This document shows positions 1 through 64,000 of a DNA stretch of 64,000 bases, in pieces. Both the position numbers and the translations under genes were made by a program. The stretch comes from Thermoproteota archaeon (GTDB lineage: Archaea > Korarchaeota > Korarchaeia > Korarchaeales > Korarchaeaceae). Under the pieces are notes generated by a model. That model made no database searches. It worked only from the letters and a program-made list of their open reading frames with translations, and was not told where the DNA came from. The DNA lies in contig JAOZGP010000006.1 in the NCBI GenBank assembly GCA_027491735.1, forward strand, positions 57,066 to 121,065, given 5' to 3'. Within the stretch, counting starts at the first letter, position 1. Every line of letters starts with the position of its first letter.

Positions 1-31
1 AAAAGATATATGAGACTAGCGAAAAAGGAAA

Positions 32-1844
32 CTTTCAATCCTCTTTACATTGAGACGTAAGATTTATATATGGCCAAAACACTAATATACTATTGGCTTT
101 CAATCCTCTTTACATTGAGACTTCCAATAAAATACATTGAAGAGCTCACAGAGTATTTTAACTTTCAATCCTCTTTACATTGAGACGTTGCTCCACCTTC
201 CTTATATAACAGCTTCGCTATTAACTTTCAATCCTCTTTACATTGAGACTAAGTGTGTGCATAAAATAAGTAGGTGGTGAAAACATGACTTTCAATCCTC
301 TTTACATTGAGACTTACTGGCAGGGCTTTCTCTTTAGGGAGGGGAAGTGAAAACTTTCAATCCTCTTTACATTGAGACCTCCAGCTTATACCCCTTAGCT
401 CAAGGCAAAAGCAGGACTGCTTTCAATCCTCTTTACATTGAGACATAAAACCCAAGAAGCTCTGATCTAATTTTTTATTTTTCTTTCAATCCTCTTTACA
501 TTGAGACTGAACAAATATATTAAATCGGACACACTAAACTACATCTTTCAATCCTCTTTACATTGAGACCAGTTACCTTTTCTGTCCCCCGCTCCGCGGG
601 GGTAGAGACTTTCAATCCTCTTTACATTGAGACACCTCCATTTACTGCCCACAGCCTGTCATGGGAAGGAGCCTTTCAATCCTCTTTACATTGAGACTCG
701 CTGAAGTGCCTAATGTACTTCAGCCAAGTTAAGAGCCTTTCAATCCTCTTTACATTGAGACCCAACGAAACTATCTGGATTTACAAAGATATCTTTTACA
801 CTTTCAATCCTCTTTACATTGAGACAATTGGAGAGGAAATAAAATACCTTAAGGACCTCTTCACTTTCAATCCTCTTTACATTGAGACATTCGTTTTGTT
901 GAGAAAGAAATAGGAGAGGAAGAAGGCTTTCAATCCTCTTTACATTGAGACCGACATTTAAGGTAGGAGACATAGACCCGCTCTCGATATCTTTCAATCC
1001 TCTTTACATTGAGACAGGTCCCATAGCCGGCATCAATGGATCAACATTGCTGGCTTTCAATCCTCTTTACATTGAGACTTCCATAAGTATAGTGCATTAG
1101 GCCAAAGATCGCTGAAGCTTTCAATCCTCTTTACATTGAGACAAAAATAAGCGAAGGAAGAAAAGTATTTTCTAAAACACTCTTTCAATCCTCTTTACAT
1201 TGAGACAGACGATGACTGAGCAAAACTCTTCTTCTCCTTTTTCTTTCTTTCAATCCTCTTTACATTGAGACATACTCTACCTTCACGGAAAAACAAAAGA
1301 TGTTTGGGGTCTTTCAATCCTCTTTACATTGAGACCTGAGGATTGAGGCAGGACTGGACTCAAACACTTTGGGCTTTCAATCCTCTTTACATTGAGACCG
1401 TAGCAATTCTTCCCCTTGAGGACGAGAGGTTCAAATCCCTTTCAATCCTCTTTACATTGAGACAAAATTTTGAAATGCCATGCAACTAATTTACCCACTG
1501 CACTTTCAATCCTCTTTACATTGAGACAAAAAGTAAACTTCTTATTTCTCCTGCCTCCTTTTTTCTTTCAATCCTCTTTACATTGAGACTGAAGAACAAG
1601 GTTCAGAGCTTCTTAAGGGAAATACACTTTCAATCCTCTTTACATTGAGACTAAGATGAAGACACAAAAGCACGGGTGAAAAAATGGGAGCTTTCAATCC
1701 TCTTTACATTGAGACATCTCTATGAGTGGTGGCCAGGACAATACCTCATATACGCTTTCAATCCTCTTTACATTGAGACTTAGAGCATAACCCAGAAAGG
1801 GTTAGTAAAGGACATGCAGCTTTCAATCCTCTTTACATTGAGAC
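32..1844 (-). CRISPR. CRISPR array, 29 copies of a 25-bp repeat (CTTTCAATCCTCTTTACATTGAGAC on +; GTCTCAATGTAAAGAGGATTGAAAG on -), spacers about 35-43 bp; probably continues left of the window
   Basis: Repeat copies read directly, first at 32-56, last at 1820-1844. The minus-strand repeat ends in ATTGAAAG, the typical 8-nt crRNA 5' handle, so transcription is inferred on the minus strand from a leader next to cas1. Confidence 0.99.
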
Positions 1845-2011
1845 ATATAGTACTCTAACAATTATCAAGCTGATTTCATGACTCTTCTGTCCCTTTACTC
1901 TTACATCGAAACTAACAAAAACTTTACGTAGAAAGACTTATTTGTGATTAGCTGTTTGTTCGAGTAAAAACTTTTGTATGACCAAATCATCTACTTCGAA
2001 AGAGGGAAAAG
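1845..2011 (-). promoter_or_regulatory. Putative CRISPR leader between array and cas1
   Basis: Non-coding AT-rich segment between the last repeat and cas1, on the side predicted by the ATTGAAAG handle orientation. Confidence 0.6.
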
Positions 2012-4308
<2,297 letters not shown>

Positions 4309-4334
<26 letters not shown>

Positions 4335-4851
4335 AGAGGTTGAGGAATACTTCTTCTGCCCGATGCTATTCTACTACAAAAACTTTCTCGGAATGGAGAG
4401 GCCTAAGGGCCTCTGGTCCGATCTCGGCAGAGAGATACAGGAAGAGATCTCGAAGTTTGTTAGGAGCAAGTTCAAGGTTGTGGACAGTCAGGTACTCCTC
4501 AAGAGCGAGAGACTTGGCGTTGTCGGTAAAGTAGACTTCCTAGTTGAGGTTGATGGTAAGGTGCTCCCTCTGGAGATCAAGTACAGCAGAAGGATGAGAC
4601 CCTGGTGGAGGTACACACTGGTCCTCTACGGGATGCTTCTCGAGGATCTGATAAAGAGACCCGTGAAGTCCGGTTTCCTTCTCCTGAAGAAAAGGATCCT
4701 CAGAATCGACTTCAGAGATGAAGACAGGAGGTATGTCACGCAAGCAATAGAGAAGTGCAGGAGGATAATGAATGGTGACGTTCTACGATCCTTCACCTCT
4801 AGGAGCTGTGAGAACTGTGACTTCAGGTCAATGTGCCTCGATATCAGCTGA
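4309..4851 (+). CDS. cas4: CRISPR-associated exonuclease Cas4
   Basis: AVREVEEYFFCPMLFYYKN, GKVDFLVEVDGKVLPLEIKYS, terminal CENCDFRSMC cysteine cluster. Confidence 0.93.
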
Positions 4852-5755
4852 CAACCTTGTACCACCCAAAGCCAAAGCTACTCCTCTTTCCCACATGAGA
4901 TAACTGACAGAAGGCCAGAGATTTCCTGATCCATGAGGTGGGTGCTCCAGAGCAGACCATATCTCCCAAGAGAAAAACTTGTTCTTCCCCCTTATACCTG
5001 AACCGTACCTCCCTTAACGAGCTCTCGATGATCTTGATCCTCTCAGCGCTCTTGAGAACCTCCTCAGCGTTAAACCCCGGCTCTTTCATGAGGTACTGAT
5101 GATATATTGCTGAGAGCTTCCTCGACATGAAGGACATCAGATCTCTGAAGCTTGGATCTCTTAGAAGCCGCCCTTCTCTGATTAACCTGAAGGGAGTCAG
5201 GAACCTCAACATGAACATCCTTCCAATTCTGATCGAGAGATCTCTCTCTGAGATCCAGCTCCTCGTTTTGTACATTTTTCCATTTTCATAAAATATTTCT
5301 CTCTCTCGTCTGAATGGGTTCTCAACAGCAACTCTCCTCAGGACAAGCCTCCCCTTCTTCCCCTTCACACCAAGACCATGCCTGCACATGTCCTTCACGG
5401 CCATGAACAGGGGGTTCTCGAAGGAGACAGCATCTCCAAAGAGAACTAGGGAGAAGGTGAGTGAATCTCCCTCGGAGAAGTCCATCTCTGATGTGAGAGG
5501 GGGTTTTATCACGTAAGGTTTTGTAAAACCACTTATCTTCTTGAGAACCAGGCCCTTGGATGGGGTCTTATAGAGGTAGCCGTAAGGGCACCTGAAGATC
5601 ATTGAACATAGATCGCACTTTCCATCCTCCCTCAGACAGAACTTCCTCTTCAGGTGGAGTCCTATGACCCCCCTGATGAGGTTCCCCTTCCAGGGTGGGA
5701 GAGTGGCCCTCTCCTCGAACTCAATTTCGAATTTATAAAACCTACATATCCTCAA
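4844..5755 (-). CDS. cas6: Cas6-family CRISPR endoribonuclease
   Basis: 303 aa; N-terminal cysteine cluster C..CDLCSMIFRCPYGYLY and C-terminal glycine-rich GKRSSFGFGWYKVV, typical of archaeal Cas6. Confidence 0.82.
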   Translation of the reverse strand: MRICRFYKFEIEFEERATLPPWKGNLIRGVIGLHLKRKFCLREDGKCDLCSMIFRCPYGYLYKTPSKGLVLKKISGFTKPYVIKPPLTSEMDFSEGDSLTFSLVLFGDAVSFENPLFMAVKDMCRHGLGVKGKKGRLVLRRVAVENPFRREREIFYENGKMYKTRSWISERDLSIRIGRMFMLRFLTPFRLIREGRLLRDPSFRDLMSFMSRKLSAIYHQYLMKEPGFNAEEVLKSAERIKIIESSLREVRFRYKGEEQVFLLGDMVCSGAPTSWIRKSLAFCQLSHVGKRSSFGFGWYKVVS

Positions 5756-5845
5756 GTCCCCACCCTGCTCAGTTCTGAATCAGGATCTTAAATAATTACA
5801 TGATGCCCTGTGGACCATCTGTTTCTATGTCTTGGATACCAATTC

Positions 5846-6559
5846 TCAGGCTTGTGTGTCAGCTATGATGTCTGAGCAGTGAGTCCGTGCGCAGATAAGA
5901 ACCTTGAGGAAGTCCTCCACAACACTACCGAAAACTGTATGAGTACTTCGATTTTTTGAACCTTCATAATCACAAATAACTGCTATGAGCAGGAGTCGTA
6001 GGGCTTTCTTGGCAAAACTTCCATGAAATGCATGCCAAATCTCGCTAATTATATCTTTTACCTTTTCTGCTGCAGCATTCATGTCAAGATTTTTTAGCAC
6101 ATCGACAACGTTTAACACGCATCTCTTATCAGCATAATTTTCTAGGATTTCAGCTAATTCGTGCAGAACTTCATCGTTTATTCTTATTTGGATTTTCTTA
6201 AGCTTTTCCAATCTATTTTTCATTTTCATCGCGTGATGATGAAATATTATTGGAAATAAATATAGCAATTCTTGCTCCTGCACTCTCTTTTCATAAACAT
6301 TGATGAATTCTTCCTCAAACACCTTCCAGAAAACGTAGGCTGATACAAATTCATGTCCCGGGAAGCTAAGCTCATCGCTATCTTTCTGATAGACTACTTT
6401 TCCTATATCGTGAAAGACTATAACCCTCTCAACGAACACTTCATCGAATTCATCGAGCCATAGCTTAGTTTTCTTAATCTCACTCAATGCCTTCAAGCAT
6501 TCATCTATATGCTCCTCAAGTGTCTGACTTTTATCACCTTTCTTAAAGGCGTAGATCAT
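5846..6559 (-). CDS. cas3'': Cas3'' HD nuclease
   Basis: HD motif FHDIGKV plus IIFHHHAM; overlaps the cas3' helicase gene. Confidence 0.88.
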   Translation of the reverse strand: MIYAFKKGDKSQTLEEHIDECLKALSEIKKTKLWLDEFDEVFVERVIVFHDIGKVVYQKDSDELSFPGHEFVSAYVFWKVFEEEFINVYEKRVQEQELLYLFPIIFHHHAMKMKNRLEKLKKIQIRINDEVLHELAEILENYADKRCVLNVVDVLKNLDMNAAAEKVKDIISEIWHAFHGSFAKKALRLLLIAVICDYEGSKNRSTHTVFGSVVEDFLKVLICARTHCSDIIADTQA

Positions 6560-8532
6560 TTCTCACACCTCAAGCCCGTTTCGCTATCGTAAGATACAGC
6601 AGCAGTAAAGGCAATCGGTGAAACAAGTCTTTTCTTATCTTCAATCCAAATTCCTCTCAAAAGCATTTTAGGGCTTAAAAAGACCTTCTTTTTCTCAAAC
6701 ACAACCCTATCATTTTCATCGACATAAAGAAAACCAGTAATATCTAAAGATCTCAGCATCCTTGCAGATACCGGTATGCAGAGCTTGGAAATAAGCTTGC
6801 TAAGCTCTTTCTCATTCTTTCCAACGAACTTATTAAGATGTTTTATCGGAACTATGTTAACCTGATACTCCTCTCTCACGAAGCTACCTTCAAGCCTGAG
6901 CAAAATTTCAACAGCATTCTCAGGACTTTCTAGATGATAGTGTATTCTCAACAAATCCTCTATTGCCTGAATATTGCAGAGGTCATCTTCTGAATATACA
7001 TTATCCAAGAGTTCCTTATAGCCCTTTACCTCAGCTGTTCCTTCAGGGATGTGCACGTTCAGCTTGTAGTTTCTAAGCCATTTGAGAGTTCTCCGCGTTA
7101 ATTCATAGTCGTAAACTTTATACATTGGAGTAGCAATCGTCAGTCTGTCCTTCTTCCCTTTCCACTCGTTGAGCTTCTTGAAGTTTACATGTTCAAACTT
7201 CCTTTTGAGTATTTCGACGCATCTCTCAAAGATTTCGTCACTTTTAGTGTCAATACAAATCCATTTCACGTTCCTTGCTTTTCTGTTTAGCGAAATTGAC
7301 AGCTTTAAGTACTTATCCTCGGCCTCATACCAAATCACTATTTTTCCTCTCTCCTCATTGTATCTCAAAAATCTGCCCAAACGTTGTACAAGTGAATTAG
7401 CTGGAGCAATTTCCGTTATAAAAAGATTTGAGCTTATATCAACTCCAGCCTCTATTACTTGCGTCGCTATTATAAGATAGTTATTTCTAAACTTCTTCAG
7501 CTTTTCGCTTTTCTCTCTTCTATCGGACTCTGTAAATCTTGAATGTATTAGGAGGATATCATCAAAAGTTCCGCAAATTTCCTCATCGCTCCTCACTACT
7601 AAGTAAAAGTTTATAGCGTCTTCCACAGTGTTGAAAACGATTAAAACTTTTCTAAGCTCATTACAGTGCTCTTTAATCAACTCCTTTAATTTTCTATATT
7701 TCTCATTCTCTCTCAGCGGGTAGATTTCTATTTCATACTCTTTGCTCATCCTCTCCTTAACGAAATCTTCGTCGAAGTAGTTGTAAGAATTGAAGTCTGA
7801 GCTTTTCGAGAATGTTATGAATACAATCTTATCCGAATACTCCTGCAAAGAATCGATCAGGATTTTCTTAAAAGCTTTTGGAAGAGTTGCCGACATCAAA
7901 ACGAGTTTTTGATCGAACCTTATAGCAATCTTAAGCAAAGCTATCAAAAAGTTTAGAGATTTGGTTGAATCTGCAAGAAGGTGAACTTCGTCCAAGATTA
8001 CATTGGATAGTACAGCAGACGCCCAAGAGAACATGTAATGACCGAAACTGAAAGATATACCTTCATAAGCTCTCAAAGCCTTTTCAAAATCCTCTGGAGC
8101 TATTCCGAATAGAGTTAGTGCGAGGGTATCAACTGTTGTTAAAGTTATGGGTTTGATCAAGTATCTTGAATCAGGATGGTGCATGTATCTAACTCCTATA
8201 ATTTTTTCATCGCAAATCGCATTCTTTCCTCTCTTTCTTCCGATAAAAGTGTCGTATTGATCCTCGATAAGCGTTCTCAGGGGGTAGCATACTATCGCTT
8301 TCAGCTCTTCACATGCAGAGTAAAGGGCTAAAGTGGCTGAAATGGTTGATTTTCCATAGCCTGTTGGTGCTTCGATGATGAAGATGTTTTTGTCGTTCCA
8401 GTGTTCTGTGATCTTATCTAAGGCGAACTTCACGAAGGGTCTTGGGGATTTGAAGTTCCATTGCTTACAAACTTTCCTTAGGTAGCTATTCCAATCTGCC
8501 ATACCCCAAACCTGTTTTAGCCCCGACCCCAA
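6556..8532 (-). CDS. cas3': Cas3' helicase
   Basis: Walker A EAPTGYGKST, box II LDEVHLL, motif III SATLPK, motif VI LVQRLGRFLR. Confidence 0.92.
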   Translation of the reverse strand: MGSGLKQVWGMADWNSYLRKVCKQWNFKSPRPFVKFALDKITEHWNDKNIFIIEAPTGYGKSTISATLALYSACEELKAIVCYPLRTLIEDQYDTFIGRKRGKNAICDEKIIGVRYMHHPDSRYLIKPITLTTVDTLALTLFGIAPEDFEKALRAYEGISFSFGHYMFSWASAVLSNVILDEVHLLADSTKSLNFLIALLKIAIRFDQKLVLMSATLPKAFKKILIDSLQEYSDKIVFITFSKSSDFNSYNYFDEDFVKERMSKEYEIEIYPLRENEKYRKLKELIKEHCNELRKVLIVFNTVEDAINFYLVVRSDEEICGTFDDILLIHSRFTESDRREKSEKLKKFRNNYLIIATQVIEAGVDISSNLFITEIAPANSLVQRLGRFLRYNEERGKIVIWYEAEDKYLKLSISLNRKARNVKWICIDTKSDEIFERCVEILKRKFEHVNFKKLNEWKGKKDRLTIATPMYKVYDYELTRRTLKWLRNYKLNVHIPEGTAEVKGYKELLDNVYSEDDLCNIQAIEDLLRIHYHLESPENAVEILLRLEGSFVREEYQVNIVPIKHLNKFVGKNEKELSKLISKLCIPVSARMLRSLDITGFLYVDENDRVVFEKKKVFLSPKMLLRGIWIEDKKRLVSPIAFTAAVSYDSETGLRCEK

Positions 8533-9460
8533 ATTCTCTTAAAGCTGAAATTAAAATCGATTTAGCTTTATCCAAAAGTTCCCTCCTACCATCTCTCGAA
8601 GCTACGGCGAATTGAAATTCAATACCTTTGGGGACCGTAAGGAAGAATATAGGATTCGGCTGATGCCAGTCGCCTGGCGCTTTTTCGAGTTTTTCTCCTA
8701 GTTCTTTCTCGCTTGCGGTGTAGTATGGTTGATAGTGTGGATTTATTACGTCGAGTTCTAAAATCGGTTTTTGGCTAAGCTGCTCAGGAGTTGGAAAGAC
8801 GTCAAAGAAGATTATCTCTCCTTCTTGCTTTTGAGTTCCGAAAATCCTTCTCAGAACGGTCATCTCATTAAGTATATCATCAGATACATCCAGCTTCAGC
8901 TTATCTTCAATGGTCTTTTTAACTACTACATTGTTCCTCTCATCCTTTGCTGGATTTTCCAGAGCATCTTGAATTCTTTTAGCCAACTCGAAGAAATCTA
9001 CACCGCAATCCATCAATCTACCAGCCAGATTCAATATGGCGTAATGCTTTGCAACGCCTTTCAAAGCCGAACCGGGGATGTATGGAACCCCGTAATTTCT
9101 GTGAAGTCTTATAGATGTCTCATAAACGCTCTCATCCCCCAAGCCGACTATTAAGCGGGATTTCGTTTTCATTGTAAACGTTTCCCCAACGCTTTCCCAG
9201 AGGTTTTTCTGAAGCTCAAAGAATCTTTCATATCGCTCAATTTCTGGCAGTTTAATCTGAAAATTGAATTCAGCTATTTTTGGCTTCTTAGTTCCGTCTC
9301 TCTCCTCAACAAATGGAGTAAACTTCTCGATCTTTAACGATAGATTATCTATCTCATCCCAATGATTTTTTATGATTTCTTTAAGATAAGCTGGAACAAA
9401 AAATTCAGTCATTCTTCTTCCTCCTTTTCGAGCATAGCATCTGCAAACCTCTTCATCCAA
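8486..9460 (-). CDS. cmr6: Type III-B RAMP protein Cmr6
   Basis: YGVPYIPGSALKGVAKHYA and C-terminal LREFGVGAKTGLGYGRLE. Confidence 0.9.
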   Translation of the reverse strand: MDEEVCRCYARKGGRRMTEFFVPAYLKEIIKNHWDEIDNLSLKIEKFTPFVEERDGTKKPKIAEFNFQIKLPEIERYERFFELQKNLWESVGETFTMKTKSRLIVGLGDESVYETSIRLHRNYGVPYIPGSALKGVAKHYAILNLAGRLMDCGVDFFELAKRIQDALENPAKDERNNVVVKKTIEDKLKLDVSDDILNEMTVLRRIFGTQKQEGEIIFFDVFPTPEQLSQKPILELDVINPHYQPYYTASEKELGEKLEKAPGDWHQPNPIFFLTVPKGIEFQFAVASRDGRRELLDKAKSILISALREFGVGAKTGLGYGRLE

Positions 9461-9912
9461 TTAAGAAGATTTATAGCTTCTCTTGTTAACTGCATCATCA
9501 ATTGAACGTTCGCCTCATCACATATGAATTTAAGAGGATCCCTTCCCTTTGTAAGACCTCTCCCATTATTCGCTTTCTTAGCGAGCCAGTCCGAGATTTG
9601 GTAGAACAGATATGCGTAGGCTATTCGTTCAGCTTTATTTTCAAATGCTTTTTCTCCTCTCTCAAGCCTTTTTAGTTCTTCTCCAACCTTTGTGTATTCA
9701 GTCTCCCTTATCTTCATCTTTGAGAGATAAAACGCCAACGCATTCGGCAAACCATTGGTGAGGATTAGCACGGGCGCACTCTTAACGTATGAAGCATATT
9801 TTCTTTGAATTTCTTTTTTGTTCATGAAATCACTGACCTCCTTAACCTTTGCAACCGCCTCGTATGCGAACTTGGCTCTATCCTGCTCAAGGCTTCTCAT
9901 TTCCATCACCAA
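9409..9912 (-). CDS. cmr5: Type III-B Cmr5
   Basis: LEQDRAKFAYEAV, YASYVKSAPVLILTNGLPNALAFYLSK; between cmr4 and cmr6. Confidence 0.92.
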   Translation of the reverse strand: MVMEMRSLEQDRAKFAYEAVAKVKEVSDFMNKKEIQRKYASYVKSAPVLILTNGLPNALAFYLSKMKIRETEYTKVGEELKRLERGEKAFENKAERIAYAYLFYQISDWLAKKANNGRGLTKGRDPLKFICDEANVQLMMQLTREAINLLNWMKRFADAMLEKEEEE

Positions 9913-10843
9913 ACCTTAGCTTAACGAAACCCTTTCCGACTGTTTCGTTTCCTCCAATTTGGATGAATTTGCTGTCAAATGCTCTTAGCCCCTGAATAAC
10001 CCCATCAACAGTAGATAGCTCATCGATTTCTTTCCTCGGCTTTCCTACCGCTATGACTGAATACAGCAACGTGTCGGATGGTAAGTATTCCTCGTACCAC
10101 AGAGCCCCGGGCTCAACAGTTCCCCTCTCAGTGTTTATTTTAACTCTTGCAAGTATCTCGGTAGCAGTCTGAACGAGATTAGAGAAGACATCATTCGGAA
10201 TTATTACCACTCTGCTCTCATCGATTTCTATGGGAGAGATTTCTCCGATCACGCTCATAAGTTGTGAGAGATCCCTATTTTCTGCTTTCAAAACTACATC
10301 CTCTATTACCATGTTATTGTTATCTATGATTATCGAGGAGTTTTCGGATACCAAAGCTTTATCTACAATTGAACCGATGTTGTAATCAAGCTTCTTACCT
10401 ATAAGCTCTAAATCTCCCTTCAGCTTATTCAAAACTAATGGACAGGTTACATAAGCAAAAACTCCCTTCAAACTCCTAACCGGAAACAGCAGAACTTTGG
10501 CATCTCCGACGCTTATAGTCCCTGCATGCTCATGTGCTCGCTCTGTTGGAGGACCGAAAATAACGTTTGTTTTTGGCATTTCTTCTAATGCTTTTTCAAG
10601 CTCTTTCTTTTTATTATTGTCAGTCTCCTTTTCTATTTGCTCTCTAATCTGTTTTTTCTCAAAATCTGCATAAGCTCTCCTCAAAACACCCTTCAAGCTC
10701 TGCCCCCAGATCACTGGAAAGCCCGTGTGCCTTTCCCTCTGAATCGGCAAATCTATAACGCTTAACTCCGCTCCACTTCCGGCATGCACTGGGGTTACGC
10801 TATACAAACCCAAAATCAGGGCTTTCTCAAACATTGCTATCAC
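9887..10843 (-). CDS. cmr4: Type III-B RAMP protein Cmr4
   Basis: YSVTPVHAGSGAELSVIDLPIQRERHTGFPVIWGQSLKGVLRRA, FIQIGGNETVGKGFVKL. Confidence 0.94.
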   Translation of the reverse strand: MIAMFEKALILGLYSVTPVHAGSGAELSVIDLPIQRERHTGFPVIWGQSLKGVLRRAYADFEKKQIREQIEKETDNNKKKELEKALEEMPKTNVIFGPPTERAHEHAGTISVGDAKVLLFPVRSLKGVFAYVTCPLVLNKLKGDLELIGKKLDYNIGSIVDKALVSENSSIIIDNNNMVIEDVVLKAENRDLSQLMSVIGEISPIEIDESRVVIIPNDVFSNLVQTATEILARVKINTERGTVEPGALWYEEYLPSDTLLYSVIAVGKPRKEIDELSTVDGVIQGLRAFDSKFIQIGGNETVGKGFVKLRFGDGNEKP

Positions 10844-11171
10844 CCTCAGCCTCGTCTAGCAATCTCTCAAAAATTGGTTTTATTTTCGGAGTATCCTTTT
10901 TGACTGTCAACCAAACCACCTCCAAATCCACACCAAAATAAGCACGGATTAACTTATCCCTCATTCCTGCGATAGCTTTCCACAGAATTTCGGGATGTTT
11001 CTCTTTCAGCTCCTTAGAGATGTTTTTAACTGCCTCACTGATTATTTCTAAAGCCCTAACAACTGCATATTGGGTTTTTACATCATTCAAGAATTCGTTA
11101 AAAGTCATACCTTTAACAAAGTCTTCAACCTTCTCAATAGCATCCATAACATAATTTCTGTCGCTCCTCAT
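10827..11171 (-). CDS. hepT: HepT-like HEPN (DUF86) protein; active-site His appears substituted by Arg
   Basis: Canonical HepT architecture with RDKLIRAYFGVDLEVVW in place of the RX4HXY motif. Confidence 0.85.
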   Translation of the reverse strand: MRSDRNYVMDAIEKVEDFVKGMTFNEFLNDVKTQYAVVRALEIISEAVKNISKELKEKHPEILWKAIAGMRDKLIRAYFGVDLEVVWLTVKKDTPKIKPIFERLLDEAEGDSNV

Positions 11172-11187
11172 ATATAAACTACCTCTT

Positions 11188-11487
11188 TTAAGACGTTCTC
11201 TTTAATCCTTGTTTCAAAGTCTTCTTCATCACTAAATCCACTTTAACACCCAAAATTTCTGTTAAATAGTTCTCAAGCTCTACGAATTCCAGCAGTGTAG
11301 GGGTTTCTTCAAACTCGACTAAGATGTCGATGTCGCTTCCCTCTCTCTGCTCTCCTCTCACATAAGAGCCGAATAAACCCATTTCCTTAACTTTAAATTT
11401 TTTTAATATCTCTTTGTGTTTGGCTAAAGTTTCTTTTATTTCCTCTAGGTTTTTCATTTCAACACCTCCAATTTGGGAAATCTGCAC
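11188..11487 (-). CDS. mntA: MntA-like minimal nucleotidyltransferase; C-terminus appears frameshifted
   Basis: [20 protein letters not shown] nucleotidyltransferase motif; adjacent to hepT. Confidence 0.85.
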
Positions 11488-12704
11488 GCCCTCAAATCCT
11501 TCTCAAAGAACTTTCCGTATATCTTTTCAACATAACCGAGCAGATATCTGTAAAACTTCTCTGCATTATCCCCTTTAGCCATGGCCACAAATCCATGTGC
11601 TAGTATCGATTTGTTTCTTTTCGTTAGCAGATCTCTCAGTTTTTCATCGTTTTTCATTTCGATTGCCAGATCTATGCCTAACTCAGAAAGTAACTCAAGT
11701 TTACTCATAACCCCCAATCTGAGCACAATCTTTCCATCTTTAAATTCGGCAAATTTCTCAAACTTCCTTAAGATCTCTCTGCGTTTGCTGTCATCTTCTG
11801 ATAGAACGATCGGATCGTCGTATCCTCTCTCTTTCAGCATTATCTGAGCTATAACCTCAGTTGCCCTGTAGAGTCTCGCAACCGCATCATCGTAAAGTCC
11901 TGTCTCTATCCTCCTTTTCGCATTTTCCATTAAATCGAGAAGCTTCATTTTATAGTACTCGACCGTGGCCTTCTCCTTACTCTTAAGTCTTCCGAGAAAT
12001 TCGATATTGGATTTTACGTGATTTTTATCGACCAAATCTACCGACTTCCAGGATTCTTTCAGCATTTCGAAAGCCTTAAAATGGTTAAACCTATCCCAAA
12101 GTTCGTAAGCTTTTAAAAATTTTATCAGTTCATCCTTATAATCTAAAGCTCTAAGGTTTTGGGCTTCAAGTATTGCGGCATCGAAGTTATACACGTTGAA
12201 CAGCTTTGCGATCTTTTCAATAGTTACCATATCTTTAAACTGATAAGGCTCGAAAATGGAAATTCTTTCAAGGCCTCTCCTAACGATTCCACCTTTTCTT
12301 TCCCCGGCGATACATATTAAGCGGGTGTTCACGAATATGGCAGCTGAAGCCATTGCAGAACTCATCGTTTTCGTGCCATACGTGTAGTTGATGAAAAGAT
12401 CTCGCTCTGAGTAATTCTTTAAAACTTCGAGCATAGTTCTAAAACATAAGTTAAAATCGTCGGGGTTGGAGATTTCTACCAATTTTGTATCTATATCGGT
12501 CTTCGATTTTATCAGATCGACCATTTCTTTCGTCTCTTTTGTGTAAAACAGAACGATCTTATCTGGCTTAATAGTTTTAACGATCTCATTTATGAAACCG
12601 TCGACCATTAATTCGAGAGTTTCTCTTCTTTCTTCTTCGGTTCTTCCTACGCCAGTTCCAGTCGTGGAAACTAAAACTCTCATTTCTAAACCCCCAAGAA
12701 GCAC
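11454..12704 (-). CDS. CARF-HEPN CRISPR ancillary protein (Cas02710/Csx1-Csm6 group)
   Basis: N-terminal [11 protein letters not shown] and [18 protein letters not shown] (CARF-like); C-terminal RNKSILAHG (HEPN Rx6H); within the cmr operon. Confidence 0.85.
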
Positions 12705-13747
12705 AAACCGTAACCCAACCTCGTAAGTTCCCCGATCTTTAGATATGGCTGATCGAGATAAATCTCTCCATCGAATTCAACGAAGTAAATGGAACCGGGA
12801 GGAATTGCGTATCTCGTCGGCTTTGGTTTATTTTCTGCATAATCCCAGCCGCTGAAGGTTAGAGGCTTTCCTATAAGTGGATAAATCGCCTTTATTCCTA
12901 TTTTCAGCCTATCTTTGAGTTTATGCTCGATATCCCACATGCACTTATTCAATCTCTTAACAAGCGTGGGAGTTGCAACGTAGAGCTTAAATCTTCCACT
13001 TTCGTTTATATTTTCCAAAATTTCATCCCAAGCGTTCCTTAACTTCTCTATTGGATCTGAATTTTCGATTTCAATTCTTGCGAATCTGCTCTCCCCTCCA
13101 AGCCTTATCAGCCCATTTCTTAAATACTTCTTAACATTATCAGCCCCTTCACCAATCCATACGGAAATTTCAGCATTACCCCTAAGCCTGAGAAATCCCG
13201 CTTTATAGAAGAAATGCTCCTCCGTAACCTTCGCATCGCTCAACTTTATTCCCACCCTGCTCTCTTTAACGAACATATCGTCTCTGATTATTTCTTCGAG
13301 CTCTTCCTCCTCAATCTCTCCTTTGAGATAGTCCACGATGTTTTTGTAGCTAACAAAACCTCCAACGCTCTCGAAGTGTATGTGCTTGCCTTTGAACACG
13401 AACTGGCCATTTTGTAGCTGTAAAGGTTCAACAAGGAAGTATCCCTCTACACCTTTCGTCTTTACTATGTCGAGCGGTGTGGAGAAATATTCTTGCCCGT
13501 CGTAAAGAAAGCTACCTAATACCTGGAACTCGGGTTCGTCTTGCTTGTAACCTACCAATTTTTTAGCTTCATCGGAGAAACCCGAGCTGAAAAGTACTGC
13601 GCTCCTCAAAGCCCCCGCCACCGCTTGAGGTAAAGGCAGGGTGCTTCTCGCTAAATGTGACTCTCCAGCCGTAAAGGATTTCGATTCCCTAAACATCAGA
13701 ACGTCGTTAGGCTTCAGCAATATTCTCATGCTAATCACCCGTAACAA
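12686..13747 (-). CDS. cmr3: Type III-B RAMP protein Cmr3
   Basis: ILLKPNDVLMFRESKSFTAGESHLARSTLPLPQAVAGALRSAV and C-terminal [10 protein letters not shown]. Confidence 0.93.
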   Translation of the reverse strand: MLRVISMRILLKPNDVLMFRESKSFTAGESHLARSTLPLPQAVAGALRSAVLFSSGFSDEAKKLVGYKQDEPEFQVLGSFLYDGQEYFSTPLDIVKTKGVEGYFLVEPLQLQNGQFVFKGKHIHFESVGGFVSYKNIVDYLKGEIEEEELEEIIRDDMFVKESRVGIKLSDAKVTEEHFFYKAGFLRLRGNAEISVWIGEGADNVKKYLRNGLIRLGGESRFARIEIENSDPIEKLRNAWDEILENINESGRFKLYVATPTLVKRLNKCMWDIEHKLKDRLKIGIKAIYPLIGKPLTFSGWDYAENKPKPTRYAIPPGSIYFVEFDGEIYLDQPYLKIGELTRLGYGLCFLGV

Positions 13748-16700
13748 TCTCTAAGGATTTTGAGCAGGATAAACAACCCCCTAACTTGCTTCCTCAAAAT
13801 TAGACCGTATAATTCCCCTCCTTTATTGCAATCGAGTTTGAACAATTCCGAAAGCCCGTCCACTGAAAGCTCATTTTTAGAAATCAGCTTGTTAATCTCT
13901 TCATTCAAACGGTTTAGCTTGACCTTGGACAGATCGATCAGACCTTCGAGATCGTTCGAACTCAGCGAAATTCTTACTCCTTTCGCGAGCTTTAGGATTT
14001 TTTCGGACAAATCTTCAGCTTTCTTTTTCTTGTTTTCTCCCTCGTAATGTCTTAACAGTTCAAACTTGAGGTAGGCTTTGATTGCGTTTTCATCTCTTGG
14101 TAGATTTTCAATGTTCTCAATAACATCGTAGATAAATCTTCCCGAAATCCTCGGCCTTTCTTCGCTTAAAATCAATTCCACGATTTCTTCAAGCTCCGGA
14201 ATTATATTCCAGTTAAAAACTACTTCGTAATAGCTACCGCCTCTCGTTAGGTAGCCTACGGCTACAGCATTCCTACCCATTCCTTTTGCCTTTCTTTCGA
14301 GCTCCCTAACCCTATCCAACGCATCGTATAGCGGATGCTTGTAGTGGACGATTAGGATTCCAGCGCTCATCGTCTTAGCGGGCAAAACGTTCCAGCCATC
14401 CCAATTATCGTTAAACTTCTTCTGAATTTCATTTGCACAAATCAAAGCTGAATCTATAGGCAGTAAGGCTAAAACGTCGTCTCCTCCTGCATAAATTAGC
14501 TCACCCCTATGATTTTTCACGATATCGGGAACTATGTTTATCGAGAAATGTGCGAGAGCTCTGCTTATTGCCGAGTGGGTTGCCGGCGTAATTAGCCTGT
14601 TCACTTTTCTGATTTTTTCTCTGAGTTTGTCAGGAAGTTGATCTACAACATTGGGATGCAGATAACAGTCAACTGTTCCCATCTCATCTCCAATCAGCAT
14701 TCTGCCCATGTTATCTCCGTCCATCATCAGGATTGCGTAGTATTTTTCTGGCTCACCATGTTCATCGTGTAGCTCTTTTACTATCCTCTTTGGTTCTTCA
14801 AGATCAATCTCGGAAACATCTATTCCAAAGTTCTCCTTTATATATTTTGCATTCCAATTCTCAATGTAAAGTAATTCAGGATTAACAAGATTGTTATCTC
14901 TTATGAGATATTTCAGCTTATTATGTCTTTTAAGAGTATTCACAAGCTTATTATAAAATTCTGATTCTTTGGCAAGTTTTAACCATTCGTTTTTCCTTAA
15001 AGCAACCTCTGAAACTGATTCGAACCCAGCCTCTATATCCCAATCTTTCTTTTCTTTGAACCACTCATGATAGAACCTCTTAGCCAAACAAACCGGACAG
15101 AGGTGTTCATTACTCTTGAACATCAACGGATTTTTGCTAGCTATTTCTAACCACAGAGCTTTCATTAGTGCGTAGTTTTTACCTCCAATTGCCTCGATTT
15201 CTCCGCAAAGAGAACACTTGTAGGCGTTAGAGCCTTCAAGTTTCTCGAATTTTCTCGACTCTATTGCAATGATTTCCTCCAAAAGTTCGAACATCAGAGA
15301 ATATAAGTCAAATATTCTTGCTGGATAGGCTCCAAAAGACCTCAGCAAATCCAGCCAGTCGAGGTACTTCTTCTCAACATTCTCAGGTAATCCGAGATTT
15401 TTAACGTAGCTCTCTAGCTTTTCGTAACTCTTTCTTATTCTTTCTCTCCAATCTTTCGCTTCGACCTCAAGTTCCTTTTTAGTGAAGGGAACTCTAAATA
15501 TCTCAAGAGTTATATCGAAGTAATTTTCGATTAAGTTGCGGTAGTAATTTTTCAAAGTCTCGAGATTTTTCAGCTCCTCTAAGACCTTTTCGTATTTTTC
15601 ATTTTCCTTGGATTTTTCCTTCAGCTCAATCAATTGGCTCTCAACATTTTTCAAGATTTCATCAATCGTTCTTTCCCAAGCGTAATCGAATAGTTCGATA
15701 ATTTCATTTAAAACGGCGTTCTTAACTTTATTTCTGAGATCGTTCAAATCATCATCTACGCCGATTATCGCCAAGAACTTGTTCGGGATGTTCGCAATTT
15801 TCAATTTTTTATTCAAATTTTTCACTTTAACGGCTTCCGGCACATCTTTGAATTTGTCTTCGAACTCTTTATCGAAAAACGGCTGACCTCTGAGATGTGG
15901 AAATATTACGGCATCCGGCCCATACTCTTCAATTATAGCTTTAATAGCTTGAAAAGTCAGATAGCTCAGCATGTGACTTCCAGCCCATAAATCTCTCTCC
16001 TTTCTCGCATTCTTTATGAAGTTTTGGACAGGCGTTAGCTTAAACATCAGTAAAGCCTGCTCATTCTTATTAATGGCTCCAAAGATGGCGGAAGTTGCAT
16101 CTGCATGGTCGAATAGCGTATGATCCGGACTTAACGTGTATGCAGTTAGGTTTAACACATCTTCAGCGATTCTTTCGCAGATTTCGTCGGATTCACAGAG
16201 TTCTTTTAATTTTTCAATCAACTTGATCTTCAAAAGCTCGGGATAAAACCTCCAGATTACGAAATACCTGTCCTTATCGTCGGCAGTAATTGAGATCAAT
16301 TCGTTAAAGGTCTCTTTTTCCGCTTCAAGAATGATCTTCAATATCCTTTCAAATTCACGTTGATATTCTTCGGATTTTTCGTCCTTTGGCAGTATATCTT
16401 TTAAATACTCATACTCCTTAATTTCGCTAGTTATCGGGTGTCTAAATACTGGTTCTCCAACAAAGATAAAATCTTCTCCGTGAATTCTGTAAAAAGTGGA
16501 TGAGAGCCTTTTGCCGTTTATTATTTCAAGATCAATTCTTTGAAGCGAGGATGCAGTTTGATCGGCTAAATGTATGTCAGGTATGCTTGGTAGTTCTCCG
16601 TAAACGTGATATAATTTTTTACTTTCATCATAAAAATATTTTTTAGCTTTTTCGACGTACTTTCTCCAATTCTTTAGTTCCTTTTTTATGTTGGCATCCT

Positions 16701-16833
16701 TGGGAATTGGAGGATCAGAATAAAAGCTAAAATTGCCCAGTAACTCCATTCTGCGTTCCACATGATCTTGTATTCTAATGACTTTGTCGGGAGGGTCGTG
16801 GAGAAAGGCTTTAATCTTATCGCTCCAATTCAT
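13735..16833 (-). CDS. cmr2: Cas10/Cmr2, type III-B large subunit with apparently intact cyclase motif
   Basis: KIKAFLHDPPDKVI N-terminus, zinc finger CSLCGEI...CPVCL, palm motif IYAGGDDVLALLP. Confidence 0.96.
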   Translation of the reverse strand: MNWSDKIKAFLHDPPDKVIRIQDHVERRMELLGNFSFYSDPPIPKDANIKKELKNWRKYVEKAKKYFYDESKKLYHVYGELPSIPDIHLADQTASSLQRIDLEIINGKRLSSTFYRIHGEDFIFVGEPVFRHPITSEIKEYEYLKDILPKDEKSEEYQREFERILKIILEAEKETFNELISITADDKDRYFVIWRFYPELLKIKLIEKLKELCESDEICERIAEDVLNLTAYTLSPDHTLFDHADATSAIFGAINKNEQALLMFKLTPVQNFIKNARKERDLWAGSHMLSYLTFQAIKAIIEEYGPDAVIFPHLRGQPFFDKEFEDKFKDVPEAVKVKNLNKKLKIANIPNKFLAIIGVDDDLNDLRNKVKNAVLNEIIELFDYAWERTIDEILKNVESQLIELKEKSKENEKYEKVLEELKNLETLKNYYRNLIENYFDITLEIFRVPFTKKELEVEAKDWRERIRKSYEKLESYVKNLGLPENVEKKYLDWLDLLRSFGAYPARIFDLYSLMFELLEEIIAIESRKFEKLEGSNAYKCSLCGEIEAIGGKNYALMKALWLEIASKNPLMFKSNEHLCPVCLAKRFYHEWFKEKKDWDIEAGFESVSEVALRKNEWLKLAKESEFYNKLVNTLKRHNKLKYLIRDNNLVNPELLYIENWNAKYIKENFGIDVSEIDLEEPKRIVKELHDEHGEPEKYYAILMMDGDNMGRMLIGDEMGTVDCYLHPNVVDQLPDKLREKIRKVNRLITPATHSAISRALAHFSINIVPDIVKNHRGELIYAGGDDVLALLPIDSALICANEIQKKFNDNWDGWNVLPAKTMSAGILIVHYKHPLYDALDRVRELERKAKGMGRNAVAVGYLTRGGSYYEVVFNWNIIPELEEIVELILSEERPRISGRFIYDVIENIENLPRDENAIKAYLKFELLRHYEGENKKKKAEDLSEKILKLAKGVRISLSSNDLEGLIDLSKVKLNRLNEEINKLISKNELSVDGLSELFKLDCNKGGELYGLILRKQVRGLFILLKILRDCYG

Positions 16834-17900
16834 GAAAACACCTCCAATTTTCCAAATACGATTGAATCCCTGAGATTTTCATTGAATTTCCCGATAATCG
16901 ACCAAACGACTAATTCATCGATATCGGAATCTGGATAAAACGGTTTAGTTTTGAACTTCACTATTTTAACGAAGAGTTCATTACTAATAGGAATCAAGCC
17001 AACTATCACAGGACTCGCCCTCCTTTCACTTCTAATCTTCGGCAATCTATTTCGAATACTTTCTACACCCTTACCACCCAAGTTTATTGGTAAGCCAAAA
17101 ACGATTCTTTCGGGTTTATCTATTTCGTTCCGTCTGAACTTTAGATATTCCCGCTGGAATTGAACCAAAGCTTGAATTGGGTCTCCTCTTTTTGGATCCC
17201 ATAGGGTCACTACAGAAGTGTTCGGACTTAAAACGGGATAGCTAACATTGCTTACGTTGAGCTTGGATTTATTAAGAGTCTGCCCGACTAATTCTACTGC
17301 TCGCTCTATGGAATCTTTCAGCTCACCACGATTTTTAAATTCAGTTTTGAGATCAAGATCGTCAAGCACTTCCAAATCCCCACCGCAAAATCTAATGCTT
17401 CCAGCACCTCTACGAGATCTGAACCCAATACTGCCTAAGGTTACGAGGGTCCAAAACGAGGCTAAGCCAATCCTAAACGATTTCTCATCTAAAGCTTCGA
17501 TTTTCAGGTGGAACTTCGTTCCCGCTGGATAATATTCATCAAACTGATTTTTCCTTGCAAGCAAGTTCACAGAAAACCAAATGTATCTAAGCTGATTGGA
17601 GGGAGATCTTTTATCTATTACCCCCTTTTTAAATAACACTCTTCTCTTTTCACCAACAATCTTGGAAATTTCAACGATCACCCTACTCCTCTGCTTTGTG
17701 CTTCCGAAGACAAACTCTTCGGCTCTTCTCAATCCAACAACATCATTGCCGAAGTAATTTCCAGCTAAAGCCCTGAACCACCATCTCATCAAGCCCTTTA
17801 CAGATGATGCTCTGATCTCAGCTTTAGTCTGATCAGCACCCCTCATGAAAATAGGAGTTATTGCTTCAAGCTCGAATTCAGCCTTGAACATTTTAAACAC
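16830..17900 (-). CDS. cmr1: Type III-B RAMP protein Cmr1
   Basis: LEAITPIFMRGADQTKAEIRASSVKGLMRWWFRALAG, GFRSRRGAGSIRF. Confidence 0.94.
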   Translation of the reverse strand: MFKMFKAEFELEAITPIFMRGADQTKAEIRASSVKGLMRWWFRALAGNYFGNDVVGLRRAEEFVFGSTKQRSRVIVEISKIVGEKRRVLFKKGVIDKRSPSNQLRYIWFSVNLLARKNQFDEYYPAGTKFHLKIEALDEKSFRIGLASFWTLVTLGSIGFRSRRGAGSIRFCGGDLEVLDDLDLKTEFKNRGELKDSIERAVELVGQTLNKSKLNVSNVSYPVLSPNTSVVTLWDPKRGDPIQALVQFQREYLKFRRNEIDKPERIVFGLPINLGGKGVESIRNRLPKIRSERRASPVIVGLIPISNELFVKIVKFKTKPFYPDSDIDELVVWSIIGKFNENLRDSIVFGKLEVFS

Positions 17901-19098
17901 CTTTAAACATTTTAATAACCCTCATATATTCTTTACTCCTTCTTTTCTCGTTTGGTTTTGTGCTGTTTTCAAGCTTTCTGTATGCGTTGTTAATCTCCCT
18001 CAAAAACTCGTACCAACCATCAGCATTACCAAGCACGACGAAGCGGTAAAGTCCATGGATAGCTTTTATGATGTTGCTCGCTTCATCGTATCTATCCACG
18101 TTTTTCAAAGCATCGAAAATAACCCCATCCGGCTTCAGAATCTCCGACAGATTCTTTAAGAACATCTCGGGATCTCTGAAGTGATTTCTAACGATTTCGT
18201 AGAACTCCTGATGTTCTCTATAGATCGTTATCGGTATCTGTTCATAGACCTTATAGGTTTGCCCTTCAGGTGCAATCTTGAAAAGAATCGTCGAAATCTT
18301 GTCTAAATTCTCCTTTTCCATAAGCCTTCTGATTTCAACGTTCAAATACACCTCAAGCAAAATCATCTCGTTCAGTGTCGTTTTACTCAGCACTTCGTTC
18401 AAAATTTTTATTGTTCCGTTCTTCGTTCTGAACAATTTCTTAATAAGTTCTTTGTCTTCAATGTTATTCAGCATGCTCTCTATTTCCTCAGGAGAGAAAG
18501 TCAGGAAGAAATAGTATTGCTGGTTATGCTGTCTTGCGGAAGTTACGAAAGAGGAGTATAAGCCAAGCAGGAAGATTAGCAGTATCTCCTTGGACGTGTA
18601 AATCGTTATCTGCTGTGACGTGTAACCGCTTTCCAGCGAGGATATGCCCGTATATCTGTCAACTTTAAAAAGCTGAGGAGCAGCAATCGGTTTCTTTTTT
18701 CCATTTGCATCAAACATCTCTTTCTCATCGACAATCATATCCTTTCTTTTGAACTCAATTCCCAGCTTTATCGTGTCTTTCGTAACTATCAGCTGATCTG
18801 CATTCGGTTTGAGTTTGGAGATTAGATCGTAGTAAGTCTTTTTACTTTTTTCCGAAATTTTATATGCTTCGAAAATCGTAGCGTTGATGGTATCATTTCC
18901 TGACATTACAACTCTCAGGTTGTTCACTCCCTCATCTTCGAGATTCTTCATCGCGGTTGCGAGGAAGTCGTTCGGTAAATCTATTGAATGACCGTCAAAC
19001 CTCGCTTGAGAAAACTGGGTTGAAAAGAGCAAACCTTCATACAAGATGTTACTGAGAAAGGAGAGGTCTCTCGGCAAAGTTAAGATCACCTTGACCAT
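17893..19098 (-). CDS. cas8a: Type I-A large subunit Cas8a
   Basis: 401 aa between cas5 and cmr1, in the position expected for Cas8a; family match by context and partial sequence resemblance. Confidence 0.7.
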   Translation of the reverse strand: MVKVILTLPRDLSFLSNILYEGLLFSTQFSQARFDGHSIDLPNDFLATAMKNLEDEGVNNLRVVMSGNDTINATIFEAYKISEKSKKTYYDLISKLKPNADQLIVTKDTIKLGIEFKRKDMIVDEKEMFDANGKKKPIAAPQLFKVDRYTGISSLESGYTSQQITIYTSKEILLIFLLGLYSSFVTSARQHNQQYYFFLTFSPEEIESMLNNIEDKELIKKLFRTKNGTIKILNEVLSKTTLNEMILLEVYLNVEIRRLMEKENLDKISTILFKIAPEGQTYKVYEQIPITIYREHQEFYEIVRNHFRDPEMFLKNLSEILKPDGVIFDALKNVDRYDEASNIIKAIHGLYRFVVLGNADGWYEFLREINNAYRKLENSTKPNEKRRSKEYMRVIKMFKGV

Positions 19099-19883
19099 CC
19101 GACCACCACCTCTCCATCGAATTTGTAGGCAACTTTTGTCTCAATCCAACAATGATATTCTTCCTTACTTATGTTCAAAATCGGAACTTTGAAAGGTAGC
19201 AGATTCTTTCCTTCGATGTAATCCTTTACGGGATCGCTAAAGTTGAAAGGATTTATGTAAACTTCATACACCCAATTTCTCGATGTTTCCTCTTTGATAA
19301 TTTCAACGTTGCTCGCTGGAAAGCTGTAAGTCGTTTTTATCTTACCATCAATCTTTTTCGGTTCAAACGATTCAACCTCTGTAACTGAAGTTATGCTTTC
19401 CTTAGATCCGAGCCTGTGAATCTTCCAGAAAATATCATCCTCTATTTCTATTCTCTTTCCGTTAAATTCGATGTTATCATCTTTGAACACCAAAAACCAC
19501 CTGAGCTTTGGAGAATCCTGAAAGCTTGCCAGTATGGTTTTACCTCTCGCCGGAGAATCGAAAGATTTGGCAAGATTTATCGGATTCGGATAGAGCACTC
19601 CAGAAGTTATCTTTACGGCTATAATTCTGTTCAGATCCTCATACTTTATCGGTTTGCAGTTAACTGGCTTAACTCCTATTGCCAGCAGATTCTCGCTCAG
19701 CTTTGCGATGATCTTCCTACCTTCCTCTTCTCCTGTTTTCTTCTCCTTAGCAATGACTTCAGCTAAAGCACCCAAAAAAGTCGTTGGTGGAGGATAGTAA
19801 AAGGATGGAGAAGTCTTTGACAATCCAACTATTCTCGCCTGAAATCCCCAAACGAATTCTGTATCGACTATAAAGCCGATCAT
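19086..19883 (-). CDS. cas5: Type I-A Cas5
   Basis: SPSFYYPPPTTFLGALAEVIAKE, downstream of cas7. Confidence 0.88.
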   Translation of the reverse strand: MIGFIVDTEFVWGFQARIVGLSKTSPSFYYPPPTTFLGALAEVIAKEKKTGEEEGRKIIAKLSENLLAIGVKPVNCKPIKYEDLNRIIAVKITSGVLYPNPINLAKSFDSPARGKTILASFQDSPKLRWFLVFKDDNIEFNGKRIEIEDDIFWKIHRLGSKESITSVTEVESFEPKKIDGKIKTTYSFPASNVEIIKEETSRNWVYEVYINPFNFSDPVKDYIEGKNLLPFKVPILNISKEEYHCWIETKVAYKFDGEVVVGWSR

Positions 19884-20953
19884 ATCCTCCTCTCAGCCTC
19901 TTCGATCGCACTCACAACAACTTCTTCGAATTCTCCATCATCTGGGTAGACGAAGAGCTTCGTGCCGTAGTTCACCTTCTGCATCTTCTTTTCAGCCTTC
20001 TCGATGTAGCTCTTTGCAAATGGGCTTGGAACAGTCCACACGTCATCACTGACAGCTATAGCTAAAGACTCCCATTCAACTACTGGTAGAAATCTCGTCT
20101 TCTTTGCTCCAAACAGAAATTCGATTAGGAACTTTTGTAAAGCGTCGAGAGTCGCTTCTATCCTCTTCTTCCTGTCGTTAACCACTTCTTCTCCGGCTCT
20201 ATCGTAAACAAAAGTTGCTCTTCCTATGTATCTTGTATCCAGATCGAAGCTAAAGGTATAGACTGCTGAAGATAGCTCAACGTAGTATATCATCTGTCCA
20301 CGAGCTTCTTCTTCTCCACGAACAAATGGAGTTCCTAAGGCATATCTTGAATGCAACTGTGGTTCAATTACCACGTTTTCAAGAGCCTCCTTCGTCGGAA
20401 TCATGTAGCCAGTGTAAAAGTTGGAGGTTCTTTTGATGTTACTAAAGATAGGTCTAGCTGAAATTTGATTTCGTTGTTTCTCTTTTGATGCTATTCCTTT
20501 CGACTCCAGAATGTCAATATCACTAATACCATTTTCAAACTGTCTTTCACTTTGAGTTTCTGGAGCGTGCAAGAAACCTCCAACATCCTCTATGAAGCAG
20601 TTCCTAATAATAAAAGCCTCTAACTCGAAATCTGAGGATACTCTACCAGTAGATTTTAATTTGTCTCTAAATTGTGATACTAATGTCGCCAAATTTGTGC
20701 TCTTTAGAAATATTCCCTTTTCACACAGCTTACAAACTGGCAATCCATTTTCCTTAGCCTCTTCAGCCAAGACCTCCTGAAATCCATGTGCAATTGATTC
20801 ACCGCTTATCGCTGGAGCAAAATAAGTAGCATAGGTTTCGGGAACTATCACAGGCACTCTTCTGTGCTTTACGTAATTTCCAACACTTTCCGTCATGTTT
20901 AAAGCCTCAACGTTGATCAAAACCCTTCCTCTAATTGAAACGAACATATTCAT
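19880..20953 (-). CDS. cas7: Type I-A Cas7 (Csa2/DevR family)
   Basis: VSIRGRVLINVEALNMTESVGNYVKHRRVPVIVPE, PAISGESIAHGFQ, ALGTPFVRGEEEARGQM. Confidence 0.94.
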   Translation of the reverse strand: MNMFVSIRGRVLINVEALNMTESVGNYVKHRRVPVIVPETYATYFAPAISGESIAHGFQEVLAEEAKENGLPVCKLCEKGIFLKSTNLATLVSQFRDKLKSTGRVSSDFELEAFIIRNCFIEDVGGFLHAPETQSERQFENGISDIDILESKGIASKEKQRNQISARPIFSNIKRTSNFYTGYMIPTKEALENVVIEPQLHSRYALGTPFVRGEEEARGQMIYYVELSSAVYTFSFDLDTRYIGRATFVYDRAGEEVVNDRKKRIEATLDALQKFLIEFLFGAKKTRFLPVVEWESLAIAVSDDVWTVPSPFAKSYIEKAEKKMQKVNYGTKLFVYPDDGEFEEVVVSAIEEAERRI

Positions 20954-21303
20954 CCCTCCTTCATGAGAGAAGCTGAAATTGAGAGTGCTTTGGCTGAAAT
21001 AAGTGCCGTAATCTCTCTCAGCTTCTTCTTATCCTTTGAATCCAACTTTGCTAACTCCTGAATGCTCCTCTCAACTCTATCGAAGTTGATTTGGTCTGCC
21101 TCCTCCTTAGCTCTGGGGTTTTCCCACCTTTGGCTGTTGATCAGCGAGTGGAGGTCCCTCAAGGCCTCCCTCACGTAATAGACAGCCAGATCCTTGGAGG
21201 GCGCGTAGCCAAGCTTATCGACGTATGTGTAATTACCCTCTTCCGCTATAAGAATGGCTAGAACCTTCGCCAAATCCCTATCGAAGCTCATAAAATGACC
21301 CAC
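20950..21303 (-). CDS. csa5: Csa5-like type I-A small subunit
   Basis: Small helical protein upstream of and overlapping cas7; first gene of the operon. Confidence 0.75.
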   Translation of the reverse strand: MGHFMSFDRDLAKVLAILIAEEGNYTYVDKLGYAPSKDLAVYYVREALRDLHSLINSQRWENPRAKEEADQINFDRVERSIQELAKLDSKDKKKLREITALISAKALSISASLMKEG

Positions 21304-21500
21304 AAACTCAGATGTACAAAAACTTATAAAGTTTTCTCTTTAGCTATTAAGCCAGTCGATGAGATCATTTCTGAGCACTCCAATTTCTTCCAGAACGACC
21401 TGGAGCTGCTGCCTGCTTAAAAGCATCCTTGCTGGCGTGTGGATTGTGGGTAACAAAGATTTTTAAGTAATCACACCCAAGCCCTCTTCGGTGATACCGT

Positions 21501-21752
21501 TTGGGAAATCATGTTATCATAGGTGCGATCCTCCTGCTTATATGCGCTGCATCCATAGCCTACGCTTACGTGGCCTGGAGCAAGGAGTGTGAGGTCAACG
21601 ACATGATCCAGAAGGCAGGGGCTTACATGGACAAGGGGGAATACGACAAGGCGATAGATCTCCTGAAGAAGGTCCTCGAACTTGATCCAAATAATCCCAT
21701 TGCGTATTACGACCTGGCCAGGGTTATCCCAAGGGCTTTGGCGGGGAGCTGA
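21501..21752 (+). CDS. Membrane-anchored TPR protein
   Basis: N-terminal TM segment followed by MDKGEYDKAIDLLKKVLELDPNNPIAYYDLA. Confidence 0.65.
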   Translation: MGNHVIIGAILLLICAASIAYAYVAWSKECEVNDMIQKAGAYMDKGEYDKAIDLLKKVLELDPNNPIAYYDLARVIPRALAGS

Positions 21753-21849
21753 GGTGCTGTCGTGCTCGGCATAGGCATCTCTGAGCAGATCGGTCCTCAG
21801 AGGCAATCCTCAGCCCTGGAGAGGTGCAGCTGGCACATGGCTGCTCACC

Positions 21850-22692
21850 TCAGGGCAGGGCCTCGACGTAGTCCCTCAGGCTCTTCAGGATCTTCTCATG
21901 CTTCCTCTCGTCGTCAGCTATGCTGTCTATCAGCAGGGTCAGTATCCTGTGAGGGAGGAGCTCCTTGATCTTGTCAAGTCCCTTCGTGTGGAGCAGCCTC
22001 TCCTCCTCCAGGAGCTTGTTCAGGAGCTCCATGTCAGGCACATCTATCCTCATCTCCCCTCCTCTCTCAACGACAGACATCAGCATGAACATTATGTCGG
22101 CGTGTTTCAGACAGTCCCTGGCTATCATCCTGATGAGCATCCTCAGAGGCTGATTTCTGATCTTGGAGGCGATCCTCAGGAACTCCTCGGCTGACCTGTG
22201 CTCAACCTCGAACCTCCTCCTCAGGAGGTTGATCAGCTTTGCAGCCCTCTCCTCCTCCATTATCATAAGATCTCTTCTCTCTCCACTCACCACAGACCCT
22301 CTCTCAATCAGGGAGATTGCAGAGAGAGCTAGATCGTAAAGGGCAGGAAGGTCTATCTTTCCACCCTTGTCAACGGCCAGGTCCGTGAACCTCCTCACAA
22401 GATCCATCGCACCACTCCTCAGGAGGAGCTCAGCCAAATCCCCAGCTCTCTTACCCTCCAAGTACAGGGTTATGGCTGAAGGAGTTAGCCCCAAGATCTC
22501 CGCAGCCTTCTTCCTGCTGAAACCGTGGCGCTCAATGAGATCCCTTGCTATGAGGGCCCTCAAACCTGGAATGACCTCCTCTGGCTTCACAAGGTATTTA
22601 TCAGTGTTACCTTTTTTGTTTTTCCCTGAAAGGAATTCGAGCCATCGCACGAAAATTACAGAGTTAATTAACAGAGTAATTTTTATATACAA
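21850..22692 (-). CDS. HTH transcriptional regulator with C-terminal ferritin-like helical domain
   Basis: HTH HGFSRKKAAEILGLTPSAITLYLEGKRAG; C-terminal ARDCLKHADIM, EEERLLHT and ADDERKHEKIL; divergent from feoA. Confidence 0.7.
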   Translation of the reverse strand: MYIKITLLINSVIFVRWLEFLSGKNKKGNTDKYLVKPEEVIPGLRALIARDLIERHGFSRKKAAEILGLTPSAITLYLEGKRAGDLAELLLRSGAMDLVRRFTDLAVDKGGKIDLPALYDLALSAISLIERGSVVSGERRDLMIMEEERAAKLINLLRRRFEVEHRSAEEFLRIASKIRNQPLRMLIRMIARDCLKHADIMFMLMSVVERGGEMRIDVPDMELLNKLLEEERLLHTKGLDKIKELLPHRILTLLIDSIADDERKHEKILKSLRDYVEALP

Positions 22693-22712
22693 GCTGCCTT
22701 GCTGAGGAGCTG

Positions 22713-22976
22713 GTGAGGCGCATGAGAAAACCTCTCAGCGAACTGGAGGTTGGACAGACCGGCGTGGTGGTCGACATATCCGGTGGATCTCCAAAATTCA
22801 GAAGGAGAGTGCTGGACATGGGGATCACTAAGGGAAGGAGGGTGAAGGTGGTCAGAAAGGCACCGCTCAGGGATCCCGTGGAGTTCGAGGTGTTGGGGTA
22901 CAACATATCCCTCAGGAGGGATGAGGCCAGGCACATCCTGGTTGAGGTCGAGGAGTATGAGGGTGGGAAGAGGTGA
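22713..22976 (+). CDS. feoA: FeoA-domain protein
   Basis: LSELEVGQTGVVVDISGGSPKFRRRVLDMGITKGRRVKVVRKAPLRDPVEFEVLGYNISLRRDEA. Confidence 0.93.
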   Translation: MRRMRKPLSELEVGQTGVVVDISGGSPKFRRRVLDMGITKGRRVKVVRKAPLRDPVEFEVLGYNISLRRDEARHILVEVEEYEGGKR

Positions 22977-23197
22977 TGCCGCTCTCCTTTCTCGGCGAGG
23001 GAGAGTCCGGAACTGTGGTCTGGGTGAGAGCTGGAAGAGGGCTCACCGGAAAGCTCCTCTCGATGGGGATATCACCGGGCGCAAGGGTCAGGGTCCTGAA
23101 GTCAGGTCCGGGACCTCTCCTGATAGAGATCGGACAGACAAGGATGGCGATCAGCAGGGGGGTTGCGATGAAGGTGGTCGTTAGACGGGAGGGATGA
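22973..23197 (+). CDS. feoA: FeoA-domain protein (second copy)
   Basis: LSMGISPGARVRVLKSGPGPLLIEIGQTRMAISRGVAMKVVV; ATGA overlap with the first feoA. Confidence 0.9.
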   Translation: MMPLSFLGEGESGTVVWVRAGRGLTGKLLSMGISPGARVRVLKSGPGPLLIEIGQTRMAISRGVAMKVVVRREG

Positions 23198-25227
23198 GCG
23201 TGGCGGATCCGAAGATGATCAAGGTGGCCCTCGCAGGGAATCCGAATGTCGGCAAGTCCGTCATATTCAATAACCTGACAGGAGCTCACCAGCACGTTGG
23301 GAACTGGCCAGGGAAAACGATAGATAAGAAGGAGGGATTCCACAGGTTCGACGACAGGACCCTCTACATAATGGACCTTCCAGGGACCTACAGCCTGACC
23401 GCAATGTCTGTCGAGGAGGTCATAGCAAGGGACTACATAATATACGAGAGGCCGGACGTGGTGGTGAACGTGGTCGACGCCATGAACCTGGAGAGGAACC
23501 TGTACCTGACGTTGCAGCTCAAGGAGCTTGGAGCGAACGTGGTGATCGCCCTCAACAAGATGGATCTTATCAAGAAGGCGGGGATGAGGATAGACGTCAG
23601 GAAGCTCGAGGAGGAGCTTGGAGTTCCTGTGGTTCCAACAATCGCTCCGAAGAGGAGAGGAATGAGGGAGCTCGTTGCAGAGGTTGTGAGATCGGCTGAG
23701 AAGCATAGGAGCTCAAGGAGCTCCGAGGAGCCTCTCTCCTACGGAGAGGCTGAGAAGTTCATAAAGGAACTCCAAGAAATTGCCTCATCGATTGAGGGGG
23801 TGAGGAAGCTCTTCAATACGAGGTGGGTTGTGATCAAGATCCTCGAGGGAGATTCGGACGTGATGAGGAAGCTCTCTGAGGTGGAAGGAGGCGAGGAGCT
23901 GGTGAGGGCAGGAGAGGAGATTAGGAAGAGGATGAGCGGGGAGCTCGGAGATCCGGAGGTCGTCATCGCCGACGCTAGGTATGCGAGAATAAGGAAGGTG
24001 ATCTCCAAGGCTGTTGGTGTTCTCAAAAGGCTTCCTGCATCAGATCTACTGGACAAAGTTCTCCTCGACAGGATATTTGGCATACCGATCTTCCTGGTGA
24101 TCCTGTGGTGGTGGTTCCAGATGGCCTTCATAGGATCCACTCCCTTCTGCGACCTCCTTGGGGATGGCTTTGCTATGCTGGGTGAGGCTCTCTCAGGCCT
24201 GACGGGGAACACAGTGATGGACTACTTTCTCTTCGGAGAGTACGGGCTGATTCAGGGGTTGGGAGCAGTCCTGAGCTTCGTTCCTCTGATAATGTTCCTC
24301 TACTTCATACTATCTCTCCTCGAGGACTCGGGCTACATGGCTAGAGTGGCCTTCGTGATGGACAGGATCATGAGGAAGGTTGGGCTCTCTGGCAGGGCGA
24401 TAGTGCCCATGATAATGGGGTTCGGGTGCAACGTCCCTGCTGTCTACGCTACGAGGGTCATACCGGATGAGAAGGACAGGTTGATAGCGATATTGACGAA
24501 TCCGCTCATGCTCTGTGGAGCAAGGCTTGTCTTCTTCTCAGCAATAGCAGCTGCCTTCTTCGGGATCTATGCTGGGGACGTCCTCCTCTCCCTGTACCTC
24601 CTCGGGATCTTCCTGGCGTTCATGGTCGCACTGGCTTTGAGGAGAACAGTCTTCAGGGAGGCGGTCTCCCCGTTCATCCTGGAGTTTCCAGCATACCAGA
24701 AGCCGTCGTTCAGGGTGGCATTCGTCAGGATGTGGGACAGGGGATCCATGTACCTCAGGAAGGCTCTTGGGGTTATCCTGATAGGCCTCCTGATAATAGG
24801 AGCTCTCACTGTGACGGATGCAAGCACATTCACATTCACCACGGATCCCGAGAATAGCTTGATTGCGTCACTTGGCAGGAGTCTTCAGCCGATTTTCTCA
24901 CCTCTTCACTGGAGTTGGAGGCTGGTGGTAGCCATGGTCTTCGGGTTCGTTGCTAAGGAGATAGTTCTAGGAGCATCTGCCATGCTCTATGGGGTTGGTG
25001 AGGAGGAGATAGCCTCCAGGATGGCCGAGATGTACAGCCCGGTGGACATGTATGGGTACATGACCTTCATCCTCATCTACATGCCCTGCATAGTGACAGT
25101 CGCCGCCATAAGGCAGGAGACGGGGTCGTGGAAGTGGACCTCGTTCTCAGTGGTCTACGGCCTCATCCTTGCGTACCTTGTGAACTTGGTCGTCGTGACT
25201 CTCGGTCACCTGATCCTCGGGTGGTGA
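23194..25227 (+). CDS. feoB: Ferrous iron transporter FeoB
   Basis: G1 GNPNVGKS, G3 DLPGTYSL, G4 NKMD, membrane gate motifs MGFGCNVPAVYATR. Confidence 0.98.
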   Translation: MSVADPKMIKVALAGNPNVGKSVIFNNLTGAHQHVGNWPGKTIDKKEGFHRFDDRTLYIMDLPGTYSLTAMSVEEVIARDYIIYERPDVVVNVVDAMNLERNLYLTLQLKELGANVVIALNKMDLIKKAGMRIDVRKLEEELGVPVVPTIAPKRRGMRELVAEVVRSAEKHRSSRSSEEPLSYGEAEKFIKELQEIASSIEGVRKLFNTRWVVIKILEGDSDVMRKLSEVEGGEELVRAGEEIRKRMSGELGDPEVVIADARYARIRKVISKAVGVLKRLPASDLLDKVLLDRIFGIPIFLVILWWWFQMAFIGSTPFCDLLGDGFAMLGEALSGLTGNTVMDYFLFGEYGLIQGLGAVLSFVPLIMFLYFILSLLEDSGYMARVAFVMDRIMRKVGLSGRAIVPMIMGFGCNVPAVYATRVIPDEKDRLIAILTNPLMLCGARLVFFSAIAAAFFGIYAGDVLLSLYLLGIFLAFMVALALRRTVFREAVSPFILEFPAYQKPSFRVAFVRMWDRGSMYLRKALGVILIGLLIIGALTVTDASTFTFTTDPENSLIASLGRSLQPIFSPLHWSWRLVVAMVFGFVAKEIVLGASAMLYGVGEEEIASRMAEMYSPVDMYGYMTFILIYMPCIVTVAAIRQETGSWKWTSFSVVYGLILAYLVNLVVVTLGHLILGW

Positions 25228-25233
25228 GAATAC

Positions 25234-25758
25234 ATGGAGCGGGGACATAGTGAGTGGATTGGACGTGAGCCCCACAGGTGGGCCTATACCCTGGCAGCGT
25301 TGCTGTCTGTGCTGTACGTGATCTACGGGGCTCTTCAGCTCTACAACGGCATTGCCGACTGGTGGTTTCCCTGGATGGGAGGAGGAGCACAACTTGGTTT
25401 CGGGCTCGGCGAGTCCTATGTGCCGAACGTATTCCCCGATCCCTTCTCAGGACTTGCACTGGTGGTGATAGGAGCGATCTTCGCCAGAGCATTCCTCCTC
25501 TTTGTGAGAAGGGAGGAGTCCTCGAGGGGGTTCCTCTTCGTCGGGTGGATCCTGGCCCTGATGATGTTGATCCTGAACCTGACGGTGCTCCTGGCCGACA
25601 TCCTCGACACATACTATCCACTCATCTGGGGAGGAGAGGTGGAGATGTGGACCCTTGGAACGGATCCCTGGGGGATATCCCCCCATCTGGTGCTCGGAGC
25701 CATAGCAGCGCTCATTTATCCAGAGATCAGGGACGTCCTGAGGCAGCTCGTCACCTGA
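25234..25758 (+). CDS. Integral membrane protein downstream of feoB
   Basis: 174 aa, multiple hydrophobic segments, immediately follows feoB. Confidence 0.6.
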   Translation: MERGHSEWIGREPHRWAYTLAALLSVLYVIYGALQLYNGIADWWFPWMGGGAQLGFGLGESYVPNVFPDPFSGLALVVIGAIFARAFLLFVRREESSRGFLFVGWILALMMLILNLTVLLADILDTYYPLIWGGEVEMWTLGTDPWGISPHLVLGAIAALIYPEIRDVLRQLVT

Positions 25759-26315
25759 ACAATCTTTTTTGGGCTTACACAGGCCTTTTTCATGGATGAG
25801 GTGGATGAAGATGCACGACCACACTCTTATGGTTTAGAGAGGATCGACATAAGCGCAGAGCAAAAGCCGTTCTGGAACAGGGAAGAAGCGCTCTATGTTC
25901 ACATCCTCGCGATCAACTCAATGCCCGCGGAGATCCTCAGCGGTTTCAGCGCTATCTCACAGGTCTTCGCTGGAGGGCTGACCGGTGGGCGAATTCACCT
26001 TATCAATTCAAGCAACCGTAGCAGAACTGAGGTGAGGGAAAAGAGCCCATTCTAACACAGAAGGCGCTATTCTGGTGAACATACCTGCCTATCTAACGGT
26101 CTTGAGTTCACTCACTAAAATGCTTTGTGGACGAGAGCGGAGGATCGAGCAAGTCCCAACAAACGTTTCTGCGAGGAGAAGTAGAACTGTGAGGTTCGCC
26201 CAAGGGAGCTGACCTCATCCTTGAGGTGGTGGATCATCGCTGGGGCGTTAGCGTCCGAGTTCCATCTGGACAAGCTCTCAGCAAGCCCTCCCGTGGAGAC
26301 GTCCAGCATAGGACT

Positions 26316-27136
26316 TCAGAGGTCGCAGGGAGAGCTTTGCTCTCTGATGTGAGTCGCCAGCATTGCACTATAGGGATTTCCTCCCCTGACATATCCCCAG
26401 CTTCTTCCTCCCACATATTCTCCAAGCTTCAGGGCTCTGACGATATCATCAATGTCCGTTAACCTGGTGCTCTGGACGAAATGTACTCCCTCCTCGAGCA
26501 GGGGCTGGGGATGACACCCAGCAGTGGGGCCGACGAGCACAACAATCCCGATGGAGTGAGATAGTATCAGGTCTATTGTGTCATTGAGCAGGGCTGCTCC
26601 AGTCGCTATAACCGTTTTAGCCCTCCTGAGAAGCCTGAGCTCCACAGAATCACTCAAAGCAGTGCCACAACGCATTATAGGGTTTTTCTCCGTGAAGCAG
26701 TACTCAGAATTCCCCTTTCCTCCAGCAGTCTTCTGACCGGGGACATGTTTCCGATGACAAGCACGGGCTCCTTCAGGAACTCCAGGTACTCGAAGGGATC
26801 AACGAACTGAACGTTTCCTCTGAGCTCAAACCTCCAGAGCAGATAGGCCGATATGGCGTTAAGGAGAGCCACACCCAGGGCCCTCTCCAAGGGATTCATC
26901 GAGCTGATCAGATGTTCGATCTCCTCAACCGCAGGGGGTCTGGTCTTCTGACGAGGAGATCCAGACACGTCCTCCAGAAGGGTCGCTGCAACTCCCATCT
27001 CCCTTCCCCTAGGTCCTTCAACAACAACGTACGCATTCCTAAGGCAGATCCCATAGTCCAGAATGGCCGGATAGTTTATCCTGAGCTCCTCGTATCTGTT
27101 CAGGACCCACCTCAGTGCTCTATCCAGGAGGAACAT
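26316..27136 (-). pseudogene. DUF4213/DUF364-type protein split by a -1/+2 frameshift (ORFs 26675-27136 and 26316-26675)
   Basis: N-part ends EPVLVIGNMSPVRRLLEERGI. In another frame the DNA reads EYCFTEKNPIMRCGTALSDSVE and runs into RLLRRAKTVIATGAALLNDTIDLIL without a stop. Confidence 0.75.
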
Positions 27137-27261
27137 GGGATCACCTCACCGGAAGCGCCGGAAACAACATGGCCGCTTCAACTCCCACCATTGTGACCCG
27201 ACCTGGAGCGATCTCGAACTCTGAGGTCAGCAGCCCTGTTGGTACACGAGGGTCTGCCGGA

Positions 27262-27825
27262 TCACCTCTCTCGAGCTCGGGGCAGTGCTCCCTCACCACA
27301 ACAACCTCTCATCCTAGCGAACCACAGCAGAGCAGCGATGGTCTTGACGTCCACGATCTCCCCGATCATCCTGAAGGCCTCATCGACGCGGATCCTGTGG
27401 ACCTCTATCCTCTCAGATGGCTCCGGGTGCATCTCCCCCCTCGAGAGGTCCGTGGCGAGGAAGAAGTGCATCCTCTCAGTTCCATATCCTGGAATTAGGT
27501 ACGCCTCAAACATCTTCTCAAGCCTGCCGGCTCTGAGCCCGGTTTCTTCCTCAAGTTCTCTCCTAGCACATTCCTCGGGGCTTTCTCCCTCCTCTAAAGT
27601 TCCTGCTGGTATCTCCCACATGCATCCATCGATCGCACACCTGTACTGCCTCAGCAGGTAGATGTGGTCGTCCTCGTAGGGGAGTATTGAGACCGATCCA
27701 GGATGCCTCACAACCTCCCTCACCACCCCCTCCACCTCCCTGACCTCCAGGGTAATAACCCTCCCTCTGTAGAGGAGCTTGAGCTCCCCCCTATCCTTCT
27801 CACGGGCTAGTGGATCTCCAGTCAT
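27262..27825 (-). CDS. NUDIX hydrolase (ADP-ribose pyrophosphatase-like)
   Basis: NUDIX box GTLEEGESPEECARRELEEETGLRAG. Confidence 0.93.
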   Translation of the reverse strand: MTGDPLAREKDRGELKLLYRGRVITLEVREVEGVVREVVRHPGSVSILPYEDDHIYLLRQYRCAIDGCMWEIPAGTLEEGESPEECARRELEEETGLRAGRLEKMFEAYLIPGYGTERMHFFLATDLSRGEMHPEPSERIEVHRIRVDEAFRMIGEIVDVKTIAALLWFARMRGCCGEGALPRARER

Positions 27826-27997
27826 CCTTCAAATCGGGTGACAAAAACATAAATGCTTTTTGAAAGCCCTCCACAGAGCCGCACCTTCTCCTTGCCTCTC
27901 ATCCTCCACGCCTTCTGCTGATTGACATTTAAATATCGAACCTGTGGAGCTATGGAAAAATCCATCAGTGGATTAAGGATCTCGCGAAGAATACAGT

Positions 27998-28260
27998 ATG
28001 AAATATATCCCAGTTGAAGAGGAATATACGTCAAAGACATGTCCTCTTTGCGGAGAAGTCCACGAAAATGGTAGAAAACACAGAGGCTTATTCGTTTGTC
28101 CTGTTAAGAACTATGAATGCAGATTTAGTGAGCGCTTTTAATATACCCCATAACGGTGAGTCCCCGCAGGAGGGTAGCCGTAACGGGGATAAGACCGCTC
28201 CCTTAAGTCTACTCCCCGTCCTTGCAGGAACCCTCGCCCTTTAGGGCCGGGGGGGGGGGG
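27998..28260 (+). mobile_element. Decayed 3' end of an IS200/IS605-type tnpB with right-end hairpin region
   Basis: MKYIPVEEEYTSKTCPLCGEVHENGRKHRGLFVCP, then after a frameshift MNADLVSAFNI, then CCCTCGCCCTTTAGGGC hairpin and a 12-G run. Confidence 0.8.
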
Positions 28261-28316
28261 CAGAGTGGAACACTTTTTAAGTTCTCCTCTGTGGAGGACT
28301 GTTAGCAGGACCTGAC

Positions 28317-29270
28317 ATGAATAACATCCTAGGTTGCCTTGAGAAGGTTCTAACATTGCTCGTGGAGAAGAATCTCAAGGAGATATCACCGACAATCAAC
28401 TATCTGCATGGACCGGATTTTCACGAGGCCTTAGGACTAAGTCGTGATGAATGTCCCGATCTGAGTGAGGTTCTCGAGACCCTTGTGGAGGAGGGAGTGC
28501 TCAGGAAGCACAAGGTGGGGAGCATTCCATCCTGCCCGAGTTGCGGTTCCTTCAAGCTCATGGTTAGGCTCACGTGTCCTGTATGTGGTTCCATCAACAT
28601 AAGAAAAGTTGATTCAATAACGCATCTGGCTTGTGGCTTCACCGCTCCCTCTGATAAGTTCGAATACGGGGATCTGCTGAGATGTCCTAGCTGCGGGAAG
28701 ACCCTTAAGGCTTTGGGCGTTGATTACGGCAGGTTCACTGATGCCATATTATGCGATGATTGTGGCAAGCTCTCCTTCTCCCCCAGGGTGATCTTTGAGT
28801 GTTCCGACTGCGGAACGGTATCAACTGAGAAGGAGCTATCTCTCAAACCTGTGTACAGATATGAAGTTGTAAGTGAGAGACTGCTTGCCAGAAGGCCTAT
28901 AGCGGCAGATGTGGTGAGGCTGCTGAGGGAAAGGGGGTTTGATGTAAAAGCCCCGAAGGAGGTCATCGGTCTCTCAGGCGTGGTTCATAGGTTCTCCCTA
29001 GCCGCTCGCAGAGGTGGAAAAGAACACATCATTGATATAGTTCGCTCTAATGAAGCTGTTGATGAATATAGAATCTTGGCGCTTTTCGGCAAGATGATGG
29101 ACTCCTCGCTGAAGAAGGCCATCCTGATAGCAATACCTAAGGCCAGCGAGAACGCTAAAACTCTCGCCGGAAGCCTCGGTATAAGAGTTATAGAGGCATC
29201 ATGCCTGGATGAGGTGATTGACAAAATAACGGACATTATGGAGGAGCTCGAAGAGAAAGAAGATCTTTAG
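28317..29270 (+). CDS. TackOD1-like multi-zinc-ribbon protein
   Basis: CPSCGSFKLMVRLTCPVCGSINIRKVDSITHLACGF, CPSCGK, CDDCGKLSF, CSDCGTVSTEKE. Confidence 0.72.
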   Translation: MNNILGCLEKVLTLLVEKNLKEISPTINYLHGPDFHEALGLSRDECPDLSEVLETLVEEGVLRKHKVGSIPSCPSCGSFKLMVRLTCPVCGSINIRKVDSITHLACGFTAPSDKFEYGDLLRCPSCGKTLKALGVDYGRFTDAILCDDCGKLSFSPRVIFECSDCGTVSTEKELSLKPVYRYEVVSERLLARRPIAADVVRLLRERGFDVKAPKEVIGLSGVVHRFSLAARRGGKEHIIDIVRSNEAVDEYRILALFGKMMDSSLKKAILIAIPKASENAKTLAGSLGIRVIEASCLDEVIDKITDIMEELEEKEDL

Positions 29271-29417
29271 AGGTACTAAAGCAAGACCTTCCCGTTCCAT
29301 CGGAGGACATCTCAGTGAAATCACCCTTCTTAATGTGTTATTGGACACTACGGTGTTAGTTTGAATCCAAAATTAATAAGTGTGAGTGTATTCAACCGAT
29401 TCATGGCATAGAATCGA

Positions 29418-30396
29418 ATGGAGATGTCCTCAGACAGGTGGTCAAGACCAGAAGCCCTCAGGCTGCTCAATCTTATGTTGACTGGAACTCTAAGCGAGAT
29501 AAAGCCTAAGTACAACCCAGTCACTGGGTATGAGTACTGCAGTGAGCTCTCAAGAGAGGGAATACTGTCGTGTAGAGAGGCTCTTGCTTTGATAGAGAAG
29601 CTCGTTGAGATGGGAGTCCTGAGAAAGGAGCTTCATGATACAGTTGCTTCATGCCGCAACTGCGGCTCAGAGGTCTTCATTGTCAGAGCAACATGTCCTT
29701 ACTGCGGTTCGCTGAACTTCTCTAAGGGTGTAGTCATAGAGCACCTGGTATGTGGATACATTGGTCTTGAAGAGGATTTTCATAGGGAGGGATCTGGAAA
29801 GAAAATATGTCCTAAATGCAGGAAAGAACTCAAACAGCAGGGCATTGACTTCCTCAAGGCTGCGAAAATTTACAAGTGTAACTCATGCGGTGACTTCTTC
29901 TCTGCTCCATCCCTCATATATAGATGCCTTGGAGTGTGGGTATGAGAACAGGATGGTGGACTTGAAGCCGAAGGAGATCTACAAATACGTCGTAATTCCA
30001 GAGAATCTAAAAAGGAAGATCCCCTTGGTGGGGCTCATCAGCGCTCTCAAGGAGATGCTCGACCCCATGGGCTATGAGATCATCTGGCCGAATGCCTCCG
30101 TGAGAATCCGATCTGGTGCGAGCCTGAGGTTTGATGCCATCATCCGTGAGAAAGGGAAAGACCACCTCATTGCTGTGCTCGAGTTCCTCATGGATGAACC
30201 TCTGGATGACGAAAGAATTATGGCCTTCATTGCAGGAGCGGTAAAAGCTGGCTCAAAACACGCGATCATGATATACCAGGGAAATCCGGATTCCTCCGTG
30301 AAGATCATCGCCTCCAGGTTTGGTATCAGGTTAATCGGTTTGACTAGTCCGGAGAAAACCGCAGAAGAAATCCTCAGGATCTTGTCATCTGGATGA
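29418..30396 (+). pseudogene. Second TackOD1-like paralogue disrupted by an apparent single-G insertion (ORFs 29418-29945 and 29752-30396)
   Basis: First frame ends SLIYRCLGVWV*. Removing one G from TGCCTTGGAGTGTGGGTATGAG gives SLIYRCLECGYENRMVDLKPKEIYKYVV, matching the upstream paralogue. Confidence 0.8.
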
Positions 30397-30405
30397 GGTG
30401 GAATT

Positions 30406-31896
30406 TTGAGACGAATCTACCTCACCTTATCACTGATATACCTGAACATGGTCGTCATAACTATCGTGATAGGAGGTCTGCTCACGTTCGTGTCCTTCCT
30501 TCTAACCGTAGCGATGGTCTCCTTCTTCCTGGTTCAAGCAGGCATATCCCTTAAATCTAGGAGGGCCAAGCTCATTGGAGAAAAACTTCTCCCTTATACT
30601 ATCTTCATTTTTCCGTTCATTGTAGCCCTGTTGACCTCCTACGAGATCCAAAACATCTATGAGAGGATCCTTCTCAGCATACTGGCATTCGGCCTCACGA
30701 TAATAAGCTGGCACTACCTCTTCCTCGTTCCGTTGGCAATTTACTATAAAAATTTGGAGGAAAGGGAGAGGGAGGAGCCTCTCCTCTACAGACCTATGGT
30801 CAGCGTGATAATTCCAGCAAGAAATGAGGAGAAGGTCATAGAACATGCTATAAAATCAGTTTTGGAGTCAGATTATGAGCCCAAGGAGGTTATAATAGTT
30901 GATGACGCATCAACTGATAGAACTTTTGAGGTAGCCCTGAAGTACCAAGGATCCAAGGTGAAGGTGCTCAGAAGAGAGGTAGGGGGTCTTGGAAAAGCGA
31001 GGGCACTTAACTTTGGTCTCAGATTCTCCAAGGGAGATGTGATAATTTTTATGGATGCTGATACTCTCATAGGAAGGGATGCCATAAGGGAGCTCGTGAG
31101 AAAGCTCCAGAATCCAAGCATCTTAGCGGTATCTGGAAATGTTGTAGTAAGGAACAGAACAAATCTCCTCACAAAACTTCAAGCGATAGAGTACATAGTA
31201 AGCTTTCACCTCTTCAGAAAGGGTCTCAGTATTTTCGGCGCAGTTCCAATAATATCGGGAGCTCTTGGGGCTTTTAGAAGGGACGTAGTGGAGGTCACCG
31301 GTCTCTATGATGTTGACATAGTAACTGAGGATTTCGACATAACAGTAAAGACCTTGAAACTGGGGAGAGTGGTGCAGGCAAGCTCGTATGCAGTTGCTTA
31401 CACAGAAGTTCCGGAAAGGCTGGGGGATCTATACAGGCAGAGATTGAGGTGGTACAGGGGGGCTTTCGAGGTTCTGTTCAAGCATAGGGATGTGATGTTC
31501 TATCACGGATCCTTCGGTCATCTGAGGGCTTTGGACTTTCCGCTTATGATAATGAACAACTTGTTAATTCCAGTGATAGATGTAGCATCCATAATTTCTA
31601 TAATCCTGGCAATTCTCAGGGGACTGCTGATCCCTCTGGCTGTTCAGGTCCTTCTCTTCTCTACACTTCAATTTTTGATAACACTGGCAGCCATTCAAAT
31701 AGCTGGGGAGGAGAATGTTTCGCTGGCAGCGATACCGCTTTTTGCTGTGGGATACAAACAGCTCCATGAGTTGATAATGCTAAAAAGCTTTATCGATGTC
31801 CTTTACGCCAAACTAAGAGGGAGGAGCTTTGAGTGGACTTTTATAGAGAGGAAGGGACTGAAGCAGCTCTACCTCCACCGGAGTAACTCTCAGTGA
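30406..31896 (+). CDS. Membrane glycosyltransferase family 2
   Basis: VSVIIPARNEEKVIEHAIKSVLESDYEPKEVIIVDDASTD, DADT, TEDFD, RQRLRWYRG. Confidence 0.94.
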   Translation: MRRIYLTLSLIYLNMVVITIVIGGLLTFVSFLLTVAMVSFFLVQAGISLKSRRAKLIGEKLLPYTIFIFPFIVALLTSYEIQNIYERILLSILAFGLTIISWHYLFLVPLAIYYKNLEEREREEPLLYRPMVSVIIPARNEEKVIEHAIKSVLESDYEPKEVIIVDDASTDRTFEVALKYQGSKVKVLRREVGGLGKARALNFGLRFSKGDVIIFMDADTLIGRDAIRELVRKLQNPSILAVSGNVVVRNRTNLLTKLQAIEYIVSFHLFRKGLSIFGAVPIISGALGAFRRDVVEVTGLYDVDIVTEDFDITVKTLKLGRVVQASSYAVAYTEVPERLGDLYRQRLRWYRGAFEVLFKHRDVMFYHGSFGHLRALDFPLMIMNNLLIPVIDVASIISIILAILRGLLIPLAVQVLLFSTLQFLITLAAIQIAGEENVSLAAIPLFAVGYKQLHELIMLKSFIDVLYAKLRGRSFEWTFIERKGLKQLYLHRSNSQ

Positions 31897-32916
31897 AGCC
31901 CTCCTTCTTCCTATCCTGATGTATCTTATCTTTCCTTAATTTTCCTTAATTTCAATCTCTCCAGATAGCTGACAGCAAAACACTCAAGCAGGCCTCGATG
32001 CCTCTTTCACCAAACACAGTCGCTCCATACCCGTCGATCTCTATCTTAATCCATCAAATGTTTAGCAGTTACGCAAGCCAGATGTTCTGGGGCTCCTGAG
32101 GCTCCACGTGGGCCTGAGCTATCTCGTTTCAGCAGTTGGCAACATCGGTTCTAGGACGGTTGGAAGGTACATCAAGGAGCAGCTGTATCGGAGTTGACAG
32201 GTTCAAACTCAAGCCTATGAAGGATCAGAAGAAGGACCCGTTCAGCTCACGCGGAATGTCTACAGTTCTCTGGAATGAAATGAATTACAAGCGCGGCCAG
32301 TCTTTCTTTACAGAAGAGATCGACTGAGATACCAAAAAGGAGTACGAGGAGTTCAAGAGAATCTCAGTTCTGCAACAACACAGCAAATGATTAGGGAGAA
32401 CAACGAAGCTTGGCGGAGCTTCCTGGAACTTTAAGGCTTAAACAGAACGGCAGACTATCCAAGCATGTACACAAGGTCTCATCTTCTCGCTGCTGGAAGG
32501 ACAGGCCAACTAGCAAAGGAAAGCCAGACCCGCCCTCCTGGCCAATGAGCTCAAACTGATTCCCTGTTCGACATCTTCCCTCACAATCAATTTTCCCCTT
32601 CTCCTTTCTACCTATTCCAGATAAGCAACAACTCGTCGATGGAGGATGCCCCGATGGTCGGTTCCATCTCTTTTGCACACCAGTCTTACAAGCGAAAGCG
32701 ATCTGCAGAAAGGGGTTTGAGGCATCTCTTCATCCGGCGTAGACTCCGACCTGAACGATCTCTTCAACTAGGGTATTTCATGAGCAGCCTCCACTGAACT
32801 CCGGAGCTTTGTAGACTCCGGCTCGATTTCGATCGGAACGTCGATCCGCGGTACCTCACCTTGCATCCACGATTCGGGAGTGGGAAAAGTTTTACGAGGA
32901 AAGATTTATCTTCTAC

Positions 32917-33603
32917 ATGAGGAGGGAACTTTTGATGACCTTCAAAGAGGAGCTGTTCAATCTCCTAAACGAGGATGAGGAGTTCAGGAAGGAGCTCACC
33001 GACAAACTCGGGATCAGTGAGATCTACAAGGAGATCAGAAATTTGAACGTGAGATTTAATGAAATGCTTGATGAAATAAGAAAGCATACCCTGATTCTGA
33101 GGGAGCATGCCCGGATAGTAAGTGAACAGTTGAAGCGCCTTGAGGAGCACGATCGCAAGTTCAACGAGATCCTTGAGGAGATAAAGAACATCAAGATCTC
33201 ACAGGCAGAGATGTCCGGGAGAATAGAGGCGCTCTCGAGGACTTACTACTCGATAAGTTCCACGCTTGGGGATCTGGTTGAAGACTGGCTTCTGACCAAG
33301 TTCGAGGAGGAGCTCAGGAGGGAGGGACTGAATCTTAAGGAGATGAGAAGGATAACTGTAGATGGAAGGGAGATAGACGCTATCCTGAGGGACGACGAGG
33401 CCGTGGTGGTGGAGGTCAGCTCCACGGTCAAGGCAGCGGATGTCCTCAAGATAGATGAGGAGGCCGAGCTCATATCGAAGATGCTCAGAAGGAACGTCAG
33501 AAAGGTTATACTTGGAATGAAAGCCGATAAAAAAGCCATAGATCTGGCCAAAGGGAAGGGAGTTGAGATAAAGGTTAGGTTTGGAGTTCCAGCCTCTCCA
33601 TGA
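32917..33603 (+). CDS. Coiled-coil protein with PD-(D/E)XK-like C-terminus (DUF3782-like)
   Basis: Long N-terminal coiled coil, then DGREIDAILRDDEAVVVEVSSTVKAADV. Confidence 0.65.
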   Translation: MRRELLMTFKEELFNLLNEDEEFRKELTDKLGISEIYKEIRNLNVRFNEMLDEIRKHTLILREHARIVSEQLKRLEEHDRKFNEILEEIKNIKISQAEMSGRIEALSRTYYSISSTLGDLVEDWLLTKFEEELRREGLNLKEMRRITVDGREIDAILRDDEAVVVEVSSTVKAADVLKIDEEAELISKMLRRNVRKVILGMKADKKAIDLAKGKGVEIKVRFGVPASP

Positions 33604-33778
33604 CACCACCATATGCCTGAAGCTCAGATCTTCTGTTTTTCACAGGATCCTGTAGAAACTTAGCCTTTCTGGCTACCCACCACTTTAGTAGGGGATGAAG
33701 TGGAAGCCTAAAGGGCTATGAACACAAGGACGATGGATGCCTTAGGAGGAAGAACCTCCTATTTCAGTGGGGAGGGTG

Positions 33779-34972
33779 TCAACTCAGTGATTTCGAGATG
33801 AGCTCGGCGATGCCCTTCACATAGTCGTCATCAACATATCCCTCCTCCTGAAGCCTTGCTAGTTCGCCATAAACACCCTCTTCAACCTCTTCAGTCATCA
33901 AATTCGGCCCCCAGGGAATCCTCTCAATAACAACACAGGATGAAAGGGCTTTATTGATGTCGGTCTCGTCGAACAAGGAGTCGAACCTGCCGAACAGCTT
34001 CTCCACTCTGTGCAGGACCCCTGGCCTCCTGAACCTCAGGTTCAAGACGATGAACCTCCTCCTGCTCTTGCCCCTGGTCTCCACCCGGTATATGGGGAGC
34101 GCAGTAAGATCCAGCTGAGGGGCTGATGTCAGCGTTTCAACCAGGCGCTCGTACTCCTTTGCAACATCCTTTAACCTATCTGTGGCCTCCACCATTCCCG
34201 CTCTGAGCCTGGATCTGGTGAACTCCAGCCTTCTCCTCACATCAGATCTCTTCGGAAGACGGGATATCTGCTCCCACAGAGTCATATCCAAACGATCTCC
34301 AATCTCATGAATTCTTACAATAAGATCTTCGATCTCATTAACGCTGTTTTTGAGCTCTTCCAGGTTGGGGATCCTGGAAAGCGTTCTCATCACATCGGTG
34401 TTCGGTTCTCCAGCCGGGATCTGAAGATCGACCTCATAACAGGTGTCCTTGAGCAGGGGAAAGGCCTCGCTGGGGACTACTCCCTCAAGTCTGATTGTCA
34501 ACGGGAGAAAGGATTGTCTTCCCAGAAGCTCAAGTCCTCTCGCTATCTCTATCTCATTCTCACCACCAAGAGCTGACATAACCTCAGATTTCCAAGATTT
34601 AGCACTCTCTAGTCTGTAAGATGGAGAAAAAGCCTTAAATCCATCACAGATCAGATAGAAACTGCCGATTTCAACGCCAAAGATGGGTACGAGGCTCCTC
34701 CTGATGGAAGAGATAACTTCCTCTCTTCTATCGAGAAAACTCCTTTTCTTTCTTTTCTCCTGAATCAGTGAGAGTATTGCCGTCAGCTCGGCGTTTATAC
34801 CCTGTCTATGGTAATCCGAAAGGATGTTGATCACTCTCAAGGTGATCTCTGACTCAATCCTCGGGGTGGATTTAAACTTTCCCAGCGCTGCGATATAACC
34901 CCTCAAGCCATATAGACACTTCAGCATATCAACACAGAGAACCTGAGAATCGGAAACTTCCCAATGAAACAT
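33779..34972 (-). CDS. Hypothetical protein, 397 aa
   Basis: Long ORF with coding-like composition; no family recognised. Confidence 0.65.
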   Translation of the reverse strand: MFHWEVSDSQVLCVDMLKCLYGLRGYIAALGKFKSTPRIESEITLRVINILSDYHRQGINAELTAILSLIQEKRKKRSFLDRREEVISSIRRSLVPIFGVEIGSFYLICDGFKAFSPSYRLESAKSWKSEVMSALGGENEIEIARGLELLGRQSFLPLTIRLEGVVPSEAFPLLKDTCYEVDLQIPAGEPNTDVMRTLSRIPNLEELKNSVNEIEDLIVRIHEIGDRLDMTLWEQISRLPKRSDVRRRLEFTRSRLRAGMVEATDRLKDVAKEYERLVETLTSAPQLDLTALPIYRVETRGKSRRRFIVLNLRFRRPGVLHRVEKLFGRFDSLFDETDINKALSSCVVIERIPWGPNLMTEEVEEGVYGELARLQEEGYVDDDYVKGIAELISKSLS

Positions 34973-35720
34973 TCAAGAATGGAACTAGTCATGAACGTGA
35001 ACACCCGTCTCTGATGGTGGCTTCTCCCAAGCAGCGCGCCGCAGACCATGGGTCGTTCACGATCCTGTACATCACATCTCCTAGTGGGAATGATCCTGGT
35101 GCATGCTCGCCTTGCGCAGGAGATCATCCCTTCACCGAACTACTAGGAGCGCGATCCGCACTGAGGTTACTGGAAGGAAGTCAAAGACAGTTCAACAACC
35201 ACAGGAGCCCTGCGGCGGCATCCGGGTAAATCGCAATCTTGATCTTTCACGAATGGCGGGATTCCTCTCGTGCGGCTTGGTGGCATCGCTGGTCTGACTA
35301 TGTAGAAGATGATTCGGAGGGAGTTGACAGGGGTGCATAATGGTACGGGAAGCGCACGAACAGCTAGCTGCTGAAACCCCTGTCGCGCCTCCGCCGATGT
35401 AGGGGCGGTAAGATGTATATAAATTCATCTCACCAGCGCAGGAAGGGGTCCTCTCAATCTCTGGAGAAGCTCAATTCCCTTCCGTCCCGATCACAGAGCT
35501 TTTTAAGACAACTCGAGCGAGAACAGCAGACTTCACTCGCAGAAGTGGCTGAGGTTCCATCACCCTCAACAGGAAGATCGGTCTCCTCACTGAACCCCTC
35601 CTCCGGGCCTGATAGCCATCTTTTCCAGATGAGTGTCTCCTATCTCTCCTGAGACAGGCCATCATCATTCAAAGCTTTGCACTTAACCCTCTCAGTCAAT
35701 ACAAAAAAGTGGGTGGAGGA

Positions 35721-35903
35721 TCAGTCCTCCACGGTTATGGATCCAGAGGGGCAGGACGACTCGCAGGCCCTGCACCCTATACAGTCGTCTGGATTCACTA
35801 CCTCAGCCCTTTCATTCACGATCTCCAAAACACTCTGAGGGCAGACAGACACGCACGTGCCGCATCCAGTGCATGCATCCTTGTCAACGACAGGTCTGGG
35901 CAT
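35721..35903 (-). CDS. 2x[4Fe-4S] ferredoxin
   Basis: CTGCGTCVSVCP and CIGCRACESSCP. Confidence 0.95.
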   Translation of the reverse strand: MPRPVVDKDACTGCGTCVSVCPQSVLEIVNERAEVVNPDDCIGCRACESSCPSGSITVED

Positions 35904-36260
35904 GGCCTCACCACCCCTTCGCCCTCAAAAAGCAGACAAAAATTAAACCATTTCTATCCGTCCTCGAGTTGGAACGACTTCTTATTGTGTCATCTGATCC
36001 TTAGCATGAACGAGGCCTTGAAAACGGCTTGTTACACCTCAGACTATACGTTTTAAAAATCGATAGATGTCCAGAACGTGTCTGAGCGGGACCTTAGACG
36101 TTTGATATGGCAACCTTTTATTCTCTGACTCATTGACACAAGGAGCTATTTGGAGGTCTGCTCATAATGAACTCCGCTCGATAGTCGAGCACTATGTATC
36201 GACATCGTCTCACGCGCCTGAGTCGACTGTCCTATCCATTTAAGTTAAATTTATGGTGAT

Positions 36261-38030
36261 GTGCAGAAAGGTGTGCTAGTGGTTCATCACACCCTCCGAC
36301 GTGTGCTTCACCTCCCAGCACAGACCGAGTGGATGAAGAGATGGTTGATCATAGATCTCCTGGGAGCTCTCGCTGGGATAGCCGGCGGGCTAGGCGCCAT
36401 AGTCTTCAGGATGATGATAGCGGTGAACAGGAAGCTCTTCTTCGGCTTGATCCTAGGAAAGGTATCTTTGCAGGTTCTAAATGTCAACCTCGGCTATACA
36501 ATCCTCCCCATCCTGGGAGGACTTGTAGCAGGTCCTCTCATAATGAAATTCGCCCCAGAGACGAAGGGGCATGGGGTTCCTGAGGTCATGGAGGCTGTGG
36601 CATTTAAGGGAGGTCGAATAAGAAAGAGAGTAGTCTTTCTGAAGATTCTGGTCTCCTCAGTGACCATAGGATCTGGAGGGAGTGCCGGAAGGGAGGGACC
36701 CATAGCTCAGATAGGGGCGTCCATAGGATCTGCCTTGGGGGATCTGTTCAAGCTTGACTCCAGGGATGTTCGTCTGCTGGTAGTCTGTGGTCTCTCGGCC
36801 GGGATAGCCGGAACGTTCAACGCTCCCATGGGAGGGATGCTCTTCGGCCTAGAGGTTCTCTACAGAGGAGTAGGTCTCTTCGATGCCGTCCCTGTAGCGC
36901 TCGCATCCGTGATAGGGGCGGCGATTGTGTCCGCCTACTATGGACCAAAACCCTCCTTCATAGCGCCCCCTACCCTGACCTTCACTAATCCGTCAGAGCT
37001 CATCTGGTACTTCGTCCTAGGAGCTCTTATGGGACTCACCGCCATTGTCTGGGTTAAGATCTTCTATGTCGTGGAAGACTTCTTCACAAACCTCAGGGTC
37101 AACAGCAGCTACAAATTGGCTCTAGGAGGAGCCGTCACTGGACTGATAGGGATGTTCTTTCCTGAACATGGGATAATGGGCGTTGGATATGAGGGCATAA
37201 ACATGGTTCTGGCCGGAAAGCTTGGCCTCTACCTTCTGGTAGCTCTGGGGTTGCTCAAGATGATAGCTACGGCCTGTACGATAGGTTCTGGTGGAAGCGG
37301 AGGGGTGTTCGCCCCAAGCCTCTACATAGGGACCATGCTCGGAGGGGCAATGGGTCTTCTCTTTCAGATGGTTTCGCCATCTGTGGTGAGAAGCCCTTTC
37401 ACCTATTCCTTGGCTGGAATGGCTGCTCTGTTCGCCGGAGCTGCGCAGGCACCGCTGAGCGTCATGATAATGATTCCCGAGATGTCGAACGATTACTCAC
37501 TCTTGCCCCCGCTGATGGTCTCCTCGGTGACGAGCTTCATAGTAGCGAGGGTGTTCCTCAAGGGTTCTTCTATCTACACACTCAAACTGGAGAGGAGAGG
37601 CATCAGGCTGAGGATGGGAAGGTCCTTCATCCTCGAGGAGGTGAAGGTAGGAGAGATAATGACCACAAACGTCGTGAGTGTGCACGAGGACGCGACTCTC
37701 TCTGAGCTGGAGCTTCTCATAGCGAAGACACATCATCATGGATTCCCTGTGGTCGAAGATGGAAGGCTGGTGGGCATAGTGACCTTTGGAGACCTGATCA
37801 GAATCCCGGCAGAGCTTCGCAGGGGCGTCAAGGTAGGAGACATAATGCACAAGGAGGTCGTGGTGGCCTATCCAGATGAGTCGGTCCAGATGGTCCTCGA
37901 CCGCATGCTGGAGAGAAGGGTAGGAAGAGTTCCCGTGGTCAGTAGATCTGATCCAACCAAGCTCTTGGGCATAATGACTCACTCCGATGTGATGAAAGCT
38001 TATGAGGTGGCTGCGAGCGAGAGGATCTGA
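36261..38030 (+). CDS. ClC-family chloride channel/transporter with C-terminal CBS pair
   Basis: GSGGSAGREGPIAQIGA, GSGGSGGVFAPSLYIG, CBS motifs VGEIMTTNVVSVHEDATL...HHHGFPVVEDGRLVGIVT. Confidence 0.95.
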   Translation: MQKGVLVVHHTLRRVLHLPAQTEWMKRWLIIDLLGALAGIAGGLGAIVFRMMIAVNRKLFFGLILGKVSLQVLNVNLGYTILPILGGLVAGPLIMKFAPETKGHGVPEVMEAVAFKGGRIRKRVVFLKILVSSVTIGSGGSAGREGPIAQIGASIGSALGDLFKLDSRDVRLLVVCGLSAGIAGTFNAPMGGMLFGLEVLYRGVGLFDAVPVALASVIGAAIVSAYYGPKPSFIAPPTLTFTNPSELIWYFVLGALMGLTAIVWVKIFYVVEDFFTNLRVNSSYKLALGGAVTGLIGMFFPEHGIMGVGYEGINMVLAGKLGLYLLVALGLLKMIATACTIGSGGSGGVFAPSLYIGTMLGGAMGLLFQMVSPSVVRSPFTYSLAGMAALFAGAAQAPLSVMIMIPEMSNDYSLLPPLMVSSVTSFIVARVFLKGSSIYTLKLERRGIRLRMGRSFILEEVKVGEIMTTNVVSVHEDATLSELELLIAKTHHHGFPVVEDGRLVGIVTFGDLIRIPAELRRGVKVGDIMHKEVVVAYPDESVQMVLDRMLERRVGRVPVVSRSDPTKLLGIMTHSDVMKAYEVAASERI

Positions 38031-38369
38031 TGAGGGGCCTGAGAGGTGCATGCATTGCTCATAATCTCTTGCGGTTCGGATCCTCCGGAGGAGGAAGCAC
38101 ATCATCACCTTGACCCACGCTTTCCCACCCATATCCCCGTACATGTTTGCGCTTAGAGGGAAGCTCCAAAGACTTCAAATGGCTCTGATGTTATGGGAAA
38201 GCCTGAAAGGTTGGCGTGGTGATGTGGATAGGAGCTTGAACGAAGAGCTGTGTACTGCTGGAGCATATCGATCCTCGCCGGATACCTGTCACCGTTACAA
38301 GATATCATCAAAAAGCCTCTTCAGAGAGCCTGGCGTTGGAATAATTCAAAAAAGTGAAATAAAGAGAGG

Positions 38370-38726
38370 CTACCTCACCTCCACCTCAGCATGGTTCTCC
38401 CACAGTCCGTGCAGGTTGCAATAGCTCAGCACCAACAGGGTGCATGATCTTCTGAGCTTGAGAGACAGCTCAACCTTGGGTTCTCCGTACGACGGTCCCA
38501 GATCTATTGTGGCCAGGTGTACCGGATAAAGCCTTTCCTTCTCCTGAAGGAACACCTGGATCCACTTTATGTGATGCTCCACTGTGTTGGGATGGACAAC
38601 CTCCTTTCCAACGTGTATCCTAAGCTTGATCTTCTCTCCGACCTTCACGGGTGAGGGAATCTCAACGTGAGGCTTGTGCTTTGCGGCGCCCTCCTCCTCC
38701 ATCCTGATGATGTCGCCGAACCTCAT
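38370..38726 (-). CDS. Superoxide reductase (neelaredoxin type)
   Basis: HKPHVE, HPNTVEHHIKWIQ, CNLHGLWENHAEVEV. Confidence 0.95.
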   Translation of the reverse strand: MRFGDIIRMEEEGAAKHKPHVEIPSPVKVGEKIKLRIHVGKEVVHPNTVEHHIKWIQVFLQEKERLYPVHLATIDLGPSYGEPKVELSLKLRRSCTLLVLSYCNLHGLWENHAEVEVR

Positions 38727-38735
38727 TCAAACACC

Positions 38736-39236
38736 TCAAAACTCCTTGAACCTCTCCTTAGGAGCTCCACAGATCGGACATCTGTCCGGAGCCTCACCCT
38801 CCACAGTGTAACCGCACGCCGGACAGACATAGATCTCGCCCAAGGATATGTCGGATCCCTCAGCGACGGTGGACCTGGCATCCTCATACATCTTTTCATG
38901 TATCTTCTCCGACTCCAGAGCGAACCTCATGGACCTCTGTGCACCTTTGTGATCCTGAAGCTTCGCGACCTCCAGGTAGGCTGGGTACATCTCCTCAACC
39001 TCGAATCTCTCACCGTTTCTGGCAGCAGCTAGGTTTTCTTCTGTTTTCCCTATCTTTCTCAGCTCCTTGAGGTGATTTCTAGCGTGTACGAATTCCGCAT
39101 ATGCTATGGCTCTGAAAAGGCGAGCAACATTCTCAAAACCCTCTTCCTCAGCCTTCTCAGCGAATACGAGGTATCTCATATGGGCTTGACTCTCGCCGGC
39201 GAAGGCGGAGTGGAGAAACTGCCTCGTCATCTCCAT
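38736..39236 (-). CDS. Rubrerythrin
   Basis: AFAGESQAHMRYLVFAEKAEEEG and rubredoxin-like YVCPACGYTVEGEAPDRCPICGAPKERF. Confidence 0.96.
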   Translation of the reverse strand: MEMTRQFLHSAFAGESQAHMRYLVFAEKAEEEGFENVARLFRAIAYAEFVHARNHLKELRKIGKTEENLAAARNGERFEVEEMYPAYLEVAKLQDHKGAQRSMRFALESEKIHEKMYEDARSTVAEGSDISLGEIYVCPACGYTVEGEAPDRCPICGAPKERFKEF

Positions 39237-39390
39237 CAGATATCACCACCTCTATCGGAAATCTCTAACTTAAAAGTTTACCTTTTCCTCTAAAGAGGTT
39301 AAATTTCAGAACCTAGTTTGAACGGCGTACCAAGCGGGATCCCAAACGTTTATAACGAGAAGCCACTGGTTCCTCAGTGGGTGGTGGCTT

Positions 39391-40239
39391 GAGCTTCCAA
39401 TCACAGCCAGACTTGTAGATAACCAGTGCATCTCCTGCTATTTCTCCTCTCGGGAGGAGATCGCCCGTCTGGCAGGCCGTGAGGCCCTCAGGAAATCCCT
39501 TAAGGAGATTCTTTTCACCTCCTCAACGAGAACAGAGCTTTTTGTGAGATCCTTCACTCACATATCAGGAGGGAAAGATCTGTTCGCCGGGGAGAAGCAC
39601 CTTCTCAATGAGCTAGCCCTCAAGTCCTCCAACATCATTGAGGGAATCGATGAGGAGGGTGTCCTCAAGTTGATGGCCTCCGCCAACTCAGTCGATGTGA
39701 GCTCAGCTGACTACAGATTTGATCCCTCTGAATACCTCACCTCTCTACTGGATGGCCTTGATGAGACGAAGATCCTGAACTTCCCCGATCTAAGAGCTAG
39801 GGAGGTGGTCCTAGTCGTGGATAACGCCGGTGAGGTGGTCGTAGATCTACTCTGCATTAGAAAGCTGCCGATCAAGAGGCTGATTCTGGTAGCTAGAAGC
39901 CTTCCTTACGAGTTAGACGCCACTGAGAGCGAGCTGCGGTCTCTCCTCGATGTCGCGGGGATCAGGGACGTGGAGGTCATTGGAACCGGAAGCAGCTATC
40001 CCGCCTTCACCATGAAGATGGTCAGTAAGGAAGCTCTTGAAGCCTTGAATGGAGCCGATATCGTGATCTCCAAAGGAATAGCTAACATGGAGGCCTTTCT
40101 GGAGGATAGACCGGTCGATCCATCGAGGGTCTTCCTCATCTTCAGGATAAAGTGCTCCGTCCTCGCCAGAAAGCTTGGGATGAGGATCGGAACTCCCCTT
40201 GTTGTGAGAGGCGATGAGCTCCTGAGGTGGTTCAGATGA
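39391..40239 (+). CDS. DUF89-like protein; 5' end unresolved
   Basis: Open frame ELPITARLVDNQCISCYFSS... continuous with ORF 39544-40239; VVDNAGEVVVDLLCIRKL and KGIANMEAF motifs. No ATG/GTG/TTG in frame before 39544. Confidence 0.7.
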   Translation, partial: ELPITARLVDNQCISCYFSSREEIARLAGREALRKSLKEILFTSSTRTELFVRSFTHISGGKDLFAGEKHLLNELALKSSNIIEGIDEEGVLKLMASANSVDVSSADYRFDPSEYLTSLLDGLDETKILNFPDLRAREVVLVVDNAGEVVVDLLCIRKLPIKRLILVARSLPYELDATESELRSLLDVAGIRDVEVIGTGSSYPAFTMKMVSKEALEALNGADIVISKGIANMEAFLEDRPVDPSRVFLIFRIKCSVLARKLGMRIGTPLVVRGDELLRWFR

Positions 40240-41156
40240 GTGTTCGTGTCCTCATCGCCGATAAAGTGGATCAGGTTCTCATAGATCTCCTCCGGGAGAG
40301 CGGTTTTTCTGTAGACTACCTCCCGGGGATCTCACGCGAGGACCTCCTCTCATCCATCAGGAGGTATGACGTTCTGGTCGTGAGGAGTAGGACGAGAGTG
40401 GACGAGGAGATCTTGAGATCCGGGAACTTGAAGGTTGTGGCTCGTGCGGGGGTCGGTCTGGACAACATAGACAGGAAGACAGCCCAGGAGGTGGGCGTCA
40501 GGATTGTGAACGCGCCGGAGGCCCCTGTAGAGAGCGTCGCTGAGCTGACCATCGGGATGATCATAGCGGCCGCTCGGAGGGTGAGTGAGCTTAATCTCGG
40601 GTTGAGAAGCGGTAAATGGAACAAAGGATTAGGAATGGAGCTCAGTGGCAAGACTTTAACTCTCATTGGACTTGGAAGAATAGGAAGGAGAGTCTCTGAG
40701 ATAGCGAGAGCCCTTGGAATGAGGGTCGTAGCTTACGATGTCATCAGAGTGGACATCAAAGGAGTTGAGCTTGTTGAAGATCTCGAGATTGCTTTAAAGC
40801 TGGCTGACGTTATCTCCTTGCATGTTCCCCTCACGGACTCAACTAGGCATATGATAAACGGGAAAACCATAGCTATGTTCAGAAGAGGGACGATCTTGGT
40901 GAACACCTCTCGAGGGGCTGTGGTCGACACCAGATCGGTGCTGAGGGCCCTTAATGATGGAACTATCTCCTTTTACGCAGCTGATGTCTTGGAACACGAG
41001 CCTCCAAGGACTGAGGAGGAGTGGGCTCTCATAAGACATCCTAGAGCACTGATAACCCCACATATAGGCAGTCAGACCAGGGAAGCTCAGAGGAGGATAG
41101 CTCTGATGCTTGCAGAGAGGATAAGAGATGAAGTTGTTCACGCCAGGTCCTGTTGA
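40227..41156 (+). CDS. serA: D-3-phosphoglycerate dehydrogenase-like 2-hydroxyacid dehydrogenase
   Basis: ARAGVGLDNIDRKTAQEVGVRIVNAPEAPVESVAELTIG, GLGRIGRRV, NTSRGAVVD. Confidence 0.93.
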   Translation: MVQMSVRVLIADKVDQVLIDLLRESGFSVDYLPGISREDLLSSIRRYDVLVVRSRTRVDEEILRSGNLKVVARAGVGLDNIDRKTAQEVGVRIVNAPEAPVESVAELTIGMIIAAARRVSELNLGLRSGKWNKGLGMELSGKTLTLIGLGRIGRRVSEIARALGMRVVAYDVIRVDIKGVELVEDLEIALKLADVISLHVPLTDSTRHMINGKTIAMFRRGTILVNTSRGAVVDTRSVLRALNDGTISFYAADVLEHEPPRTEEEWALIRHPRALITPHIGSQTREAQRRIALMLAERIRDEVVHARSC

Positions 41157-42237
41157 GGTAGATCCAAAGATCCTCAAGGAGATCTCGAAGCCTGTGATGG
41201 CTCACAGATCCCAGGAGTTCAGAGAGGTGCTATCAGATGTCGTGGAGAAGTTGATCAGAATCCTGGGGCTGGAGAACGGACACTTAGCTGTTCTCTCAGG
41301 ATCTGGAACGACAGCGGTGGATGCAATGGTGTGGAGCTTGATGTCTCCGGGAGACAGGGTTCTGGCTCTGGTCCACGGCGAGTTCGGTCGTAGAGCGATC
41401 TCCTCGGCTGAGGTGAGGGGAGCAGAGGTGGAGGCCATGGAGGCTCCCCTCGGCAAATCTGTGGAGCCGGAGTTGGTGAGGAGGAGGATTGAGATAGGCA
41501 AGTACACACACCTTCTTCTAGTGCACAACGAGACCAGCACCGGTGTGGCCTACAGAGATCTGAAGATTGTCGCCGAATCCGCCAAGGACAGGGGAATGCT
41601 CGTTCTTGTGGACTCCGTCTCCGGGCTGGGTGGAGAGGAACTCCGCATGTCCGAGTGGCACCTGGACGCTGTCGCTTCCTGCTCACATAAGGCCCTGGCA
41701 TCCCCTCCGGGGGTCTCCTTCGTCGCTCTCTCTGGCGAGGCAGCAGGTGAACTCAGGGACGGGCTTCCTCCAATCCTCGACCTCAGAAGGTATCTGGACT
41801 TCTATACCAGGAGAAGGGAGACTCCCTTCACTCCAGCTGTGAACAACCTTTGCGCTCTTAGAAAATCTTTAGAGCACATAATGAGCATGGGAATTGACGC
41901 CTACATAGAACTTCACAGGAGAAAGGCCTCCTTACTCTATGAAGAGCTTCCCAAGCTGGGATTTCTTCCCTTACCCGACGAGCCCGTGAGGTCAAACACG
42001 GTGACCGTCTTCAGGACTCCTGGACTAAACGCAAAGGAGGTGGTCTCTCTCCTTATCAAAAAGGGCTTCAGGATAGCATCCGGCATGAAGGACAAAGCTG
42101 AGCACCTCATCAGGATAGGGACGATGGGCAACACCTCTCTTGAAGATCTAAGGGATCTGATAGGCTCACTGAATGAGGTCGTGGGAGAACTGTCGGGACA
42201 ACGCACCTACAAGGAGGATTTAGAATCAGGACGCTGA
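41128..42237 (+). CDS. Class V aminotransferase (serine-pyruvate/alanine-glyoxylate type)
   Basis: LFTPGPVEVDPKILKEISKPVMAHRSQEFREVL, VDSVSGLGGEEL, CSHKALASPPG. Confidence 0.94.
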   Translation: MKLFTPGPVEVDPKILKEISKPVMAHRSQEFREVLSDVVEKLIRILGLENGHLAVLSGSGTTAVDAMVWSLMSPGDRVLALVHGEFGRRAISSAEVRGAEVEAMEAPLGKSVEPELVRRRIEIGKYTHLLLVHNETSTGVAYRDLKIVAESAKDRGMLVLVDSVSGLGGEELRMSEWHLDAVASCSHKALASPPGVSFVALSGEAAGELRDGLPPILDLRRYLDFYTRRRETPFTPAVNNLCALRKSLEHIMSMGIDAYIELHRRKASLLYEELPKLGFLPLPDEPVRSNTVTVFRTPGLNAKEVVSLLIKKGFRIASGMKDKAEHLIRIGTMGNTSLEDLRDLIGSLNEVVGELSGQRTYKEDLESGR

Positions 42238-42318
42238 GAGCCTGATGAACGAACGGAGAGGCTTCGATCCCCTCAGGCCCGGAAGATGCAGACCAAACTT
42301 ATAAGCATTTGAAATCAC

Positions 42319-43616
42319 GTTGGACAAGGACCCAAAGGGAACGGTGTTCTACTTCATAAGACCGGATCCTCTTAACAGGAAGAGATTGTGGTTTGGCTGT
42401 GGAGGAGTGTCCTTCTACTCTTTTTTCTGGCAGAGGATCCGGAGGACTTGCCTCTGTGGGAGTCGCCTGCTGGGACGATCATAAACTGTATGATCTCTAC
42501 CGTAAGGGGAATTTCGCCAGCTCTCTTGTCTTCTATGATGGTGGATACGTGAACACAAAGTGTGGAAAGGCCCACCAAAGTTGCCTTCATCACTCAGGGA
42601 GGTAGAAACAGCGTGATGAAGACCGAGGACGGTGGGAAGACCTGGAGGCACTCCTATGATGGGATCTATGGTGACACAGTAAACGCACTAAACTTGATCG
42701 AAAGTGGGCTGCTGAAAGGTTCCCTAGTCATAACAGCTGTTTCGGGTATAGAGATAACTCAAAATCATGGAGATACTTGGATGGAAGGTGTGGACTTTGT
42801 CCTAGGGAGATCGACAGACAAGAACCTTCCTGGCTACTCCTGGCGTGCTGTCTCGCCTGATACCAAGGTCAAGGGGAGGTACGACCTCTTGATCTCCACC
42901 GGATACCCCAGTCCCTTCCGAGAAGATGGGGTCTTCGGAGTCGACATATCCTGTGTGAGATCCGGTGGGAAGAACTGCTCTGAGAAGCTCGTGGAAGGTC
43001 CGCACTACGACATGGTGATCATGAATGGAAAGCTCTACGCTGGAAATCTAGATGGAGGTATTGATATGTTGGATCTCACAACTCTTAAGTCCTCCAAGCT
43101 GTACGTCACCGGCAAGGATCCAGTCTTGTTTGTAAAGGTCTTCGATGGAAGGATTTTCGTTGAGACCTACAGAGGACAGTACCAGGGAGATTGCTGGATG
43201 TGGACGGGAAAGTCTGGTGAGGTCTACGTCCTCGAAGACAACGGGTTCAAGAGGATCTACGATGAATATGTCATAACGTTTCTGGTGAGGAACGGGGCTT
43301 TCCTGGCGTTGAAACGGGGGGCTTTGATCTACAAACCCACCCTAGATTCTCCGGCTGTGGAGATCGAACTTCCTAAAATGAGATACACGAATCTTGTGGT
43401 TGACTGGGATGAGGGCTGGTTTTCGTGTCCACAATTGATGGAGAAGTCTACTACACAATGCTTAACGAGGTGGTTGGTGGAAAGTGCACCCTTAAACCCT
43501 TCAACGAAGGCCTGTTAACCATGAAAGTAAGAAACTTAGTCTACTGAGACGGCTATCTCATCGCCGGAACCGAGGGCAACTCTGTGTACAGGGCCAAGAT
43601 AACGGTGGAGGGTTGA
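42319..43616 (+). pseudogene. Decayed beta-propeller (BNR/YCF48-like) protein gene
   Basis: Fragments in several frames: LDKDPKGTVFYFIRPDPLNRKRLWFG, the 42562-43518 ORF with KTEDGGKTWRHSYDG, then frameshifted VSTIDGEVYYTMLNEVVGG...NLVY*DGYLIAGTEGNSVYRAKITVEG*. Confidence 0.72.
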
Positions 43617-43984
43617 GTGCTTCTTATCCATTTGTGGAACATTTTAAGAGCTCTTTTAGCTATTACAACGGCTTAGCTCAATGTGAACGTCTACTCACAG
43701 CTCTTTCATGGTTTTTACCATTTTTGAAGATATAAACCGAATCGGCAGGAACGACTGCTCTGAATTCTTTAACAACCCTAACGTCGTGTAACGTAATCAG
43801 CTTTCTGCTTGAGGAGTTGTACGCCTTTCTGCTTCTTCCTGAACTTCATATCAAGCCCTTCTCTTGCGTTCGGGAAAAAGCCGTGGATTCTGTCAGTGTA
43901 AAAACTTCTTTAGTCATGTTCCCTTTCATCCACCTTTTTTGGTGGTAAACCAGAGTCTGTCCTCTCTGGTCTCTCTAACAGGAA

Positions 43985-44902
43985 TCAGTCGGTAGGTGTC
44001 TTCGGGCCAGGAAGGATGTGGGCAATCGAGAGGACGAGAGCGCTCTTTAAGAAGGCTCTCCACAACTTGAGCTCCTTTCTCCTGGTGGTTATCAGAATAT
44101 CCTTAATCCCTCTGTCTGATCTCTCGTAGCTGAGTCCTCTGATGATAACTACGGGAACTCCCAAGTCCGTTTGTTTCATCAGAAGAGCTGCAGCCGAGCA
44201 GAGCTCATCCACTACTATATCTAGACCTCCGAACTTGGGTCTTCCATAGAGATCCCTGGATCCAAACTCTCTGTCCACAGGGAAGATGCCAGCGGACCCA
44301 ACAGCCACGTCCGCGGAGCCGAACTTACCGTTAGACAGAGAGAACTCTGTGTCAGCCACAACGACGGCCACATCGACACCACACAACCTCTTTATCTGTT
44401 GTCTGAGCTTTTCGGCCATCTGATCAAAATCATGGTCGCAGACGATCGCCTTCCCCTCGGGCAGATTCGAGTAGTCCAGTCCGGCATCGCTTGCTATGAG
44501 CCCCTGGTTGGTCTCAACAAACATGATGGCCTTCACGAGTTCAGCAGCTTTTTCAGCGTTCTCAGGATCCTTGCTCAGTTTGTCGGCATATTCCCTGAGC
44601 TTCTTGGTCTCCGCTATGAACAGGACTTTCCTCGAGTGTCTGAGGACGAGTTCGGTCTCCACAGGATCCTTGCCCGTGAGCTTGCTTATCAACCTGGCCC
44701 TGGGACTTGGTCTCACATTTCTGATGTCTATCATGAGCCCGAGGGACTTCAGAAGCACTTTGGATGTGACCACCACAATGTCTCCGTCTCTAAGTCCTCC
44801 AGCTTTCTCTTCAGCTTTTTCTGCTATGAGCTTGGCTATATCCGTCTTCTCCTCTATCAGAGGCATCTCAAGCCCCACAATCCTGAGCTCCACGTCCCTC
44901 AC
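43985..44902 (-). CDS. cofE: Coenzyme F420-0:L-glutamate ligase-like
   Basis: GDIVVVTSKVLLKSLG, DAGLDYSNLPEGKAIV, VVVADTEFSLSNGKFGSADVAVGSAGI, LYGRPKFGGLDIVVDELCSAAALLM. Confidence 0.85.
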   Translation of the reverse strand: MRDVELRIVGLEMPLIEEKTDIAKLIAEKAEEKAGGLRDGDIVVVTSKVLLKSLGLMIDIRNVRPSPRARLISKLTGKDPVETELVLRHSRKVLFIAETKKLREYADKLSKDPENAEKAAELVKAIMFVETNQGLIASDAGLDYSNLPEGKAIVCDHDFDQMAEKLRQQIKRLCGVDVAVVVADTEFSLSNGKFGSADVAVGSAGIFPVDREFGSRDLYGRPKFGGLDIVVDELCSAAALLMKQTDLGVPVVIIRGLSYERSDRGIKDILITTRRKELKLWRAFLKSALVLSIAHILPGPKTPTD

Positions 44903-45648
44903 CCTTAGCTATCGTCACCTCTTCCTAGTCAGCAGAAACGTATAACGTTGCACGACATACGATGACTTTCTGTGACGTCAAAATCTTTATAAAGATGAAG
45001 CAACTGTGAACGCTCCGCTCGGGGATGGTGAAAGTGGAGGCGAGCCCGAAGGAGCTTGACTGAGGACGTGAGGACCTGTTCTCAGAGGGAGTAGCCGATG
45101 AAATCCGATGGAAAGCCCTCCACTACGAACGTTGCTGAGGTTTCAAATGTGGTGAAAAGTCAGGATGACACATGTGCATAAAAATAATATACTTATGTAT
45201 ATATCATATGCATGCCTTAGATCCTCTCGGGAAGTATATCATAACTCCGAACTCCTGAGAGAGATTCTGTACACCGGCTGAAAAGCAGAGGATCCAGTCT
45301 CTCCGGTTGAAATCCAGGAGCCCAGACGTCCTCACAACCTGGCCCTCGGCGGTCTCAATCCTCCAACACCTCAATTGGATGTGGCACGAATGGATCAGAA
45401 GCGGTACATGAACAAGCCTTCACCCGAGGGCCCAACGAACTGGGCCTTCATGACAGGATTTCTATCGGCACTGCCTGACGCCAATCGCTCCGAGCTCACA
45501 CCGACATCAATCAAGTTTTTAGCTTCACCTCCTCAAAGATGTTGGGCGATGAGCGTGGAGGGGACACCTGATAGGCGATGATCCACCCTCAGGTTTTGAG
45601 CTCACAAATCTTCTCCTTGGCTACTAGTTTGGCTGGGAGGATGCATCT

Positions 45649-46533
45649 TTGAGGTGTGCTCTTTGTGGAAGGAAAGCTGAAGTAAAGCTTGTAAGATATG
45701 GGACCTCAGTCTGTAGATCCTGCTATCCAGAGTTCTTCAGAGGGCGTGTGGAGAAAACTGTTGAGAGGCTGAGGATGTTCTCCAAGGACGATCCGGTGTG
45801 CGTTGCCCTCTCCGGAGGGAAGGATAGCTTATCACTCTTACATGCTCTTCACCTACTCGGGTACAAGGCAAAGGCGATTTTCATCGATCTGGGGATATCT
45901 GGATACTCCGAGGGGAGCAGAAAGGTTTGTGAAAAGCTATGCTCTGATCTGAACGTTGATCTACACGTATACGAGCTGAGGAGAGAGAGGGGCCTGACAC
46001 TCTCCGAGGTATCGAGGAAGGTGAGAAGGCCACCCTGCTCGATATGCGGGGCCGTCAAAAGACAGGCCACCAACAGGATGGCCAGGGAGCTTGGATGTAC
46101 TGTGCTGGCCACAGGACATAATCTGGACGATGAGGTGGCCTTCCTGTTCTCGAACCTCTTGAATTGGAACCTGAACTACCTAGCGAGGCAGGGACCTGTG
46201 TCGGAGGCTAAGTTCAAAATGGTCAAGAAGGTAAAGCCGCTCTGCTTTCTGACAGATGAGGAAGTACGGATATACGCCGAAATAGTTGGGTTAGAGGTGT
46301 TTGAGGGCAGATGTCCCTTGGAGGGAAAGGCCCCTCTCCACTTCTACAAGAGGATCTGGAACGAGCTCGAAGGGATGAGACCGGATGTGAAGTCCAGCTT
46401 CTACAAAGGATTTCTCAGGAAGCTTAAACCTCTACTATCAGTCGACGAGGGAGAACTCAGAAGCTGCAAAATCTGTGGCGAGCCCACGAGCAGAGACGTG
46501 TGTTCCGTGTGTTCAGCCTTTATGAAGGTGTAG
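45649..46533 (+). CDS. TtuA/NcsA-like tRNA thiolation ATPase
   Basis: N-terminal zinc ribbon CALCGRKAEV...CRSCYPEFF, PP-loop VALSGGKDSLSLLH, CSICGAVKRQATNRMARELGCTVLATGHNLDDE, C-terminal CKICGEPTSRDVCSVC. Confidence 0.92.
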   Translation: MRCALCGRKAEVKLVRYGTSVCRSCYPEFFRGRVEKTVERLRMFSKDDPVCVALSGGKDSLSLLHALHLLGYKAKAIFIDLGISGYSEGSRKVCEKLCSDLNVDLHVYELRRERGLTLSEVSRKVRRPPCSICGAVKRQATNRMARELGCTVLATGHNLDDEVAFLFSNLLNWNLNYLARQGPVSEAKFKMVKKVKPLCFLTDEEVRIYAEIVGLEVFEGRCPLEGKAPLHFYKRIWNELEGMRPDVKSSFYKGFLRKLKPLLSVDEGELRSCKICGEPTSRDVCSVCSAFMKV

Positions 46534-46702
46534 AAAATAACTTGTGCTATAATGAACTGTATTAATATAATAATGTAGAAGCGATTAAAGATATATACTT
46601 ACGCTAGTAGATTTCAAAATATAGAAAGATCGGGAAGAAACCATCAAGAGGATCTAACCAGATGCGACCTCTATAGTTCCCAGGGCAAGATTTTGACATA
46701 GA

Positions 46703-47845
46703 CTAAACTGTGATGGTGTCTCTGGAACTTTCCGCTAGACCAAGATCGTCCGGGATAAGCCAGCCACTCTTCTTATCATATAACTCAGGATCAATATATT
46801 GGACGTAGATATGCTCTCTATCGACATGATGAAAGGAAAAGCTGCTGACAACTCCTTCTGAGCAGAGTTTCGACATCAATTCTAAAAATTTCTGTACATC
46901 CATACAGTGAAACTCGATTAATGCTAATACGCTATTCTTTCCAATTTGTTTTGATATACTATGGAGATAGGGAGTTTTAGATAGAGCGTAGGAGAAGCGC
47001 TCTGTAGTCTCAGTATCTGGAAAGTTAACTTTAACAAAGAAGATTTCAGATGCAGAAGGCGGATACCGTGGGAAGTATATGTAATAGCTTCTTATCAGCC
47101 GTTTTTTGATAACATGCTTATCAAAATGATATTTCAGTCCTGCTGGACTAATTCCTATCTTAGCTGCTATCTTAGACATCGAGAGCGCAGCATCTCTACT
47201 TAGTTCAGCCAATAACTTAAGATCTATTTTGTCCAAGCCTTTGTTGTCTTGCTTTTCAACGAGCTTAAGCCTTCCTTCATTCATTAAATCCTTAATTTTA
47301 TGTATATCAAATTTCCAAGGATTAAACTTTAAGCTCAGCTTAGAAAAATCAATCTGAGGCGTATAAGATTCACAGTATCTTTCAACAACATACGTACTGC
47401 TTGAATCTTCTCTTTGCAGAACTGCCTCAACGACTTCATCTAGTACATCCCGTTTCTCTGATGGAACTAGCATCTGGACGAACATATTGTAGATATTACC
47501 ATAAACCCTGTAAGTCTTAGCAGGAACTTTTAGGCCAGTGAAGATATCTTCTAGATGACTTATCTTTCTGTAATCTACCTTAATTCCCACAAAATTATTT
47601 GTCAGCCCTATCGACGTGATGGACGGCAAAGCCCTCACGACAATTTTAACATTCTCACGTAGTATTTTAAATCTGTAATATATTTTTTTAGAATTCTCTT
47701 TCAACATACGAGATATTGTAAAGAGGTTTCCTGGACCGTACTTATAGATTAAGGAGAGCAATCTCACATTCAGGGGATCGAGAAGCTTTTCTACTTTTTT
47801 ATAGTATTCTATAACCTCAACTGGTAGTTCGATATAACAGCTCAT
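46703..47845 (-). CDS. Large HTH transcriptional regulator (Lrp/AsnC-like helix-turn-helix)
   Basis: DKIDLKLLAELSRDAALSMSKIAAKIGISPAGLKYHFDKHVIKKRLI, plus an N-terminal winged-helix-like region. Confidence 0.75.
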   Translation of the reverse strand: MSCYIELPVEVIEYYKKVEKLLDPLNVRLLSLIYKYGPGNLFTISRMLKENSKKIYYRFKILRENVKIVVRALPSITSIGLTNNFVGIKVDYRKISHLEDIFTGLKVPAKTYRVYGNIYNMFVQMLVPSEKRDVLDEVVEAVLQREDSSSTYVVERYCESYTPQIDFSKLSLKFNPWKFDIHKIKDLMNEGRLKLVEKQDNKGLDKIDLKLLAELSRDAALSMSKIAAKIGISPAGLKYHFDKHVIKKRLIRSYYIYFPRYPPSASEIFFVKVNFPDTETTERFSYALSKTPYLHSISKQIGKNSVLALIEFHCMDVQKFLELMSKLCSEGVVSSFSFHHVDREHIYVQYIDPELYDKKSGWLIPDDLGLAESSRDTITV

Positions 47846-47947
47846 TGATAGCCCTCCAGGTTCTAGGTTTACGCCTTCACTAATGATGCTTTTTAATTTT
47901 TTCCAAAAATGTACTAAACATTCAAGGAAAAATTTAAAAGCTCAATC

Positions 47948-47965
47948 CTCCCAAAATTTTGGGAG
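47948..47965. promoter_or_regulatory. Perfect 18-bp palindrome CTCCCAAAATTTTGGGAG spanning the SD-like GGGAG of the peptide gene
   Basis: Read directly; sequence equals its own reverse complement; ATG at 47971 lies 5 nt downstream of GGGAG. Confidence 0.7.
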
Positions 47966-47970
47966 AAATC

Positions 47971-48153
47971 ATGAAGAAGATCCTGGTACTCCTGTCCGCC
48001 TGTATTGTAATCCTGTTATTGGCTGTTATTGTGCCGTCGCACTCCTCTGCTCCTGTCTTCAAGGAGAAAGCTCAGGACCCCGGACCAATAGGATCGCACT
48101 CCTCTGCTCCTGTCTTCAAGGAGAAAGCTCAGGACCCCGGACCAATAGGATGA
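47971..48153 (+). CDS. 60-aa signal-peptide-bearing peptide precursor with two identical 19-aa units (ORF track start 47959)
   Basis: MKKILVLLSACIVILLLAVIVP followed by (SHSSAPVFKEKAQDPGPIG)x2 and stop; good SD spacing. Confidence 0.6.
   Translation: MKKILVLLSACIVILLLAVIVPSHSSAPVFKEKAQDPGPIGSHSSAPVFKEKAQDPGPIG
48037..48150 (+). repeat. Perfect 57-bp direct tandem duplication, two copies
   Basis: 48037-48093 and 48094-48150 are identical. Confidence 0.97.
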
Positions 48154-48198
48154 ATAATGCTTTAGATCACATGTTAACGTATTGAGGAGGTGTCTCGT

Positions 48199-48339
48199 AT
48201 GGATGACAACAAGAAGGGGCATGAGAAGAAGAAATCCAGGGACCCAACGCCTTTCAAGCTTCCAAGGGAGGTTCTCCAGCTCTACTACAAATTCGCTATG
48301 ACGGAGGGCATAAGGCTTCAGGAATGTCCAGACTTATAG
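48199..48339 (+). CDS. Small 46-aa ORF downstream of the peptide gene
   Basis: MDDNKKGHEKKKSRDPTPFKLPREVLQLYYKFAMTEGIRLQECPDL*; preceded by GAGGAGGTG. Confidence 0.5.
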   Translation: MDDNKKGHEKKKSRDPTPFKLPREVLQLYYKFAMTEGIRLQECPDL

Positions 48340-48548
48340 ATTATTTTTTACTTTTTATATTATTTTATATTACATTAGATCATCCTTGCCTCCAGAAAAC
48401 CTTTCATGAGGTTTAGTGCATCCACTCCTATCAATTCGTGATATCCTCCCTCGAGGACAAAAAAGGTGCTCCTGTCTAGATAACCTATGATCCTTCCTAT
48501 TCTCTTATAGCTTCTGGAGGTGAGCCCCAGCGAGGCAAGATCCCCTTT

Positions 48549-48830
48549 GTGAGCATTAATTTCTGGGTCGGCGCCCTAACAGCCCTAGTTGCCTGGGCGG
48601 TAGGGGCTGAGGCAGGCATCGAACCCGTGACGACCGTCTTCACCGCTATGGCTTCAGCCGTTTTCTCCGCCGCGTTCATGGTTCCCGCAACCACCTGGTT
48701 AGCATTCACGGCCTTCAGGAAGGGCTTAGATCCTGACAACCTGGTCGCTCCGATAGCGACACTCTTCGGCGACATGGTCACAGTCCCGACAATCATAGCT
48801 ATCTCATATATCCCAGGATATGTTGGGTCA
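48549..48830 (+). pseudogene. Fragment of an MgtE/SLC41-like cation transporter membrane domain, antiparallel to the deacetylase
   Basis: INFWVGALTALVAWAVGAEAGIEPVTTVFTAMASAVFSAAFMVPATTWLAFTAFRKGLDPDNLVAPIATLFGDMVTVPTIIAIS. Confidence 0.6.
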
Positions 48831-48851
48831 TATATCCCAGGATATGTTGGG
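48804..48851. repeat. Perfect 24-bp tandem duplication TCATATATCCCAGGATATGTTGGG
   Basis: 48804-48827 and 48828-48851 are identical. Confidence 0.97.
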
Positions 48852-49123
48852 GTTTCCGGATCCCATTCCCTTCCCTCGGCCAAAGCCTTCAGGTACTCCT
48901 TGGCGTGAACCTCCTTTAGAAGATCCTCCGGAGCAGGATCCGGATTCACAAATTCGAATCCAGCAGATCTCAAGGATTCAATGATCCTGATGACCCTCAG
49001 AGGGTTTTCTATGTGATTTCTTCCGTACTCGAGGCATCTCTCGGAGAACACAACTTTCACACAGATCCCCATAGAACCTCCCAAGTCTTTATCTATAACT
49101 GTGCTCAAGTCCTCATGATAACC

Positions 49124-50443
49124 AAGGGATTCTCCATGACCGTGGCCGATGTGCTAGCTCTGATGCTCTTGGCTGGAATGGCAGTGTGGGTGTTCTACAA
49201 TGTGATTGTGATGATCAAGTCCAGGGGAAAGAGGATCCCTTCTGGCAGAGATCCGCCTCCTGAGGATCACTTTATATCCCTGATCATACCGATGAAAGAT
49301 GAGGAAAGCGTTGCTGAGCGTGTTCTCCAGACCTTGATTAATCTTGACTACGACCGATATGAGATCGTGGTGGTCGAGGACGGCTCCACTGATAGAACTC
49401 CTGAGATATGTGAGAGATTTGCTAGGAGGTACCCGGGGCTTGTGAGATACGTAAAAGGTAACAAATCGATGGGAAAGCCTGCCGCACTGAACCTAGCTAT
49501 GAAGCAGGCAAGAGGGGATATTATAGGAATTCTAGATGCTGATAGTGTACCTCCGAAGGATCTCCTCAGGAGGGTAGTTGAAGCTCTGGTCCCAGGAGTG
49601 GACGCCGTTCAGGGATGGACTCACGTGCTCAACGAGGACGAGAACCTCCTCACCAAGCTTCAGTCTTATGAGGAGGAGGCGAGGTTCAGATCATACCAGA
49701 GCCGGAGGAAGTTGGGTCTCTTCACACCGCTCACAGGAAGCTGTCAATTCATAAGGAGGGGGGTGATCGAGTCCTTAGGAGGATGGGATGAGAACGCCCT
49801 TGCTGAGGATGCAGAAATCTCCCTGAGGCTTCTGAACATAAACGCTAGGGTGGAACATTCTCCCTTTGTCGAGACATGGGAGGAGGTCCCGAGCTCCATC
49901 AGGAAGCTGTTCAAGCAGAGAGTGAGGTGGTTCAGGGGATGGGTGGAGCTCGTTCCGCAAGCTCTCAAGAGGCTGTTGTCTAGAAGGGATCTGATCTCGC
50001 TGGATGCTCTGATGGTTCTATCCACACCGGCAGAGCTGGCTTATCTTTTCTTGGTCGTTGTCCTCGGAGCTATTTTCTTCATCATTCCAATGCCCTTCAT
50101 ATCAGAGGCCGTGAGGTTAGCTTATAAGGCGACGTCTCTTATCTTCCTGGCTCTGATGACTCTCCTAGGAACTTTGCTCACAGTGCTCATCCGGATTCCA
50201 GGCAAGATTTTATGGATTCCAGCTATCTACCTCTATTGGGGAGTTCAGAGTACTGCTGCTCTCTTGGCGGTACTTCAGTCAGTGTTCAGGTGGCCGAAGA
50301 AGTGGGAGAAAACTCCTAAGACCGGAAGAACTACTCTGGGATCTGTTCCACGGGATTTCACCCTCAAAGCAATTGGAGGAGAATCGAGAGGTCTGGAAGC
50401 TGAGGAGGGACCTCGTTCGGGCCCATCCCAGAGTATTACATAA
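49124..50443 (+). CDS. Membrane glycosyltransferase family 2 (ORF track start 49013; likely start later)
   Basis: FISLIIPMKDEESVAERVLQTLINLDYDRYEIVVVEDGSTDRT, DADS, LAEDAEI, KQRVRWFRGW. Confidence 0.9.
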   Translation, partial: KGFSMTVADVLALMLLAGMAVWVFYNVIVMIKSRGKRIPSGRDPPPEDHFISLIIPMKDEESVAERVLQTLINLDYDRYEIVVVEDGSTDRTPEICERFARRYPGLVRYVKGNKSMGKPAALNLAMKQARGDIIGILDADSVPPKDLLRRVVEALVPGVDAVQGWTHVLNEDENLLTKLQSYEEEARFRSYQSRRKLGLFTPLTGSCQFIRRGVIESLGGWDENALAEDAEISLRLLNINARVEHSPFVETWEEVPSSIRKLFKQRVRWFRGWVELVPQALKRLLSRRDLISLDALMVLSTPAELAYLFLVVVLGAIFFIIPMPFISEAVRLAYKATSLIFLALMTLLGTLLTVLIRIPGKILWIPAIYLYWGVQSTAALLAVLQSVFRWPKKWEKTPKTGRTTLGSVPRDFTLKAIGGESRGLEAEEGPRSGPSQSIT

Positions 50444-50678
50444 CTCTAGAGTAATGCTTCTTCAAGGCTGCGGGAAGCGTTGTGGAACGTAAATACACCC
50501 GAGAAGAGACTCCTAAGCCTCCAGTTTCAATCGTGAGGACGGATGGAGCGGGAACTTATACACTTCAGTGCGGAATAGCTCTTTCGGGAGCTAATTTGAA
50601 CATACCGACATGTCCTGATCAAAACGGCTCCTTAAGCGGAACGATAACGTTAATTTTCAGCAGGTTCACTATCCACTG

Positions 50679-51251
50679 ATGGACGCGCTGGAAGCAATTC
50701 TCAGGAGAAGGAGCATAAGAAGATATCAAGATCGTCCGGTAGAGGAGGAGAAGATCGGGAGAATACTTCTCGCAGCAGTCCATGCCCCATCGGCTGGAGA
50801 TGTGAGATGCTGGAGGTTCATCGTGGTCAGGAATCGAGACAAGAAGGAGGCGATCTACAGGGCAGCGCTTAGACAGCCCCAGGTGCTTCAGGCTCCAGTT
50901 CTGGTGGTCGTGGCCGCTGATCTCGAGGCCATACGCAGGGCTTACGGGAGAAGAGGAGTGAATCTCTACTCCATACAGGATGCCGCAGCTGCTACAGAGA
51001 ACATGCTTATAGCTGCCACATCTCTCGGATTGGGAACCTGCTGGATAGGTGCCTTCAGCGAGGGTGAGGTCAGCAAGATCGTGGGCCTTCCTCCCCAGGT
51101 GAGGCCTTTGGCCATTGTCACGATAGGTTATCCAGCTGAGACCCCCACGAAGAAGGTGGTTAGGCCGGAGGATCACTGCTTCTCTGAGGTCTACGGTCGG
51201 AGGTACGAATTCTCTCAACGAGCTTCTTCACGCACTCATCAGCATTCCTGA
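50679..51251 (+). CDS. Nitroreductase-family flavoprotein
   Basis: ILRRRSIRRYQDRPVEEEKIGRILLAAVHAPSAGDVRCWRFIVV, GLGTCWIGAFSEGEVSKIVGLP. Confidence 0.93.
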   Translation: MDALEAILRRRSIRRYQDRPVEEEKIGRILLAAVHAPSAGDVRCWRFIVVRNRDKKEAIYRAALRQPQVLQAPVLVVVAADLEAIRRAYGRRGVNLYSIQDAAAATENMLIAATSLGLGTCWIGAFSEGEVSKIVGLPPQVRPLAIVTIGYPAETPTKKVVRPEDHCFSEVYGRRYEFSQRASSRTHQHS

Positions 51252-51525
51252 CCAGCTGCCTTATCTCCTCCTCTGAAGCGTTATCTACGTGAATCCCGCA
51301 TATCACACAGGCAGTTATGCCGAGCTCCCTATTTATCCTCTGGACGGCCGAATCGGAGACCACGAAATCCATGTGTTCACCTCTCCTTGCTGTGTAGAGC
51401 TTTCCATCGCATATGGAGGCCGAACCAACATGCTCTCTCCCACCTCCTATGAACACTATGAGGTCCTCTCCTGCAAACTTCCACCAGAGGCGGATCCTGA
51501 GTCTTCCAGATCCAGACGAGATCAT
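51160..51525 (-). CDS. Small conserved-type protein, possibly LpdD-like flavin chaperone domain
   Basis: GEDLIVFIGGGREHVGSASICDGKLYTARRGEHMD...GITACVICGIHVDNASEEEIRQLVRNAD; family assignment tentative. Confidence 0.5.
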   Translation of the reverse strand: MISSGSGRLRIRLWWKFAGEDLIVFIGGGREHVGSASICDGKLYTARRGEHMDFVVSDSAVQRINRELGITACVICGIHVDNASEEEIRQLVRNADECVKKLVERIRTSDRRPQRSSDPPA

Positions 51526-51893
51526 TTCGACGACCTCCCGCCTGAAAGACTGCTCGTGAACTTTAAGTTGATCTCTGCTCGGCAGGCTTACTGCCTCGGA
51601 GCAGGTTGATGAAATGCAAAAACTGTGGCTTAGCTGAGGATCGAGACGTCATCGTTGTCCTGAACATTTGAATGTGGGGCTCTGGGGTTACCCCAAATGA
51701 GGGCGAACCTCAAATGAGGGTGGTGCGTCCTAAGGTCTACGTAGGTCTATCAAGACCTATGTAGGCTGAACCCCCTGAACCCCATAAACCGGTAGACCTC
51801 ATTCGAATCTTGTGGGATCTTGAAGAGCGGATGACATCTGGTACATCTCCTAGTGAGCGAGGGAAGGAAGATCTTTGCGTCTGCTCGATATCA

Positions 51894-52910
51894 CTAGGAG
51901 TAGACTCTCATGTATTTCCAAACGACCACGTCCCAGCTGTAATTCTCCTCCACGATCCTCCTCCCAGCAGCTCCAAACATTCTCGCCAGCTCCCTATCTT
52001 CCAAAATTAAAGAGATCTTCTCGCCAAGATCCTCTGGATCATCAGGGTTTGCTAGGAAACCATTTTCTCCGTCTGAAACAAGCTCAGAGTTCCCTCCCAC
52101 CCTGGTAGCAACTACAGGGATCTCGCACGCCATCGCCTCGAGGAGAGAGGTGCTGAGACCCTCATACCTGGAGGGAAGGACGAAAACATCTGACCCTCTT
52201 ACCACCTCAAGCGCCTCTCTTCTTGGAAGAGATCCCAAAAACCTCGTATTCTCTGGGGCAATTTCCTTCAAGTGATTTCTCTCAGGACCATCTCCCACAA
52301 TCACCAGGGTACATCTCACCCCCTGGGTTTTCAACCTCCTCACAGCCCTCAAGAGGACATCGATTCCCTTCTCTCTTGACAGCCTTCCCACGAAGACCAC
52401 CTGGTTGTCCCCAAACCTTCTCCCTTCATTCGGAATTATCGATAGGTCTATCGCGTTGGGTATATGGAGGACCTCCCTCCCAAGCCTTTTGGTGTAGTAC
52501 TCAGCTGCAGTCCTGGAGACGGCAGTCACAACATCTGCCCTCCTGAACGCGATCTCCTCGAACCTCTGAGATGTCCTTCCGATGATCCCACCGTGTAGAA
52601 TTCCGATCGATCTCGAATATATCCCGTGAAGGGTGAGAACCCTCCTTTCGGCTCTGGCGGAGAGCAGCACGAGGGAGTTAAGCCCCCCATGTACGTGGAC
52701 CACGTCGTATCTACTTCTTAAAGCCTTGAGGGCAGATATCAGAGCGAACGAGAGGTTCTTTAGCCTTCTAACGTTCACATAGGGAGTATTCTCCGTGGAC
52801 AGAATATCAACATCCTCTCCCAAATCTCTCAGTCTTCTGGTGAGCTCTGAGACATGTTGAGCTATTCCGCCTATTCCTGAGGTTCTCGAAGCTACTAGAA
52901 GGATCCTCAT
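51894..52910 (-). CDS. Glycosyltransferase family 4
   Basis: SGIGGIAQHVSELTRRL, VVFVGRLSREKGIDVLLRAV, SRYEGLSTSLLEAMACEIPVVATRVGGNSELV. Confidence 0.95.
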   Translation of the reverse strand: MRILLVASRTSGIGGIAQHVSELTRRLRDLGEDVDILSTENTPYVNVRRLKNLSFALISALKALRSRYDVVHVHGGLNSLVLLSARAERRVLTLHGIYSRSIGILHGGIIGRTSQRFEEIAFRRADVVTAVSRTAAEYYTKRLGREVLHIPNAIDLSIIPNEGRRFGDNQVVFVGRLSREKGIDVLLRAVRRLKTQGVRCTLVIVGDGPERNHLKEIAPENTRFLGSLPRREALEVVRGSDVFVLPSRYEGLSTSLLEAMACEIPVVATRVGGNSELVSDGENGFLANPDDPEDLGEKISLILEDRELARMFGAAGRRIVEENYSWDVVVWKYMRVYS

Positions 52911-53259
52911 CGCAGTCTCCTGTGCAACCTCTCTGCAAGCTTTAAATTGTTCAGTAAAAGCTAAAATGGGTTAGCCATGTTAAAGTTAGAAATACTATAT
53001 TTTATCTTCATACCCCTTCGCCAATACATCCGTGTATGCTTTCGGAGGCAACATCTATACTCTAACTTTATATCATACTCTTAAATGGAGGTATGGTGCA
53101 GAGAGCTGCTTGGAACCTGGTACTGAAATGAACGAGCTCATGGATGAGCCCTCAGGCATCTAATCGCCCACATAATGGAGAAAACACAGATTATATGATC
53201 TTAAATCTTAACTAGCGATGTTAAGTTCCAGGCAAAGTCCTCTACAAAACCTTCGGTGT

Positions 53260-54561
53260 TCAATCATAGGTAAGGTTGATGATCCCACACGCCTCGTCGA
53301 CGCAGATCCTATATGTCCCCGGCGATAACGGTCCTATGGTCATTTTAGCAGTGAGCACACCAAGGCACTCCACACAGAACTCTGAGGTTGAGACCACACC
53401 CAACTCAATTGTCACAAATCTCTCGGAGATCCTGTATCCCTTCAAATAGAACTGAGCGCAGGGATTCGAGGCACCTTGTCTGTAGACCGCGATCACCCTG
53501 TCTCCCTCCGCCCTCAGACTCAGGTCAGCCCCCTCAAGGAACCCACATCCTCCGCTGGTGCTGTTGAGAAAAACACTGACTTTCTCGCTCCAATTACCTG
53601 ATCCACTGGACCAGGTCAGAGACTCCACACCTACAGCACCTCCCTCCTTGACGGCTTTCACCACCTCATCGAGGATGTCACTCGAGGCGAACCTCTCGGC
53701 TGCCTTCTTTGTCATGTACCTGTCGGACCCCGCTATGACGACAACCAGAGATCCCATGCCCCATGTGGTTGAGTAAATCAACCAACGCCTTGAATTGCTG
53801 AGCGATGATGAGAGATTTCCTAGGATGGGAATCACAAACTTGCCTGTCTCAGGAGCGAGCTGACCTCCGAGGAATATCACGACCCTGTAGTTGATGGCCT
53901 CGGGGAGAGCCTCCATTCTCCAGCCGAGGTAATCAACGGGGATCCCTCTCTCCTTCAGAGCATCCCTCACGACTCCCAAAGAGAGGTTGGCATCTATCTC
54001 ATTGGCTATAACAGCAACTTTGTTCACTTCCAGTCTGACAAAGGACGCAGGAGAGGAACTGCACCTCAGCACGTTGATCTTAACCCGCACTCCCTTCTCG
54101 GTGTACTCCCAGTCAGCGATGGGAGTTGGAGGGACGTAGTTGTTCTGACTCCCACTCTCTTTAACGATGTTTTTTGGATTTAAGAGGCCGGACAAAAGAG
54201 ATTCAGCGAATTTGAGTGAGGAAAAATCGAGTTTGGAGGTTGTCTCCACCAGAAGCAATGTGTAATTGCGTCCGGGGATCACGTAGGCCCTTAGAGGAAT
54301 GCGGTTGGAGAACCTTCCTATCTCAATGAAAACAGCTCTTAATCTCTTGTAAGAGGGGTAATAAGGAGAGAAGCTGAAGATTCCAACCCTGAACTTATCG
54401 GCTACTCCAGATCTCCTCAAGTAATCGAGGATCTCCTGTTCCGTGGTCGCCTGTCTGTAGATGGCGCCCACGTACCCACCGGTGGGGGGACATGAGGCTA
54501 CCCTCGCCAGAGGGGTAAGCAGCAGCATCACGAGGGGGAGGACGAGGAGGGATGACCTCAT
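53260..54561 (-). CDS. Secreted/surface protein with signal peptide, unknown function
   Basis: N-terminal MRSSLLVLPLVMLLLTPLARVASCPPTGG; 433 aa intact ORF. Confidence 0.7.
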   Translation of the reverse strand: MRSSLLVLPLVMLLLTPLARVASCPPTGGYVGAIYRQATTEQEILDYLRRSGVADKFRVGIFSFSPYYPSYKRLRAVFIEIGRFSNRIPLRAYVIPGRNYTLLLVETTSKLDFSSLKFAESLLSGLLNPKNIVKESGSQNNYVPPTPIADWEYTEKGVRVKINVLRCSSSPASFVRLEVNKVAVIANEIDANLSLGVVRDALKERGIPVDYLGWRMEALPEAINYRVVIFLGGQLAPETGKFVIPILGNLSSSLSNSRRWLIYSTTWGMGSLVVVIAGSDRYMTKKAAERFASSDILDEVVKAVKEGGAVGVESLTWSSGSGNWSEKVSVFLNSTSGGCGFLEGADLSLRAEGDRVIAVYRQGASNPCAQFYLKGYRISERFVTIELGVVSTSEFCVECLGVLTAKMTIGPLSPGTYRICVDEACGIINLTYD

Positions 54562-54711
54562 ATGACCTCAACGTCATCTCTATTTAATGCGCTTAAATAA
54601 ACCTTTTCCATAAGCTTCGATTAGCATCGAACTTGACATCCCCTCGTCACGCTACATCAGGTTGATCGGAGCGGGGCTCATAATGTCAACTTCCGTCATT
54701 CTAAAACCATA

Positions 54712-54960
54712 GTGTCGGATCAGAGCGGCGACTACATATGCCACAGAGGGGTTAGAGAGACTTGGGGTTACATGGGTCCGCACCTAGATGTCGGCAGGTT
54801 CAGGCGCTTCCATGTACCGGAGAGCTGGACGATAATAGATAGGTACTTCTTCGGCAGGCCTGTAAAGATAGAAGGAAAGCTTGACAGGGAGCTCGAGCGA
54901 AGGCTCTGGGAAAGAGTAGAATGGTACAAGAAGATGGGGTATAAGGTTGAGATTCTATAA
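54712..54960 (+). CDS. Small hypothetical protein, 82 aa
   Basis: Intact ORF MSDQSGDYICHRGVRETWGYMGPHLDVGRFRRFHVPE...; coding-like composition. Confidence 0.5.
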   Translation: MSDQSGDYICHRGVRETWGYMGPHLDVGRFRRFHVPESWTIIDRYFFGRPVKIEGKLDRELERRLWERVEWYKKMGYKVEIL

Positions 54961-55041
54961 AAAAGGGAAAGAACACTGTTCAGGATAAGAAAACAAGGTT
55001 ATAATCATCTCTAGATAAAATTCTAAATGCAAAGGGGTTGA

Positions 55042-57255
55042 TTGGGCATCATGAAAAGAGAGGAAGTTCTGAGAATAATCCCTCCGAAGCTCGTGCTTGA
55101 TCATTACTGGGAAGTATTTGATCTAATAGCCTGGGGATTGAGGGTTGTTCAGCCGGAGAGGAGGGAGCATTTTAGTCTCGAAGATGTTACTGGTTATTTT
55201 TCGAAAAAGCTACAAGAAATTGATAATCCGATAGTTAAAAGGTTATATTTTAGAGCTCTGATCTGCTCAAAGGCTTTGTTAGATGAGCTTGTGAGCTTGG
55301 GTCTGTTAGTTAAGGAAAACGATATGCTTCGTAAGTCTAACGAATACTCTATAATATATCGAGTATTGAAGTTTGGAATTAGGAGTAGTTGCCGAAGACT
55401 GGTCGCATGGGCGGTTTACTACCTTTACCATAAGGGAATTACGAAGTTTTCGATCAGAGAACTCCTTTCTGAACTTTCCTATAGCAATGAGGAGTATAGA
55501 GCAGAGTTACCATATCTCTATGTTTGGAAGAATGGGGTATGGACAAGGCTTCTAGAAAAGCAAGGGAATACGTGGATACTGATAGCGGAGCCTTACTACC
55601 CGAGTAAACCCCTCCTCTTACTTGACATGCCATGCAGACTGTCTCTAGCTATTTCTGAGCTAGCAAAGAGTAAAAAGGAGTTCTCTGAATGGGAAATCCT
55701 TATTAAACTACGTGAAATGGAGGCTAGAAGTCTAGAACGGATACTTAAAAGGCTTAAAATGAGGCAAGATGACAATAGGTGGATTATCGATGAGCAAACT
55801 ATAGCCAACATAAGAAAACTTCTCTTAGAGGCGGAACTCCCAATGACGTGGCCATTTTACGGCGTGTTAATAGTGAAGAGTTCCTACTTTAAGCTTTTAG
55901 GTAGTCAATCTCGCACTCTATACGTGGATGTGCCTAACTCGATCATATCGGAGTTCTTAGACAGGCTTGAAGTATCATGTAAACAATACGAGAATGACTT
56001 AGATGAGATGACAAAACAAGCAAAGAACTTAGTCGAAGAATACAACAAGGTACTCAAACGTGAGCTAGGTCCATGGCTGAAGTTAAATATCAGGAGGGTC
56101 GCTTTTCTAGGCAGACCTTTTGGAGTAAAGATGTCTCTAGAATGGGAAGAGTTCTTTTCCTTCTTAGAGGAGTTTTCCGGAAAAGACGTGCCGCTTCACG
56201 AGAAGTATAGATACATACTGTTCTGTCGGGCTCCTTCTCTACCGCTCGTAATGAGAGGTGATATGGGGAGGACGCAGGCTGCTGTTAAGGAGATGGTGAA
56301 GGAAGATGTGGATCGCATTCATGAAATCCTTATTGACTTTACAAGCTTCTTAGAGCACGTTAAGCGTAAATTGTTCAAAATAGCCCGACGAAGGAGAACT
56401 GTACCTTTAGAGCCGTCCGTTCTTCAATACCTCCCTGAGATGATATCTACGCTACGCGCATTAACTTCCCTAGTTGAAAATGGAACCATACCTGCCTGCT
56501 ACAGGGAGTTGAGGAAGGTTTTAGAAAATCTGGCGTGGATGATCTTTGACGATATCCTATTTTTCAAAACAGTCCACATGAGTGGAAGACAAGGCCATGA
56601 TATACCGATTTCTCCTTACACCCTCGTTATGAAGGAGTGGTATGAATGGTCCGTGCAAAGGGATCTAACGCTAAGACATCTGGGAGAGCTAAAAAAGTCT
56701 ATTAAATCTCTCGTTAAGACTATTCATGCGCTCGGAATGACGAAAGGATACATGTGGAAAGAGAAGGACATAGAAGAAGCTATCTTCAGCAACCTCTCGG
56801 TCTCTTTATACTTGTTTCTTGTAGGTAAAGAGGCTGTGATTCCAAAGAGGTTGGAAGGCTTCGTTCCAATCTACAAAAAGGAACTACTGACTCCGTTGAT
56901 CGAGGAAAATCTCAGATTCATCATTAAGAGCTTGAAGAGCAAACGTCTCTCCGATTCCGATGAATACCTGATTAGGGAGATCACAGAAATCGCTCTAAAA
57001 GAGACACCTAAAGAGGTTATCGCACCGTATCCGTCAAACGAATTCGTCCTCGGATATGTGGATAAGATCTTTCACAGCAAACTATTAAAGAAGTACAAGG
57101 AATATAGCCACTTCGTCCACTCTTACTTCACTTCATGGCACATATTTCCATTCTCCTCGGTTTTGGAGTTTAAAGTCTTCAAGTACGAGCTTGAAATGTT
57201 TTCTCAAATAGTGCATGATCTCATTAACAACTACGTTAACATGCTCTTTGGGTAG
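55042..57255 (+). CDS. Large uncharacterised protein (737 aa), putative defence-island component
   Basis: Long uninterrupted ORF; no recognisable family; directly upstream of the AAA ATPase. Confidence 0.8.
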   Translation: MGIMKREEVLRIIPPKLVLDHYWEVFDLIAWGLRVVQPERREHFSLEDVTGYFSKKLQEIDNPIVKRLYFRALICSKALLDELVSLGLLVKENDMLRKSNEYSIIYRVLKFGIRSSCRRLVAWAVYYLYHKGITKFSIRELLSELSYSNEEYRAELPYLYVWKNGVWTRLLEKQGNTWILIAEPYYPSKPLLLLDMPCRLSLAISELAKSKKEFSEWEILIKLREMEARSLERILKRLKMRQDDNRWIIDEQTIANIRKLLLEAELPMTWPFYGVLIVKSSYFKLLGSQSRTLYVDVPNSIISEFLDRLEVSCKQYENDLDEMTKQAKNLVEEYNKVLKRELGPWLKLNIRRVAFLGRPFGVKMSLEWEEFFSFLEEFSGKDVPLHEKYRYILFCRAPSLPLVMRGDMGRTQAAVKEMVKEDVDRIHEILIDFTSFLEHVKRKLFKIARRRRTVPLEPSVLQYLPEMISTLRALTSLVENGTIPACYRELRKVLENLAWMIFDDILFFKTVHMSGRQGHDIPISPYTLVMKEWYEWSVQRDLTLRHLGELKKSIKSLVKTIHALGMTKGYMWKEKDIEEAIFSNLSVSLYLFLVGKEAVIPKRLEGFVPIYKKELLTPLIEENLRFIIKSLKSKRLSDSDEYLIREITEIALKETPKEVIAPYPSNEFVLGYVDKIFHSKLLKKYKEYSHFVHSYFTSWHIFPFSSVLEFKVFKYELEMFSQIVHDLINNYVNMLFG

Positions 57256-57319
57256 GCTCTATCGGAATAACTCCTTCGTTCTCTCTTTAAAAGCCTACCG
57301 GAATAATTAAAATGCCGAT

Positions 57320-58351
57320 ATGCGTGAAAGCGGGCTCTTCGACTACGGAAACGGGATAATCCGCGACGAGGCTGTCCTACTTGAGACGTTCATACCTCGT
57401 AGGCTGTTCCACAGGGAGGGTCAATTGGAGGCGCTTGCCTCCTGCCTAAGGCCAGTAGTCAAGGGGAGGAGGCCCAGAAACGCTTTTCTCTACGGACCAC
57501 CGGGTACGGGTAAGACCGCGATGTGCCTCTACGTGTTCAGGGAGCTTTCAAAGTACACCGGTATGGCTAAGCCGATCTACGTTAACTGCTGGAAGAGCCC
57601 GACCGTGCACTCGATGCTCTGCGAGCTCGTAGCGTCGCTCAAGCGTTTTGTCCACAGGAGGGAGCCTGTCAAGGAGCTTTTGCTGAGGTTCAAGGCTGAG
57701 CTCAAGGAAGGAGTTTTAGTCATAGTAGCCCTCGATGAAATAGACCAGCTCAGGGATCAAAGGATACTCTACGATCTGTTAAGAAACGGCTGCGGACTGG
57801 TGTGTATAGCCAACGACGAGAAAGCGTTGATGAACCTCGATCCGAGAATCAGGTCGTCGCTCCAGGTGGAGGAGATAGCGTTCCCGGCCTACAGGGATTG
57901 GGAGCTCTTCGACATTCTGTGGGACAGAGCCAAACTCGCGCTGATGCCGGATACCATTGAGAGGAGGCAGGTTAGGAAGATAGCCTCCTTTAGCGGCGAC
58001 GATGCTAGGGTGGGGCTTGAAATAATGAGGAGGGCGGCCCTTCTAGCGGAGGATGAGGGAAAGGAGAGGATAGAGGATAAGCACATAAAGCGTGCTTAGG
58101 AGCAAGCTAGGTTCTTGAGAAAGGATAGGCTGCTGGAGAAGCTCAACGAACATGAGAGACTTCTATGCCGACTCGTGGAGGACTACGGAGAGATAGCTTC
58201 AGGAGAACTCTACAAGGCATATCGTTCACGGGTAGAGTCGCCCGTCACGGAAAGAGCGTACAGGAAGTACATGGAGCACCTAGTCAAGCTGGGACTGGTA
58301 AAGGCCAAGGGAGAGGGAAGATGGAGGAAGTATTATTCAAGAGGTCAATAA
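57320..58351 (+). pseudogene. Orc1/Cdc6-like AAA+ ATPase with winged-helix C-terminus, interrupted by in-frame TAG (58097-58099)
   Basis: Walker A GPPGTGKTA, Walker B IVALDEID; reading continues in the same frame as EQARFLRKDRLLEKLNEHERLLCRLVEDYGEIASGELYKAY... Confidence 0.8.
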
Positions 58352-58364
58352 AGCTAGACCTCCC

Positions 58365-61016
58365 TTATTCTTCCTCCTCTTCTAATATACTTGCTCCGAT
58401 CTGTTTTAGAGTCTCCTTAACAACGTTTTCTAAGATATTTCTATCGATCCCCCTCTCAGACTTTGCATCTATTTTTACCTCTAGCGATATCTGAACTCCT
58501 TCTCGGCTTAACGGCCTGAAGACACCGCGCACAACATCCGATAGCTTATCCCAAGGGATAGTAGCCCTTACTGAGTATCTTCTTACAGGTCCTCGAATAG
58601 GTATCAGTGGCCCTGGGCCTTCTAAACCTGCTTCTTCAGGTCTCTCTTCAGGGCCTCGCGGCTTCTCTTTGACTTCTCTCAGCTCTTCCTCCTTCATTTT
58701 CTGCGCTGTTTCCTTTCTGACAATTATCGCATCGCCTGTTATATCGGCAGGGCTGATATCCTCTAGGTATTTGATCTTCTCGTCGATTAAAAGGCCAAAG
58801 ATCCCGTTCTTGACTCCCTGTACGACTGCATTTTTAAGGACTGATTCGCTTTCCAACATAGGGAGGCCTGGAAACTTTAAGAAGGCTTCCCAAATTTCAT
58901 CTACGCTCTTGCGTTCATCCTCTTTTGCAAAGGCTTTTTCTAACAACACTTTGGGAGATATTTTGTTCAATAGGGCCTCCTGATCCTTAAGGTATTCTTT
59001 TACTCTCTTAGCTAGATCGGGTCTCTCTCCGAGTGTAGGTATACCTAAGTTAAACTCCTTGAAGCCGTCCTTCGAAGCTTTAGCCATGTACCTATAGGTC
59101 GAGAGAATCTTTGTCCAAAGGGAGGCATTAGCATCTTTTAGCTTTTGGACTACACGAGACTTGTCCTCATCTGTTAACCTCTTCATGGCATCCTTATCCG
59201 TTTTTATAGCATTTAACGCTAAGAAGCGACGGGTCATCCCCTCCAGCCCCTCATACTCGTTCGGATCTACCAGAAGGAATATCAACGTATTCTTGCACAC
59301 CCTGAAACCCTCAGAGTATCTATCAATCATCTCCTGGACGAATTTTCTGGCTTTTTCGGTACCAGCCATCATATCTGGAGAGAGTATAATGAGCTTAAGC
59401 TTCCTACTATCTGGGACGTCGCTAGTTGACTTAGGCCATATGAAGACTTCGAAATCCTTACCCGCTATCCTCTCTACTCGTCTTCTGATCTCTTTCTCGA
59501 TCTCTTCCTCCCTTATTATCTCCTCCTTATCCACTATGACCCTGTTGAGGCTTACTACGTTGCTGAAATAGTAGAGATCATTCTTTTCATCGTGATGAAG
59601 GAACCACAGCTCATCTTCAAGCCTCCTAAGAGCATCTCCTATAATTGGCGGAGGTATTTCCTCCCTTAGCAAGGCAATCCTGAGCCTCTGCGTCGTGACC
59701 CCTCTTCTCTCGCCGCCACTAAACGAATAGAAGAATATGGAAGTCGCCAGGCCAGTGGCAATATTAAACCTAGAATACTCGGTTCCCATAGCCCTATCCA
59801 TCCTAGCCGCCTTCGCCGCACTCCCGACTATATCTGAAGCGATTACCGACTCGAATACCTCGCCTATGTGCTCGATGAACATCCTCCTTATCTTGGGGTT
59901 GCCTAAGTTTATATGTGCTGGCTGAATCAGAGGTGATGGATATTGCCTCACATAGAGGTCTGAAACCACCTCTGCAAGAAGCCTAAGTACGCCCCTCGTT
60001 CTCTGGAATGTCGGAATACTCCCCCATCTCTCAAATAGAATATCTATAAGCTCTGGGTGGAAAGGATAGGCTTTCTCGATTCTTTCCCTGTAATGGGGTT
60101 CACAAACGTCATGCGGCACTTCTTCTCCCAGCTTTTGGTAAAGGTCGAAGTATTTTCTTGCAACAAGCTTTCTAATTCTCTTCTCGCCTAAATCCTCAAA
60201 GAGACGCTTTCTCAAGATCTGGTAGAGCTCTTCCCCCTCAACAGGGGTATAGATTACCTGCATCCTCCCGAAGATCCTTTGTAGCTGGCTTAGTACCCTT
60301 TCCCCCCTCTCGCCGTAAGGCGCGCTTGAGGGTAACGTGCAGACAAGTGCACACTGCTTAGATGCCTTTATGGCTTCAGTTAGCTCCTGGCAGAAGGCGA
60401 AGATCTGGTCCTCGAATTCTCTAGCTTTAACAGTATACTCAGCGAGCTCATCTATTAATATGAGCAGGGGCTTACGCCTCTCGATGATCTCCTCTATTAT
60501 CTCCCTTCCGGGGGTTATCCTCCTCTTGTCATGTTCTTCCACGAGTTCGTATAGCCCTAGCTGCTCAGCTATCTCGCCCCATGGCGTCTTTCCTTTTAGG
60601 GGGTCTGGTACTGTGCCCACGAAGACTGCAAGGTTCATCTTAGGTATGCCATTTAACCCTGCCTCTTCTAGGAGTTTCCTTACTTCTTCGGAACGTAATA
60701 CCTGTTCGCCGTGCTTAGCGAGATGATAAAGGGCTACTAGAGCGTGAGTTTTACCCCCTCCGAACGGAGTTTGGATCTGTATGATCTTACTCCTCTCCTT
60801 GCCGGATAGCGAGAGAAGAACATCCCTGATTATGTTCTTTAACCCCTTGGTTACGTGAGTTCTCTGAAAGAATATCCCAGCATCTACATACTCTATAGAA
60901 GCCTCTCCCTTCAGGATGCTATTAAGATCTGCTGCAAAGTCGCTTATCTTACCTTCCCTTATGTCTCTGTGAGGAACCGCAACCTGCCACCACGGCTGCA
61001 TGCTCAACTCGTTCAC
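58365..61016 (-). CDS. DUF499-type ATPase (Swt1-like/AAA-like)
   Basis: IIQIQTPFGGGKTHALVALYHL, KPLLILIDELAEY; overlaps methylase stop. Confidence 0.82.
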   Translation of the reverse strand: MNELSMQPWWQVAVPHRDIREGKISDFAADLNSILKGEASIEYVDAGIFFQRTHVTKGLKNIIRDVLLSLSGKERSKIIQIQTPFGGGKTHALVALYHLAKHGEQVLRSEEVRKLLEEAGLNGIPKMNLAVFVGTVPDPLKGKTPWGEIAEQLGLYELVEEHDKRRITPGREIIEEIIERRKPLLILIDELAEYTVKAREFEDQIFAFCQELTEAIKASKQCALVCTLPSSAPYGERGERVLSQLQRIFGRMQVIYTPVEGEELYQILRKRLFEDLGEKRIRKLVARKYFDLYQKLGEEVPHDVCEPHYRERIEKAYPFHPELIDILFERWGSIPTFQRTRGVLRLLAEVVSDLYVRQYPSPLIQPAHINLGNPKIRRMFIEHIGEVFESVIASDIVGSAAKAARMDRAMGTEYSRFNIATGLATSIFFYSFSGGERRGVTTQRLRIALLREEIPPPIIGDALRRLEDELWFLHHDEKNDLYYFSNVVSLNRVIVDKEEIIREEEIEKEIRRRVERIAGKDFEVFIWPKSTSDVPDSRKLKLIILSPDMMAGTEKARKFVQEMIDRYSEGFRVCKNTLIFLLVDPNEYEGLEGMTRRFLALNAIKTDKDAMKRLTDEDKSRVVQKLKDANASLWTKILSTYRYMAKASKDGFKEFNLGIPTLGERPDLAKRVKEYLKDQEALLNKISPKVLLEKAFAKEDERKSVDEIWEAFLKFPGLPMLESESVLKNAVVQGVKNGIFGLLIDEKIKYLEDISPADITGDAIIVRKETAQKMKEEELREVKEKPRGPEERPEEAGLEGPGPLIPIRGPVRRYSVRATIPWDKLSDVVRGVFRPLSREGVQISLEVKIDAKSERGIDRNILENVVKETLKQIGASILEEEEE

Positions 61017-62390
61017 CTCTCCATAAATTCTAGGAGGCTAGGCTCCTTGGCTCTAGCCCCTTTCAAGTACTCCTCTTTACCATATAGGAAGCCCTGTATA
61101 AGTTGCTTCTCCTTATCCCCCTCTGGAAGCACTTCCGATATGGCTTGCGCCGTCCTCCAAAACATCTCGTTCCTCAAATATCCTGTTTCCTCTAAGAATT
61201 CTTTAATCTTATCCCTCTCCCCTCTAGACCAGAGAATTAACACATAGTGAAGAGCATCTATCATAGACGTTATTCTCCTTCGCCTCACGAAAACAGGGTC
61301 CTTAGCCCTCTCTAGAGGACCTAGAACTCTGACGAATTCCTTCTCCTTCTTCACGAGTTCTCCCTTATCCCATATCTCTGTGAGCTCAACTCCTAGTGGG
61401 CGGGAGATCTTTATAGCATCATCGAAGTGCACCTTGGCATTTCCGAAAGTCCATCTCCAGATAAGGTAGAAGCGGGTCACGTTGTCTACACTGCCAAGAT
61501 TCGGGCTTTTCAACACCCTCTCGAGCGCATATTCGCTAACAATTCTCCTTACGTATTCGAGTAATTCTTGAACCGATACCTCTTCCCCTGAGAGTTTCTC
61601 CACGCGGGAATACCTTCCAAAGACCTCGACTGCAGGCCCTATGGCGCTGACGAAGAAGTCCGCACCACTTATGCCTTGTTCCCAGAACTGCTCAAGCTTC
61701 TCCCTAACTCTCTTCTCCAGCTCTTCTTTTATCTCGTTGAAATAGGCTGTTCTTTCCTTAACTCTCTTTCTGCATACCATGTAAACCGAAGATGCTAAAG
61801 CCGCACTTTCTTGAGCTCTAAGTCGTTCTCTCATCTCAGTGTGAATAGGCCATGAGGCGGTTAACACCAGACCTGAATTGAGGAGGCTATTGATTATAGC
61901 TTCCCAAGCGTCTGTAGATTTATGGGCAAAGACGATTACGGCTATGCCATCTGGCCTTAGAACTCTATAGATTTCTCTAAATGCTTTAGCTATCATTTTC
62001 TCGAAAAACTGCTTAGCTTCTTCCCAACTTTTGCTATGAGTATAAGCAACTATTTCCCTTGATTTCGGAGTTAAGGGGGTAGAGAATAAATCTGGATACA
62101 GGTCACCTATACACCTCTTAAGCCAAATATAGAAAAAGTCCGAAAGATACGAGTAAGGAACATTATCGTAATATGGAGGATCAGTAATTATGGCATCAAA
62201 GTAGTTGTCTGAAAAAGGGAGCTCGGTGGCTGAAGCTTGGGATATTTCAGGTGAATTTTTGGAACTTATTTTTGAGCAATTTTCTAGAACTTTAATTCCG
62301 AACTTGAGAATTTCCAACCAATCTCCTCTCGATCCTCCGAATGGGTTTACTTCTCCATAATGCCGGGAGGTATGAAACGGTTCTTCAGAT
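61013..62390 (-). pseudogene. DUF1156-like adenine-specific DNA methylase, 5'-truncated
   Basis: ITDPPYYDNVPYSYLSDFFYIWLKR (DPPY motif). Frame extends upstream as EEPFHTSRHYGEVNPFGGSRGDWLEILKFG to a stop near 62390; no N-terminal motif I region present. Confidence 0.75.
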
Positions 62391-62486
62391 GCAATTTAGA
62401 GATCATCGATGAGGTTTATGTAGATTCCTTAGAGACTCGTGCATATGTACAAAAACCAGACTTTTCTTTCCATTTAATAATCGAGC

Positions 62487-63719
62487 ATGGCCGACTTCGA
62501 TGTAGAGAGCATAACTCTCGAGGATCTCGAGCGATATAAGGTCAGGCCGAACATCGACATCTACTGGCTGCCGGACAAGATATGCCTGTAGTATTACCGC
62601 GATTTGAGGCGCTGGGTGGGGCTGGCCGCTCTCTCCGCTAACCCGAGGAGAGCGATCGTCGATCAGGAGGTTTGAGAGGAGAAGATAGGGAGGAAGTTCG
62701 ATAAGGGCATCCAGTGGTACGGTGCCACGAAGCTCATGAATCACCTCTCTTGGGAATCGCTGTTGGTCGTGGTCTACATTCACTCCAACCTTAGGAACGT
62801 GATATTTAAGATAGTGCCCGACGTGCCTCCTAAGCTCGCAGGCAAGCTCGAAGCTTTCGAGCAGCTCATAAAGAAGCACGACATCCAGAGGATGCTCTGG
62901 GAGATAGAGGAGAAGCACACCTTTCCCGGACACTTCTCGAGCAAGGCCAAGAAGGAGGAAGAGGACTACGTGCTCAAATGGGAGCGTAGACGTGAGGAGG
63001 TGGAGAGGGAGATAGAGCGCCACCTCAGGGCCTACTTCCTGATAGGCGACCACCTAAATGCCGCCGCTCTCTTCTTCTACGTGTTCTCAAATCCAACTGA
63101 GGACTGGAAAATAGCCTACAAGGCCGTGAAGGGTGCTGTGAAGGCGGCGAAGCTCTCGACGAGGTTCACGTTTGGAATAAAGGTCGAGGAGGTTGAGGAT
63201 AAGGAGCTCGTGATAAATCTGGTGCATCCCCTGCTTCCGATGGTTAAACGCTATTACGGTCTCACGCTAATGAGGAAGATAAGGGAGTTCCAGCCAACGA
63301 GGGAGGAGGCCATACTACTTCAGGGGATGATGACTAGGGCTATAGAGGCGCCCAGAGATCAGGTAGTCGAGGAGAGGATACACGTTCCCGGTATCGAGGT
63401 GAGCAGGAGAATTGGGAGGTGTATACTTCTAGGCCGAGTTGTGAGGAGCGTGATCAACCGCGAGGTAACCTCCACGAAGGTATACTTTCCGATTGACTTG
63501 CTCACGAGCTCTATGATAATAGCAGCCCATACTAGGCAGGGAAAGTCTACCTTGGCAGCCTACATAGCTAACGAGGCATGCAGGCTCGGCGTTAGGGTAG
63601 TAGCGATAGATCCCGAGGGGACGCTCCTCTCTTGTCTCGGGCCATTTCCTTACTACTTCCTTCCTGACTACTTCTCGAAGATTAGTCTTCTCATAGCTCC
63701 CCTCTCCCCTTGTATTTAA
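62487..63719 (+). pseudogene. HerA/VirB4-like ATPase with in-frame TAG (62589) and TGA (62673), truncated shortly after Walker A/B
   Basis: Continuous frame MADFDVESITLEDLERYKVRPNIDIYWLPDKICL*YYRDLRRWVGLAALSANPRRAIVDQEV*EEKIGRKFDKGIQWYGATKLMNHLSWESLL..., then AAHTRQGKSTLAAYIANEACRLGVRVVAIDPEG. Confidence 0.7.
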
Positions 63720-64000
63720 CAAATATGTCGAACCTCCCTGCGCCCCCTGTGGGATATAGGTCAAGCGATACTTGGTCGTTCTCGTAGACATCTTCCCTGA
63801 AGCTGACAGGAATGACCTTTAGCTTTCCGTAGACCTTCTCGTAAGCCTCTATGACCCCACGTGCGAAGGGCGTGAAGGACGATGGTGCCGCTGTACTCGA
63901 AGGTCTTATCCAAGCCCTCTCCAAGCAGCCTTATCCTAGACGTTTTGTCCTTTCAGCTCAAGTTCAAGGTGATCCTCTCGGGCCTCGCCTCGATGTGCTC
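63712..64000 (-). pseudogene. Decayed reading frame at window edge, unknown family
   Basis: KDKTSRIRLLGEGLDKTFEYSGTIVLHA then frameshift to ARGVIEAYEKVYGKLKVIPVSFREDVYENDQVSLDLYPTGGAGRFDIFVKYKGRGEL*. Confidence 0.5.

Follow-up and report, generated by a model that had tools for sequence, protein, structure and literature searches.

The window (the whole stretch of DNA analyzed, 64,000 nucleotides) comes from a genome of the genus Ca. Methanodesulfokora (Korarchaeota). One locus in it combines a large regulator gene, a divergent small peptide gene and a second small open reading frame:

46703-47845, minus strand: regulator, 380 aa, the proposed receptor; tandem double Lrp/AsnC-like protein (HTH, ferredoxin-like/RAM-like, HTH, RAM-like)
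47897-47931, no strand: dyad TTTTTCC-N21-GGAAAAA in the divergent intergenic region, a candidate operator; significance untested, no binding data
47948-47965, no strand: perfect 18-bp palindrome CTCCCAAAATTTTGGGAG, overlapping the likely Shine-Dalgarno sequence (GGGAG) of the peptide gene
47971-48153, plus strand: propeptide gene, 60 aa; hydrophobic leader, then two identical 19-aa units; three-unit orthologues at loci L015 and L016
48037-48093, plus strand: cargo unit 1, SHSSAPVFKEKAQDPGPIG, from tandem-repeat detection
48094-48150, plus strand: cargo unit 2, identical to unit 1, from tandem-repeat detection
48199-48339, plus strand: small ORF2, 46 aa, no leader, conserved C-terminus Q-x-CPDL; Korarchaeota only, 12 columns invariant with relatives

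The peptide gene and its repeat

We confirmed the preliminary description of this locus, namely that 47971-48153 encodes a hydrophobic leader (MKKILVLLSACIVILLLAVIVP) followed by two identical 19-aa units, and that the gene is divergent from a large HTH regulator and followed by a 46-aa open reading frame. The units are identical in DNA as well as in protein (period 57 bp, 2.0 copies, 100% match, score 230) and are the top-scoring tandem repeat of the whole window. The propeptide's self-repeat scored above 200 of 200 shuffles of the peptide body. In the source genome the peptide gene is found once, and a single regulator reaches E ≤ 1e-10. ORF2 also occurs once (E 1.9e-24), and no second copy was found with the same three-sequence profile.

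The draft genome is irregular 0.5 kb downstream of the array, where a gene is interrupted and 24 bp are exactly duplicated. The minus strand here (48390-49080) carries a histone-deacetylase-family gene that is broken into an N-terminal part (~48800-49069) and a C-terminal part (~48390-48545), with a plus-strand MgtE fragment (PF01769, 1.8e-07) between them; the exact 24-bp tandem repeat (48804-48851) lies within the broken gene. This is either a misassembly or a genuine insertion. Because of this odd spot, the exact number of cargo copies in the source genome is less certain at the level of reads, and our check of the repeat for assembly artefact rests on the relatives. Elsewhere in the window, a tandem array at 545-697 (64-bp period, unit beginning CTTTCAATCCTC) looks like a short CRISPR array.

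The triplet is conserved in the genus

We found orthologues of the regulator (38-40% identity) in two genomes of the same genus, the KUA_Bin04 genome of Ca. Methanodesulfokora and Ca. M. washburnensis MDKW (G001 and G002). The divergent triplet of regulator, leader-repeat peptide and small ORF ending in CPDL was kept in both of these relatives. ORF2 ends in QECPDL in the window and in QRCPDL in both relatives. The peptide gene has a three-unit array in each: one consists of KLVDPAPLSTSVG three times, and the other of KIVDPGPLSTSAAPVG twice plus KIVDPGPLSTSTG. Thus, the source genome and its two relatives have 2, 3 and 3 copies of the cargo. The cargo units are similar within a gene and different between species. 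Common to all three is a D-P-(G/A)-P core by an S-x-S stretch, circularly permuted.

These comparisons bear on whether the repeat means anything at all. It might have arisen by slippage, or by a duplication during assembly, within a gene that is decaying and has no function, and the DNA-exact repeat and the suspicious 24-bp duplication in a broken gene on the same contig would suit that idea. However, the orthologous arrays in the two other genomes have three units and another sequence, so the repeat is neither chance nor private slippage. In addition, the regulator and ORF2 neighbors are conserved, and the tails of the wider family (below) are under purifying selection. Slippage is already disfavored, and we find it hardly credible.

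Dyads were seen in the intergenic region of two of the three Methanodesulfokora loci (no significance test); the one in L015, at the equivalent place, is TTTCCCT-N17-AGGGAAA, its significance likewise untested. The 18-bp palindrome CTCCCAAAATTTTGGGAG was not seen in the two same-genus relatives. It could be an operator or a translational hairpin. A nitroreductase-like gene that lies 2.3 kb downstream of ORF2 in the window (50679-51251) directly adjoins the regulator in both relatives, and it is possibly part of the locus.

The gene order in both relatives is regulator, peptide, ORF2 and then a gene for a SPASM-domain protein. The SPASM-domain genes, with conserved TK and endonuclease III neighbors, are:

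L017, 1951-3246
L018, 2005-3306
source genome, G000:C28, 34191-35519

It is possible that the Methanodesulfokora locus is a RiPP cluster, in which the precursor is ORF2 or the repeat peptide and is processed by the SPASM-domain protein encoded after ORF2 in the two relatives. The domain (TIGR04085) was recognized in both (5e-10 in G002, 2.5e-9 in G001), the gene order is shared, and an N-terminus looks, on visual inspection alone, like a PqqD-type recognition element. In contrast, there was no Pfam PqqD match, and a PqqD family search of the genome gave nothing over the cut-off. In the source genome the SPASM gene sits on a different contig, with its usual TK and endonuclease III neighbors and no peptide gene, and the protein lacks the CxxxCxxC radical-SAM motif; both facts weaken the case. 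No SPASM gene was noted at the Bathyarchaeia loci described below. The AlphaFold model of the SPASM protein was poor (pLDDT 42). We give the RiPP explanation little credence.

The regulator is a tandem double Lrp/AsnC-like protein

Pfam recognized HTH_24 (1.3e-08) and HTH_AsnC (PF13404, 5.2e-08, over the cut-off) in the regulator. The RAM region had no Pfam match, yet fold and profile matches to Lrp/FFRP structures span it, and in a PDB profile search each half of the regulator matched Lrp/FFRP chains. An AlphaFold model from a 68-sequence alignment (pLDDT 92.6, pTM 0.90) has an HTH, a ferredoxin-like domain, an HTH and a second ferredoxin-like domain. With this model Foldseek returned first NirDL (4ch7, TM 0.59/0.71) and then many Lrp/AsnC chains. 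Pfam found no TPR, and the model is HTH-RAM-HTH-RAM.

None of the invariant or nearly invariant columns in the 68 family sequences is a histidine (the active site was not aligned by residue). Since no histidine is nearly invariant, we read the regulator as a DNA-binding protein, not an enzyme. Its relatives are 345-439 aa long. Viral contigs searched with the regulator profile gave no match.

Related regulators in other archaea adjoin leader-peptide genes

Direct searches for homologues of the peptide gave nothing but noise away from the locus, and the wider family was traced through the regulator. In the named genome collection, Bathyarchaeota and Thermoprotei had regulators at 25-26% identity. 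Three Bathyarchaeota regulators had a leader ORF of 66-68 aa located 50-70 bp upstream on the same strand, with the tails GGGGDPVPGPGVPK, GGGGDPVPGPGIPK and GGDDVPGPGWPGPG. The paralogues in Thermoprotei B14_G17 have leader peptides of their own: two are encoded divergently, like that of the window, and one precedes its regulator on the same strand. More generally, distant regulators (20-26% identity; Bathyarchaeia and another Thermoproteota class) were preceded by an ORF of 28-119 aa, most of 58-81 aa, encoding a hydrophobic leader and a G/P/D-rich tail, e.g., GDPIDDP, GDPVPGGGIPK or GDEGGG.

The regulator profile matched in 84 of 257 Bathyarchaeia genomes. On inspection, nearly all Bathyarchaeia regulators above 300 bits adjoin a peptide gene, with tails such as GDPIDDPICPG, GDPVDDPFPPGMAW, GDPVPGGGIPK, GDERGGGWP and GDEGGGSRPGKT. 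The other Thermoproteota class carries the pair at L040, L043, L046, L152 and L166 (tails GETPIDDPL in L166 and SGGPALPAYDEG in L152), and so do Korarchaeota of another family (L121). The last survey added 28-aa peptides ending in TDDPVP and PIEDEDTF, and 83-91-aa peptides with FDPPGW(G/D)PGFP tails. When archaeal genomes were searched domain-wide with the profile, matches beyond these groups were weak, reaching no more than ~144 bits. Of these genomes, we credited only the korarchaeon G024 with a peptide partner, which carries GPGSGGG twice.

Repeated tails are present in at least eight loci (L001, L015, L016, L074, L091, L094, L121 and L081); in L081, which was partly masked, PNGDEIGGGWPT occurs two times in succession. 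Genomes with several pairs have differing tails (G117, G127, G130 and G064). The preliminary description asked whether copy number varies while the regulator stays adjacent, and this is what we observed: 2, 3 and 3 copies in the genus and 1-2 elsewhere, in Korarchaeota, Bathyarchaeia and another Thermoproteota class.

Most mid-scoring homologues (150-300 bits, e.g., L095-L112) had no adjacent peptide, even allowing for mis-called starts, and they serve as an internal negative group. A ligand peptide therefore cannot be inferred from the fold of the regulator by itself. Tail-to-tail pairs of N-terminally extended homologues (397-439 aa) were seen in Bathyarchaeia (L097, L099, L100, L101, L103 and L104); no convincing leader peptide was seen adjoining these pairs. 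All carriers with named records are uncultured, mostly known from draft genomes, and all of our evidence is comparative.

Association with the regulator and constraint on the cargo

We scored the association with strict automatic criteria: an ORF of 35-100 aa with a strong hydrophobic leader, on the same strand and 5-120 bp upstream. Such an ORF preceded 35 of 54 regulators of at least 300 bits compared to 1 of 199 other genes of the same loci (Fisher 6e-28), and 1 of 38 of the remotest Lrp-like regulators. Five loci missed by the filter were added by hand (L031, L065, L052, L069 and L081), and L067 looks frameshifted. A leader-peptide gene with a conserved, sometimes repeated C-terminal cargo stays beside a double Lrp/AsnC-like gene in several archaeal classes.

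In their parts the peptides resemble the small propeptides of the RRNPP systems discussed below. All but one of the 54 are shorter than 100 aa, and 51 of the 54 leaders have a positive n-region. An AxA-like motif follows the core in 44 of 54, by a crude heuristic and without signal-peptide prediction. A Shine-Dalgarno motif precedes 27 of 51 peptide starts, which lends the gene calls some support, although the start codons are uncertain.

Across related pairs of peptides the tail was the most conserved part (dN 0.14, compared to 0.35 for the middle and 0.28 for the leader). Pooled dN/dS was 0.32 for the tail, 0.67 for the middle and 0.38 for the leader. Distances between regulators correlated with distances between tails (Mantel rho 0.43, p 0.001); the values were 0.14 for the leader and 0.18 for the middle. 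The cargo is the most constrained part of the peptide and diverges in step with the regulator. Shared ancestry is expected to account for part of the tail-regulator correlation, but not for the lead of the tail. As far as substitution patterns can tell, these are the marks of a precursor with a cargo that matters and a linker that does not.

The leader could be a membrane anchor instead of an export signal. The peptide would then be a small protein kept in the membrane by its N-terminal helix, acting in cis on the regulator or reporting the state of the membrane or of export, with the outer tail as a sensing or docking element and no released pheromone. Each peptide does have a single strong hydrophobic helix, and all but one lack a second membrane segment; no signal-peptidase prediction stands behind cleavage, and the regulator is soluble by sequence. 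However, repeated identical cargo and a fast-evolving, free middle better fit a cleaved precursor, as does, with the weight of a crude heuristic, the AxA-like motif past the core. We regard a membrane-held protein as unlikely.

The variation of the cargo between species would also suit a secreted antimicrobial or toxin (an archaeocin) controlled by the neighboring regulator, and from general knowledge bacteriocin loci share this layout of a small secreted peptide by a regulator. In contrast, the tails are G/P/D-rich and acidic, not cationic or amphipathic, and identical short cargo in multiple copies is, again from general knowledge, unusual among bacteriocins. No recurring immunity gene or dedicated transporter gene was seen at the loci inspected, which was not done systematically. 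An archaeocin seems improbable to us.

Proposed function

The recurrence of the regulator-peptide pairing in scores of archaea suggests that archaea have their own form of the pheromone signaling by peptides known in Gram-positive bacteria. We think it probable that the locus in the window is a propeptide-receptor signaling pair, with export, processing, uptake and binding all inferred; there are no data on transcription, secretion, processing, import or binding. On balance we also favor the broader inference that it belongs to an undescribed family of archaeal peptide pheromones whose cytosolic receptor is of a double Lrp/AsnC type and has no TPRs. Such a family would have evolved independently of RRNPP, would extend over Korarchaeota, Bathyarchaeia and other Thermoproteota, and in Methanodesulfokora would have precursors with multiple copies of the cargo. 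The idea of a secreted-peptide system with an adjoining regulator, proposed in the preliminary description, thus gains support from the conserved adjacency, and its signaling role is still inference without evidence from transcripts, peptides or phenotypes. Neither of two observations that would have refuted it by computation was made: homologues do adjoin the regulator in relatives, and recent slippage is disfavored.

In such a system, the leader would direct export of the propeptide via Sec. Signal peptidase and other proteases would free the cargo. In the window this would be SHSSAPVFKEKAQDPGPIG or a shorter piece of it around DPGP, and in most relatives the last ~8-14 residues. The short peptide may re-enter through an oligopeptide ABC importer. 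Oligopeptide-binding proteins (PF00496) are encoded in eight of nine carrier genomes tested, with three in the source genome, indicating that a route back into the cell exists. Once inside, the peptide would bind the regulator's ligand-binding domain and alter its binding to the intergenic dyad and other promoters. To our knowledge, the ligands of RAM domains in characterized Lrp proteins are amino acids and not oligopeptides. Multiple copies of cargo per precursor could increase the yield of peptide, as in the repeated Phr propeptides. The readout might be cell density, export capacity or kin identity; we cannot decide among these.

Secreted-peptide signaling is textbook knowledge for Gram-positive bacteria. 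Our literature search, which did not extend to subscription papers and preprints, found no archaeal counterpart. A 2013 review describes archaeal quorum sensing via AHL-type signals (PMC4187201). A conserved pair in widespread uncultured lineages supplies defined peptides and regulators, and makes peptide communication in archaea a question for binding assays. In addition, it becomes possible to test across domains whether propeptide-receptor pairs evolved convergently, down to the duplication of cargo and the coexistence of several specificities in one genome.

Comparison with known systems

We know of no member of the Lrp/AsnC (feast/famine) family reported to respond to a secreted peptide. 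Each half of the archaeal regulator has the HTH and RAM-like fold of these regulators, but the protein has two HTH-RAM units per chain and a partner peptide gene. The tandem Lrp-like fold is shared with the sirohaem decarboxylase NirDL/AhbA-AhbB (4ch7, the best Foldseek match); however, identity is 12% and the archaeal family has no histidine in invariant or nearly invariant columns. Unlike a radical-SAM RiPP cluster, the locus in the source genome has no adjacent CxxxCxxC maturase.

The closest parallels are with the RRNPP(A) systems of Bacillota (Rap-Phr, PlcR-PapR, NprR, Rgg-SHP and AimR). RRNPP systems are recognized by a small propeptide, Sec export, a receptor of 250-500 aa, TPRs and gene adjacency (PMC10075063). 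The archaeal pairs share the direct adjacency, the size of the receptor (380 aa here) and the small propeptide (10-100 aa; 60 here) with a basic n-region, hydrophobic core and C-terminal cargo. Sec export may be shared too, but this is inferred only from the crude heuristic, without signal-peptide prediction. In contrast, the archaeal receptor, a tandem Lrp/AsnC-like protein, has no TPRs; it fails this criterion, and we do not count the system as an RRNPP member. The cargo is G/P/D-rich, the hosts are Archaea and not Bacillota, and the gene layout is different: in Bathyarchaeia the peptide gene precedes the regulator and shares its strand, and in Methanodesulfokora the two genes are divergent.

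Duplication of cargo within a gene is a further likeness (PMC11343458), as are several paralogous pairs per genome with differing cargo. The propeptides Phr105 and Phr3T contain identical or near-identical copies of pheromone, and every one of these copies is processed and has activity (PMC11343458). Their sequences are unrelated to those of the archaeal arrays, which have up to three copies of 13-19 aa and no spacer. We found no homology between the archaeal system and RRNPP. The best reading is that the module is RRNPP-like in its working and not homologous to RRNPP.
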